Below, piece after piece: positions 1-64,000 of a stretch of DNA of 64,000 nt; position 1 is the first letter of the stretch, and each line of letters opens with the position of its first letter. Under the pieces are notes generated by a model. The model was not told the DNA's origin. It made no database searches and was given only the letters and a program-made list of their open reading frames with translations. Source of the stretch: Ostrinia nubilalis (taxonomy: Eukaryota; Arthropoda; Insecta; Lepidoptera; Crambidae); contig NW_026973566.1 in assembly GCF_963855985.1 (NCBI RefSeq), forward strand, positions 2,852,001 to 2,916,000. The letters are read 5' to 3'. Both the position numbers and the translations under genes were made by a program.

Positions 1-531
1 CAATTAAAAATAACAAAACTAACGGGGACCGAGTAGACGTGCACTTCGTGTGCGGTCCGGGAGGGAAGGGGGAAAATAATAATATACCCACAAACATGTT
101 GTAAGTATATAATTTTAACGTTTTATTTTAAGTTGGATGCTTGATTCGTTCAATGCTTAAGTGTGTGCCCTGCAAGTCCGGGATACAGCCCGAAATAAGT
201 ACCCATTTTGGTATGGTTGTAAACTAGAGCATTAATAATACGAATTTAATCAACATCCATTAAAATTTACAAATAAAACGTTAATTTTATTAAATATGCT
301 ATAACTGATTACAGGAATTTACACATATTGGTTTTTATTTAACAAGGTGAAAATCGGTTCAGCCTTTTTGTTATAAGACGTTATTAATGTCTCACAATTA
401 GTGATCGAACAATAAAAGCATTAGTTTTTGAAATAATAAGTGTATGTGTGTGCGTGTGTGATATACTTCAATTGTGCACCGTTTTATCATCGGTCGTTGA
501 AAGAACAGGTATGTTTTTATGTCAATAATTT
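1..531. other. AT-rich DNA, no gene recognised
   Basis: No long reading frame and no TE ends were found. A short TG-rich run lies near 440-460. A GC-rich sequence at 31-65 could be the tail of something beginning left of the window, but nothing identifies it. Confidence 0.5.
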
Positions 532-594
532 AAATTGGGGAGGCTAAATCGCGACGCCGTTTTTAGAGGCGTCGTGAGCTAGCCTTCCCAATTT
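532..594. repeat. Imperfect inverted repeat (hairpin)
   Basis: Two 27-bp arms, 532-558 and 568-594, are near-perfect reverse complements (AAATTGGGGAGGCT on the left, AGCCTTCCCAATTT on the right) around a 9-nt loop. It lies just left of a Helitron-type end, so it may be subterminal TE structure. The family was not identified. Confidence 0.6.
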
Positions 595-605
595 ATTTAC
601 TACTC

Positions 606-651
606 AGACATCCAGACATCCAAACTTTGCCATTTATAATATTAGTAGGAT
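606..651 (-). mobile_element. Fragment of a Helitron 5' end
   Basis: The sequence from ACATCCAGACATCC to TTATAATATTAG closely resembles the right-hand end of the complete small Helitron at 46654-46849, which carries the same words. No CTAG end is visible to the left, so only one end of the element survives. The assignment rests on comparison within this window. Confidence 0.45.
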
Positions 652-824
652 TTTATGATTTGTTAATGGCTTGGTTATCTTGACCAGTGATTTTATATTG
701 TGTTAAGAGTGATTTAATTAATTTATAAAGAATATTCTTGGACTATTGTATTGTGTGATCTCAAACTAATTTGAAAATTATAAATGTTGAAATTAATAAT
801 GAAAATTCGACGGGTTCATCCAGT

Positions 825-897
825 GTCTAAGTAGCTCAGTTAGAAGAGCAGTCGCCCGGCAAGCGGAAGGTCGTGGGTTCAATTCCCGCCTTAGGCA
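825..897 (+). tRNA. tRNA-like gene or pseudogene, anticodon GGC (Ala)
   Basis: The sequence folds as a cloverleaf. The acceptor stem 825-831/890-896 has 7 pairs, one of them G-U. D stem GCTC/GAGC, anticodon arm 851-867 and T stem 873-877/885-889 are all present, as are A-box-like TAGCTCAGTTAG and B-box-like GGTTCAATTCC promoter elements. The loop 856-862 gives anticodon GGC. Two features are suspicious: position 33 is C rather than the near-universal U, and the first anticodon-stem pair is G-A. GGC is also not the usual eukaryotic alanine anticodon. A tRNA pseudogene or the head of a SINE is as likely as a working tRNA. Confidence 0.5.
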
Positions 898-1143
898 GTT
901 CGAGTTTTTCAATTTATTTAAATTTTCATATTATAGTTCTAAATTGTGCTTTTGAGTTGTTAACTAGTTACTTTTAGACACTTTTTATGTTACCAAATCT
1001 TATCTAGTATAATACAATTCATTTCAAATTGTCTTCGTTAGATCAATAGACGCTATTGAACTTAGGTTACCTATATTGTTATAATACCAGTTTCAAGATT
1101 AGTCAATCAACGCCCATTTACCATACCACGGATTTTTTGTAAA

Positions 1144-1521
1144 GTGTGGTTTTGTAAAACAACGAGCATCTCAGGGGTGGTAGTATACACGACACTGATG
1201 CCGAAAAAAATTAAAAATAAAAACAAATTTTCATCAAAAAAAAATCCATGAAATCAGGAAATTATGGTATTATTACGCGGACGAGCTATCGGTCATTCCC
1301 CCGCTCTCTCGGGGAGGCGGCCGCATGTGCTCGGTAGTGTAGCGGGGTACACGGGGGGACGGTATCAAGCGCGTCTCGAATGTTTTAGGATACGTTTAAA
1401 CAAGGTTTTTTACTAAAAACCCTGTTAAAGTAATAGTTAAATATTTTATTTATATTTTTCTTGTAACTACTTTCATGGGCACTAAAACCTCTGAGATGGG
1501 CGTTATTTTACAAAACCACAC
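1144..1521. mobile_element. Terminal-inverted-repeat element (MITE-like)
   Basis: GTGTGGTTTTGTAAAACAAC at 1144 recurs inverted at 1502-1521, and the similarity extends about 45 bp into the element (CATCTCAG in both arms). The interior is GC-rich with no coding frame. No clean target duplication was found, so the superfamily is unknown. Confidence 0.5.
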
Positions 1522-2544
1522 CTGTATAAATCTTTTGAGTTAATTATCATTTTAACTAAACTTTGAAAGTGGGCTGAACAAATTGATGAATTTAAATATA
1601 CCTAACTGTAATAAAAATAAAGTTTTTATTATTTGTCTTTTTCATCCCTGATTATCGACCTGGCATCCTTGATTATCGACCATTTCTTACGCTGAACAAT
1701 TTAGCCAAATTCCCAGAAAAACTTTAAATATGTATCTTTGTCCTAAACAAAGCTTTTAAGAACGCCGTCCCTGGGCCGTTAGTTCTTATAAATTTACTTT
1801 TGTTTTATTCGAAAATAATGAATGAACTAAAAAAATATTATTTAGTTACAATAAGACACGAAAAATGCTTTTCTAAAAATTTGGATTAACAATTATAGAC
1901 TTTTGTATTAAAAAACTTTTACAAATATGAAGAAAATTAATTTATTTTCTTAAAAAGGGCTTCGTTTGAGCATTTATTCTTCATGTCTGATTAAACTAAA
2001 CAAATAGTTTTATAAAGTTTATTCATTTTTTTTCGATTAAAACGTAATGTTAATTAACCTAATAATGTGTAAAAACGGCACAGAGACGGGGCTTTTAACT
2101 GGTTACCTATCATAAGCAGAATGCTTCCCAAATATTTGGGTGCCCCTTAAATAAACCTTGTTTAAGTAAATAATTTATTGACTATTGCATTGCATACTAA
2201 CTTACGTAAATTCGTTCATGGTAAATTCTTTGCAATAAAATACAATTTTATTTAGCCCGCTTGTCGCGCGTACCGGTAATAATAACATTTGAAATTAAAC
2301 TCAACATACGGTTTAGTGGCAGCATAATAACTTTGGCACGCTATTTTGAACCGTAACTCTTTAAGATTTTTAATTCTAGAATTTCTAATTTAGTCTCGAA
2401 CTGTAGCATAATAAGGTTTAATTCGCGTTGCGGGCTGCACTGCAGTACGAAACATGTGAAGTAGAAACTGCGCAACGCTATTTGTCTCTTTCGTGCGATT
2501 CTGTCTGTTCATCTTTCTACGCGCTCAAGGTCAAAGTGTGGTAG
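1522..2544. other. AT-rich spacer, no gene recognised
   Basis: No coding frame was recognised. GATTATCGACC occurs twice around 1645-1685. A GC-richer stretch with CTCTTTCGTG-like words lies around 2430-2530, just before the short open frame. Confidence 0.4.
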
Positions 2545-2787
2545 GTTGATGTGCTGGCGTGGCGACTGTACACCAAAATTCCTGCCGTTGGGCGAAAAGT
2601 TATCAAATTAGAAATTTATGATGCAGACCAGTTTAGAAGCGAAGGACCAGTTTGTAAATGTAACGCTGAAATATGTGGACAGCATATCGTTCAAAACATT
2701 TTTAAGGATGAAATATACCAAGCTGCCCGTGAAATAATTGATAAAATGAGTGAGAAAATGTGTAATGCAAGTGACAAGTATTTTTAA
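2545..2787 (+). CDS. Short open frame of unknown nature, possible exon remnant
   Basis: The frame is open from just after a TAG at 2539 to a TAA at 2785-2787. There is no in-frame ATG except near the end, so if coding it would need a splice acceptor or an upstream exon; no convincing acceptor was found. The sequence has ordinary composition with cysteines in a CKCNAEIC pattern and does not match a family I recognise. An A/T-rich stretch with AATAAATATTT follows. It could be the last exon of a host gene or of a TE, or chance. No function is proposed. Confidence 0.2.
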   Translation, partial: VDVLAWRLYTKIPAVGRKVIKLEIYDADQFRSEGPVCKCNAEICGQHIVQNIFKDEIYQAAREIIDKMSEKMCNASDKYF

Positions 2788-3920
2788 TATTATTTCAACA
2801 TCTGCAAAAACTCCTACAATAAATATTTATTAGTTTTACTTTGCTGTTTTATTTATTTATTTGTATAAAAGTTTATAATATTTGGAAATAATATAATTCG
2901 AGTTCTGAATTGTAGTCTTAAATAGAAGAAGTTTTAGTTTTCAAACTACATACATAGTACCAATGATATTACAGAACTATAGATATGTTACGTTCATAGA
3001 AATTACGATTTTAATCCGTGCCGAGCTATTCCAAATTGCACACATTGACAAATGTAACTGATAAGTGAAACAAAAGATACGAAATAGCACGCAAATGAAA
3101 GAGATAGCTATAGTTTTAACGATTCTGCACTAACTAATCTATGTCCGTAGCGCACGCATCCTTATCGCTCTAACGTCAAAACAAGATCGCTTTCTCTTTC
3201 TTAACTTGAACATGGCGCATGGCGTCTTGATTGTTTGCATAAATAATTGAAAATATAAATACTAAATAATTTTGCATAATCACATGTGGTAAGAGATCCC
3301 TTGTATTTTGTTTACTTTGGAGTCATAATTGGTACACTTTCGAAACACACACGATGGCATTTTTTATTTATTTTGGTAAGAACACAGGAACTTACGGTGT
3401 GGTACGCACGCGATTGCGCACGACGCAGGCCACACGAAGACTAAACACAAGACGTCCCAATTGGGACGTATTTGAGTATTCACAGCGCGAGCGCCTATAA
3501 CATATCTGCTTTTGTTTTTATATAATATCATTGCATAGTACCTAAGAATAGTTTTACTAACCTACCTAGGTATACTCATCTTCTGCACCTCATGAAACTA
3601 CCACACAAGAGTTTTACTATTAACTCTTTCTGAAAGCTAATAACTATCCTAATGTCAGTTACTAATGTAGTTTCCAACATATTACTCATAGTATGCATAG
3701 ATCAGCTCATAGGTTCACTTAGTTGTCTTAAAAGTTTTACTATTACTTTCACTGAAAGCTTAGAACTACTAAGGTACTAGGGTATACACTAATCTAGTTT
3801 GTGAGTGTGATAATAGGGAATTGGGTTCTCTGGATCTCGGTCGTTCAACATAATCGAAGTTTTAGTTTTCAGTCTAGGTGAATCAGTCAACTCGTTGCGC
3901 GCTTAAGGCACAGTAGATAA
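2788..3920. other. Spacer and presumed 5' flank of the BEL/Pao element
   Basis: No coding frame. ACGTCCCAATTGGGACGT at 3452-3469 is a perfect 18-bp palindrome. The block from GTTTTACTATT to CTGAAAGCT occurs twice, near 3610 and 3735, as a diverged direct duplication. The last part may be 5' untranslated sequence or LTR of the downstream BEL/Pao element, but no second copy of its 3' terminal sequence was seen here. Confidence 0.35.
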
Positions 3921-6900
3921 ATTAAACAGTACGGAAGCTTCATACAAACGCTCGAAATCAGACTCACGCACACAGACGCACGCTTTACACGAGCTCTAAG
4001 GCCTACGGACAAGTGGGATATGTTACTGATATTTATGTTGTCATCCAAATTAGACAGTCACACACTCACTAAGTGGGAAGAATATCGCAACGTTTTAAAC
4101 GATATACCTACTTTAAACCAATTTTATAAGTTTTTAACGGACCGTGCTGACGTGCTCGAATCTATACACAGGAGTAAATATGACAACAATAACTATAATT
4201 CAGCTAAAGGTGCGTCATCAGCGACGGCACCCGCGCGTAATTATGCAGCGACGAGCAATCATAATAATTACAACAATAATAATAGCCGATCTACTAAGTC
4301 GTTCGCTGCAATGAATACGCAACGGTCAGGAACATTTTTGTGTATTATTTGTGGTGACAACCATAGAATTTATGATTGTGCTATGTTTAAATCAAAAGGC
4401 ATAGATGAGCGATTGAATTATGTTAAAAAATATAAGCTTTGCGCCAATTGTTTGCGTCAAGGTCACCCGTTGAGCGAGTGCCGTATGGGGCCTTGCCGCG
4501 AATGCAACGAACGGCATAATAGTTTGTTACATAGGCCAAGAGCCATGGTGCATGATTCTAAATTAGACACTTCGTCTAATGAAACTATCGTTAATTTTTC
4601 AAAACTCAAACAAGAGCAAGTGCTTTTATCAACTGCCATAATTGAAATATCCAATCCAAATACACACAAAACAACTCGAGCTCGTGCATTATTGGATTGC
4701 GGAAGTCAATCGTCATTTATGACTAAATCATTAAAAAACAAATTAGGTCTGAATTCAAATCAAATAAATGATATAAACGTAATTGGCGTAGGTAATAATT
4801 CATGCTGTAAGATCGAAGAAACATGCACCGCTAACATAAGTTCATTAAATAAAAACGAATTTAATATTGATTTGCAATTTTTTATCTTAAATGAATTAAC
4901 TAGCAAAATACCTTCAATTCAAATTGATATTAACTCACTAAAAATTCCAAAAAATATAACCTTGGCGGATCCCACTTTCTATCAGCCCTCTAAGATAGAT
5001 ATTTTAATTGGTGCTGACATATTTTGGGACATAATAGGAAATGAACAGCTGTCATTAGGCCTCGGTTACCCTAAACTTCGTAGTTCAAAATTCGGATGGC
5101 TAGTTTCTGGTCCATTCATCCCAAATTCAAATTTTATATCAAAAAATTCGATACAATGGAATTTTATGCAAAAGGAACAAAATAACTCTGATAACGAAAT
5201 AGACAAAATGCTTCCAATTTTCTGGAATCTAGAAGAAATTCCAAATAGCAAAAATATATTATGCGAAAGTGATAATTTTTGTGAAAATCATTTCATGCAA
5301 AATACTGTAAGGTTAGATAGTGGTAGATTTCGAGTGAAACTACCCTTGAAGGAGTCACCTGACTGTTTAGGGGATAGTTTTAACTTGGCAAAAAGGCGAT
5401 TTTTTAACCTAGAAAAAAGGTTTAGGCGAAATCCAGATATAAAATTGCAATATACAAAATTCATTGATGAATACGCAGAATTGAGACATTTATCTGAATG
5501 TCAGTCAAAACCTGACATTGCTTATTTCTTGTGTCATCATCCCGTTCTAAAGGAAGACAGCGAGTCAACAAAATTACGCGTCGTGTTTGATGGCTCCGCG
5601 GCATCTTCTTCGGGTTATTCTTTAAACGACATTTTAACAGTGGGTCCAACTGTGCAGGATTCGTTGTTTGCTATATTGATTAGAGCTCGGCAGCATAGAT
5701 ACATCTTGACAGGAGACATAGAAAAAATGTACCGTCAGGTAGAGGTCGATGAAGGTGACCGTAACCTTCAGTTGATTTTGTGGAGGGATCAGGAATCTCA
5801 ACCTTTAAAAACATTAAAACTAAACACACTCACGTATGGCACGGCCAGCGCGAGTTATTTAAGTACTAGGTGCATTAAACAATTAGGCGAAGAATGTGAG
5901 GATGAGATGATCAAAGACATCATCCAACACGATTTTTATGTCGATGACCTGATCTGTGGCAGTGATAGTAAAGATCAGCTGCGTTACATCTTAAACTCGG
6001 TCTCTAAAGTGCTTGTCTCTGGATGTTTTAATTTGAGAAAATTGAAAAGTAACTTACCCGATGTTTTTGAAAATTGCGACATGAATGCAAATGATAATTT
6101 AACTTTTAGCGAATCAACAAGTACTTTAGGGATGGGGTGGAAGCCTTCTACAGATGTTTTTAATTTTCCCACTAAGCCTTTGGCAGAAAACAAAAATATT
6201 ACAAAACGATCTATAATGTCTCAGTCTTTTAAAATTTTTGACCCACTCGGTTTGCTATCTCCGTTCATAATATTACCAAAAATATTAATTCAAAAGTTAT
6301 GGCTTCAGAAGTTGGACTGGGATGAGCCCGTTCCATTATCTATTGCCAATGAGTGGTTTTCTTTTGCTAAACACATTCCATTATTACAAAACTTAGAAAT
6401 ACCTAGACATGTGTTATGTGTTGACCCAGTACATATAGAATTACATAGTTTTAGCGATGCTTCCCAGCACGCTTATGGGGCATGCATTTATCAAAAATCT
6501 GTCAATGCTCAGAACGAAGTTACCATTAGATTGTTGTGTGCTAAGTCCAAGGTTGCGCCGCTAAAGGCAACCACTATGCCACGACTAGAACTGTGCGCTG
6601 CACTCCTAGCCGCTAGACTATGTAAGGCAGTAAATGAGTCACTCCGTATTCAACCAAAGCGCATGATTCACTGGTGCGATTCGAGTATCGTGTTAGCGTG
6701 GATTCATAAAGGCTCAAGTAAATTAAAAGCTTTCGCCGCTAACAGGGTTCTTGAGATAACCGAGACCACCGAGGCAGCTTCGTGGCGTTATGTGCCTACC
6801 TCACTCAATCCGGCAGACTTGATTTCGCGGGGGGTAGACGCAACTAAGTTGATAAACATGAATCTGTGGTGGTCAGGTCCCGATTTCATGGCTAAAGACG

Positions 6901-8487
6901 AGTCGGAGTGGCCTAAATTCACAAATAATAAAATACCGGAAATAGAATTACCGGAAGTAAAATGTCATAATGCAACAATTACTGAATCATTTATTAATTT
7001 TGAAAATTTTTCTAATTTATCGAAATTGCAACGCACATTTGCCTATGTTAGAAGGTTCATACATAATTTGAGGTATCCTAAAGATAAGCCCTTAGGTAGT
7101 TTAACAATTGACGAACTTAATCATTCTTTTTATTTTTTGTGCTCGGCCGCTCAACGTCAATCATTCGCTACAGAGTACGAAATGCTCAGTAAAGATAAAC
7201 AATTAAATGCAAAATCAAAAATACTCCCATTGTCTCCTTTTCTAGATAATAAGTTAATAAGAGTAGGTGGCAGAATAAGCGCTTCGTGCTATGCTTACGA
7301 AAAGAAGCACCCTATATTATTGCATTCTTCACACCATTTAGCAAAATTATTTTTTGAACGGGAGCACATTAAGCATTTACACGCCGGGCCACAGTTATTA
7401 TTGGCCACGACTAGAGAGACCGTCTGGACGGTAAATGGAAGGCGGCTCGCTCGTAGTGTTGTTTTTAACTGTGTGCGTTGCAAGCGTTTAAACGGTAAAA
7501 CTATGTGTCCAAAAATGGGAAACCTGCCCGCAGAGAGAATAACACCTAACTATCCTTTCTTGTCTGTGGGACTGGACTTCGCGGGACCGTTTATGATTTT
7601 AAATAGAAAGGGCAGAGGCAGTCGCTTAATAAAATGTTACATGTGTCTCTTTGTTTGCCTGCGATATAAATGTTTACATTTGGAAGTAGTCACTGATCTC
7701 ACTAAAGACGCCTTCGTGATGACGATTCGTAGATTCATAGCTCGCCGAGGCAAGCCATCTGAAATTTTCTGTGACAATGGACGAAATTTTGTTGCTGCGG
7801 CCAAGGAAATTGGTAGTTTTTTATCTAAAAATACACAGCCTTTGTCTGATTTTGCAACACAGGAAGGAATAAAATTTATGTTCACTCCTGCATACGCACC
7901 TCATTTTGGAGGCATTTGGGAAGCCGGCGTCAAGTCGGCTAAGTTTCACATTAAGAGAGTAATGGGCAATAGTCATTTAACATTGGAAGAAATAACTACA
8001 TTATTCGCACAAGTGGAGGCTATACTCAATAGTCGTCCTTTATGTCCTCTCTCTTCCTCTCCTAATGACCTCCTTTCCTTGTCTCCAGGGCACTTTCTCA
8101 TCGGGAGACCCTTGACGGCGCTGCCATCACCGAATCTAAAGAACGTACGTACGTCCGGACGTGAAAGAAAGCAACCTGCGTCGCTACGCCAGAGTGGAAA
8201 AACTACATCAGCACTTCTGGAACCGCTGGCAAAAGGAATACATCAGCGAACTTCAACATCGATCGAAATGGAGAACAGATAATGCAAGTCTGACGATTGG
8301 AGACATGGTACTCATCCAAGAGGATAACATACCCCCCTTGAGTTGGCGCTTAGGGCGGGTCACTAAATTATTCCCGGGAGCTGATGGAGTCGCTCGTGTC
8401 GCTGATGTCCACACGCTGCGAGGTTCTGTGCGACGGCCCTTGGTTCGACTCTGCCCGCTGCTGTCAGAAGAGAAGATTCAGGGTTGA
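3921..8487 (+). pseudogene. BEL/Pao retrotransposon gag-pol with a frameshift
   Basis: This is the polyprotein of a BEL/Pao LTR retrotransposon. The main frame has an ATG at 4020 and runs to 8282, but is open from 3921, and residues before the ATG (PTDKWD) already look like gag, so the true N-terminus is missing. Numbering from 4020: gag cysteine-histidine knuckles near residues 106, 140 and 158; a retropepsin-like motif [10 protein letters not shown] near 223; RT with YVDD near 640; RNase H ([12 protein letters not shown]) near 811; integrase zinc-binding region from about 1110; integrase core with [13 protein letters not shown] and GGIWEAG between about 1185 and 1300. The C-terminal domain normally fused to pol continues in another frame from about 8161 to 8487 ([14 protein letters not shown]), so one frameshift lies near 8130-8165. 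Apart from this and the missing gag start it is well preserved. Confidence 0.9.
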
Positions 8488-8502
8488 AAGAGTACTTTCA
8501 AC

Positions 8503-8514
8503 GGGGCGGGAAGA
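8503..8514 (+). other. Polypurine tract of the BEL/Pao element
   Basis: GGGGCGGGAAGA lies 15 bp after the pol stop and directly before TGTTCCGG, the expected place for the plus-strand primer and the start of a 3' LTR. Confidence 0.6.
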
Positions 8515-8844
8515 TGTTCCGGCTCATAATTCACCTACACACAGTTTGGTTGTGGTGCTTCATAAAGAGACAATTGCCGTCAAGTTTTTTGTAGGAGTTA
8601 GATGTGTCAGTTTGGTTTAATAAAATGAAATGTCAAAACTTCACTTACCTTTTGGTCGTCTACAAGACAACACTGTAAATCTAAATTGCATTATAATCAG
8701 AGTTCAAAAAGTCATCAAGAGTTTTATTTGGCTCCATTGTGTCAACGACAAGACAATTTGTATGTATTATTTTGGTTTAAATTTTATGCCTTTTGTTTTC
8801 ATTTATTTCTTTAGTGTCGACACCGCCTTCCCCTTCATATTTTT
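8515..8844 (+). repeat. Probable 3' LTR of the BEL/Pao element
   Basis: The sequence begins with TG right after a polypurine tract and contains AATAAAATG. Its right end is not defined because another dispersed repeat begins at about 8845. The matching 5' LTR was not found, so the boundaries are inferred. Confidence 0.4.
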
Positions 8845-10571
8845 AGGGTTCCGTACCTCAAAAGGAAAAAACGGAACCCTTATAGGATCACTTTGTTGTC
8901 CGTCTGTCTGTCTGTCAAGACCCTTTATCTCAAGAACGCGTGGACGTATCAGGCTGAAATTCACATGAAATACTCAGGTCTATTGTCCCTTTAAGCTGTG
9001 AAAATATCAAACTTCTAAGCCAAGCCAATCAAAAGATACAGCCGATTATGTCGATATTTTCAACAAATTTTCGACACTCGCAAAGTAATCAAAACCTACA
9101 GGATACTTCCCGTAAACTCAGAATCTTGAAATTTGGCATGAAGCATTGTCATATAATGCAAATATAGGAAAAACTGCGAAAATTACATTTTTTTAGTTAT
9201 AAAATATAATAAAAATATTTTAATAAAATGAAACTTACTACCTTATTTCTCACGAACGAATAAAGGTATGAAATTGAAATTTATACCAAATACCTAGGTC
9301 TATTGTCCCTTTAAGCAGTGAAAAAATCAAACTTCTAAGTTAACGCGATCAAAAGATACAGCAGTTTATACCGACACCTTAGACGAATTTCCGTCACATG
9401 CTAGGGAATCAAAACCTACAAGGTACTTCCCGTGAACTCAGAATCTTGAAATTCGGCACGAAGCAACGTTATACAGGGAGGAATTTTGTAATGCCACCTG
9501 GAGGGAAAGTACTCTAAACTGTAGATAGAAAATTTTACTGAAAGAAAACATTCCTTTATTTTTGAAAAGAAAGAGAACTGCATTCAAAGATTTTCGAAAT
9601 TTTTTCGAAAATTCTCTACCATACCATACAATTTCCTGTACACATTTAAAATAATTTAAGATTTCATGGTTTTCCTTTCATTTGATTTATCAAGTTTGTT
9701 AGAGAGATTTCATCCTTATACTTAACCCTAACGATCGATGTAATAAAAATACAGGGTGTAATTTTTAGCAGATTTTAGTTGGTTCGATTCCCGGGTGTGG
9801 CAAGCAAATTATTGGAAATCTTTGATTGCAATTCTATTTCTTTTCAAAAATAAAGGAATGTTTTCTTTGAGAAAAATTTTCTATCTACAATATTAAGAGT
9901 ACTTTCTCTCCAGGTGGCATTAAAAAATTCCACTCTGTATAGTACAGATAAAGGAAAAATTGCGAAAATGATAAATTTGAAGTTACATAAAATATTAAAA
10001 TATTATTTTTGCTTACATGACATAAAATATTTTTTAAATAATTATAAACTTACTACCTACCCTTTTTCACATGAACGCGTAGAGATATTTAAGTTGAAAT
10101 TCATATCAAACACTTCTTAAATCTAATTGCCTCTAAACTGTGAAAAATTCTAAATCAACGCAAAAATTCAAAACTCTCTAAAACGATGACTATAAAATGT
10201 TGTAAATAAATAACTTTAATAAAAGAACTTTTACAAGGTACTGGCCTACTATTTTAGTTATATTATAAAAAATATTAACTATGTTGACTCTCACGAAATT
10301 ACCATAACTATCATTGTTCTAAACTGAACGGTTTGCGCGAGAGTCACTTCCAAAGTATTAAAATGTGTCCCCTCTCTGTAAGTTCCAAAATAAGATAATA
10401 TTAAAACTAAAAAAAATATATGATGTGCATTACGCATTACCATGCAATTGGTTTGAACGATATCTAGTAAGTAATTTGATTTAATACGTCATAAATTGTA
10501 AACCGCTACGTTTGTACGGCGGAACCCTCGGTGTGCGAGTCCGACTCGCACTTGGCCGGTTTTTTTTTTTA
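8845..10571 (+). repeat. Lepidopteran dispersed repeat (GGGTTCCGTACCTC type)
   Basis: It begins AGGGTTCCGTACCTCAAAAGG, soon followed by GTCTGTCTGTCTGTC, and ends GACTCGCACTTGGCCGG plus a T tract. I recognise this as an interspersed family common in moth and butterfly genomes. Inside, the segment from CAGGTCTATTGTCCC to ACTTCCCG is present twice, near 8975 and 9293. A MITE (9474-9937) splits it. No coding capacity was seen. Confidence 0.65.
9474..9937. mobile_element. MITE with long inverted repeats and TA target duplication
   Basis: CAGGGAGGAATTTTGTAATG at the left end is matched by the reverse complement of the right end (CAGAGTGGAATTTTTTAATG), with similarity continuing for more than 100 bp. 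TA flanks both ends (9472-9473 and 9938-9939), as for the Tc1/mariner group. The interior has no transposase. GGTTCGATTCCCGG near 9781 resembles a tRNA B box. Confidence 0.7.
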
Positions 10572-10705
10572 AGTAACTGTCCTCACCATAGGTTGTCTGG
10601 AAGAGATCGCTTCATAGCGATAAGACCGCCTAGTTATACCTTGTGTGTCCTTTTCTTTCTGTTCTTATCTTTGGTGTGCAATAAAGTGTATTTATTATTA
10701 TTATT
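10572..10705 (+). mobile_element. LINE 3' tail (GTTGTCTGGAAGAGATCGC type)
   Basis: GTTGTCTGGAAGAGATCGCT through GCAATAAAGTGTATTTATTA and a TTA microsatellite is a familiar lepidopteran LINE 3' end. Only the tail is present, consistent with 5' truncation on insertion. Confidence 0.55.
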
Positions 10706-10770
10706 ATTAAGTCATTGGGGGAGGCCTATGTTCAGCAGTGGACGTCCTGTAGCTGAAATGATGATGCTGA
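10706..10770 (+). mobile_element. Second LINE 3' tail (GGGGGAGGCCTATG type)
   Basis: GGGGGAGGCCTATGTTCAGC followed by AGTGGACGTCCTGTAGCTGA and ATGATGATG is another familiar lepidopteran LINE end with a TGA-type tail. It directly abuts the previous tail. Confidence 0.5.
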
Positions 10771-11075
10771 CGTATTTTTTCTCTCTATCTATACCAATCT
10801 ATATCTGTATTTTGTCAATATGAATCAAATCCTGCCGTATCTTAATCCAATCTTTTATCAGCCAAAGTTTTTGTTTTGAAACAAATAAATACTTTCTATT
10901 CTATTTCCATTAGAATCTTAGCCATGACTGTACTTGGAGCTAAGCTCCAGCCAAGGGGATCAAAAAGTTTGATCAGATGTACCTATCTGTCAGATAAAAT
11001 GTTACGTTTCATGGTTGGTTTTGCAATTTGTGGTATATTCACATTGCATTGAAATCTGTGCTCAAATTCCATTCA
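10771..11075. other. Spacer with a possible LINE tail
   Basis: AAATAAATACTTTCTATTCT near 10882 looks like the extreme 3' end of a LINE. Nothing else was recognised up to the hAT target duplication. Confidence 0.3.
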
Positions 11076-11337
11076 ATACCCAATAGTGTTCCCGAGGCCT
11101 ATAGGCTTTTAGGCTTTTTTTTAAGGCTAGCCTATGAATTAGGGGCTACAGCGGGAAAAAAGCCTAAAAAGTCTTTTAGGCCTTTAGGCTAGGCCTTTTT
11201 CATAGCCTTTTTTTTGTCCACCCGATTACTATAGGCTTTTAGCCTTTTTGTAGGCTAGGCGCATATTTAAAAGGCTTGAAAGGCTAAAAAGCCTATAAAG
11301 GTTTTTAGTCCTTTAGGCTAGGTCTATTTTATTTATT

Positions 11338-11600
11338 TTTAACCGACTTCAAAAAAGGAAGAGGTTATATTCGACTGTATGTATTTTTTTTCTATGTATG
11401 TTCACCGATTACTCCGTCAATTTTGTGGACCAATTTTCAAAATTATTTTTTTGTTCGATAGGGTACACTTCTGAGGTGGTCCCATTGTTACCAAGTCAGG
11501 ATCTGATGATGGGATCCTAGGGAAATCGAGGGCAACCCTCAAATTTTATAGGCACGAATATCGTTTTTCAAACTTTTTAAGTTATTCAAGTATTCGCTCC
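11338..11600 (+). repeat. Dispersed repeat (AACCGACTTCAAAAAAGG type)
   Basis: AACCGACTTCAAAAAAGGAA followed by GTATGTTCACCGATTACTCC and CTTCTGAGGTGGTCCCATTG is a frequently seen lepidopteran repeat. No ends or coding frame were defined. It may be cargo of the surrounding hAT-type unit. Confidence 0.45.
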
Positions 11601-12160
11601 TGGAATTAATCATGATCTCATAATTATTGATGAGCTGATGATAGAAGGTAAAACTACTTAATGCTTAGGAGTTGGAGGATAATTATTTAAATATTATAGG
11701 TACAAATAGACCAATAGTTGTATTCTTTCATGTTTTTTTAAGGTGGGCTGACGGTTTAAGGTCTTTTTAGGTTGCCGATATGGTAACCTGTATTTTGTAG
11801 GGAATATTATTTTACACTAGACATGAAGAATATGGTCTCAATGTACTGCCTACCTTCGGTGGTAACATCAAGGTAATAATTAGTTAACTAAAAAGCAAGA
11901 AATAAGTTAAATTTTATAAAAAAAAATATAGCAAAAAAGAAATTATATTTTGCATAACGTTTTTATTTAATTAGAAAATAAATGCAATACAAAAATACTT
12001 TGTTTCATTCATACGAAGCCATAGCCTGAATAATGGCTATAGCCTTATAATAAGCCTACTACTCGGAAAAGACTTTAGTCGGAAATAAAGCCTAAAAGGC
12101 TATTTTAGGCCTACAGGTTTTTTTAAAACCTATAGGCTTTTTAAATGAGTAGCCTTTTAA

Positions 12161-13608
12161 CCCTACACTGCATTCAGTCCCTTATGTGGGACAACCAATA
12201 TAATTGATGCTTTTTCTGATTTGAGCCAAGTAGCGGCATCTATCATTACGTAAATAAAGTGACAACAACCAATAGCATCCATTTATTGCATTAGTTGAAA
12301 TTAGATGGCAGCACTATCTCGCTTAATCAGTCATTTAATTGAAAATTTTGAACGTCAGCCACGCGCCGTGCGTATTCATTTTGAAAATTTAATAAAAAAT
12401 AGTTGTTTATGAAATGCAACAGTGGATAAATTGTTTTCATGTCGAAATATCAGTGATCTAAACAAATGTAAGTATATTTTTTTGATTTGGCCGTGTTTCG
12501 ATACTAAATTTTTACAATTACTGTGTGTTCCCGATGTGTCACTTCATGAAGTGATGATACAATTTTAGATATGTATACTAATGGCATGATGTTGATTATT
12601 TTTGCATAGTGGCGAAGAAAACCTCATCCAGCGCTCAAATCCAAAACTATTTGACAATACTATTAGGCAATGAAGATGAACAAGACTCCTCAGGCCGAAA
12701 GTGACGATGACATTGCCTCAATTAGATCTACCCTCAACAAACTTTCTGAAACATTTAGCAATAAGTACGGATGACGAAGAGCAATTTTTTTCACTGAACA
12801 GGTATGAATTCGCTGCACCACTATCAGGGTCATATGCTGGTGATATGCAGCAGCATAATACACCAAATCCTAGTGGTTAGATCCTGCTGTTCCCTACATT
12901 CAGATTCGTGATGCAGTTGGCTTCACGAACACGTCAATCAACAGTTGTTTCTTCCGCGTCTGCTGCAAAAGACGCTTCTCCTACACCTGCTGTTTCCGTC
13001 GCCAGAATAAAGCAAAATATCAGCTGGAAAAAAAATTTACCATCCAACAAATCTTGAGTTTTGAGGGCAAACCGATCTAGAACCAGAAGTTGAAATTCCT
13101 TTGCAATATTTCTTGTAATTATTTGCCATTGATAAGAAATACCATGTCAGTAAGTAAACCAGTTTGAATAATTCAGCAATATCTACACTTCAATGACAAT
13201 ACAACTCAGCCACCAGCAGGCACTGCAGGATACGATCGTCTCCATAACTCAGACATCTAATAGAAATCCTAAAAAAAAATGTCAAGCTATACCCAAACGA
13301 GAAGCATTGTCAGTGGATGAGCAGATGTGCGCTACTAAGGCCTCTATCATGCTGCGCCAATATTTACCTAATAAGCCTCATAAATAGGAGTAATCCTTGA
13401 TAACTACTACACATGCCCTGTATTGATTATGCTTTAATTTAGGTAGGTCATTGCATGCAGTGCCACATATGGAACAAAATAAAAAAATCAATTTTCTCCT
13501 CAACTACTAGTTTTTTTTAATTTTAGCTGTGCTTCCCGTGTTCTAGACCACAAATATTACCTGAAAAGATTTTTTTTTCTAAAAACAAAAAAATCATGCA
13601 GTGTAGGG
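12161..13608 (+). mobile_element. Decayed piggyBac-like element
   Basis: The ends CCCTACACTGCA and TGCAGTGTAGGG are perfect 12-bp inverted repeats flanked by TTAA on both sides (12157-12160 and 13609-13612), the piggyBac signature. A piggyBac-type transposase fragment lies inside on the plus strand. The element is about 1.45 kb, shorter than a typical autonomous copy, and the frame is broken many times. Confidence 0.85.
12605..13387 (+). pseudogene. piggyBac-like transposase remnant
   Basis: The clearest piece is at 13193-13387 and includes LSVDEQMCATKA and LRQYLPNKPHK. This matches the conserved region around the last catalytic aspartate of piggyBac transposases (consensus near VDEQM followed by KPHKWGF). 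Here the frame stops directly after KPHK. Upstream, acidic stretches such as EDEQDSSG in shifted frames near 12670-12790 could be the N-terminal part. The first two catalytic aspartate regions were not found, so much of the gene is deleted and it cannot encode an enzyme. Confidence 0.7.
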
Positions 13609-13704
13609 TTAAAAGCCTAGTAGTCTATCATGGCCAAAAAAAGAACTAAATAGGCTTAATTTTAGGCCTAAAAGCCTATAGGCCCCGGGAACACTAATAC
13701 CCAA

Positions 13705-14235
13705 TGCTTGGACTGTTCCATCAAGGTTCATAAAACTACTTTAGCACTAGCTGATCTTTTGTTGTCTTCTATTGTTGACTTCATAAACTCAACGCAGAAC
13801 TAGGCAGCAAAAGGTATTTGACCGCAATTGCATGTGATGTTAAGTGAGATGCAGTATAAGATGGTAGATATCTACCTGTAAGTGCCTATAAGGTCTGAAT
13901 TATAGTGTTCAGGAGAGAGCAGCAGGCAGTGACCTGTTCGCATTATATTATTGAAGTGTAACCTGGTGGATGGTCATATCAGATGTATTATTATCTGCTC
14001 TGTAAGTTCTCATTAAATTATAGCATTATAGCTTCAATTGACCAGTCCGCTCCTGATAAAAGGTCTTTGATATAAAAATATTGTTTTATTATTTTATAGA
14101 AATCGGCACTCTTCGGTAATTCGGTCTCCAAATAATGCACTGGTAATCCGAATCATTTTTTGTCACATAAATCTGAAGATCATCTTCATAATGTCATCTA
14201 TGAAGCAAACACGTTTCATCTCACTATAATATTAT
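13705..14235. other. Spacer, no gene recognised
   Basis: No frame or repeat end was identified. It continues the sequence interrupted by the hAT insertion at 11084. Confidence 0.4.
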
Positions 14236-14386
14236 TTCTCGGGTCTTCTTGCAGCTGAGAACTGCTTGTGGGTTCACAAGCAGTTCGTTATTCAGTGAAA
14301 TATAAATCGAACCTTAACACGAAGCATCAAATACAATCGTGCGCGAGTTGTCTCCGTATTATTCCAGACGACCGCATGATGAGGTA
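14236..14386 (+). other. Exon-like segment with splice-site-like borders
   Basis: TCTTCTTGCAG precedes 14256 and GAGGTAAGTA follows near 14380, resembling a splice acceptor and donor. All three frames between them contain stops, so it could only be untranslated exon. The signal is weak. Confidence 0.15.
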
Positions 14387-14504
14387 AGTATACCGTCATT
14401 CTTGTTTCTTTTTCTTTTTCAGTATGGTACCTTGTTTTATAAAAAAAAAACATCTGTGTGTTCGTTAATCTTTTTCAGGTCTGGTGATTTCTGGAACTTT
14501 CTTT

Positions 14505-14750
14505 CTAACTGAACGGACCTCTGTGTGGTTATGTTCTTGGGTTTTTTTAAGGGAAAGGAGGCAAACGAGCAGACGAATCACCTGATGGTAAGTGATTACC
14601 CGCCGCCCATAGACACCCGCTCCTCGGTGAGTTACAGATGCGTTGATTGTCTTTAAGGTATTAGAGTCTCCTCTTGAAAGATTGTAGATCGTATTGGTCC
14701 GTAAATACTGCAAACGGCAGTTCATTCCTCGGTTTGGTGTCTGCAAATGG
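14505..14750 (+). repeat. Dispersed repeat (GCAAACGAGCAGACG type)
   Basis: GGCAAACGAGCAGACGAATC, CACCTGATGGTAAGTGATTA, CGCCGCCCATAGACACCCGC and GATCGTATTGGTCCG appear in the order known from a very common lepidopteran repeat. No coding frame is conserved. Confidence 0.6.
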
Positions 14751-14989
14751 TGATTGTGGATTTTCTGTTTTAAATGGTAATTTTACAATTTAAATCTATC
14801 TACCGCTACCGTAAAAAAAAATGTCCTGAAGCAGTGGTAGGGTTTATACTGGGGAGTGTAAAACTATCAGAGTGCTTTATAAAAGCCTACTTGCAAAAAT
14901 AAATTAGTAATGTTGGAAACTTGTGGCTATCTAGTCAGAATATTACGAATAGAAATGCTACCTTACTAATTTACAGAGACATCATACTA

Positions 14990-15480
14990 TAAAATAGGTT
15001 TTATCGAAAGAAAAACACAAAACTGTTTAGTGAATAATGGAAGGTATTTATTAAAATATTATTCAACAGTAATTAACAATATTTAATTACTTTGTGAGCA
15101 ACACAGTGGCAATATGGCCAGCAAATTAACACAAAATAACATAGTAACAATATAATATAACACAAAATAATATCAACACAGAGTTAATTATAAAAAAATA
15201 ACTTACATTCGGCGGAGAGAGCTCGATACTCAGGATAGTGAGATGTTCACTTGACGACTGATCGTAACAGAATGCCATTTGATGATCGAGCTCTCTTTTA
15301 TAGGCTCGAACAAACAACTAAGCGCGGCAAACGGAAGTGACGGTTAAAAGCAAACAATTATTTAAAGAATATCAAAATCAAACAATGCAAGCTGTCATAA
15401 AATATTAAACCTCATGAAAAACATTTTAGAAGCGTTAGCGGTTCCATTAAAAATCCATAAGTAATTTTTAAAATCAAAAT
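14990..15480 (-). repeat. Candidate solo LTR or promoter-bearing repeat
   Basis: On the minus strand a TATAAAAG box (15295-15302) is followed by AGAGCTCGATCATC, a GTAAGT donor-like site and, about 230 bp downstream, AATAAA near 15047. This order resembles the U3-R-U5 of an LTR. Clear TG...CA ends and a target duplication were not found. Confidence 0.3.
15295..15302 (-). promoter_or_regulatory. TATA box of the candidate LTR
   Basis: TATAAAAG on the minus strand, with a GC-richer initiator region 25-40 bp downstream. It is a sequence match only. Confidence 0.35.
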
Positions 15481-15539
15481 TCATCAACCGGATATTGAGA
15501 CATTTTATTTGTAAAAACAGTTAACTGCACCGCTTCAGT

Positions 15540-16250
15540 AGCGCTAGTGCTGTCTTAGCGAGTGCACGTTCGTTCGACCAGTTTTTTCAGTAGTGTTGTC
15601 AGTACATCTACCACTATCGATATCGAGGTTATTCGGAACCAGCTATGTGGTGGACATCAACCCAAAATGGACAAATTCCTCGTTAGGTCTTCGTCGAATC
15701 CTAACCTTCACAAGCGACAAGCCGATGAGTCATCATCAGCAGCTCGAACTGCAAAAAGGCAAGCCTTCGCCCGCTCTGTGGACAAGGGACGCCCACAATC
15801 CATCTTCCTCGAAAATAGCTTCGAGCCACTCCAAACTGATGTGGACACTGATACAGATTCAACTACACTGGAAAATACCGCTCAAAAAGTAAGAATCACA
15901 TACCACCTATCATCCTGGATATTCCCAAAGACTTCACACACGAAAAGATCAAAAACCTGGTATCGACATATACAAAAACTTTTCACCTCCAATGGAAGCC
16001 AAGGAAAAATATCAGTCGTCTGTTACTCAGCTGAGGCACACAATTCTCTCAAAGAAGGACTTCGAAAAGAGAATGTCAACTTCCTGACCTACTCCAGGAA
16101 GGATGAAAGGACACCTAAATTAGTTTTGCGTGGCCTACCTGTCTGCCTTCAACATGAACTACCGATTGAACTAGCAGCCTAGGGATTAAAAGACACCTCG
16201 GTAACGGTAATGAAAACCAAGAAAACTGTTGAATGCCCGCCTGATATATC
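15540..16250 (+). pseudogene. Jockey-type LINE ORF1 (gag-like), 5' part
   Basis: A GC-richer leader near 15540 precedes a frame at 15562-16182; the likely ATG is at 15667 (MDKFLVRSSS). The stretch KENVNFLTYSRKDERTPKLV followed by LVLRGLP matches the central domain of Jockey/TART ORF1 proteins, which coat the LINE RNA. A second run (IILDIPKDFTHEKIKNLV) is in another frame near 15910-15965, so at least two frameshifts are present. A TAG at about 16180 interrupts the domain, and coding similarity ends where repeat H begins at about 16248. The zinc knuckles expected next are absent; an equivalent downstream part exists in the separate Jockey copy at 40.5 kb. Confidence 0.65.
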
Positions 16251-16317
16251 CCACCAAAAACATTCTGTAAAAAACTAGCCAAGTCTCGATGGAGCTGCTT
16301 GTTTATCTCTAAAAAGT
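16248..16317 (+). repeat. Left piece of repeat H, copy 1
   Basis: ATCCCACCAAAAACATTCTG through CTCTAAAAAGT matches the reverse complement of 35137-35207. The remainder of this copy resumes at 24411 after the Gypsy-like element and a MITE. H copy 1 therefore predates the Gypsy insertion. Confidence 0.8.
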
Positions 16318-17515
16318 TGTGACGCGCCCCGCGACGCATCGACAGCCCTAGCACCGAGCGCAGAGATTTTGACAACCCTACGGCTGCGCAGCCGCACGCC
16401 GCACGGACCGAGCTAATATAAGAGACGACGGCGAGTGAGCCCGCCGTAGGCTGGACTTGGGTCCAACACCGCGGTGGGCAACCCTCTAGTTGGGTTCGCC
16501 ACTGATCGGGCGCCTTATGCGCTCGATACGGCCCGATCGCGAACGTCGGTCTGCGACCGACGCGGACGAGCCTGGGCTTCGCTACGCGAAGCCCACACTC
16601 GGCCTCGTCGGCACGCGCACCGACGATCGCCAAACGGCTAGAGTACCTTCTGTACTCGCCACTCTGCCCGGTGAAGCTGGAAAAGCTCCTCAAGCTACCA
16701 GCGCGCGTCCCTTAATAAAAAAAAAAAAAAAAAAAAAGGGCGCCTAGCATTCGCTCGGGAGCCATTGTAACAGCCAGACGTTCGCGCGCGCGTCTATCGT
16801 TCCCTCGGCTGCATTACACAGAGTCCCTAGCGAATAGCTATCCACATTGTTCCCTACTAACCTTGACTGTTCGACTCTGGCTTGATCCGATACCTCGTCA
16901 CTAATCCGCGGCGCCATAAAGCGTCGTGTCGAGACGTTCTATCGTTGATAGCCAACCGGTTCTCGTCCTTACCGAGTATTGCATGAGATACTCATCCCGA
17001 ACCTGCGGTAGCAATCCTGCTGCCACCCTTCCTGAACTTCACACCCCCTCGCCCCGTAGGTCCGACGCCTTTCCCTAGTGGTCGTACTCACTATCGAGGC
17101 TTCGGTCTCTGGCTCGAGCTAATCGGACCACATCCTACCCCCCTAGTTATAAGTATCCAGACTAACAGTCGATAAACCTCGCACAGGGCGCCGCCCCTCT
17201 CGCGGATACGAAAACTAGTTTCGGGACGTGAACCGGGCACGTCACTATCCCTCTTGTCATAGTAGACTTACAATTGTGGAATAACTTGCTCGTTATTTAA
17301 ATAATAGTAATTTAGAGTCAGTGAAACTAGAATAAGTAAACTATTGTGGAACCTGAATTACAAAGTGCCATTGTGTTATTGATTGTGCGTTTCCTTGGTC
17401 AAATATCCCTGAAGGCATCCTGGATAGGTACACATCCCTCATCGCAGAAGGCGAACTGGGACTTAGTACTAAACAGCGGGGTGTCAGACTGAGCTAGCTA
17501 AGACGCCCCGTTGCA
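16318..17515 (+). repeat. 5' LTR, Gypsy-like copy 1
   Basis: It begins TGTGACGCGCCCCGCG and ends ACGCCCCGTTGCA. Its U5 variant (TATCGTTCCCTCGGCTG) matches the 3' LTR of the same copy and not copy 2, which supports them as one insertion. A LINE tail occupies 16435-16737. Confidence 0.9.
16435..16737 (+). mobile_element. 5'-truncated LINE tail inside the 5' LTR
   Basis: GC-rich sequence ending GCTACCAGCGCGCGTCCCTT plus poly-A. The same end occurs at 27639-27716 and at 63826-64000 (minus). Compared with the uninterrupted LTR it replaces GACCGC-type sequence before GGGCGCC, so the insertion was accompanied by a small deletion rather than a clean duplication. It contains a stable hairpin (GGGCTTCG/CGAAGCCC). 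The clade is unknown. Confidence 0.65.
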
Positions 17516-17516
17516 A

Positions 17517-17527
17517 TGGCGCCCAAC
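17517..17527 (+). other. Primer binding site (tRNA-Lys type)
   Basis: TGGCGCCCAAC begins one base after the 5' LTR. It is complementary to the 3' end of the animal tRNA-Lys ending TTGGGCGCCA, the usual primer for minus-strand synthesis in such elements. Confidence 0.8.
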
Positions 17528-17627
17528 TAAATAACCCACGGAACCTACAGGGAACACCAGATCGCTAGACACAAGCGAAAGACCAAAAGGAAAGCAAAAC
17601 TTCGCACCAAATTGATAATCACACATG

Positions 17628-19320
17628 TCAGAACCGACATCTTGAATATACAAACTGAAGAAGACAGAACTTGAAAACGAGTGCAAAAGAAGAAACATAA
17701 AAACGGAGAACAGAACCGTACAAGAACTGAGACAGAATCTCACAGAAGTACTCAGAACCAAGCAGTCCCGTCAACCCGTCCAGTCCGCCAATAAATCCTC
17801 CGAAGAACAGTCTAACAGTGAGTTGCAAGAAAGGATTTTTTCCTGGCAGCTTGGTGACTGGAATTGAACCGCCACCGGTGCAGACGGAGAAGATGGTGAG
17901 TTGTCTGCACGTGAAAAGAGGTTGTCCGGCTTGCAGAAATTTATATAAGTTACCGTTTCTTGTATGAAATTAAAAAAAATGTAAATAAAACAGCTCCCTC
18001 TCAATTGACACAATTTATTTTATCTAGTAAACTCTTATACAGTTAACAATTAAGATATTATAACTACTGTAATAGATAGAGCCAATCTCAAGGGATTCAG
18101 GGTCGTTAATTAGGTTCGGTTTGGTGAATATTATTGCCACTACAAATTTCTTAAAACTCAGCCTAAATATTAAAAGACTCTACTGGTTAAGATAACTGCG
18201 CGATGTCAGGTCGGAAAGACTCCTACTTGAAGGATGGAAAAGTGGGTACCTTGGAAGCCATGCGGTTATAAGCCGTTACCCTGAACGTTCCTCTCTCCTT
18301 CCGGGGTCCAACGGGTCTCGCACACTTTTAGGCTACAAGCAGCGTCCTCCACGGCCTCAAGCGCGCAGTGCCAGATGAAGCTCTTGCATCTCCTCGACAG
18401 GAAAGCGTTCAAACTCTTGCAGAGACAGAGGTTTGATGACAAGGAGGAAATGCGAAGAGATCAGCAGTTTAGAAAGGAGAAATAATTCATACGAAATGAA
18501 GAGAAATTAAAATATATGAAATATCATCAAAATATTATGTTTAAATTATAAAATCCCGCATCTGAAACGAAAAATACGAGTGTCAGCATCACATGTGGAA
18601 CGTGGCATTAGGTTATGAAAAATCCAGCAATGGGAAATAAATACTTACGAAGACTGTTCGCTAATTTGAGCTTCACTCGCAGTCTTCAGCAACCCAATAC
18701 CCTCATCCGAATAGGATTTAGGGAATTTCTGAAAGAAACGATCACATGAAATACCACGTACTGGAATACGAAAAATATCAATCACGAAAAATAAATAAAT
18801 TCTCCGACGGGAACTTACCTCATGTGTGTTTATTTTTAAAATATATTAAGAAATTATCGTGGATGCATTCTGCATCACACGATTTGAAACACAGGGGATT
18901 ACATCCCCAAAAATAATAAAATTGCGGTTGCGCAAGATCGACCAAAATTCCAAAGTGATTTGACAGCTCAACCGACAGCCGCGAGTCATAGAGATCGCAA
19001 GACGTTTCGTTTCGCCGCTTAGAAAAGCAAACACCAATAAAAACCACGATGAAAACAATTTCCAGAACACCGAAAATACTCCATTAAAAAATAGAACAAT
19101 CAAAATAAAAACATTAGGAAATGTTTCACCAAAATATATTTGAATTGACTGAGCAAAAAGCGCCATCTATTGCAAACCTTCTTCAATCAAACTTCTAAAT
19201 CCGCCAATAGATGTCGCTAGTGGTACCCTAAATCCAAATATCGAGTAAGAAAACCAATTTGTGAAAACCAGCTAAAACCGCAACGTTACAGAGTCAGAAA
19301 CCGATTTTGAAGACACAGAG
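17628..19320 (+). pseudogene. Interrupted N-terminus of gag, copy 1
   Basis: The ATG at 17628 aligns with that of copy 2 at 28571. The seventh codon is TGA where copy 2 has TGG, so translation from the native start would stop at once. The frame then continues through the SAP-like N-terminal region to 17823, where a 1467-bp unit is inserted. The reading frame resumes at 19291. Confidence 0.8.
17824..19290. mobile_element. 1467-bp TG...CA insertion with GAGT duplication (LTR-like)
   Basis: It begins TGCAAGAAAGG and ends CAACGTTACA, flanked by GAGT at 17820-17823 and 19291-19294. Copy 2 provides the empty site (AACAGTGAGTCAGAAACC), proving the borders. TG...CA ends and a 4-bp duplication point to an LTR-type integrase, so this may be a solo LTR or a small non-coding LTR element. 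No coding frame was recognised. AATAAAACAGC near 17985 could be a poly-A signal. CGCCATCT-type words occur near 19164. Confidence 0.75.
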
Positions 19321-21234
19321 ATGCAGCAAGATCCAAACATGTCGTACACCGTAGATCAGACTGAAAGCATAACGGCCAGATGGAACCTAAGTTTTGACAC
19401 ATACAACGACCCAGTGGAGTTCCTAGAGCAACTGGACGAACTCATGTCATCGGGCGAGGTCAAACCAGATAAAGTGCTCAAAGTGCTCCCCAGATTCCTG
19501 AAAGGAAAGGCCGTACTGTGGTATAGAAATAATAAAAACTCGTTTACTACATGGAACGAATTCATAGAACTCTTCAAGTTGACATTTGTGAGCTGTGACA
19601 GTGACCTGTTAGCTAAAATAGTGAATTATAGGCAACATCACCGCCAAAAATTCACGGACTACCTGATTGAAATACAAACACTCATGCGCAGATACGCAAA
19701 AATGTCAAAAGAAGAAGAACTAAATAGAATCTACGAAAACATGAACGCAAAATACAAGTTTTATATCAAGAAATCAGAAGTCGACTCGATAAGCAAATTA
19801 ATACAACTGGCAAACGACTATGAAAATGTCACAGCAGAACGTCAAACTAGCTTCACAGAACGAGAACCACGAAATGATCACCACGAAACAAGCACAAATC
19901 AAGGACACAAGGAGACGGCATCATACATACACAATTACAACACAAATACTTGCTGCTGGAGCTGTGGAAAACAAGGACACTCGATGAAAGATTGCAGAAG
20001 CAAAAAGGTACTATTTTGTAACGGTTGTGGCAAGATCGGCAAAATGAGTAAACAGTGTTGTAAGAAAACAAGTGAGTACACACAGTCCATGACAATAAAC
20101 ACAAGTCCGCAAATTAAAGATAACCGTCCCTTCGTAGATGTATCGATACTAGGCGAAAAATATCAAGCACTCGTAGACACCGGCGCCACAAGATCATACA
20201 TCAACGACCAAGTGTACAAGAAATTCGTAAAAAGAAACCTGAAACCGAAAACAGTAAGCATAATAGCTAGCATGACAGATGGGCACACAACTCGAATTAA
20301 AGAAGCACTAGACTTGGAAATAAAAATAAAAGGAAAAACAATTAACCACCAAGTGTTATATCATCCACAAATCACGACTATACTGATCGGCATGGACATA
20401 TTAAATAGAATAGGAGCCAAAATAGAATGGCCCAAAGATAATATCAAGCAAGGGGAACAAGCGGGAACAACGTCAAGAAAAAGTACAGAAGCCAACATCG
20501 TACCTACATACGAAATGGCCGAAACACCGACAAGTAAGAAAAAACACAAGATCAAACTCGCACATGAAAAACAAATCAAGAAAAAAGACTATTCACGGAA
20601 CCCTAAAAGTCAAAAAGTAACAAATAAACACGTAACACGCTTAAAACAAGAAACAAAAGAAAACTGGATCCAAAAGAAAATTCAAGAAATACAAAAAACC
20701 GGAAACAAGGACTATAAAATGTCAAACAGCAAATTATACAGAAAAATAATAAATCACGCATACGGACCAAGAACAAAAACATCATCAGACTGGAAACTAT
20801 GCATAAACAACAATGAAAAAGACCAGATTCTGAAGAAAAACCACGATACACCAAGCGCAGGCCATCTAGGAACAGCAAAAACACTGAACAAAATATCACA
20901 GAGATATTATTGGCCCGGTATGTACAGAGATGTGTCAACGTACGTCAATAACTGCAAAACCTGCCAAGTTAACAACGCACGCAAACCCTGGAGCGCAGCG
21001 TCTACAGACCCGAGTAGACGACTACCCAGATCATCAAACCGGTCCACAGACTGGACCGAAATCCTCGAGGTCGACACCATCGACCACCCACAAGACCTGG
21101 ACTGGCGCGAGTCCGGCCCTGGAGAGGAGCCGACCCGAGCTGAGGACCAGACCAGGAGGCGGCCGGGGAGAAAGAAGAGGCGCGGCCAAATCCAGAACCA
21201 GCTGAAAAAGGCCAGTTACGTTAATTACTCGTAG
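19321..21234 (+). CDS. Gypsy-like gag-protease-integrase zinc-domain protein, copy 1 (5' interrupted)
   Basis: A 637-codon frame beginning after the 1467-bp insertion. Numbering from 19321: capsid-like gag region about 10-170; zinc knuckle CWSCGKQGHSMKDC near 211; a second knuckle-like motif near 231 in which the histidine is lysine (CNGCGKIGKMSKQC); retropepsin motif LVDTGATRSYI near 284; then lysine-rich linker; then an integrase H2C2 zinc domain (HDTPSAGHLG and CKTCQ) near 510-550. RT, RNase H and the catalytic integrase core are absent. After the zinc domain comes an arginine-rich tail with RRPGRKKRRGQ. The native N-terminus lies at 17628 and is broken. Copy 2 has the same architecture, so the deletion is ancestral to both. 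Confidence 0.85.
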   Translation: MQQDPNMSYTVDQTESITARWNLSFDTYNDPVEFLEQLDELMSSGEVKPDKVLKVLPRFLKGKAVLWYRNNKNSFTTWNEFIELFKLTFVSCDSDLLAKIVNYRQHHRQKFTDYLIEIQTLMRRYAKMSKEEELNRIYENMNAKYKFYIKKSEVDSISKLIQLANDYENVTAERQTSFTEREPRNDHHETSTNQGHKETASYIHNYNTNTCCWSCGKQGHSMKDCRSKKVLFCNGCGKIGKMSKQCCKKTSEYTQSMTINTSPQIKDNRPFVDVSILGEKYQALVDTGATRSYINDQVYKKFVKRNLKPKTVSIIASMTDGHTTRIKEALDLEIKIKGKTINHQVLYHPQITTILIGMDILNRIGAKIEWPKDNIKQGEQAGTTSRKSTEANIVPTYEMAETPTSKKKHKIKLAHEKQIKKKDYSRNPKSQKVTNKHVTRLKQETKENWIQKKIQEIQKTGNKDYKMSNSKLYRKIINHAYGPRTKTSSDWKLCINNNEKDQILKKNHDTPSAGHLGTAKTLNKISQRYYWPGMYRDVSTYVNNCKTCQVNNARKPWSAASTDPSRRLPRSSNRSTDWTEILEVDTIDHPQDLDWRESGPGEEPTRAEDQTRRRPGRKKRRGQIQNQLKKASYVNYS

Positions 21235-21339
21235 CTCAACTTTATACCTAAGTTAGGTTTCTAATAGATAGATACAAAGCATAGTAATAATTGTCCAGTC
21301 AGTTCTCGTTCAAATAACTTTTTAAGTATTTAAAAACAG

Positions 21340-21620
21340 GGCAATAATATATAAGTATTAATTAACATTACGTAGTAACCCTGTTTAATCTAGATCATTC
21401 AGTTCTTGAATTTAATCTCGTCAAATAACATAATTATATCAATAACCTATAAGTATTAATTAACATTACATAGCAACCCTGTATAATCTAGATCATTCAG
21501 TTCCTGAATTTAATCTCGCTAAATATCACATATCAATAACCTATAAGTATTAATCATCATTAGATAGTAGCCCTGTATAATTTAAATCGTTCAATTGTTC
21601 TATTTAATCTCGTTAAATAA
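21340..21620 (+). repeat. Tandem repeat, about 95-bp unit, three copies
   Basis: Units begin near AAGTATTAATTAACATTAC and contain CCCTGTATAATCTAGATCAT and GAATTTAATCTCG. Copy 2 of the element has only about two units at 30845-31030, so the array length differs between copies. Confidence 0.7.
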
Positions 21621-22149
21621 CTATTGACGCAAATCACATTGTTATTTACTCGTAACTCGCAACCTAAAATCACACAAATAACAAACCGGTTTGTTACTAC
21701 CAGCACTACCAGTTTCTCGATAACTTTTAAATAGTAAACAAACATTGTAAGAACGATTCACCGAGCGAGCTCATTTGCATATTATCAGTAGAACGCATTT
21801 TTTCTATACGCCACGGGCGATCAACAGCACTCGCTTTCTAGATGACTCATAACTAGATTTTACCTGCCTAATGTTTGCGCGCCGCGCCAGGCTGCATTCC
21901 ATTTACGTTAAGATATTATAATATTATTGTAATTAAAACTTAACCCCTTAACTGCCATTGTCTTGTATAACTTTTAATAATTATAGAAATTATTAACATT
22001 AACCAGATGCCTATTCTGAGTATGGCAATTTAAATAATTAAACTAGTAAACTAGAAATAATAATAACAAGTGCCATGCATACTATTTTTGTATTAAATAA
22101 ATATTTCAAGTAATAATTGAATACTCGTAATAACAAAGTAAACAACTCG

Positions 22150-22490
22150 TTTAATTAGTTCATTAGTTCATTGTAAGCAAAAAAATTAAAGGTATTTTAA
22201 TAACATTGTTTCAAAACTAAGTTAACTAAAATTAGCGGTTAATTAGTTCATTGTAAGCAAAAAAAAATTAAAGGTATCTTAATAATATTGTTTCAAAACT
22301 GAGTTAGCTAAAATTAGCGCTTAATTAGTTCATTGTAACCAAAAAAAAAAAATAAAGGTATTTTAATAACATTGTTTCAAAACTAAGTTAGCTAAAATTA
22401 GCGTTTAATTAGTTCATTGTAAGCAAAAAAAATAATTAAAGGTATCTCAATAACATTGTTTCAAGACCAAGTTAGCTAATATTATTATAA
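22150..22490 (+). repeat. Tandem repeat, about 82-bp unit, four copies, before the 3' LTR
   Basis: Each unit contains TTAGTTCATTGTAAGCAAAA, AATTAAAGGTATCTTAATAA and TTGTTTCAAAACTAAGTTAG. The Gypsy-like copy 2 has about three diverged units at 31515-31770. The array lies 200 bp upstream of the polypurine tract. Confidence 0.8.
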
Positions 22491-22690
22491 GTAAATAAAT
22501 GTACTGTCATGTTTTTAAATAAAGAGTTATTATTGGGCTAATGATCAAGTACAAGTTCAGTCATGTTTTACATTTTAATTTATACTCGTTATGAAATTAC
22601 CCAAAAATAACTTATTATTGACATGAGTTTTAGTTGTTCTTAAAGAACCTTTATGTACCAGACTTGTGATTTTTCCAGGTAAAAATCTCC

Positions 22691-22704
22691 AAAACAAGGG
22701 AGGA
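22691..22704 (+). other. Polypurine tract, Gypsy-like copy 1
   Basis: AAAACAAGGGAGGA directly precedes the 3' LTR. The identical tract is present before the 3' LTR of copy 2. Confidence 0.8.
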
Positions 22705-24036
22705 TGTGACGCGCCCCGCGACGCATCGACAGCCCTAGCACCGAGCGCAGAGATTTTGACAACCCTACGGCTGCGCAGCCGCACGCCGCACGGACCGAGC
22801 TAATATAAGGCCTCAGCCTCGAACTTAGCGGGCAGCGGGGCGGGAGCGGCGGCGGCGCTGGAGCGGGGCGGGCAACGCAGACCCGTTCTCGAAACAAGCG
22901 GGCAGCTCGCGCGGCGCTTTAGCGGCGAAGTGTTGTGTTCGGGGTTGTGTTGTCGAGATATTTGTTTTTATTCGCAAACGAAATGTCTGAACAACGGCGA
23001 CAATTTTATTTCGATTCAAATTTATTCCTAACGCTCGATTTATTGTGGGCAAAAGAAGGAGTGCGCTGCCCGCTCGTTGCCCGCTCCCTCGCCGCTGCCC
23101 GCTCGTTGCCCGCTGCCGCCCCGCTGCCGCGCCGCTGTTTTCGAGAACCGGTCTATTTGATTTTACGCATAAGATCCTGCCGCTCCCGCGCCGCCGCCGC
23201 CGCCGCCCCGCTGCCCGCTAAGTTCGAGGCTGAGGCCTAAGAGACGGCGGCGACCGCGGGCGCCTAGCATTCGCTCGGGAGCCATTGTAACAGCCAGACG
23301 TTCGCGCGCGCGTCTATCGTTCCCTCGGCTGCATTACACAGAGTCCCTAGCGAATAGCTATCCACATTGTTCCCTACTAACCTTGACTGTTCGACTCTGG
23401 CTAGATCCGATACCTCGTCACTAATCCGCGGCGCCATAAAGCGTCGTGTCGAGACGTTCTATCGTTGATAGCCTGCCGGTTCTCGTCCTTACCGAGTAGT
23501 GCATGCGATACTCATTCCCGAACCTGCGGTAGCAATCCTGCTGCCACCCTTCCTGAACTTCACACCCCCTCGCCCCGTAGGTCCAACGCCTTTCCCCAGT
23601 GGTCGCGCTCACTATCGAGGCTTCGGTCTCTGGCTCGAGCTAATCGGACCACATCCTACCCCCCTAGTTATAAGTATCCAGACTAACACTCGATAAACCT
23701 CGCACAGGGCGCCGCCCCTCTCGCGGATACGAAAACTAGTTTCGGGACGTGAACCGGGCACGTCGCTATCCCTCTTGTCATAGTAGATTTGCAATTGTGG
23801 AATAACTTGCTCGTTATTTAAATAATAGTAATTTAGAGTCAGTGAAACTAGAATAAGTAAACTATTGTGGAACCTGAATTACAAAGTGCCATTGTGTTAT
23901 TGATTGTGCGTTTCCTTGGTCAAATATCCCTGTAGGCATCCTGGATAGGTACACATCCCTCATCGCAGAAGGCGAACTGGGACTTAGTACTAAACAGCGG
24001 GGTGTCAGACTGAGCTAGCTAAGACGCCCCGTTGCA
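22705..24036 (+). repeat. 3' LTR, Gypsy-like copy 1
   Basis: TGTGACGCGCC...CCGTTGCA as in the 5' LTR. A Harbinger-type element at 22809-23237 accounts for most of its greater length (1332 bp). Unlike the 5' LTR it has no LINE tail. Confidence 0.9.
22809..23237. mobile_element. PIF/Harbinger-type non-autonomous element in the 3' LTR
   Basis: The ends GGCCTCAGCCTCGAACTTAG and its exact inverse bound the unit, with perfect inverted repeats of about 34 bp continuing into GGC-rich sequence. TAA duplicates at 22806-22808 and 23238-23240, and the other LTRs of the family supply the empty site (ATATAAGAGACGG). Three-base TWA duplications are typical of Harbinger. The middle contains an ATG at 22983 opening MSEQRRQFYFDSNLF, which looks like the first exon of a parental gene; the frame then runs into GC-rich repeat sequence. 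Confidence 0.75.
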
Positions 24037-24040
24037 AAGT

Positions 24041-24410
24041 AATGAAATCTAGACAAAGTCGTGCCAAGTCTATGATGGTTCCTTACTGCGATTTCTTTAT
24101 TATTATACTTAATGTTGTGTGACTTGGCCGTTGAAGGGTACAAAATCAGGTGCTCCATGACATCATTGCACCAATCTGTCGCCAGAACCGCTACCCATTG
24201 ACTATGAAAAATTGCCACTTGGAAAACGTTGATTCAATAACCAGTCAATTGTTGGTTTAATAAAGCTGCGTATTTCAATAATACTTATGTATGATTATCA
24301 TAAGATTGTTCAACGGCCAAGTCACACAACATTAAGTATAATAATAAAGAAATCGCAGTAAGGAACCATCATAGTCTTGGCACGACTTTGTCTAGATTTC
24401 ATTACTTTTT
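24041..24410. mobile_element. MITE with ~98-bp inverted repeats
   Basis: AATGAAATCTAGACAAAGTC at the left is repeated inverted at the right with about one mismatch in 95 bp; the arms are 24041-24135 and 24309-24410. Sequence inside is about 170 bp with no coding frame. The right arm ends CATTACTTTTT, and the mirror AAAAAGTAATG is split by the Gypsy-like insertion: AAAAAGT lies at 16311-16317. The Gypsy copy therefore appears to have landed in the end of this MITE. Confidence 0.75.
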
Positions 24411-25275
24411 GTGTGCGTATGGATTGAGTGAGCACCCCCTGGAAAGCATTAAATTTATACTTTTCTAGTTGTAAAAGGCCTAAAACGTATTGTAAAAACA
24501 ATCTTTCCATTTGTAAAAAGATTAAACCAAAGATAAATAGATAAAAATCGGCTCACTCAGTCCATACAGAGGATCAGCCGGATCTCCGTATTATAATAAG
24601 TTTATAAATATCATTAATGCTCGTTATATTGTAAAAACTCTGCAAAGTTAGTGTCTTTAATTTTAGATGTGTGAGGGCCGTAATTAAAAAGTTATACATG
24701 ATTCTTTGTGCTCACTCAATCCATACGCTTTTATAAGGCCCGATATTCTGACGAACCAACTATAAAACCGCATTCCAGCACATGTCTTGTCGAAGTAAAC
24801 CTTAAACAGCATTGTTTATCATATAAAACTAACCACTATTACTGTGCGTTCTTGAGAAATATTCTGATAAAAGTGCTCACTCAATCCATACGTTTTTAAA
24901 AAGACAAAAATCTTTAGTTTGATAAACACGAGGGTAAAAGTGAACATTTTACAATTGAAGTAAACCCTTTCACTAAATGTTTGTTATTAAACCTTTTGAT
25001 GTTTTTATTTAGTTTAAAAGATATGCATTAATTAATGTTTGTATGAAACTCTATAGGGTGGCTACACGTTACAAAATTAAAAGACATTTTTCTGACATAA
25101 TTTCATTCATTCCTGTCATTCGGTTTATTTTACCGTTCCATTATTTGAACGATTCAACAAAAATAAAAAAATAAAAATTAAAGTTTGTTTTCTTTTACAT
25201 TTATAATTACGTATTCGAGAAAGACTGAATTAAAAACAATTGAAGATTATACAAATTATTGAATTATTGAAATTA
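24411..25275 (+). repeat. Repeat H, copy 1 (main body)
   Basis: The segment is nearly identical to the reverse complement of 34292-35124. It contains four copies of GTGCTCACTCAATCCATACG: inverted at 24416-24435, diverged at 24550-24569, and direct at 24708-24727 and 24873-24892. No coding frame of known type was recognised; a short frame between the last two motifs is probably chance. A Helitron interrupts it after 25275 and the last bases resume at 26345. Confidence 0.75.
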
Positions 25276-26184
25276 CTAGCGGCCGCCCGCGACTTCGTAC
25301 GCGTGGATCCCATTTTACCCCCTTCATCTATCTTACGCGGTTTAGATTTTTTCATACAAATGTTTTTTCCCGCTAACTCCCGTTCCCGTTGGAATTTCGC
25401 AATATCCTGTTGTAACTAAGCTTTAAGTTTACTAAGAGACCTTCATGCCAAATTTCAAGCGTCTAACTTAAGCGGTTTAGATTTTTCATACAAAAGGATT
25501 TTCCCGGTAATTCCTGTTCCTGTGGGAATTTCGGGAATTCTTTTCTTAGTGCACCTCTACGGTACCTAAGCTACGTCCCTTATAAATTTCAAGTGCCTAC
25601 GTTTAGCCGTTTAGGCTGTGCGTGGGTATGTCAGTGCGTCAGTCATACAAAAGGAATTTCCCGCTAATTCCAGTTCCCGTGGGAATTTTGCAATATCCTG
25701 TTGTAACTAAGCTTTAAGTTTACTAAGGTACCTGCATGCCAAATTTTAAGCGTCTAACTTAAACGGTTTAGATATTTTCATACAAATGTTTTTTCCCGAA
25801 CTCCCGTTCCCGTGAGAATTTTGCAATATCCTGTTGTAACTAAGCTTTAAATTTACTAAGGTACCTGCATGCCAAATTTCAAGCGTCTATGTTACGTGGC
25901 TTAGATTTTTTTATACAAATGTTTTTTCTCGCTAATTCCCGTTCCCGTAGGAATTTTGCAATATCCTGTTATAACTAAGCTTTAAGTTTACTAAGGTACC
26001 TGCTTGCCAAATTTCAAGCGTCTAACTTAAGCGGTTTAGATTTTTCATACAAAAGGATTTTCCCGCTAATGCCCGTTCCCGTGGGAATTCCTAAGTATCC
26101 TATAACCTGCCCAGGAGTATGAAGAATAATTGTACCAAGTTTTGTTAAAATCCGTCGAGTAGTTTTTGTTTCTATAAGGAACAT

Positions 26185-26225
<41 letters not shown>

Positions 26226-26344
26226 AATTTTACTGATTGCATTTTTGGCATCAGTATCGATCACTAATCACCCCCTGATAGTTATTTTGAAAATATATTT
26301 CATGTACAGAATTGACCTCTCTACAGATTTATTATAAGTATAGA
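25276..26344 (-). mobile_element. Helitron, non-autonomous, 1069 bp
   Basis: On the minus strand it starts TCTATACTTATAATAAATCT and ends GCGGGCGGCCGCTAG, inserted between A and T with no duplication. The empty site is present in repeat H copy 2 (GAAATTATTAAAGAC, inverted). The interior has four or five diverged copies of a block containing CCCGTTCCCGTGGGAATT and AAGCTTTAAGTTTACTAAGG. No Rep or helicase gene is present. A (GACA)n run lies at 26187-26222. Confidence 0.9.
26187..26222 (+). repeat. (GACA)n microsatellite in the Helitron
   Basis: About nine tandem GACA units, a common position for such a run in this lepidopteran Helitron type. Confidence 0.85.
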
Positions 26345-26365
26345 TTAAAGACACTATTTTTTATA

Positions 26366-26545
26366 TAAAAATAATCAATAAGTGAGTTCTTATCCAATAA
26401 TAAATAGAAGGTACATGATTCTTACATTAGTATTTTATTTTTTAACGTAGTTTTCTGAATAAAGAAAAATAAAATAAACTAAAAAGTTCATTAATCCCCA
26501 TTATAAGCTCCATTGGCGTTAGCGGGGATTAATGAATAAAAAGTT
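26366..26545. other. AT-rich spacer with small fold-back
   Basis: AAAAAGTTCATTAATCCCC and GGGGATTAATGAATAAAAAG at 26484-26544 form an inverted repeat, followed by another TTCACTAATCCCCGGGATTA palindrome. This is probably a tiny MITE remnant. Confidence 0.4.
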
Positions 26546-26800
26546 CACTAATCCCCGGGATTAGTGGAATAAGCCTTTGAAAGTGGTACCACGGTCTACT
26601 ATAAAATTCAGATTGAAACATCCTGATCATCGCTTTAAGCCCCGGTCCGTTCACAATTTTAACTGACGAGGAAGAACAGCTTTTTGTTAACTGGATAAAA
26701 TAAAAATCAGTAGCAAAAAAGTATTTCCGAAGAGAAAAGAAGATTTGATAAAAGTGTTTATGGAAAGTTTAAAACCATATTTAAATATAAGCGTTTGAAC
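26546..26800 (+). pseudogene. Remnant of a psq/CENP-B-domain (pogo-like) transposase N-terminus
   Basis: Translation of the region around 26580-26700 gives VPRSTIKFRLKHPDHRFKP and, after a frame change, TILTDEEEQLFVNWI. This matches the psq-type helix-turn-helix and the start of the CENP-B-like domain seen in pogo-type transposases and related insect proteins. A TAA follows the second piece and the frame is broken, so it is non-functional. There is no DDE region nearby. The family call rests on short motifs. Confidence 0.45.
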
Positions 26801-27506
26801 TGATATGGTATGTTCCTATAGAAATAAATGTTACTTTTCTTATAACAAAGGATTTTATTTTGTTTATTTCTATCATGAATCTCTTTAAAACCTCTACATA
26901 AGACCTAGCAGCTATTTTTCAGTCTTGCGAGAACAGTGCCAATAATAGGTAATTAAAATTATCACTGCCAATAAAAGGTTTGGCTATGCCAGGAACTGGT
27001 ATTTTGAGGTATTTTTTTAAAAGGTACACTATATTGAATAAACGAATTAATTTATTAATGATAAGTACTTTATAATATTCTGCAAAAATTAAAAGATCAA
27101 TATAATGTTTTTTTCTTTGATAAAACATATTTAATTTTTTACATGCAAATTTTACCGGTTATGTGAAGTAGCTGCTTAAAGTGCCAATAATTGGGTGGTT
27201 TACCCTATGTTCTTCTGATTAATTTCGTTGCGGGTCCAATGACAGTTTAACTTTACCCCGGGACAAACTTGACCTTCATTGGTTAGGTTTTTGTGGCGTT
27301 CAAGCTGTAGATCCTGGCTACACAGGAGTTGCAGTGGTGGGGACGAGAGGTGAGAATAGTCCCGTTAAAAACCAAACAAACACGAAATAAAATTCAATTT
27401 TTTATTGCCTGTTGCCATTTTTTGTGTATTTTATGTATTTTTAGTATCCTCTGCTATTTGGCTTTATCACTGTTTTTATTTTATCAAGATAATATACCTC
27501 TTAGTT
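26801..27506. other. AT-rich spacer, no gene recognised
   Basis: AGTGCCAATAAT-type words recur at 26934, 26967 and 27180. There is no recognised coding frame or TE end up to the TSD of Gypsy-like copy 2. Confidence 0.4.
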
Positions 27507-28458
27507 TGTGACGCGCCCCGCGACGCATCGACAGCCCTAGCACCGAGCGCGGAGATTTTGACAACCCTACGGCTGCGCGGCCGCACGCCGCACGGACCGA
27601 GCTAATATAAGAGACGGCGGCGACCGCGGGCGCCTAGCGTACTCGCCACTCTGCCCGGTGAAGCTGGAAAAGCTCCTCAAGCTACCAGCGCGCGTCCCTT
27701 CAAAAAAAAAAAAAAAAGCGGGCGCCTAGCATTCGCTCGGGAGCCATCGTAACAGCCAGACGATCGCGCGCGCGTCCACGGCTAATTACGCAAGAGTCCC
27801 TAGCGAATAGCTGCCCTCACTGTTCCCACTAACCTGGCTCGATAGGACTTTCGGCTCGCGCGGTTTCCGTGACACGAGCGAACCATCGTTGCCTGTATAC
27901 ACATTCCAATCCTTACCGAGTGCATGTTTTACTCAATCCCGACCTGCGGTAGCAATCCCGCTGCCACCCTTCCTGAATTCCTCCCCACTCGCCACGTAGG
28001 TCCTAAGCCTTTTTACCTTTGGTACTCGAACCCCCACTTCGTTGACCTCGGTTACCGATTTGGTGAGCGGACCGTCCTACCCCCCTAGTTTATAAGTATC
28101 CAAACTCACACTCGCTAAACCTCGCACAGGGCGCCGCCCCTCTCGCGGATTACGTAAACTAGTCTCGGGACGCGAACCGGGCGCGTCGCTATCCCTCTTG
28201 TCATAGTAGATTTGCAATTGTGGAATAACTTACTCATTGTTTAAATAATAGTAATTTAGAGTCAGTGAAACTAGAATAAGTAAACTATTGTGGAACCTGA
28301 ATTATAAGTGTCATTGTGTTATTGATTGTGCGTTTCCTTGGTCGAATATCCCTGTAGGCATCCTGGATAGGTACACATCCCTCATCGCAGAAGGCGAACT
28401 GGGACTTAGTACTAAACAGCGGGGTGTCAGACTGAGCTAGCTAAGACGCCCCGTTGCA
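27507..28458 (+). repeat. 5' LTR, Gypsy-like copy 2
   Basis: TGTGACGCGCC...CCGTTGCA, 952 bp including a 78-bp LINE tail plus its 13-bp duplication. Variants such as CGCGGAGATTTTG and CACGGCTAATTACGC are shared with the 3' LTR of this copy. Confidence 0.9.
27639..27716 (+). mobile_element. LINE tail with 13-bp target duplication in the 5' LTR
   Basis: The last ~60 bp of the LINE end also seen at 16435-16737 plus poly-A. The duplication GCGGGCGCCTAGC lies at 27626-27638 and 27717-27729, as expected from target-primed reverse transcription. Confidence 0.85.
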
Positions 28459-28459
28459 A

Positions 28460-28470
28460 TGGCGCCCAAC
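28460..28470 (+). other. Primer binding site (tRNA-Lys type), copy 2
   Basis: TGGCGCCCAAC one base after the 5' LTR, identical to copy 1. Confidence 0.8.
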
Positions 28471-28570
28471 TAAATAACCCACGGAACCTACAGGGATCAC
28501 CAGATCGCTAGAGAAGCGAAAGACCAAAAGGAACGCAAAACTTCGCACCCGACCAAATTGATAAACACAC

Positions 28571-30742
28571 ATGTCAGAACCGACATCTTGGATATACAAA
28601 CTGAAGAAGACAGAACTTGAGAACGAGTGCAAAAGAAGAAACATAAAAACGGAGAACAGAACCGTACAAGAACTGAGACAGAACCTCACAGAAGTACTCA
28701 GAACCAAGCAGTCCCATCAACCAGTCCAGTCCGCCAGTAAGTCCGCCGAAAACAGTGAGTCAGAAACCGATTTTGAAGACACAGAGATGCACCAAGAACT
28801 AGACAACGACAAACCAAACATGTCGTACACCATGGATCAGACCGAAAACATAACATCCAGATGGAACCTAAGTTTCGACACATACAACGACCCGGTGGAG
28901 TTCCTAGAGCAACTGGACGAACTAATGTCATCGGGCGAGGTCAAGCCAGATAAAGTGCTCAAAGTGCTACCCAGATTCCTGAAAGGTAAAGCTGTGCTGT
29001 GGTATAGAAATAATAAAAACTCGTTTACTACATGGAACGAATTCATAGAACTCTTCAAGTTGACATTTGTGAGCTGTGACAGTGACCTGTTAGCTAAAAT
29101 AGTGAATTATAGGCAACATTACCGCCAAAAATTCACAGACTACCTCATTGAAATACAAACACTCATGCGCAGATACGCAAAAATGTCAAAAGAGGAAGAA
29201 TTAACTAGAATCTACGAAAACATGAACGCAAAATACAAGTACTATATCAAGAAATCAGAAGTCGACTCGATCAGCAAATTAATACAACTGGCAAACGACT
29301 ATGAAAATGTCACAGCAGACCGTCAAACTAGCTTCATACAAAGAGAACCACGAAATGATCACCACGAAACAAGCACAAATTTTAATCAAGAACACAAGGA
29401 GACGGCGTCATACATACACAATTACAACACAAATACTTGCTGCTGGAGCTGTGGAAAACAAGGACACTCCATGAAAGATTGCAGAAGTAAGAAAATACTA
29501 TTTTGTAACGGTTGTGGCAGGATCGGCAAAATGAGTAAACAGTGTTGTAAGAAAACAAGTGAGTACACACAGTCCATGACAATAAACACAAGTCCGCAAC
29601 TCAAAGATAACCGTCCATTCGTAGATGTATCGATACTAGGCGAAAAATATCAAGCACTCGTAGACACCGGCGCCACAAGATCATACATCAACGACCAAGT
29701 GTACAGTAAATTCGTGAAAAGAAACCTGAAACCAAAAACAGTAAGCATAACAGCTAGCATGACAGATGGGCACACAACTCGAATAAAAGAAGCACTAGAC
29801 TTACAAATAAATATAAAAGGAAATACAATTAACCACCAAGTGTTATATCATCCACAAATCACGAATATACTGGTCGGCATGGACATATTGAATAGAATAG
29901 GAGCCAAAATAGAATGGCCTAAAGATAGTACCAAGCAAGGGGAACAAGTGGGAACAATGTCAAGAAAAACTACAGAAGCCAACATCGTACCTACATACGA
30001 AATGGCTGAAATACCGACAAGCAAGAAAAAACACAAAATCAAACTCGTACACGAACTTGAACTCGCACACGAAAAACCAATCAAGAAAAAATACTATTCA
30101 CGGAACCCTAAAAATCAAGAAGTAATAAATAAACACGTAACACGCTTAACACAAGAAAAACAAAAAGACTGGATCCAAAAGAAAATTCAAGAACTACAGA
30201 AAAACGGAAACAAAGATTATAAAACGTCAAATAATAGTTTATACAGGAAAATAACAAATCACGCATACGGACCAAGAACAGAAGCATCACCAGACTGGAA
30301 ATTATGCATAAACAACAAAGAAAAAGACCAGATTCTCAAAGAAAACCACGATACACCAACCGCAGGCCATCTAGGAACAGCAAAAACACTGAACAAAATA
30401 TCACAGAGATATTATTGGCCCGGTATGTACAGAGATGTGTCAACGTACGTCAAGAACTGCAAAACTTGCCAAGTTAACAACGCACAGACACCCTGGAAAG
30501 CGAGCGTAGTGTCTACAAACCCGAGTAGACCACTAGCCAAATCATCAAACCGGTCCACTGACCGGACCGAAATCCTCGATGTCGACACCGTCGACCACCC
30601 ACAAGACCTGGACTGGCGCGAGTCCGGCCCTGGAGAGGAGCCGACCCGAGCTGAGGACCAGACCAGGAGGCGGCCGGGGAGAAAGAAGAGGCGCGGCCAA
30701 ATCCAGAACCAGCTGAACAAGGCCAGTAACATTTACTCGTAG
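28571..30742 (+). CDS. Gypsy-like gag-protease-integrase zinc-domain protein, intact
   Basis: An uninterrupted 723-codon frame from the ATG about 100 bp after the primer site. Domains in order: SAP-like segment (residues about 8-45); capsid-like gag region about 95-250; zinc knuckle CWSCGKQGHSMKDC near 291; second knuckle near 311 with lysine in place of the zinc-binding histidine; retropepsin motif LVDTGATRSYI near 363 with VGMDIL near 434; basic linker; integrase H2C2 zinc domain with histidines near 592 and 600 and CKTC near 628; an Arg/Lys-rich tail. RT, RNase H and the integrase catalytic core, which would normally fill about 800 residues, are missing without breaking the frame. The protein could form particles but would need RT and integrase from another element. 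Copy 1 is closely related throughout. Confidence 0.88.
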   Translation: MSEPTSWIYKLKKTELENECKRRNIKTENRTVQELRQNLTEVLRTKQSHQPVQSASKSAENSESETDFEDTEMHQELDNDKPNMSYTMDQTENITSRWNLSFDTYNDPVEFLEQLDELMSSGEVKPDKVLKVLPRFLKGKAVLWYRNNKNSFTTWNEFIELFKLTFVSCDSDLLAKIVNYRQHYRQKFTDYLIEIQTLMRRYAKMSKEEELTRIYENMNAKYKYYIKKSEVDSISKLIQLANDYENVTADRQTSFIQREPRNDHHETSTNFNQEHKETASYIHNYNTNTCCWSCGKQGHSMKDCRSKKILFCNGCGRIGKMSKQCCKKTSEYTQSMTINTSPQLKDNRPFVDVSILGEKYQALVDTGATRSYINDQVYSKFVKRNLKPKTVSITASMTDGHTTRIKEALDLQINIKGNTINHQVLYHPQITNILVGMDILNRIGAKIEWPKDSTKQGEQVGTMSRKTTEANIVPTYEMAEIPTSKKKHKIKLVHELELAHEKPIKKKYYSRNPKNQEVINKHVTRLTQEKQKDWIQKKIQELQKNGNKDYKTSNNSLYRKITNHAYGPRTEASPDWKLCINNKEKDQILKENHDTPTAGHLGTAKTLNKISQRYYWPGMYRDVSTYVKNCKTCQVNNAQTPWKASVVSTNPSRPLAKSSNRSTDRTEILDVDTVDHPQDLDWRESGPGEEPTRAEDQTRRRPGRKKRRGQIQNQLNKASNIYS

Positions 30743-30844
30743 CTTAACTTTATACCTAAGTTAGGTTTCTAATAGATAGCTACAAAGTACTTAGTAATTG
30801 TCTAGTCAGTTCTCGTTTAAGTAAATTCATCAATATTAAAAACA

Positions 30845-31030
30845 AGTCAATAATGTAAAAGTATTAATTAACATTACATAGCAACCCTGTATAATCTAGA
30901 TTCTAGATCATTCACTTCTTGAATTTAATCTCGTTAAATATCATATATCAATAACCTATAACTATTAATTAACATTACATAGTAGCCCTGTATAATTTAA
31001 ATCGTTCAATTGTTCTATTTAATCTCGTTA
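30845..31030 (+). repeat. Tandem repeat before the 3' LTR of copy 2 (two ~95-bp units)
   Basis: Same unit as at 21340-21620 (AAGTATTAATTAACATTACA, CCCTGTATAAT), with one unit fewer. Confidence 0.6.
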
Positions 31031-31514
31031 AATAACTATTGACGCAAATCGCATTGTTATTTACTCGTAACTCGCAACCTAAACTCACATAAATAACAAA
31101 CCGGTTTGCTACGCGTCAATAGTACTACCAGTTTCTCGATAACTTTTAAATAGTAAACAAACATTGTAAGAACGATTCACCGAGCGAGCTCATTTGCATA
31201 TTATCAGAGAAACATGTATTTTTCTATTCGCCACGAATTCTATTTTACCTGCCTAATGTTTGCGCGCCGCGTCAGGCTGCATTCCATTATGAAATAATAT
31301 TGTTGTAGTTAAAACTTAACCCCTTAACTGCCATTGTCTTGTATAACTTTTAATAATTATAGAAATTATTAACATTAATCAGATGCCTATTCTGAGTATA
31401 GTAATTTAAATAATAAAACTAGTAAACTAGAAATATTAATAACAAGTGCCATGAATACTATTATTGTATTAAAGAAATATTTCAAGTAATACTCGTAATA
31501 ACAAATTAAACAAC

Positions 31515-31770
31515 TCGTTTAATTAGCTCATTAGTTCATTGTAAGCAAAAAAAATTAAAGGTATCTTAACAACATTGTTTCAAAACTAAGTCAGCTAAAA
31601 TTAGCGATTAACGGGTTAATTGTAAACAAAAGGTCAAAGGTACCTACCTTAACAACATTGTTTCAAAACTAAGTTAGCTTATATTAGCGTTTAATTAGTT
31701 CATTGTAAGCACAAAAGTTAAGAGTACCTTAACAACATTGTTTCAAGACCAAGTTGTCTAATATTGTTAT
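31515..31770 (+). repeat. Tandem repeat before the 3' LTR of copy 2 (~82-bp units)
   Basis: Three diverged units with TTAGTTCATTGTAAGC and AACATTGTTTCAA, matching the four-unit array at 22150-22490. Confidence 0.7.
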
Positions 31771-31972
31771 AAGTAAATAAATGTACTGTCATGTTTTAAA
31801 TAAAGAGTTATAATTGGGCTAATGATTAAATACAAATTCAGTCATGTTTTACATTTTTATTTTTCACTCGTTATGAAGTTACCCAAAAATAACTTATTAT
31901 TATCATGACCTTTAGTTGTTCTTAAAGAACCTTTATGTACCAGACTTGTGATTTTTCCAGGTAAAAATCTCC

Positions 31973-31986
31973 AAAACAAGGGAGGA
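31973..31986 (+). other. Polypurine tract, Gypsy-like copy 2
   Basis: AAAACAAGGGAGGA immediately before TGTGACGC, identical to copy 1. Confidence 0.8.
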
Positions 31987-32700
31987 TGTGACGCGCCCCG
32001 CGACGCATCGACAGCCCTAGCACCGAGCGCGGAGATTTTGACAACCCTACGGCTGCGCGGCCGCACGCCGCACGGACCGAGCTAATATAAGAGACGGCGG
32101 CGACCGCGGGCGCCTAGCATTCGCTCGGGAGCCATCGTAACAGCCAGACGATCGCGCGCGCGTCCACGGCTAATTACGCAAGAGTCCCTAGCGAATAGCT
32201 GCCCTCACTGTTCCCACTAACCTGGCTCGATAGGACTTTCGGCTCGCGCGGTTTCCGTGACACGAGCGAACCATCGTTGCCTGTATACACATTCCAATCC
32301 TTACCGAGTGCATGTTTTACTCAATCCCGACCTGCGGTAGCAATCCCGCTGCCACCCTTCCTGAATTCCTCCCCACTCGCCACGTAGGTCCTAAGCCTTT
32401 TTACCTTTGGTACTCGAACCCCCACTTCGTTGACCTCGGTTACCGATTTGGTGAGCGGACCGTCCTACCCCCCTAGTTTATAAGTATCCAAACTAACACT
32501 CGCTAAACCTCGCACAGGGCGCCGCCCCTCTCGCGGATTACGTAAACTAGTCTCGGGACGCGAACCGGGCGCGTCGCTATCCCTCTTGTCATAGTAGATT
32601 TGCAATTGTGGAATAACTTACTCATTGTTTAAATAAATATAATAGTAATTTAGAGTCAGTGAAACTAGAATAAGTAAATTATTGTGGAACCTGAATTATA

Positions 32701-33632
32701 GGGGAGAGTTCGGTATATTGTACCGCCGGGTAAATTGTACCACCCTCATATTTCGTAAAGTATTCATTTAATGTCTGTAATTGCAACACTCAGCGATACA
32801 CGAAAAAATTCATTGAATATTGGCCATATGGTTTTTGCCGTGACAATTAACACGTGTGTTTTATTTTGAAAATATTTTTTTCATTGTTTTCAAGTAACTT
32901 TTGAGAATGCATGTTTAGTTTGTAATTTTGTTAAATTTAATCACACTGTGTTTCTATATTATTTATTAGAAGCCTAAATTACTGTGGATTACAATTATTT
33001 GAAACATTTTTCGGTATTTATAAGCTATATTTTTTACCAATTTTTTTAAATCACTATTACCTAGTCGGTTAAATTGTACCACATCAAGTTGTATGGAATT
33101 TTACCAAAGGATTTTGAAAAATTTTTAGTATATCATATTTTGAAGTTATAATAGCATAGTTATGTTTGGCTAACAATAAATGAAAGCAAAAGACTGGCAA
33201 AGTAGATTACGTACAAGTGTGCGTTACGATAATTGGAATTACAAAACTTGTACTCAAAATCGTGATAACGTGTAAAACAATATCGATTGTCTAAGTTATT
33301 AACTACTGTTCCTTTTCATTACCTAATTTGTTAAGAATGTATCGTATAATATTTTGCCAATGATTTTTTATAGGCTTGAAATTTATGAAAATCCAATTTA
33401 GTAACCCTGTGGTACAAATTATCGAACCGGTTGGCTAAATTGGACCGAAGCTCTGAACTCGTATTTTCTTGATTTGTGCTAAATATGCAACAATCATGTT
33501 GATTGATACCTATGAAATAGTAAGTTGAATAATTTCTCTTTTGATATATACCATGGACATTAGCAAAAACAAAACAAAACTATGTGTAAAATGGGATTGA
33601 AAAAAACTGGTCCAAATTGCCGGACTCTCCCT
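32701..33632. mobile_element. DNA transposon, non-autonomous, TA duplication
   Basis: The ends GGGGAGAGTTCGG and CCGGACTCTCCCT are imperfect inverted repeats flanked by TA (32699-32700 and 33633-33634). The empty site is known from the 5' LTR. Inside, GGTAAATTGTACCA-like words recur near 32728, 33065, 33412, 33430 and 33608 in both orientations and may be protein-binding sites. No transposase is encoded. Confidence 0.75.
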
Positions 33633-33640
33633 TAAGTGTC

Positions 33641-33915
33641 GGCCGTTTGGTGTAGTGGTTCGAAACGGACTACTATTCCGGAGGTAGCGGGTTCGATTCC
33701 CGCACAGTACAAACATTTGTGTGCATGAACATATTTGCTTGTATTGGACTGGGTGTTTTCTATGTATAATAAGTATGTATTTACAAAAAAAAAAGTATTT
33801 AAGTATGTTTATATCCGTTGTCTAGTACCCATAGTACAAGCTTTGCTTAGTTTGGGACTAGAAGCGCAGTGTAAATGTCCAAGGATATTTATTTATTTAT
33901 TTATTTATTATTTAT
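33641..33915 (+). mobile_element. tRNA-headed SINE (lepidopteran type)
   Basis: The head has an A box (TGGTGTAGTGG) and a B box (GGGTTCGATTCCC). The body, with CATAGTACAAGCTTTGCTTA and GTTTGGGACTAGAAGC, is the familiar lepidopteran SINE, ending in a TTTA-rich tail. The 8-bp duplication TAAGTGTC at 33633-33640 and 33916-33923 marks a LINE-type insertion into the junction left by the DNA transposon. Confidence 0.9.
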
Positions 33916-34249
33916 TAAGTGTCATTGTGTTATTGATTGTGCGTTTCCTTGGTCGAATATCCCTGTAGGCATCCTGGATAGGTACACATCCCTCATCGCA
34001 GAAGGCGAACTGGGACTTAGTACTAAACAGCGGGGTGTCAGACTGAGCTAGCTAAGACGCCCCGTTGCAAGTTTAAAAGTTATTACGTTTTCTTTAAGAA
34101 ATTGAAAGAAAAAAATTCTATAAATAAATAAAAAAAATATCTGATATATTTTTAGGTCTAGTTTCACCTTTTTTCATATGTGCACTTTATCAAGAAGCAC
34201 TGTATTTTGTGTGTAAAATGTAAGTTTCTTAGTAAGTGAATTATTATAA

Positions 34250-35207
34250 TATAAAAAATAGTGTCTTTAATAATTTCAATAATTCAATAATTTGTATAAT
34301 CTTCAATTGTTTTTAATTCAGTCTTTCTCGAATACGTAATTATAAATGTAAAAGAAAACAAACTTTAATTTTTATTTTTTAATTTTTGTTGAATCGTTCA
34401 AATAATGGAACGGTAAAATAAACCGAATGACAGGAATGAATGAAATTATGTCAGAAAAATGTCTTTTAATTTTGTAACGTGTAGCCACCCTATAGAGTTT
34501 CATACAAACATTAATTAATGCATATCTTTTAAACTAAATAAAAACATCAAAAGGTTTAATAACAAACATTTAGTGAAAGGGTTTACTTCAATTGTAAAAT
34601 GTTCACTTTTACCCTCGTGTTTATCAAACTAAAGATTTTTGTCTTTTTAAAAACGTATGGATTGAGTGAGCACTTTTATCAGAATATTTCTCAAGAACGC
34701 ACAGTAATAGTGGTTAGTTTTATATGATAAACAACGCTGTTTAAGGTTTACTTCGACAAGACATGTGCTGGAATGCGGTTTTATAGTTGGTTCGTCAGAA
34801 TATCGGGCCTTATAAAAGCGTATGGATTGAGTGAGCACAAAGAATCATGTATAACTTTTTAATTACGGCCCTCACACATCTAAAATTAAAGACACTAACT
34901 TTGCAGAGTTTTTACAATATAACGAGCATTAATGATATTTATAAACTTATTATAATACGGAGATCCGGCTGATCCTCTGTATGGACTGAGTGAGCCGATT
35001 TTTATCTATTTATCTTTGGTTTAATCTTTTTACAAATGGAAAGATTGTTTTTACAATACGTTTTAGGCCTTTTACAACTAGAAAAGTATACATTTAATGC
35101 TTTCCAGGGGGTGCTCACTCAATCCATACGCACACTACTTTTTAGAGATAAACAAGCAGCTCCATCGAGACTTGGCTAGTTTTTTTACAGAATGTTTTTG
35201 GTGGGAT
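34250..35207 (-). repeat. Repeat H, copy 2
   Basis: Reverse complement of H copy 1, without its Gypsy, MITE and Helitron insertions. The 20-bp motif CGTATGGATTGAGTGAGCAC occurs at 34654-34673 and 34819-34838, diverged at 34977-34996, and inverted at 35111-35130. The ends (ATCCCACCAAAAAC... and ...AAAGACACTATTTTTTATA) are not inverted repeats of each other. No coding frame was recognised. Confidence 0.75.
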
Positions 35208-35386
35208 TTCACTTCTTTTTGTAGAAAGTGGCATAATTATTATAAATTATAAATTCCGCAGAAATTCGCATTCATAAGAGCACTTACTGCCTAGCCGTTA
35301 GCTGCTTGTTCTTGTCAGAAAGCATAGTGAGCCGGCTGCTGGTATCGCCGATGCCTTGCTCCAGGGAATCGATGCATGCGTTCTAA
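35208..35386. other. Spacer before the Transib element
   Basis: AT-rich then mixed sequence with no recognised feature. Confidence 0.35.
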
Positions 35387-35855
35387 CGTCGCACACTGGT
35401 TCAGGAAACGATAAAAATGGAATTAGCGATTTATTCACTTTTTTCGATGGTATCATGTCGCCCATGACTATTAACAATGTCGTATGTGAAAAACAGCAAC
35501 TTTACAGGAGAGCGTTTCAAAGTTTAAATTGCTCATATTTTTGTACTTATTTTAAGCAGGGTTATGAAAGTTTAGAGTATTACTATGAAAGTTATTTATG
35601 TTTAGGACAATATTATGAGTACCCAGTATTTAATGTGTAAATATGAGAAAAGTCACTTGTGACCTTTTTAACGGAGTTAAACTAATGCCGATTTGTCATA
35701 TCTACCAGAACCGACATTGTTGCTTGAACCAAATTGGTGATTACTTGTCGGAAATGCCACTTACGTCCTTGTTTTATTATTTATTTATGATTATACGTAT
35801 GTCGTATGTAAAAATTACTGAAAAATACACAAAAAATGTATAGAAATTATATACA

Positions 35856-36240
35856 GGATGTCTCAAAAAGTAGTGTCAAGCCGAAGCCCAGAGGTACAGC
35901 ATCACTAGGGCTACCCAAATCACTGTGACTTTTGATAGTTTTCGAGTTATGGTTATTTTTACAACATACAGGATTTTAGTTTTCATTCGTGTTATGGGTG
36001 TAAATACTTCTGAATTAGCTAGGCCTAGTATTCATCTAATAATAATAGAAAAATCAGGCATGTAACTTGACTATTTACGCCACAGTGACCAAAAAAGTGC
36101 CTAAGCACAGAAATTTAAAACAATCATAACTCGAAGACTATCAAAAATCGCGGAACATACATGGGGGTGATTTGGATTGCCCTGGTGATGCTCTACCTCT
36201 GGGCTTCGGAGCTATTGAGTTAAGCATTATGTCACGTATA
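35856..36240. repeat. Inverted-repeat element remnant inside Transib
   Basis: CGAAGCCCAGAGGTACAGCATCA (35882-35904, in part) and TTTTGATAGTTTTCGAGTTATG recur inverted at about 36118-36215. The left tip ACAGGATGTCTCAAAAAG has no partner, so the right end is lost or replaced by the adjacent LINE remnant. Confidence 0.5.
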
Positions 36241-36890
36241 ATGTTTCCAAAGATCACACTCCCACAAGATTTATGATGGGCAGACTGCTCATGACTGACT
36301 TCATCAGAAGAACAGTCACAAAAAGGAGACGGAACTAGTTTGAATTCGTGAAACTTAAGTTTAAAGTTGCCCTGCCCCTTAAGGAACTGCGACAAGCAAT
36401 GGTCGATATCTAGTCATCGCCTAGATTTACGTTCGCGTATATTCGGGAAGAATTTATATAATTGACGCCCTTTGACTGACGTATCCCATCTTTTTTGCCA
36501 CTCATTAACTAGTAATTCTTTTTCAACGACTTGTCGGGAATCAAATAATAGGCTTATTTTAGAATGATCGCGTTATTGAAGAACTTGGAGGTTATATTTT
36601 CCCGTGATGCGAAGTACATAGCCGCACGCTTTTGTACCTCTAAGTCGACTGGCAGTAGGACTAGCAGGGCATCCGTGCTCACAGTTCTGTAAGCTTTGCA
36701 AAGAAAAATCAGTGGAAGGCGTTGACTTTGGAGTCTTTTCAGTCGAGCGGCTCCTATAGTAGCTCTGTCAGCCCAAACTGGTGCACCATAGCAAATGGAG
36801 CTTAGATACGTAGCCGCGTATATTATTCGGAGCATTTCAAATGATAGACCCCACGTCGAGGTTGATATGTGACTTAGAGCATAAAAGTTT
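36141..36890 (-). pseudogene. R1-clade-like LINE remnant (RT C-terminal part)
   Basis: On the minus strand 36835-36554 encodes YGAPVWA, RLKRLQSQRLPL, YRTVSTDALLVL and EVQKRA in order. This is the motif set of the region following the RT domain in R1-clade LINEs. Further downstream, 36395-36290 encodes QFLKGQGNF and SPFCDCSSDEVSHE, resembling the C-terminal cysteine-rich region of the same proteins. The two parts are in different frames with stops between. No RT catalytic motif is present. Confidence 0.6.
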
Positions 36891-37333
36891 CTTTGGTGGT
36901 GGAAGTGGTGACGGTAACGGCGCTAGTAGTATTAGCTTCCTTTGCTGATAATATCTCGTGATCGTCATTGAATACATCACCAAGTAATTCCTGCATTTGA
37001 ATCAATTCATCTTAAAAACTCGCCGGTATAGGAGACTCTTGACGAACTAAAAATAAGTATAAAAAACTATAAGTAATTTTAATAATATTTTTTTATAGTT
37101 ACTATTGTGAAGCCTCAATGTAACCTTGTTGGTGATCAAATAAATAAATAAATAGTGTAAGGCCCGAATTAAAAATGTATAGTTTATAAATAAAAGAAGG
37201 CATAAAAAGACATTTGCAAATTCATGCGTGCGAACAAAAATTATTCATACCAAACATGCTTATTTTATTTTACAGTCAGTCAATCATCGTCATACAAGAT
37301 ACTAGCGACATTTTAGTATTTTACAAAACAACT

Positions 37334-37595
37334 AACAATGGCTAACAAGGTACTACCGAAATTTTAACCCATTTGTAGAACGTTATAATAATGTCGGATG
37401 TGGAGCTACCGACATTTAAATTATTTAAGAAACATTCAATAACGTCGAATATGGTACTTCCGACATTTATCCCATTCAAAGAAAAGCTTAACAACGTCGT
37501 ATGTGGTACTACTGACATAAAGTGTTACAAAAATAAGATTAACAATGTCGGATATGGTACATCCTACAATGTTAAGTTACGTGTTAGGAAATGTT
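37334..37595 (+). repeat. ~51-bp tandem repeat with palindromic cores
   Basis: GTCGGATGTGGAGCTACCGAC-type cores recur with starts near 37393, 37444, 37496 and 37547, spacing 51-52 bp, plus a more diverged unit near 37334. Each core is an imperfect palindrome (GTCGGA...TCCGAC). The unit length keeps one frame open by chance; no protein is claimed. Confidence 0.7.
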
Positions 37596-37939
37596 AATGC
37601 AAGTTGGTATTACATTCAAAATTATTTATATTTAATATAACTGCCGTAAAAACAAATGAAAACACGACGTCCGTTCATCCCGCTAACATAGCCAGAAGTG
37701 GGAGATCGCACGCGCTCTCCCGCCTCCGCGCACCGTTAAATACGTCGGAAACAACTATCCGGCATTGTTAACGGATTATCTAGGCAATATCCGACATTTT
37801 TAATGTAGTTATTTCAAAAACTATGCATAAAATCATAATTTTTTTTTCACCTGATGATAGCTTTGATTATTTACGCACAAATTATGCAATAAAATAAAAA
37901 TGGCAATTTTGCAGTTCCGACTATGTTAATAGTCATGGG

Positions 37940-38990
37940 CGATGTGTTACATAATGTTATAAAAAACGTTTTGTTTAAGTTCTATTTTTCTGAGAAATGC
38001 GTAGTTTTTGCTATATTACATGTTTTGTGTTTTATTTGTATGAAACGTTTCCTTCACGAGGCTCTTATTCAAAATGTTAAAATTTGTTAAAGATGACTAC
38101 TTATAGGTTTTAAAGAGTTATACTAATAGAAGCTAATACAGTAGCAACTTTGTCCCAGTGCGTCCCCGTTTAGGATATAAGTGATATTTTCTAAGGTACG
38201 AAAAAGTATACAAAATATATGGATATAAGGCAACTTAATGATAATTTATTGATTTTCTAAAATAAAAAGAAGCTAACAATCATTCCAATCTTAATCTTTT
38301 ATTATTCAACATCATCATCAACATCTATAAATTCAAAAGTTTCATCATTATTTGAAGCTAGTTCATTAGGAAGAGGATATTTTGGACTCGCACTCATTTT
38401 TGGTCTTATTGTTTACAAAAAATGATCCGAAGAAATAAGTTTATTATTTAAAATATCACGATTGGTCACTTTTCGGTTTACGCGTATGATTCTCTCTGAC
38501 ATTTCTAAAATCTTTATTCCGTGATTCTGCAGCTTCTTCCGATAGTGCTCCTATTGGCATAATATCTAAGTGCTTTATGATGTCACCTCCACGTATAAGA
38601 AGCTTATGCATGCTGGATGGTATGTAATACCAACCGTATAAACTGACGAACAACTTAGCGGTCTCCCATCCATATTGAGTGAGGTTCCCTTATGATATTT
38701 ACAGATCGATCAGATCTTGACTAACTCCAGTGATGTTGGATGTTTTTTCTGGATCTGAAAAAAATCTACGCGCAGTATTTCCGTTGTTTGTAGTTCCAGC
38801 CCCTTGCTGCACAATATCTATTAGCAATCCAGTTTCATCGCGAAACCGTCTTTGTATTTCAGCTTTTCGTTTTTTCCATAATTGCTTTTTTATTTCCTCT
38901 TGCTGTCCAACTTTTAAATTCTAGTCTATAAGCAATGTGTAATATAGTCTCCATAGCCCGTATCCATGCGTGCAATGAAGATAGGCCATA
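37940..38990 (-). pseudogene. Transib transposase C-terminal fragment, minus-strand copy
   Basis: Reading from 38985 down: LHAWIRAMETILHIAYRLEF, then after a frame change FRDETGLLIDIVQQGAGTTN and NGNTARRFFSDPEKT, then after another YIPSSMHKLLIRGGDIIKH and IGALSEEAAESRNKDF. This series is the C-terminal half of Transib transposases. The SEE..E..NK stretch corresponds to the region holding the third catalytic acid in RAG1. Three frame breaks prevent expression. The sequence continues through a 3' untranslated part to about 37940 and is mirrored at 39065-39707. Confidence 0.8.
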
Positions 38991-39064
38991 CTTGTACATA
39001 TCGATATTTAAAGATCAGTTTTAATTTTGTTAAATTATTCATAACAGTTGGTTTTGCTTTGCAC

Positions 39065-39349
39065 TTAGATATTATGCCAATAGGAGCACTATCGGAAGAA
39101 GCTGCAGAATCGCGGAATAAAGATTTTAGAAAGATCAGAGAGAATCATACGCGTAAATTTAACCGAAAAGTGACCAATCGTGATATTTTAAATAATAAAC
39201 TTATTTCTTCGGATCATTTTTTGTCAACAATAAGACCAAAAATGAGTGCGAGTCCAAAATATCCTCTTCCTAATGAAGTTAAAAATTTACTATCTTCAAA
39301 TAATGATGAAACTTTTGAATTTATAGATGTTGATGATGATGTTGAATAA
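39065..39349 (+). pseudogene. Transib transposase C-terminal fragment, plus-strand copy
   Basis: An open frame enters at LHLDIMPIGALSEEAAESRN and runs through NRDILNNKLISSDHF to an acidic C-terminus (FEFIDVDDDVE), the natural end of the gene. It is an inverted duplicate of 38577-38330, with fewer lesions (the minus copy lacks several bases after HTRK). The sequence upstream of 39065 is unrelated, so the N-terminal two thirds are missing. A 3' region of about 420 bp leads to the right inverted repeat. Confidence 0.8.
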
Positions 39350-39774
39350 TAAAAGATTAAGATTGGAATGATTGTTAGCTTCTTTTTATTTTAGAAAATC
39401 AATAAATTATCATTAAGTTACCTTATATCCATATGATTAGTTTACTTTTTAGTACCTTAGAAAATATCACTTATATCCTAAACGGGGACGCACTGGGACA
39501 AAGTTGTTACTGTATTAGCTTCTATTAGTATAACTCTTTAAAACCTATAAGTAGTCATCTTTAACAAATTTTAACATTTTGAATAAGCGCCTCATGAAGG
39601 AAACGTTTCATACAAATAAAACACAAAACATGTAATATAGCAAAAACTACGCATTTCTCAGAAAAATAGAACTTAAACAAAACGTTTTTTATAACATTCT
39701 ACACATGATACCATCGAAAAAAGTGAATAAATCGCTAATTCCATTTTTATCGTTTCTTGAACCAGTGTGCGTCG

Positions 39775-40509
39775 TCGTCTTTTAATATTACCGACATTTT
39801 TTTTTTTACGATATTAAACATAAATTAACTCAACGACCTTTAAAATGAACAAAGTCAGAATAATTGGTTTAATAACTTAACCATAGCGAACCTCACGATA
39901 TAATAAACGAAATCAACGAAATTAAAACTACACAACATTCAACTTAATCGACGGGGGGGTCTAGAAAGGAAAAAAAATCTGGACACCGCGGTGCAGAAAA
40001 TCGACGCTCAAAGTGCTAGCGCCATCTAGCGGTGAGCGGTACAGGCGAACACCACGGTGCCGGTGTGGCGCTAGTAGTATTGATTATTTATGAATGTGGT
40101 GTTACTCCAGACCTTCGATTTTCCTAGTTTTTATAGTTTTCCCTTTAAGTGGCCATTAAACCCTAACTCTGTACCAAATTTCAGCTCTCTGAGTTTATGG
40201 GAAGTACTAGTTCTATTTTGATGATCATCAGTGAGTAAGTGAGTGAGTGTCATAAATGCGAAACTTTGCTTTCGCTTAACTTCGGAACTAAATGACCTAC
40301 AGACTTGAAATTTTGGATTTTAACTATGTGATTATAGCTTACTAGATGAAGAAAATTTCTGCGTTCTGGTCTTATCCAGAGGTTCTCAAATAGGGGCCTG
40401 AAAATGCGGCGAAATGGTTCCAGTAAAGGATGATACGGCAGTGTTTGCTTCGCGCTCGACTTGGCGGGGGCACTGCCGTGTCCCCAGATTCTTAACTGCG
40501 TTGTTACTA
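39775..40509. other. Spacer between Transib and the Jockey element
   Basis: No gene. The stretch 40085-40380 (CATAAATGCGAAACTTTGCT and TTCGGAACTAAATGACCTAC) looks like a diverged dispersed repeat. GCGCCATCTAGCGG lies at 40019-40032. Confidence 0.4.
40019..40032 (-). promoter_or_regulatory. CTCF-like core motif
   Basis: CCGCTAGATGGCGC on the minus strand fits the known CTCF core (AGRKGGCGC with CCASY upstream) except at one position. Sequence match only. Confidence 0.3.
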
Positions 40510-41117
40510 CTACAAGATAACGTCCGAGCCAAACACTGGGCACACAATGCTTCCGATGCCAAGCATTTGGTCACTCCTCAAAGAACTGCAACATGCCTCC
40601 CCGGTGTATAAAATGCGTAAACCAGCACCCCATAGGGCAATGCCCAAAGATAGACCGTCACGAACCAGCTAAATGTGTAAACTGTGGCGAGAATCATCCT
40701 GCAAATTATAGAGAATGTACTGCAAGGATGGCCTACGTTAAACGAATCCGCGATCGCCAGGAAAGTCAGCGAAAGTTTAGGAAAACAGCACCTTACGTTC
40801 CTGGAAAATCTTGGGCTGACGTTACTAAAGAGTCTCAAAGCAAAAGCCTGCCAATACCATCACAGAAGTTTGACACTTACGAATACAGGGACACCTCCAT
40901 GATGCACTTAACCTTAGACAGGAGAAATAATAATCACAACATAGAATCCACTACATCTACCCAGCAGGAGAAAGTACCTGAAGACAATGACGTTGTTACA
41001 AAAGAAATTCTTACAATTCTGACTGCTGTCAGAGATCTTAAAAGTAAATTTGTCACTTGCAAATCAATGCTCGACAAAGTAATGTTGGTCCTCGCGCACC
41101 TTGGGCACTGTGTGTGA
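40510..41117 (+). pseudogene. Jockey LINE ORF1, 3' part with three zinc knuckles
   Basis: The frame opens before TLGTQC and contains CFRCQAFGHSSKNC, CIKCVNQHPIGQC and CVNCGENHPANYREC, the three CCHC knuckles of Jockey ORF1 proteins, followed by a Lys/Arg-rich region and KSWADVTK. It stops with TGA at 41115-41117, next to ORF2, as is usual in Jockey. The central gag domain is missing, so the copy is 5'-truncated or rearranged. Confidence 0.8.
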
Positions 41118-43837
41118 GTCTGGCTGCCTTAAAGTACTACAATGGAATGCTGATGGCGTTCGGGGTAAAATTCATGAGTATAGAGTATTCAGACTCGTTA
41201 AGTCTGGTGAGTGTCTTAAGTGTTGATATTGTGGCAATTAGTGAATCCCGCCTAAGCTCTAACATATCTCTTACAACTTCGGGTTACGTAATGTACCGAC
41301 GTGATAAACATACTAAGGGTCGTGGTCAGGGTGTTGCCATACTGGTTAAAAATAACATCGAACACAGCATTGTCAGCATGCCTGATACGCAGCATCTTGA
41401 AGCCGTTGGAATCAAGTTGTTGGTGTCTGGCAGGGAACATATTTTTGTGTCAGCTTATCAGTCTCCCAATCTGCCTTTTATTACTAGTGATTTAGACATA
41501 CTACTGGCACTTGGTCAACACGTCATAGTAATGGGCGAATTTAATGCAAATCACGATCTGTGGATACCTGGAATTATAAACTCTCATGGGCGTAAACTGT
41601 TTGATCACATGCTTGCATCACATTTCTCAATTCACGCAAGCTGTACACCAACTCTCATACACTATCGTTCGGATCTTACCCCTACTAACCCCAATCTGAT
41701 CATAACTCAAAACATAAATCCAATAAGCCAAATCGAAGCACTAAATAGCCTCTCATCAAACCATTTGCCCCTTTTCTTTACTGTAGGTGACAGTCCTATA
41801 CTTAAGAAGCCTCTTAGCTACTTCAAATACAATAAGTGTGACTGGCAGACATTTCGTGATCATCTCAACAATTCTATTTCTCTGGACTCTCGCACCTGTC
41901 TAACTCGGGATGAAGTTGATGCAAGCGTAGACCTATTTAATGACTACTTGTTTGAAGCTCGTGATCAGTGTGTGCCTGTGGAGATTGGAACTGAAAGCAA
42001 AAGTACAGTACTTCCGTGGTTCATTCGCAGACTGATTAGATCTCGCAACCGTCTGCGGCGCGATCTCCTTAGTACGTTTGTTCTCGATGACAAGAGGATT
42101 ATTCGGCAGAATATAAATTCGCTTCAGAGAGTTATCAAGGATAAAATTAAAAATCACATGGATTCCGCTTGGAATAAAAAACTAGCCAAAGTCGATAACC
42201 CAAGTTCAGATATCTGGCGTGTGGTTAAATCATTAAAAACGAAGTCTGCAATTACACCCCCTTTGATTAAAGCAGATGGTACCCTGACCAACGACACTTC
42301 TGAGCAGTGCGAAGTGCTCGCCGATACCTTCCAATTAAATATGTCGCTAACCCATGATTGGCATGACCCTCAAGTGGCTTCTAAAGTTCAAGAATCTATT
42401 AACACCCTAGATGATCACAACGAAACTGGTGTAATACCTCCTCTGATACGTCCCCATGAGGTATGGACCCTTATTCGAAAACTTAAGAGATGCAAAGCTC
42501 CTGGGCAAGATAATATTCACAATGCTCTTTTAAAGAATCTGCCCCAAAAGGCTGTTGTCTACCTCACAAAAATCATGAATGATTGTTTTCGTCTCAGTTA
42601 CTTCCCCAAGATGTGGAAGTCTGCAAAAGTTATTGCAATTAGAAAACCTAATAAGGATGCAAAAATTCCTGTAAGCTATCGCCCAATAAGCCTTTTACCG
42701 GCACTAGGAAAACTTTTTGAAGCTGCTATCTACACTCGCCTTCTCAAAGTAGCTGCTCACGTGCTGCCAAATGAGCAGTTTGGTTTTAGGAATGCCCATT
42801 CCACAAGTCATCAACTGGTCAGAGTAACTGAGCATGTGTCCCATAATCTCAACTTACGGCAGTCCACGGGCATGTTTCTGCTCGACATTGAAAAAGCATT
42901 CGACACAGTATGGCACGCCGGTCTTCTTCATAAATTAATAGCCATAAATGTACCTACTCACATAGTCAAGATAATACGATCGTACCTCACTGACCGCAGT
43001 TTTAGGGTCTTTATTGGCGATACTTCCTCCCAACCGAGACACATTCTAGCCGGTGTACCCCAGGGGTCCATTCTAGGCCCCTTTCTGTACATAATATACG
43101 CACATGACATCCCCATACAGCCACACACGAGTCTAGCATGCTTCGCCGACGACACCGCATCGCTAACTTCATCCTTGGATGAAGATCTCATAATTAGCAG
43201 ATTGCAGCTGTCGTTAGATGGTCTTAAAGATTACTTCCACAAATAGAAACTAAAATTAAATGAGGCTAAAACAGAGGCAATCATGTTTTCTCGTAAACGT
43301 AGATTAACGACGAGAACCTTAAAAATAGGTGCGCATTCCATTGCCTGGAAGGACTCGGTGAAGTACCTTGGTGTTACCTTTGACCGGAAGTTAAGGTGGA
43401 CCAAACACCTATGTGACCTTAAAACTAAAGGTACATCTGCTATGATTGGCCTAAATCCCATTTTCAACCGAAATAGCCCCCTCAGCTCGACCACTAAGCT
43501 ACGCATATACACGACTCTCATAAGACCCTGCCTTACATATGCCTGCCCTATATGGAACACTACCTGCACAACTAACCACCAATCGTTACAAGTAATTCAA
43601 AATAGAGCCTTGAAAATAGCTTACAATACGAAATTTCGAACCAATTTGCTAAAATTACATGAAACCATAAATCTGTTACCATTACGTAATTACATCTTAA
43701 AACTCACTCGTAAATTCTTCGATAATGTAGCATCCCATAGTAATCCCTTAATTTATAATATTGCAGCCACGAAAATACAGGATTTATCGTATATCGATAC
43801 TTACGGCACATACCGCTTACCCCATCACTACGCATGA
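41057..43837 (+). pseudogene. Jockey LINE ORF2: endonuclease and reverse transcriptase, one stop and one frameshift
   Basis: The frame encodes an APE-type endonuclease (DIVAISESRL, GEFNANHDLW, SSNHLPLFF) and RT with CKAPGQDNIHNALL, SYRPISLLPALGK, GVPQGSILGP and CFADDTASLT. A TAG at 43244-43246 interrupts it, and the same frame continues to 43837 with the RT thumb and C-terminal region (KYLGVTFDRKLRW, PCLTYACPIWN). The true N-terminus (LKVLQWNADGVRGKIHEYRV) is in another frame at 41124-41185, so a frameshift lies near 41190-41215. The track from 41057 is therefore a fused reading, not the natural start. Otherwise it is well preserved. Confidence 0.88.
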
Positions 43838-44250
43838 CGTCGCCTTTTGTCCTGCGTATTCACACAAGACCGGTATTCTATACAAGTCCAGTATAATCTG
43901 CGCCGGCTCACGGTGTTCGGTGCTCGGTTCTAGGGACCAACAAACTTTGTCGTACTTCTTTTAAAAACTACCCGACTTGCAAAATTATTCAGTTTGTTTA
44001 TTGAATCATTCTTTAAAATATGAAGTTTACACTAAAAGCTTCATAATGTTTTTGCTTTATGTTAATCTTTTACAATTATTTGTGTTAGCTAATAGTTTTG
44101 TTTATAAATTCAGTGTAGTTAAGCTTTGAGAGGTGTTTTTGGCCTGGTGAAGTGTTATCGCATTTAAGATGTAAGTTATGCTGTATGGTATTATTTTTAT
44201 AGTGTAACTGTATAATGTGTTTTGTTTAAATAAAGAATTTTGAAAAGTAA
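43838..44250 (+). mobile_element. Jockey LINE 3' untranslated region
   Basis: AT-rich sequence following ORF2 and ending TTTAAATAAAGAATTTTGAA plus a short A-rich tail near 44250. No second copy in the window fixes the exact end. Confidence 0.55.
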
Positions 44251-44364
44251 AGTAAGTAGTTAACTGCACCAGCCGCCGGAAGTTGGAAGAAAAGCAATAA
44301 TTAATTATTTTAAATAAACTGCTTAGCGGAAAGCATCATTTATTTTACAAAATAATAATTTATG

Positions 44365-44727
44365 TGTCGCAGACGGTCATGAGTACGGACACTAAAGTGA
44401 AACGCAAGTGCGCCACCTAGCGGCGAATCGGCGCAACACCGCTTTGGCGCGCTTTGACAGAGTCGTAACGGTCACGCCGGGACGGATCGAACTCACTTTC
44501 GCTCCGGACGCCGACAAGAGAAGACATCGTCACGGAACTGTCCCACGTTTCACCTAGTGCCTATTTTATCGCTCGACGAAGTCTAGATTGTAGTACTAAG
44601 AACTAAGTGCTGATTTTGAACTCTGTATGACGATTATTAAAAGTGTTTGAACACAAGTCTTATTCTCATTGCACGAGACCCTATTTCGCCCACAATATCT
44701 GAGGTTCGAATCCCTGACGAGTCGACA
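44365..44727 (+). repeat. 5' LTR of the non-coding element
   Basis: TGTCGCAGACGGTC...GAGTCGACA, 363 bp. By eye it differs from the 3' LTR at about six positions (roughly 1.7%), so insertion is fairly recent. It contains GCGCCACCTAGCGG (44410-44423). Confidence 0.92.
44410..44423 (-). promoter_or_regulatory. CTCF-like core motif in the 5' LTR
   Basis: CCGCTAGGTGGCGC on the minus strand, matching the CTCF core except at one upstream position. The 3' LTR has the same site at 49656-49669. Confidence 0.35.
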
Positions 44728-44745
44728 TCAGAAGTGGGATCGAAT
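44728..44745 (+). other. Primer binding site (tRNA-Leu type)
   Basis: TCAGAAGTGGGATCGAA begins directly after the LTR and is complementary to the 3' part of animal tRNA-Leu (T arm and acceptor, ...TCCCACTTCTGA). It starts a few bases inside the CCA end. Confidence 0.6.
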
Positions 44746-45040
44746 CGTGCAATTGAGATCACTTTCAACGATATTGGAACCAACACGCTAATGAAGAGGC
44801 CAACATTTGCGACCAACAAAATAAGAACATACCTACCTATAACTACTACCGGCAAGCTCCTTTGGCATCCAGGAACCGCTCGCTCGCTGGTCGTTCACTG
44901 GGCCTCGACCAATGTCGTCTCACCCGGTGGGCTAGTACCGCGCTGAGGGCGGAACAGTGGTGTCAAAGTCGAGCTGAGGGTATGCCCGGAATATAACTGG
45001 CCAGAAGAATGAAGAATCAGGATAGATGACGCGGGGCGAT

Positions 45041-45216
45041 GGTCAAGCTTACAGCGTTGAACCGGCGCGGGACGGCGGTCAAGCTCACAGCGTTGGACCG
45101 GCGCAGGACGGCGGTCAAGCTCACAGCATTGGACTGGCGCGGAGTGGTGATCAAGCTCACAGCAATGGATGGCGGCGGCGGCGGTCAAGTGGAGAACATT
45201 GGACCGGCGCGGCGCG
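45041..45216 (+). repeat. 36-bp minisatellite, about five units
   Basis: Units GGTCAAGCTCACAGCGTTGG plus ACCGGCGCAGGACGGC start at 45041, 45077, 45113, 45149 and 45183. The multiple-of-three length leaves long open frames on both strands that are unlikely to be genes. Confidence 0.85.
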
Positions 45217-45520
45217 AACGAGGTTGCCCGCGAGTACTTTGGATCACAAGGGTGAGCGATATTGTTTTTCATTTGATTCTGGTGCTGAATACTTGTTGTT
45301 CTTGGTTAAAGATTATCGCCAAGATTGAGTGGCAGACGTTTCAATAATGTTACAGTAATGACCGGTATAGGTCAAACACAAGTAGTCAGCACAGAATACA
45401 TTTTATGTTGTGTAATGATTAACGATCGGATTGGAGGGATGCCCATCAGTCGAGTGCCGATTGATTAGTAATAACGATGATTTGAGTAATGGTTTTAGTG
45501 ATGTAGAGGCCACTGAGTGA

Positions 45521-45915
45521 TAGTCACAGGGATGACTACCACTATGTTCGTAATCACAGGGATGATTACATAATTTTGACTTGATGACGGACCATAGACT
45601 TTCGACTTATGACGATATCGTGATCACAGGGATGATTGCGATTAGTAATGTAGTCACAGGGATGATTACTTTATTTTGAAACCTATAGTCACAGGGATGA
45701 CTTGGGGTGTAGTGTGCAGTTACAGGGATAATTGCAATAGTAGTCACAGGGATGATTACTTTATTTTGAAACCTATAGTCACAGGGATGACTTGGGGTGT
45801 TTGTGCAATTACAGGGATAATTGCAATAGTAGTCACAGGGATGATTACTAGTGAAAGTGATTGTTACAGGGATAACATTCACTTATTTTGAGAGTCACAG
45901 GGATGGCTTTCAAAG
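45521..45915 (+). other. Array of 12 hairpins with invariant CAGGGA loop
   Basis: Twelve inverted repeats each enclose CAGGGA. Spans: 45521-45538, 45550-45569, 45619-45640, 45650-45669, 45681-45708, 45715-45736, 45739-45760, 45771-45798, 45804-45825, 45827-45850, 45855-45884, 45886-45915. Stems are 5-12 pairs and differ in sequence, yet pairing is kept: TGCAGTTA/TAATTGCA versus TGCAATTA/TAATTGCA, AAGTGATTGTTA/TAACATTCACTT, TTTTGAGAGTCA/TGGCTTTCAAAG. G-U pairs occur in several stems and the closing pair is always A-U. This pattern indicates selection on plus-strand RNA structure. The bound partner is unknown; a role in packaging or translation control of the element RNA is inference. Confidence 0.85.
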
Positions 45916-46444
45916 TTGTGGCACTTACATACCTACTATTCATGATGCTTTCTTTATATTTGACTGAACGGCACTTGTACTTTTTGGCTTTTGTCTAGTA
46001 TTTTCGTTAAAGTACGATTTATAGGACAAAGGTAGTTTTCAGTTGATGAATTTTCATGTTTTACCATCTGGTAAAAGGTAGTTGTTTGCAAATTACTATT
46101 ACGTCCAATCAAGTGATAATTTAATCTTGATTCAAATAATTTTTGGTTTGGCTCAGTGGTACAAATGGTATCAAAAAAGGGGGCCGTTAAGAACATGCAA
46201 TAAATTACGTCACGTGCTCAATCACGCGTGACCTCAGTCACAAAATATAACAGAAGACAAACTCCATACTAAACGCGCTCGAGCCACGCACACATAGACA
46301 GACACCGCTCTAGCAAGACTGTCTTGGACGAATGCGAGCGCGACGTGGCGCGACAGACGTTCGCCACACGTTCGCTGTGGTTCGCTTGAGTCACGTGCCG
46401 GATAACCGCCTGTGATATTATTTTGTTTTGCGAAATTGACGAAA

Positions 46445-46552
46445 ATGAGTGAATAGAAAAAGTCGTATTATAATTGTCCGGTATTTGGTTGCTTAAACTC
46501 ATCATTAAATACCGAATTTTCATTTTTGTAAATTACCAGTTGATTCGGGGAG
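46445..46552 (+). pseudogene. THAP-domain-like first exon (broken)
   Basis: From the ATG the frame reads YNCPVFGCLNSSLNTEFSF, resembling the start of THAP zinc-finger domains (C-x4-C with NSSLNT-type sequence), the DNA-binding domain of P transposases. It ends at GGGGAG followed by GTAAGT, a good splice donor. In-frame TAG, TAA and TGA codons make it a pseudogene. The C-x2-H half of the finger would be in a missing second exon. Confidence 0.5.
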
Positions 46553-46653
46553 GTAAGTAAGTTATTTATTTGAATTTCAATTGAAATTGAAAGCCAACTC
46601 AATTATTAGGAATATCGAATTGTTTTAGAGAGGTTTTAGGAATTATTGGATAA

Positions 46654-46849
46654 CTAGCTTTTGCCCGCGGCTTCACCCGCGTGAAATTTAGTTTGTCACA
46701 GATCGTCATAAATTATAGCCTATATGTTATTCAGGGTTGTAAACAATAATACTGTAAAGTTACATCAAAATCCGTTCTGTAGTTTTTGCGTGAAAGAGCA
46801 ACAAACATCCAGACATCCAAACTATCGCATTTATAATATTATAGTTAGA
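46654..46849 (-). mobile_element. Small Helitron (CTAGCTTTTGCCCGCGG type)
   Basis: On the minus strand it starts TCTAACTATAATATTATAAA and ends CCGCGGGCAAAAGCTAG, lying between A and T with no duplication. This is a very common lepidopteran non-autonomous Helitron. 196 bp, no coding capacity. Confidence 0.85.
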
Positions 46850-47511
46850 TAATAGTGTCAACCACTCAACTAAATACTACTTTCTTCTCGTGTATTTGTT
46901 TGCAAACTATTACTATAATAACGTACTAAATATAAATAAGTATATGTTATTGTCTTTTTATTTAACATTTTTCTATCATAACCAAATAAACGCAACACAT
47001 GACAAGCCAACCCTAGCGCGACGGCCGAGCGTGCGAGCGAGAGAGGTATGCAAAGCGAGGTACATACATGAGTTTACCTTCTGTTATATTTTGTGCCTCA
47101 GTTGAGTTTACATTGAATGAAGATGTTATTGTAAATTGTTTGATTCCTAGGTGGTAGGTTCACTACTGATGTGAATATTATCGATACGGACGTACGTGAC
47201 GGATGTAAATAGACTAAAACTATTAGAATTGCTTAAATAGACTTCCTGAATTCCTTGTCGGTTTACCTTGTAGGTACCTACTCGTTTAGTAGAATACGGG
47301 CGGTGAGCTTAAAATAAGATTTCATCTTAGGAAAGTAGCAGCCTTGCCACTTTGCACTTGCGTACCTACTATTCATGATCAATTGAGAAGAATGCCATAG
47401 GGTTATGTACCAGTCTAAAGTTGAAGTCGAGGTACATGCTGATCACAGTTGTGGTGATGATGATTATTTTTCTGTAATGGGAACTCGAGTTTGCTCTTGA
47501 GCCGTAAATCG

Positions 47512-47601
47512 TGGTGTGTAGTCGGTGAGTGATGCACACGGTGGCAGAGGACGTGGTCTTGGTAGACCGTAGTGTGTAGTCCGTGAGTGATGCACACAGT
47601 G
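47512..47601 (+). repeat. Duplicated hairpin-forming segment
   Basis: GTGTGTAGTCGGTGAGTGAT and GCACAC occur at 47512-47543 and, with one change in the loop, at 47571-47601. Each copy can pair GTGTG with CACAC. Confidence 0.5.
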
Positions 47602-48237
47602 TTGTGATGGTACTTAATGGTACAGTTTCAGTAATGGTGATTACTGTGGCATATGGAGATACTCGAGTGTCCTACGAATTTATTAGTGACTAAGATTATT
47701 GAAGTGTTTCATGTTACATAGCCCTGGCTACTTCTATGTTATTAGAGTTGATAATGTATCAAGTGTCGATTTTAGAAAATAATTAGAATTGAGTTAGTTT
47801 ACTTTCATGTTTTAATAGCAGTGATTATGGTAGCGATTGGTAGTGTAATTATGAACATTGGATTGCAATGAAATTAGAACGCCTGAGGTAGACGTGTCTA
47901 ATGTAGTACAAAAATGCTAGATAAAGTATTTGGTAGAAGAGTGTACTTGATGGAGGTATATTGCTTTTTCATGGATGATAATGAATCCCCTACATTCATA
48001 TGGAGATGGACCTTAAACCAGTTGAAGGATTAGTCGATCAAAGCTCAATTATTTTAAAGTTCTTTTTCTCAGTATCGTAGTATGCAAGTCACTCAGATTG
48101 CTTGCATCTCCCGTGCATTCGTAGTCGTAAGCGTAAATCGGGCTTGATTTCCCGTAGCAGTGCGGCCATGACTGTGAATGGCATGCGTTTGGCGGGGAGG
48201 TGTAAACGATCGCTGTGAGTCCACCGGATTGTTTGTA

Positions 48238-48342
48238 TTCGGGTACCGGAGGGAGGTAGCCCATGATTGTGTTGTATTTGGGTACTGGATGAAAGTAGCC
48301 CATGATGTGTTGTATTCGGGTACCGGATGGAGGTAGCCCATG
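48238..48342 (+). repeat. 39-bp tandem repeat, three hairpin units
   Basis: Units at 48238, 48277 and 48315 each have GGGTACC/GGTAGCCC type arms around a 7-nt purine-rich loop. In unit 2 the C-G pair next to the loop is T-A (GGGTACT/AGTAGCCC), a compensatory change. Confidence 0.6.
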
Positions 48343-49315
48343 TTTGTGATATGGTGTAAGAAACAATCGGATGGAGATGAAGAGTATTGTTTACTGCTTT
48401 GCTGACCTTAGTTATTATGATGATGTAGTTTATTGAGTTTTGATGGACCTCAATCTCTATTGTGTTTTGATAATGTATCGAGCGATCGCTAGGTACATAG
48501 TACCATACGTGCCTCGCTGTATGGCACCTGCCGCGTTTCCGAATAGTCATCCGTTAAAATCTAACGGATCGTTGATTATTTCGTATTAAATTCTAATTGA
48601 TTGTGGGAATAGACGTCTATACTGCAAATAGAGACTAATATTTCGAGTTTTCCCGCCATGTCAGCCCCACTTTATAATGAGTCAACCCATCTACCTTCGC
48701 TTCAAATTGTGGAAATCTATGATGGTGACCGTTATGTTTTAAGATCCCTAATTAACAAACGTGTATTGAGTATTCACATGATCGTGTTAGGAAGACCCCA
48801 GAAGGCCCAGTACCTATTGAGATTGTGAGGGAAACGAGTTGGATGACTAAATTCCATCTAGTTAATTACAAGCACAGGTTTCTCAATTGTTTGGTCGGAG
48901 ATTGTACCAGGATGCCGTAGCCGTAGCCTATTAGAAACCGGTAACTGCTCTGAGTAGTCCTTGGGAATTCGGTAGTACGATAGTTCTGGGTGGTGCAGTA
49001 GGATCTGGCAGTGTGTAGCTAAGATCATAAAGACATTGGTTGATTGACTTAGGCTCCCGAGGTAGGGTAGCAAAATGTGGACCGCGATTGTGATACCTGG
49101 GTGGGACTCATTCAATTTTTGAAGTAATTTTTGGTAATGATGATTTACCACATGGTCTTAGTGACTTCAATGTAGCAATTATTAGGAATTGTGAATAGTA
49201 GTGATTGGATTCCTAAAAGCTAGGTAGTTTCTAATAGATAGCTATGGTTACTAGTTAGAAACACTAGACATCAACTTGGATGGCTTTTATTTGGAAGAGT
49301 GGATAGAGTATAGGA

Positions 49316-49478
49316 AACTAGTAGTAGAAAGAGTAACTAGTAGTAGAAAGAGTAACTAGTAGTAGAAAGAGTAACTAGTAGTAGAAAGAGTAACTAGTAG
49401 TAGAAAGAGTAACTAGTAGTAGAAAGAGTAACTAGTAGTAGAAAGAGTAACTAGTAGTAGAAAGAGTATCTAGTAGTA
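49316..49478 (+). repeat. 19-bp tandem repeat, eight units
   Basis: GTAGTAGAAAGAGTAACTA repeated almost without change, just upstream of the 3' LTR, in the place a polypurine-rich tract would be expected. Confidence 0.85.
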
Positions 49479-49610
49479 CTGAATGTTTAGTTTCCTCATT
49501 TCTGAAAGCACATAAGTTGCTTGAAATAGGATTGGCCGAGCGGATACTGTGCTGTTCTTTTGGTTTTTTTCAGATGATCACACGAGGACGTGTGAGACGC
49601 AGGATGGCCG

Positions 49611-49973
49611 TGTCGCAGACGGTCATGAGTACGGACACTAAAGTGAAAAGCAAGTGCGCCACCTAGCGGCGAATCGGCGCAACACCGCTTTGGCGCGCTT
49701 TGACAGAGTCGTAACGGTCACGCCGGGACGGATCGAACTCACTTTCGCTCCGGACGCCGACAAGAGAAGACATCGTCACGGAACTGTCCCACGTTTCACC
49801 TAGTGCCTATTTTATCGCTCGACGAAGTCTAGATTGTAGTACTAAGAACTAAGTGCTGATTTTGAACTCTGTTTGACGATTATTAAAAGTGTTCGAACAC
49901 AAGTCTCATTCTCATTGCACGATACCCTATTTCGCCCACAATATCTGAGGTTCGAATCCCTGACGAGCCGACA
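49611..49973 (+). repeat. 3' LTR of the non-coding element
   Basis: TGTCGCAGACGGTC...GAGCCGACA, 363 bp, same length as the 5' LTR, followed by TATG. CTCF-like motif at 49656-49669. Confidence 0.92.
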
Positions 49974-49977
49974 TATG

Positions 49978-50219
49978 AATAAATCAACACCGGAAACCGT
50001 CATTTATGTTTAACAAAAATTAATTAAGCAGAAGTAGCTGCCACCGGAAAGCGTCGTAATAATCAATAATTTTGACTACTATAACTTATCACAGCATCAC
50101 TAATTTAAATAATGGGAATAAATATCAACTAGAACATAACCATTTCATGTAAAATTTCTAAAAAAATGCAAACAAGAATAGATATTTACAATTTACTCTA
50201 ACAGTAATATGAGTTTTAT
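49978..50219. other. AT-rich spacer
   Basis: ACCGGAAAGCGTCGTAAT near 50043 resembles AGCGGAAAGCATCATTTAT near 44324 left of the LTR element, possibly a diverged repeat. Nothing else was seen. Confidence 0.35.
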
Positions 50220-50333
50220 GCCCGTTTTCACCATTAATCCCAAATTTTTAAGTGACCCCTATAAAAACAAAATTCCTGTTATGTATTACCATAGGGGTCA
50301 CTTACAAATTAGGAATTGATGGTGAAAACGGGC
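50220..50333. mobile_element. Short fold-back element, 114 bp
   Basis: GCCCGTTTTCACCATTAATC and its inverse GGAATTGATGGTGAAAACGGGC (50312-50333, in part) form two ~45-bp arms that meet at ATAGGGGTCACTT, leaving about 25 bp of loop. This is a small MITE or palindrome with no coding capacity. Confidence 0.7.
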
Positions 50334-53767
<3,434 letters not shown>

Positions 53768-53869
53768 ATTTAATTGCTTACGATAAGAGTTCCAGTTCGA
53801 TTTTTTTTTCAAGTTAGTTAAAATTTTTCAAAATATATACAAAGTCATGCACGCACTTTATCTCGAAAT

Positions 53870-54045
53870 TTCAATGGGAAGACTGGTCTCCACGACAAAG
53901 GGAATCCTAGTGTGGAGTCCAGTGATGCTGTTAGTACATACGTACTGTATAAATTGTAATCCGTTTTTATTCTGAATGTAACAGTAACCAGATCATGTAC
54001 TGTAATATTTTTGGACTAAATAAATATCATTTTCATTTTCATAAA
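53870..54045 (+). mobile_element. LINE 3' tail, plus strand
   Basis: GGAAGACTGGTCTCCACGAC through TTGGACTAAATAAATATCAT and TTTCATTTTCAT resembles a Jockey-type LINE end with a short pyrimidine-rich tail. It meets the tail of the minus-strand LINE head to head. Confidence 0.45.
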
Positions 54046-54277
54046 ATCAAAATCAAAATCAAAAGTATTTATTCAGTTTAGACCACAAGTGGCACTTATG
54101 AACGTCAAAATTATTATAGAAAATGATAAAAAAAGAAAAGTTAGCCCTTATGGGGCACTTTACATGTCTTCTTATCTTTTGGGCCCTACCAGCGCTTCGA
54201 GACAAACATATGGCAAGTGCTGAGAAGAAACGCCGGAACAAACTCAGTCACCACTAATTGCCGGGAATTATCTAACG

Positions 54278-54529
54278 CTAAGAATAACCAAATTCGAGTA
54301 CATCAAATATGTGCAGACTGAACTGACCACGCATCCTTGTCATCAATATAGTCTCGAACCTTGTAGTACCCTTTGGACATAAGGGTATTTTTATATGTAT
54401 CTTAAATTTGTTTTTTGGTAATTCGACAAGGTTGTGTGGTATTTTGTTAAATATGGTAATACATTTCCCCAAGAATGAATTACCTATTTTATGCAACCTA
54501 AAAGATGGAACAGCAAGTTTATTCTTATG
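54278..54529 (-). pseudogene. C-terminal end of the minus-strand LINE RT, separated by Copia
   Basis: HKNKLAVPSFRLHKIGNSFL and FNKIPHNLVELPKNKFK continue directly from VHSFNTR at 59173 once the Copia element and one TCTCG are ignored. The Copia LTR supplies the false upstream codons of this frame. A frameshift follows near 54350. Confidence 0.8.
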
Positions 54530-54534
54530 TCTCG

Positions 54535-54754
54535 TATTGTTGTTATGGGGTTTAATTAATAAAGCGCCATGATTATTTATTTCAACTTGCTTGTTTATTG
54601 CAATCTTACACATGCAAAATATAAATTACAACGGAGCACATCAAAACAAAACTTTTCAGTCGGCCATTTTTCCACAGAGAGTGACCATAGACTTTGAGCT
54701 AGCTTTTTAAACTCTAAACCATAAATAAATGTTTAGTGTTGTCATTACTCAACA
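54535..54754 (-). repeat. 3' LTR of Copia
   Basis: On the minus strand TGTTGAGTAATG...CCATAACAACAATA. It contains AATAAATG-type poly-A context and is very AT-rich. Identical by eye to the 5' LTR. Confidence 0.9.
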
Positions 54755-54763
54755 CTCTTCCTC
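54755..54763 (-). other. Copia polypurine tract overlapping the stop codon
   Basis: GAGGAAGAG on the minus strand lies between the frame's TGA (54764-54762) and the LTR, sharing GA with the stop codon. Confidence 0.7.
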
Positions 54764-57700
54764 AACATAAACATTTATTTACATATTCATACAGTCCCAA
54801 ACCTTCAATTAAACTATAGAATACATTTTTACTTAAAGGCTTAGTTAAGATATCAGCTAACTGATTTTTAGAATTAACATAAACAATATTTATCAAATTT
54901 TCTTCAACCTTTTGTTTAACAAAATTAAATTTTACATCAATATGCTTTAATCGCTTTATATCACAACCTTTCAACGATTTAATTGTACTCTGGTTGTCTT
55001 CAAAAATAGTTACAGTTGGAACATCTACATTTAGGTCATTTAGTAATTTAATCATGAAACAAGCTTCCATTACAGATTCACACAAACTAACATACTCAGC
55101 TTCAGTTGTACTAAGTGCAACACTACTTTGCTTTTTAGATTTCCATACAACAGTATTGTTATAAACTTTAAATAAATATCCAGATGTTGACTTTCGATCA
55201 TTATCTCTAGCAAAATCAGCATCTGCATATCCAACAAGTGGTTCACTTAAGTCATTTTTAGTATAAAGTAATACAAAGTTAATTGTCTTTTTAACATATC
55301 TCAATAATCTCTTTAAAGCACGCCAAAGTTCGGCATTAGGTTTTGATTGAAATCTACTTAAATAATAGACAGATGTAGCTAAATCTGGTCTTGATCCTAC
55401 AGTTGCATACATGAGAGAACCTATGAGAGATCTACATTGTTTTTCATAAGACAAGTCAATTTCCAAGTTTTCATCAAATTTAAAGTTATGATCCATAGGT
55501 GTGTTACAGCCTTTACAATCTGACATATTAAACAGTTTTAAAATTCTTTTAAGATACTTTGACTGATCAATAAAAATTCCTTCAGAACTCTTTCTTATAG
55601 AAATACCCAAGTAAGTTAAATTATTATCCCCTAAATCTTTCATTTTAAATTGAGCTTTCAAAAAGTCTTTTACTGAATTGATATCTTTAATATTTTGTCC
55701 AAGAATTAATAGATCGTCTACGTATAAAAGTAAGTATGTTTCCCCTTTAATATATAAACAATAGTCATTATCTGAGCGTTTAAAACCATAAGATGTAATA
55801 GTCTCATTGAATTTTTCATACCAATATTTAGGTGATTTCTTCAGTCCATATAACGATCTCTTGAGTTTGAGTACACAATTTTCTTTAACATTCATTCCTT
55901 TTGGTGGTTTTAGGTATACATCTTCGTCAATCCTCCCATACAAAAAGGCTCCTTTCACGTCCATTTGGTGTATAGTATAATCCCTCTTAGCAGCTACTGA
56001 TAACAATGTCCTTAACGTTTGTAGTTTCAATACCGGTGAATAGATGTCTTCAAATTTCTCTTCCTGTTGGAAACCTCTAATGACTAATCTAGCTTTACAT
56101 AATTTACCTCTTTCTGTCTCTTTCTTTGTAAATACCCATTTTCCATCTAATATCTTCTTATCTTTCGGTTCTGGTACGATTTCAAATGTCTCCGTTTCTT
56201 CTAAAACTTTAAGTTCCTCTTTTACAGCTTTTAACCAATCATTTTTGTCCTCTCTCTCTTCAATGTCCTCATATCTTACCGGTGTATCTTCATGTTGACT
56301 GCTTAATAATGCAAATAGAGCTTCATCACTTTCTTCGTCAAAATCCGCAACATAGTCCTTCTGCCATAATGGTTTCTGTCTTTTCCTTTTTTGTCTTTCT
56401 TGTTCTTCCTTTTCCAGTTCTTCACTTTCTTGCTCATTTTCATTGTTTTCAGAAGTTTGGTTCTTTTCTTCTTCATTCTCTATACTAGTTTCTCCTCCTG
56501 TTCTGTCTGGTTTCTGTTCTTCATTTTCACACTCTGTATAGTCAGGGATAAAAATTGTCTTTTCCGGTTTCTTTAGGTTTTCATCAAATATCACATTTCT
56601 TGCCGTCACTGCCATGTTATTTTCTTCATCAAATAATTTGTATCCTCCTACATTATATCCAATCATTATCATTTTCTTGCCTTTGTCATCCAATTTCTTC
56701 CTCAATTCTTTAGGAACGTGATTGTAAGCAATGGATCCAAATACTCTCAAATTCGAAACATCAGGTTTTCTTCCTTCCCATAATTCACTAGGTGTAGTAT
56801 CTCTTCCTGCAACTGGACTCCTGTTTGTAACGTACGTAGAATATAATACTGCTTCTCCCCAAAATTCTTTTTTCATTCCTGCATCTATCAATATTGTTCT
56901 CGCTTTATCCATGAGGGTTCTGTTCATTCTCTCCGCCACACCATTCATCTCCGGATTATAAGGTACTGTATGCTGCATGACTATTCCATTTCTGTTACAA
57001 AAATCCCTAAACTCATTAGACAAGTATTCGCGCCCATTATCCATTCTCAATTTTAAAATGTTACTATTAAAATGTTTAGTTACCATGTTATAATAATATA
57101 AAAACTTTTTGAAAACTTCAGATTTATGTTTTATCAAAAATACCATAGTGAAATGTGTAAAGTCATCAATAAAAGTGACAAAATAATTTTTGTCATCCCA
57201 AGTGGTTGGTGAAATTGGACCACATACATCAGTATGAACTAATTCTAAAGGTTTCTTGGCTCTATAGCCTTTATGATTGAATGGCTGTCTAGTACTTTTA
57301 CCCAATAAACAAGATTCACATAAATCACTCTGTGTCGTTTTATTTTTTAAGTCCGATAAACCTTTTACCATGCAATTTTTCGCCAATAAATTTAAATTAC
57401 TTGAACCCAAATGACCAAAACGTCGGTGCCACAATTCATAAAGATTTACATCAGGTTTATTAATTAAATAACAAGATTTTACTGAAGTTACTAAAACATT
57501 CACTGTGTACAAAGTTCCAGAATTATTACCAATCATTAGTATGTAATCTTTTTCAAAAACTCTTACTTTACCTTGAGAAAAACTGACAGTCAAACCAGCA
57601 TTTTCCATTTTTGATACAGACAATAAATTTTTTCTTAAGTCAGGGACATAGTAAACATTTTTAATTATGCATTTATATTGCCTGTTGCCTACCTTACTAA

Positions 57701-58829
57701 TTACCTCTATGTTGCCAATTCCTATTGCTTGTAAATTAATACCATTTTTGGCAGCAGCAATGAGACGTGGTTTTGTTAATTGTATATAGTCCACAAAATG
57801 TTCTCTTGTGTTAACTAAATGATCTGAACACCCTGAGTCCACACAAAATTGTAGTTCGCAATACTTTTCTGCACACTTATATTTTTGCACACTTTCTTCA
57901 CACTGATTATTTTCACTCACAAATGCACTAGGATTATTTTCCGTATAATTACTCTCCTCTCTCCGTTCTTGACTCTGGTAGTTTCTCCCTCGGCCATGGC
58001 TCCATCCTTGTCCTCGTCCTGTATTGTTGTATCCTTGTCCTCGTCCTGTATTGTATCCTTGTCCAGTATAGTATCCTCGTCCTGTATTGTAGAATCCTCT
58101 TCCTGAATTGTTATTTCCTCCTCTATATGTTTGTCCCGATCCAGTAGTATAATTTCGCCCTGTAGAATAATTGTTTCCTTGTCCTCGACCTCTGCACTGG
58201 TATTTCTTATGGCCTGGCTTCCCACAGTTGTAACAATTGAAGGCACTCGAGCTCGTCTCTTTGTTGTTTTCATTAAACTTTTTCTTCTTTTCTTCCTCTG
58301 CGAGAAGTCTTTCCATGACTGTGCTCAGTTTCAGGTCTCCCATTGTCTCTAATGCGGTGACTACGCCCTCGTAGCTTTTTGGCATAGATAAAAGTATGTA
58401 GTTAATTTTTTCCTCGTCTGACAAAACTGATTCTGCCTCCTCCAACTGAGTGCAGATTTCTTGAATTTTGGTAAAATGTTCTTTCAGTGGTTTGCTCTCT
58501 AGATACTTTATTTCGTTCAGCTGTCTTCTCAAAAACAATTTTCCTCTTGTACTTTTTTCTTTGAAGTTTTCCTCTAAGTTTTTGTACATTTTAAATGCAC
58601 TTTCTTGGCGTACATATTGAAGATGACTATCAGCCACTGCGCTAATTATTAGAGCCTGTGCCCTTGCTTCGAGGCTCTTATTTTCGGCTTTCTTGGAGAA
58701 ATTTTCGTCAATCACAGCGCCCAGGCAATTTGCCTCATTTAGCATACTTTTCATTCTAAAAGCCCAATTCGAAAATCCTTCCCCATTGAATTGTGCAATG
58801 TTATATCTGTTGTCTTTCGAACACGACAT
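54762..58829 (-). CDS. Copia gag-pol polyprotein, 1355 codons, intact
   Basis: The frame is open from 58928 but the first ATGs are at 58868 and 58829. The latter (MSCSKDNRYNIAQFNGEGFS) fits the usual Copia gag start with FNG..F..W, so it is chosen. Approximate residues from that start: gag to 195; zinc knuckle CYNCGKPGHKKYQC 199-212; a Gly/Arg/Tyr-rich stretch 215-290; protease CVDSGCSDHL near 330; integrase HHCC zinc domain 465-505; integrase core with HTDVCGP, MDNGREY and VAERMN near 530, 597 and 631; acidic Glu-rich linker 760-830; RT with WVFTKKE and YVDDLLILG near 1037; RNase H with GYADADFA near 1200, LSTTEAEY and KHIDVKF. All catalytic motifs I looked for are present. The acidic linker and glycine-rich gag tail are low-complexity. 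It converts element RNA to cDNA in particles and integrates it. Confidence 0.93.
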   Translation of the reverse strand: MSCSKDNRYNIAQFNGEGFSNWAFRMKSMLNEANCLGAVIDENFSKKAENKSLEARAQALIISAVADSHLQYVRQESAFKMYKNLEENFKEKSTRGKLFLRRQLNEIKYLESKPLKEHFTKIQEICTQLEEAESVLSDEEKINYILLSMPKSYEGVVTALETMGDLKLSTVMERLLAEEEKKKKFNENNKETSSSAFNCYNCGKPGHKKYQCRGRGQGNNYSTGRNYTTGSGQTYRGGNNNSGRGFYNTGRGYYTGQGYNTGRGQGYNNTGRGQGWSHGRGRNYQSQERREESNYTENNPSAFVSENNQCEESVQKYKCAEKYCELQFCVDSGCSDHLVNTREHFVDYIQLTKPRLIAAAKNGINLQAIGIGNIEVISKVGNRQYKCIIKNVYYVPDLRKNLLSVSKMENAGLTVSFSQGKVRVFEKDYILMIGNNSGTLYTVNVLVTSVKSCYLINKPDVNLYELWHRRFGHLGSSNLNLLAKNCMVKGLSDLKNKTTQSDLCESCLLGKSTRQPFNHKGYRAKKPLELVHTDVCGPISPTTWDDKNYFVTFIDDFTHFTMVFLIKHKSEVFKKFLYYYNMVTKHFNSNILKLRMDNGREYLSNEFRDFCNRNGIVMQHTVPYNPEMNGVAERMNRTLMDKARTILIDAGMKKEFWGEAVLYSTYVTNRSPVAGRDTTPSELWEGRKPDVSNLRVFGSIAYNHVPKELRKKLDDKGKKMIMIGYNVGGYKLFDEENNMAVTARNVIFDENLKKPEKTIFIPDYTECENEEQKPDRTGGETSIENEEEKNQTSENNENEQESEELEKEEQERQKRKRQKPLWQKDYVADFDEESDEALFALLSSQHEDTPVRYEDIEEREDKNDWLKAVKEELKVLEETETFEIVPEPKDKKILDGKWVFTKKETERGKLCKARLVIRGFQQEEKFEDIYSPVLKLQTLRTLLSVAAKRDYTIHQMDVKGAFLYGRIDEDVYLKPPKGMNVKENCVLKLKRSLYGLKKSPKYWYEKFNETITSYGFKRSDNDYCLYIKGETYLLLYVDDLLILGQNIKDINSVKDFLKAQFKMKDLGDNNLTYLGISIRKSSEGIFIDQSKYLKRILKLFNMSDCKGCNTPMDHNFKFDENLEIDLSYEKQCRSLIGSLMYATVGSRPDLATSVYYLSRFQSKPNAELWRALKRLLRYVKKTINFVLLYTKNDLSEPLVGYADADFARDNDRKSTSGYLFKVYNNTVVWKSKKQSSVALSTTEAEYVSLCESVMEACFMIKLLNDLNVDVPTVTIFEDNQSTIKSLKGCDIKRLKHIDVKFNFVKQKVEENLINIVYVNSKNQLADILTKPLSKNVFYSLIEGLGLYEYVNKCLC

Positions 58830-58934
58830 GATGACGATGATATTCGTAGATGTAATTTTCGGTACCATAAACCTTTCCAACAATGTCCTCCACTCGTGGA
58901 TGCGATTGAACTTAATTTCTTGTGACAAATTCTT

Positions 58935-58947
58935 CTGGGCCCATAAC
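58935..58947 (-). other. Primer binding site for half-tRNA initiator-Met
   Basis: GTTATGGGCCCAG on the minus strand directly follows the 5' LTR. It is complementary to CTGGGCCCATAAC in the anticodon arm of insect initiator tRNA-Met, the primer arrangement established for Drosophila copia, which uses a cleaved 5' half of that tRNA. Confidence 0.85.
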
Positions 58948-59167
58948 TATTGTTGTTATGGGGTTTAATTAATAAAGCGCCATGATTATTTATTTCAACT
59001 TGCTTGTTTATTGCAATCTTACACATGCAAAATATAAATTACAACGGAGCACATCAAAACAAAACTTTTCAGTCGGCCATTTTTCCACAGAGAGTGACCA
59101 TAGACTTTGAGCTAGCTTTTTAAACTCTAAACCATAAATAAATGTTTAGTGTTGTCATTACTCAACA
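58948..59167 (-). repeat. 5' LTR of Copia
   Basis: On the minus strand TGTTGAGTAATG...ACAACAATA, 220 bp, identical by eye to the 3' LTR. Confidence 0.9.
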
Positions 59168-59172
59168 TCTCG

Positions 59173-60894
59173 TGTTAAATGAGTGGACGTCGCTTTTCTT
59201 AGTAAATAAATGTAGATGTTTACGGACATACATAATGTTATCAAATATATATTGCGAAGCCACAGTCAATATATTGATTTCTTTAAAAACTTCTCTAAGC
59301 GAGTCACGTGGTTTAAGACCGTATATTGCCCGAACAGCTCTTTTCTGTAAAATGAAAATTGATTCTATGTCTGCTGCTGAGCCCCACAGTAAAAGACCAT
59401 AAGACATAATACTATGAAAATAACTAAAATATACAAGCCTTGCTGTTTCAACATCAGTCAAGTTTCTGATCTTTCTCACCGCAAAGGCAGCTGAACTAAG
59501 TCTTCCCGCCAAGGCAGCAATATGGGGGCCCCATTGTAATTTACAGTCTAGAGTAATACCTAGAAAAACAGTAGAGTTTATCAGTTCAATACGTTCATTA
59601 TTTACTGTAATATTTGTGTTAACTTGTTTGACATTAGGCATAGTGAATTTTAAACATTTAGTTTTTTTGCGTTTAATAGCAAATTATTAGTTGTAAACCA
59701 GTCTAATACTTTGGAAAGAGCATTATTCACGTCGTCAAATATTTCCTGACGCCTGTTAGTTTTAAAAATTAAAGAAGTGTCATCAGCAAATAATACTATC
59801 TCACAAAGGTCCATTGAATAAAAAGGTAGATCATTTATATAAATCAGAAAGAGCAATGGTCCCAGTATTGAGCCTTGGGGCACTCCCATTTTTAGAGGGG
59901 CGCCTGAAGAGTTAGTTCCGTGAATATTTACTTTTTGTAATCTGTCTGAGAGGTAAGAGTGTAATAGGCTTAAGGCCTTGCCTGATATGCCATAATGCTC
60001 TAGCTTAAATAACAGAGTTTGATGATCAACACAGTCAAACGCCTTCGATAAGTCACAAAATACACCAATAGCATCTTTTTTCTCCTGCCAAGCATCGAAA
60101 ATGTGTTTGATAAGAGCAACCCCTGCATCGGTCGTACTTTTCCCTTTTGTGAACCCATATTGTTTTTCATGAAACAGTTTATTTAAGTTAAAATGAGACA
60201 GTAGTTGATTGAAAATAATTTTTTCGAATATTTTACTGAGCGCAGGTAGTATCGATATAGGTCTTAAGTTGGATGGGTCACTTTTGTCTGCTGCTTTAAA
60301 TAATGGTATGATTTTACTATGTTTCATCAGGGTGGGGAACTGACCTTCGTTAATACATTCATTAAAGATATGAGCTAAATGGGGAGCTATAAGAGGAATG
60401 ATGGGTTTTATTATGTCTGTTGATATGCCCCATATATCCTCTGTTTTTTTTTTTTATTTAGTTCTTTGAAAGTTTTTATAATAACTATGGGGTCTATTTG
60501 TCTAAAGTTTAATGGGCTATTGCAAACATCAACACAACCTTCGAGAAGAGACATTGCATGATATGAACATGAATTAAGATTGCTTGTTGTTATGATTGGT
60601 ACATACATTTGAGAAGTAACTTTCGAATGCGCTTGCTACCTTATCTTTGCATTTAATATACTTATTATCAATTTTTAATGCGAATGTGTCATCCCGAGAT
60701 ATAATTCTACAAGTTTCTTTATTAATACAATTCCAAGTAGCTTTAATTTTGTTGCCAGAGTTTTTAATTTTGTCACGTATGTAAATAGATTTTGCCATAG
60801 TACAAACTTGTTTAAAAACTTTTGAGTATCTTTTTACATATTCTATAAAGTCCGGGTCGCTACTATAGGCTTTTCTACCATATAATTCAAACAT
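59173..60894 (-). pseudogene. Minus-strand LINE ORF2, reverse transcriptase part
   Basis: The order is LRPISILPALSKIFEK, YGFTKGKSTTDAG, FCDLSKAFDCVD, MGVPQGSILGPLLFL, LFADDTSLIF and FLGITLDCKLQWGPH, a complete RT core with FADD catalytic site and thumb. It is broken by frameshifts in two homopolymer runs: the T12 at 60444-60455 and the T7 at 59662-59668 (A runs on the coding strand). The N-terminal linker is at 60894-60574. The Copia insertion separates the last ~80 residues. Confidence 0.85.
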
Positions 60895-60927
60895 TTTTTT
60901 CCTACTAATATAAATACCTACTGTAGC

Positions 60928-61860
60928 TCAGTCACTGAATTTAGTTTTATTGTTTTTAATACTAATTTTTTTCTTAGGAAAAGTTTTGTTGAACTCATTT
61001 TTGATTAATTCAAATAATTGCTCATATAAAATATTAATACTACAGTTAAAAGAGTGCAAAAGTGGGACCTTATAAGATATTTGAGATTTAAATTTGTCTT
61101 TCTGGGATGCAGTGACTGGTCTATATTCTATTTCCTTGCTCGATGGCACAAAATGGTGTTGAAATGACGCTATTTGACCGCAATGATCAGAATTAACAAA
61201 ATCTATCATTGATTTCTCTAGCACTAAGCAGTTACAAAATATATTGTCTAAGCAAGTAGCTGATGTTGGAGTCACCCTAGTTGGTTCAGAGAAAAGATTT
61301 AACAAGTTAAAAGATTTGAATAAATTTAAAAACCGTATTGAAAGAGAGGAATCTTCTATTATATTAATATTAAAGTCTCCACATACAACTACTTTCTTTG
61401 AACTATTACAAACTCTTCTAAGTACCTCTTCCATTGTGGTTTCAAATAATTCATAGTTACTAGATGGGGGTCTATATACACATACAATAACATAGTCGTC
61501 CAGTTCTGCACATGACAGCTCAATAGTTCGCTCGACAAAGAGAGATACAATATCTTTACGCTCTTTACATTTTAATTTATCATTGATTAATATTAGTGAC
61601 CCTCCACGAATAGCTAACTCTCTAGTGAATGAACTAATGAGCTTATAACTATTAATGCTCAGCATTAGTTCATATTGCCTGAGCCAATGTTCCGTTAAAC
61701 ATAAGACATGAATATTCAATTCTTGGATAAATAACTCAATTTCCAAGTCTTTCCCGGAGAAGCCTTGTACATTTTGATGCAATAAATTAAAACCGTTAAA
61801 TTTCTTTGTACCCGAATTTTGTATGCCAGAGTTATCCTCTATTGTCTTGTGATGTAATTT
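60928..61860 (-). pseudogene. Minus-strand LINE ORF2, endonuclease part
   Basis: An APE-type endonuclease: LHQNVQGFSGK, CLTEHWL, VYRPPSSN, CGDFNINI, CLDNIFC and VNSDHCGQIAS appear in order. These hold the usual Asn, Glu, Asp-x-Asn and Ser-Asp-His catalytic positions of LINE endonucleases. The frame is open upstream of 61782 and no ATG directly precedes it, so the true start is uncertain. It stops near 60928 in what should be the endonuclease-RT linker. Confidence 0.85.
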
Positions 61861-61974
61861 AAATTATGATTTGGAACAGATTTCAAGGGTCGAACATCCA
61901 TGTTCTGCTCAATAAAAGCAGTTTGGCTAGCCAAATTAATGGCTATATATTTAATAAAATATGCTAGCGAGTTA

Positions 61975-63164
61975 AGGAGCCGCTGGTAAATGTGTGTGAT
62001 ATCCTAGGACAGCAGTCTTTGTTTAGGGTGTTTAGAGTAGGTGGTGACTCACAACCAGACTGAAAACTATCTGTACAAGATTCATCCAAAAGGGTAGAAT
62101 TTTGACAGTTGCAATCTATAATATAAAAATGAATCGCAAAATGTGTTGGTAAGCGCATAACTCAACAACGCCTGGACCAATTTTACCAATTCTTTTTTTA
62201 AATGTTTGTTGAAGTCCAAGGATGGTTTTTACAGCGAGAAAAGTTTGAATAATTTCCGGGTAAACCCTAAAAAACTCGAAACTTCACCCCTAAGGGTAAA
62301 ACGGGGTCCACGCGTACGAAGTCGCGGGCGGCCGCTAGTTAGATATAAATTTTTTCAAAGCCTGGAAATGTTCATCACACTCTTTTTTTGTACATTGATA
62401 CCGTTCAGACATTGTGTTCAAAGATTTCTTAAGATTACATAAGTTATAAAATATTCTAGGTTTTCGACATCATGTTCATATTTCAATACACTATTCTCTA
62501 ACATTGTCGAACATATGTCAAGCTCATTTTTTAGACGCTGTCTCTCATTTATATAGTTTACTTTGTTGTATAAGCATTTTTGTTTCTTAATCAACTTATT
62601 TGTTTTTTTAATATAATTACTAATTTTTACATACTTTTTAAATTTATTTTTACTGCATCTGACAATCTTACCACATACAGGAGTATTGTTTAAAGTATTA
62701 TCACAAGTTAGGTCTATGGTAATTACTTGTTTGTCAGATGCAGATTGGGTCAGGCTGGGCGCACTACCGACTAACTCGTCAAACATGATTTGGGTTTTGG
62801 TGGCTGTGCAGGCTTCTCTTTCAGCTTCCATTAATTCGATATGGCTGTGAGCATCATAAAGGTCTTGTTTCATGATGGTCATACGTCTGAGGTTGTGTAC
62901 GTACTCTTCACTGCACTCACCAAACCCGTCAATGATTAATTGTAGCCTATTCCGTTCCTCTACAATTGTCTCATAGTTGGTATGCAGCTCAGCCATCTCT
63001 TTCTTTAAATGCTTGTTTTTATCCCACACATCCATCAGCTCCCTCTCATTGTCCTCTCTTTCCCTATTTAATTGCTCAATCAAGTCTTTGGCTGCCTTCA
63101 AATCTCTCAAAGCCAGTTGGAGTTGGGACTCCTCCCGGCGAGCAAAGGCTTTACGTGTAAGCAT
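61975..63164 (-). pseudogene. Minus-strand LINE ORF1: coiled-coil protein, interrupted by a Helitron
   Basis: The frame from the ATG at 63164 gives a strongly charged helix-rich protein (residues about 5-110 with a heptad-like pattern), a Thr/Ser-rich middle and a Lys-rich segment near 170-200. It shifts frame near 62450, after about 240 codons. The Helitron at 62115-62338 then splits an Asn codon: excising it joins HFQALKKFISN with CNCQNSTLLDES and leads to a stop near 61975. Position upstream of the endonuclease and the coiled coil suggest an RNA-binding LINE ORF1. No zinc knuckle or known fold was recognised, so the function is inferred from context. Confidence 0.6.
62115..62338 (+). mobile_element. 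Short Helitron, 224 bp, inside LINE ORF1
   Basis: Starts TCTATAATATAAAAATGAAT and ends GCGGGCGGCCGCTAG, inserted between A and T without duplication. Its 3' end is shared with the Helitron at 25276-26344 (same CGCGACTTCGTACGCGTGG-type end, inverted). Non-autonomous. Confidence 0.9.
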
Positions 63165-63180
63165 TGTTTCTTTTGGTAAA

Positions 63181-63825
63181 TAATAAAGTATTAAAATGTA
63201 AATGCCAAAGGATCAATTGATCAATAATTGGAGGTTAATAAAATTGTAGGTAAATATAACCTCTTACGCGGGTGACAGTATAAGGTCACACTAATAGTAT
63301 TTCGCTTCTAAAATATGCACTACTGTTGTAAATATAAAACAAATAGGTCTGTTTCCAAAGATAGAACAATGTTAACAAAATCCAACGTAATATTTTCGAA
63401 ATTGCACTGTCAAATCGGCCCTAAGTATTTGCACAATTTGCACCATAAACACAATGCAATACACAGATTTAAACGTTATTTCACTTATAATTACATAAAA
63501 CAGTAACAGTGATGAGTTTAGAGACCTTTTATAATATTAAATTAAATAAAAATCAGCAAATAAATTGGGACAAGTTCAAATCAGCTGTTAGCGGTAGTGT
63601 TGCCACAGGAAAAAAAAAAAAGTGAATGGGTGAATATTACAAGTTCTTTCTATTAACAATCTAGTGGGCACGGGAAGCGTGCATAGGATGATACAACGCG
63701 ATGTCCGGTCATTTCCGTGTTACGGAAGCAGATCTTACCATCTCGGTGTGTGCGAGTTCAATCCGGCGGGCGCATCGTGTTCCGTGGTACGGAAGCGCGG
63801 AGCGTCGCGGAAGAACTGACTGCTA
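63181..63825. other. Flank of the LINE, no gene recognised
   Basis: It probably includes the 5' untranslated region of the minus-strand LINE in its left part. GTGTTACGGAAGC and CGTGGTACGGAAGC repeat at about 63717 and 63783. There is no coding frame. Confidence 0.35.
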
Positions 63826-64000
63826 TTTTTTTTTTTTTTTTTTGAAGGGACGCGCGCTGGTAGCTTGAGGAGCTTTTCCAGCTTCACCGGGCAGAGTGGC
63901 GAGTACAGAAGGTACTCTAGCCGTTTGGCGATCGTCGGTCGCAGACCGACGTTCGCGATCGGGCCGTATCGAGCGCATAAGGCGCCCGATCAGTGGCGAA
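63826..64000 (-). mobile_element. LINE tail running off the window edge
   Basis: Poly-T then the inverse of the LINE end seen at 16435-16737 (GCTACCAGCGCGCGTCCCTT). It lacks an internal segment (a GGGCTTCG hairpin region) present in that copy. The element continues beyond 64000. Confidence 0.7.

Follow-up and report, generated by a model that had tools for sequence, protein, structure and literature searches.

Within the stretch of DNA analysed here (the window, 64,000 nucleotides), a long terminal repeat (LTR) element that encodes no reverse transcriptase carries a row of hairpins that share the loop CAGGGA. What could such a row do for the element, and what might read it? Hairpins with one loop on varying, mostly matching stems have the look of a strip where a protein could dock that aids the travel of the element. 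The family concerned was recently active and offers a compact, repeated and easily mutated RNA signal. It also has a natural comparison in a sister family, likewise active recently, whose LTRs and leader are different and whose array has decayed; this makes the question directly testable.

A protein-less LTR element with recent copies

The element that carries the array has the following parts.

44361..44364 (no strand): target site duplication, left, sequence TATG
44365..44727 (+): 5' LTR, 363 bp, TGTCGC...CGACA, 98.4% identity with the 3' LTR
44703..44746 (+): U5 tail, containing a tRNA T-arm-like GGTTCGAATCCC, with a predicted fold-back onto the primer-binding site
44728..44745 (+): primer-binding site, TCAGAAGTGGGATCGAAT, also present, with at most one mismatch, in further LTR elements of this genome
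45030..45212 (+): 36-bp tandem repeat, about five copies, upstream of the hairpins
46238..47095 (no strand): nested insertion, 858 bp, missing here in the other copies that span the site
48227..48348 (+): three repeats of 38 bp; every one contains the hairpin GGGTAC(C/T)..(G/A)GTAGCCC, one pair of which is changed on both sides
49611..49973 (+): 3' LTR, 363 bp
49974..49977 (no strand): target site duplication, right, sequence TATG

The preliminary description had called this a non-coding LTR element, and the paired LTRs and TATG duplication, together with the absence of coding matches in Pfam and tblastn searches, agree with that. Ten of the 21 frames of at least 70 amino acids in the element were scanned and none scored above a Pfam cut-off, although one gave a weak sub-threshold match; tblastn with eight retroelement proteins of the window found no match in the element below E=1. 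Over 15 copies the longest frame measures 123-208 amino acids.

The genome searched comprises 495 Mb in 52 contigs. Our impression is of an insect or lepidopteran host, and a 264-aa frame queried for the host taxon gave no match. Arrays lie in at least 40 places, the window copy among them (40 of 87 candidates scored), and close matches to the LTR also number at least 40 (40 of 155 scored); the other 39 arrays contain 11-19 CAGGGA words each. We took 20 copies with their flanks, 15 with two full LTRs and five without a full pair. Among the 15, the two LTRs are identical in 12 copies and show one difference in three (gap columns uncounted), and 14 have a clean 4-bp duplication (the LTR match of L017 is two bases short). 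Several copies are about 4.8 kb long. Because 12 of the 15 LTR pairs are identical and no coding sequence was found, the family has been mobile in recent times while lacking its own proteins, from which we infer that the element must be moved in trans.

The primer-binding site resembles the complement of the 3' end of a tRNA-Leu, and the fold-back of the U5 tail on it resembles the retroviral U5 stem. The primer site that follows the LTR reads CATCAGAATTGGGATCGAA in many copies and CATCAGAAGTGGGATCGAA in a few, including the window copy, as if two tRNA primers were in use. Weak inverted repeats can be seen by eye inside the 36-bp repeats (45030-45212), and sequence similar to the 858-bp nested element is present within three other loci (L012, L014 and L021). 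In the hairpin of 48227-48348, U-A replaces C-G; these alternatives are found again across 20 loci and the window copy, with 21, 18 and 15 occurrences of the three main forms. Seven of the 40 scored array places lie on contig C31 (about one expected by length) and two on C32 (0.4 expected); our guess is that C31/C32 represents a repeat-rich, perhaps sex-limited chromosome.

Twelve hairpins with one loop

All 12 CAGGGA words in 45521-45915 on the plus strand are hexaloops closed by an A-U pair, on stems of 5-13 contiguous pairs.

45521..45538 (+): hairpin 1, 6 contiguous pairs, loop 45527-45532, with an A-C imperfection
45550..45569 (+): hairpin 2, 7 pairs; absent from the predicted whole-array fold
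45617..45642 (+): hairpin 3, 10 pairs, two G-U
45650..45669 (+): hairpin 4, 7 pairs, one G-U
45687..45702 (+): hairpin 5, 5 pairs, then a 2x2 internal loop and more pairs; absent from the predicted whole-array fold
45715..45736 (+): hairpin 6, 8 pairs, one G-U
45739..45760 (+): hairpin 7, 8 pairs, one G-U
45777..45792 (+): hairpin 8, 5 pairs, 2x2 internal loop; copy of hairpin 5
45804..45825 (+): hairpin 9, 8 pairs; copy of hairpin 6 with A-U in place of G-U
45827..45850 (+): hairpin 10, 9 pairs, one G-U
45862..45877 (+): hairpin 11, 5 pairs, a U-U mismatch and 6 pairs beyond it
45885..45916 (+): hairpin 12, 13 pairs, three G-U; the longest stem

It had been claimed that an inverted repeat encloses every CAGGGA of the block and that the closing pair is always A-U; both statements hold for 12 of 12, and the 17 remaining CAGGGA words of the window (eight on the plus and nine on the minus strand) have only 0-2 flanking pairs. 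Two further claims need amending. The long stem with three G-U pairs does have three, but comprises 13 pairs rather than 12 (45885-45916), and pairing in all stems is true of the 5-13 contiguous pairs, with imperfections in units 1 (A-C), 11 (U-U) and 5 and 8 (the 2x2 loop). CAGGGA is the commonest plus-strand hexaloop on stems of at least five pairs, with 12 occurrences against five for the runner-up word, a long CA run being excluded from this count. That run, at 53257-53764 of the window, is a perfect (CA)n of 254 copies.

Stems of this kind are a property of the arrays. Inside the arrays of the 20 copies, 248 of 254 CAGGGA words have a stem of at least five pairs, compared with 1 of 60 elsewhere in the same loci. 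The viral control, 34 viral contigs chosen for three clustered ACAGGGAT, has such a stem at 1 of 407 words, and the baseline for any hexaloop is 549 of 63,930 window positions (0.86%). These three controls indicate that repetition of CAGGGA does not by itself produce stems. We also considered the viral contigs as relatives of the array and rejected them, the displayed matched stretches looking tandem or collagen-like with that one stem in 407 words. The hairpin array itself is confirmed and well supported.

The units are not all independent of one another. Units 4, 7 and 10, units 5 and 8, and units 6 and 9 are near copies through a roughly 90-bp tandem duplication (45650-45849, 97%), and for this reason the array has about eight independent stems.

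Covariation of stems and constraint on loops

The preliminary description held that the loop is fixed while the stems vary and covary, and the alignment of the units upholds this. Over ten pairs in the 12 units (11 distinct rows), two-sided changes occur at eight. The covariation score is 0.613 against 0.279 for shuffled units, a value that 0 of 500 shuffles reach, and the best slid control gives 0.191; duplication (90-bp period, 97%) has made the units kin to one another, and kinship alone can raise such scores. For the 11 distinct units, 88.2% of cells over the ten pairs are paired, against 71.7% after shuffling. Four of five shuffle measures were reached by no shuffle, and the fifth, the count of further pair types, by 35 of 500. 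Units differ from one another at a mean of about 45% over 14 inner stem columns and not at all in the loop, whose constancy is partly a matter of selection because the units were chosen by their exact loop. Simple tandem duplication, named earlier as a possible account of the hairpins, explains some of the units and leaves the covarying stems unexplained.

We scanned the 40 arrays for good stems whose loop departs from CAGGGA at no more than two positions; apart from false, shifted fits, this yielded four loop variants, each confined to one copy. We then counted variants by column, dropping columns with fewer than 20 letters, so that hairpins unique to the longer arrays are left out of the counts. 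Variants common to at least two of the 40 arrays number 0 over 78 loop columns, 5 over 182 stem columns and 18 over 249 linker columns; singleton variants number 5, 17 and 28, respectively, in the same columns. The numbers are small, and they suggest constraint during the time when the main family was active. Uncompensated stem changes among copies had been named as evidence that would speak against the hairpins. Compared against the unit lists, three of the five shared stem variants in the main family keep the pair and two break it, a result that falls on both sides.

Strand and predicted folding

On the plus strand the left LTR is followed by the primer-binding site, which identifies this strand as sense and places the hairpins in sense RNA. 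The make-up of the stems agrees with the earlier reading that they act in plus-strand RNA: among the 19 stem types that at least two copies share, the six innermost pairs include 11 G-U, no A-C and six other mismatches (13, two and nine when eight pairs are counted). All 36 stem types together give 29 G-U, one A-C and 12 others over six pairs, and 38, five and 22 over eight. This bias fits plus-strand RNA and is a tendency, not a test, since the stem types are non-independent.

Folding energy was set aside as strand evidence. On the plus strand, 45490-45930 folds better than every one of 100 dinucleotide shuffles (z -4.95), and the minus-strand fold of the array also beats its own (z -7.24); 150-base tiles of the plus strand are uneven, with z from +0.67 to -5.20, and the array stands out only in part. 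When the plus strand of the entire array is folded, 10 of the 12 hairpins are predicted, and different pairings take the place of units 2 and 5. Over the 40 arrays, 463 of the 562 words with usable flanks are exact hexaloops in the minimum-energy fold.

The palindromes could in principle be an artefact at the level of DNA, made by tandem duplication and hairpin-primed copying and without any function in RNA. The 90-bp duplication and the better-than-shuffled fold of the minus strand are what such an origin would leave. However, it does not account for the preference of G-U over A-C, for the eight of ten pairs changed on both sides, or for the viral contigs, where the same repeated word has a stem at only 1 of 407 sites. 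We consider this explanation highly improbable.

A sister family with a decayed array

The sister family (L048 and L049) has different LTRs, of about 439 bp, and related internal sequence (78-96% in pieces). A query with its LTR and leader gave at least 42 match rows (40 of 141 candidates scored). In a sample of 20 copies, 17 have two exact CAGGGA and two have one each (L067 and L073), while L068 has one exact loop and one altered. Most sister stems are of five pairs and look like arms of main-family units 2 and 4, and of units 5 and 12, joined at the loop; a piece of the right arm of main-family unit 1 adjoins the sister's own leader. Judged from these letters, the sister family is probably a deletion derivative of the main family. 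The check for uncompensated changes comes out against the hairpins here, most stems being broken. Those of L048 are not predicted to form, and its score for Smaug-type sites (described below) is 0.02.

One sister copy has an LTR pair identical over 439 aligned bases, so the sister family too has moved recently. It did so with hairpins that prediction leaves unfolded. The array is therefore dispensable at least at times, unless the sister's leader, which is different, provides a signal instead.

The search for a helper element

The earlier suggestion was that the array captures the Gag of another element. Pairs of ACAGGGAT spaced 28-45 apart occur at 51 places in a full listing (11 in the reversed control), 48 of them main-family arrays by their letters and three other repeats without hairpins; this pattern is blind to arrays with shorter spacings only. 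Pairs spaced 12-42 apart gave 616 matches against 31 in the reversed control, and among about 100 of these (C1 to part of C8) two are sister copies and the rest look like the main family.

The primer-binding site offered another route. Eleven primer-site places are unlike both the common form of the main family and its known copies. We fetched six, namely four coding Ty3-like elements (L050, L051, L053 and L055), L052, which is without a long frame, and L054, which is main-family sequence ending just before the array. The four coding elements have nearly the same primer-binding site as our element, and L055 has a reverse transcriptase domain. In the roughly 3 kb read from the primer site, none of the four contains a CAGGGA hairpin. 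A partner defined by LTR similarity was rejected among them, as their LTRs match over 20-21 bp at the primer site only. In L050, L051 and L055 an open frame passes through the primer-binding site (as TSEVGS or SSEVGS), and hence starts before it.

Thus, no coding element with an array was seen among the listed matches or in the 3 kb of these four elements, which weakens the proposed capture of Gag, and the recently active sister with a degenerate array not predicted to fold weakens it further. We still regard direct packaging as a possible, if doubtful, function: the nucleocapsid of an autonomous Ty3-like Gag would read the G-rich loops, and many loops would give avidity for particles. Such a signal suits an element that apparently must be moved in trans, that shares its primer-binding site almost exactly with coding Ty3-like elements, and whose CAGGGA count varies between 11 and 19, yet with no loop variant shared. 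Against it stand the coding elements themselves, which lack the hairpin over the stretch read and resemble the family only at the primer site of their LTRs, the 48 of 51 pair places that are the family's own arrays (the other three being without hairpins), and the sister that moved with a decayed array, although its leader differs as well.

A host protein as a possible reader of the loop

On its letters, the loop equally fits a host target that the preliminary description did not consider, the Smaug recognition element (SRE). According to PMC4053848, the SRE consensus is a CNGGN0-4 loop (CNGG at the 5' end of a loop of 4-8 bases) on a non-specific stem, and the preferred targets of Smaug have a loop of five bases with U in second place and G immediately 5' of it. 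By pairing, all 12 units have CNGG at the 5' end of a loop of 4-8 bases. The favoured features, which are preferences and not requirements, are absent from all 12, each unit having A at position 2, A before the loop and six loop bases; positions 2, 5 and 6, which are free in the consensus, are fixed in 12 of 12.

We scored SRE-like sites with a simplified version of the method given in PMC4053848 (three windows, 300 samples each). Ten of the 12 units score above 0.3, units 2 and 5 falling below. The plus strand of 42751-47500 scores 8.14, against 0.00-1.25 in 19 other combinations of tile and strand, and ten of the 39 other copies score 8.35-10.78 in sense and 0.01-2.40 in antisense. Altering the loop word in nine ways brought the score of 44365-47500 from 8.19 down to 0.00-1.05. 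The four coding Ty3-like stretches score 0.00-1.01. Because the loop meets CNGGN0-4 and the sites stand on non-specific stems, Smaug, a SAM-domain protein, is the likeliest single candidate.

Our best guess is that the array routes the RNA to repressed granules and helper Gag particles by way of Smaug, Gag or another reader of the loop. A loop-reading protein would occupy the hairpins of the row jointly. If that protein is Smaug, it would shield the RNA from ribosomes and recruit Me31B/DDX6 and Belle/DDX3, and the RNA would thereby be placed where the Gag of another Ty3-like element assembles and be packaged in trans. Smaug binding can also cause RNA decay. Decay by this route would harm the element and counts against Smaug as the reader, as do the bases that Smaug does not prefer, the constancy of positions left free by the consensus, the two units (2 and 5) without a predicted hairpin, and the sister's recent movement.

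We infer the chain from Smaug to packaging by analogy with the following. The Smaug complex contains Me31B and Belle (PMC10164591). In yeast Ty3 assembly, P-body factors including Dhh1/DDX6 and Ded1/DDX3 are reported to associate with Ty3 and to be required for the assembly of its particles (PMC4589538), and withdrawal from translation may enlarge the pool of RNA that is packaged (PMC4974528). We therefore offer only tentatively the reading that the RNA of this LARD-like retrotransposon, which lacks proteins and has been active recently, presents its hairpins as a docking array to Smaug and is packaged in trans. The stronger version, an evolved tandem Smaug-binding array by which the host machinery that represses maternal mRNAs pulls the RNA to the granules where a helper's particles assemble, we think rather unlikely; if it were true, a selfish element would be steered by a developmental repressor of its host.

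Recognition by Gag itself or by some other host protein is about as likely as recognition by Smaug. Another RNA-binding protein of the host might read the hexaloop together with its A-U closing pair and serve the export, stability or germ-line localisation of the unspliced RNA. Across all 12 units neither the six loop bases nor the closing pair varies, a constancy that goes beyond the SRE consensus, on stems that differ by about 45% over 14 columns. On the other hand, a scan of 44000-50300 against Rfam gave no match at E<=1, and searches of open-licence literature on hexaloops showed no protein for exactly the CAGGGA loop. We hold this explanation to be possible and somewhat doubtful.

Smaug and its relatives could also work against the element, with the hairpins a liability that the host exploits and that is retained only because the copies are young. 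Repression of hepatitis B virus by SAMD4, acting through an SRE, has been reported (PMC9893680), and the sister spread as well with its array decayed. However, arrays of up to 19 CAGGGA with no shared loop variant are unlike a burden in the course of being shed, and restriction by the host seems to us improbable.

Comparison with known systems

The iron-responsive element has a CAGWGN hexaloop on a five-pair upper stem, with a bulged C five pairs below. The hexaloop described here likewise starts with CAG, but its fourth base is G and not U or A, and no bulged C was seen in the stems, so that this identity was rejected; Rfam gave no match either.

Helenus and other terminal-repeat retrotransposons in miniature (TRIM) are, like this element, non-coding animal LTR elements with 4-bp duplications, and this LTR has a tRNA-like GGTTCGAATCC. 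In PMC10886601, the longest Helenus is 1263 bp and has a tRNA-like sequence in its LTR. The present element differs in its length of about 4.8 kb and in that only a T-arm-like stretch was noticed; a box-B-like stretch is visible by eye at 44703-44713, where ARAGORN calls no tRNA.

Large retrotransposon derivatives (LARDs) are non-autonomous LTR retrotransposons moved in trans. Two LTRs, a primer site, a 4-bp target duplication and a protein-less internal region of about 4 kb are common to them and to our element. The tandem array of hairpins with one loop sets it apart, and searches of open-licence literature showed nothing like it for a LARD or any other retrotransposon.

The array itself is most readily compared with the SREs read by Smaug and Vts1, as in the nanos and Hsp83 mRNAs. 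In both, a loop of 4-8 bases starts with CNGG and stands on a non-specific stem, and there are several sites per RNA. Unlike those SREs, the hairpins described here lack the favoured features, have every loop base fixed, and are borne by a transposon, 11-19 in a row.
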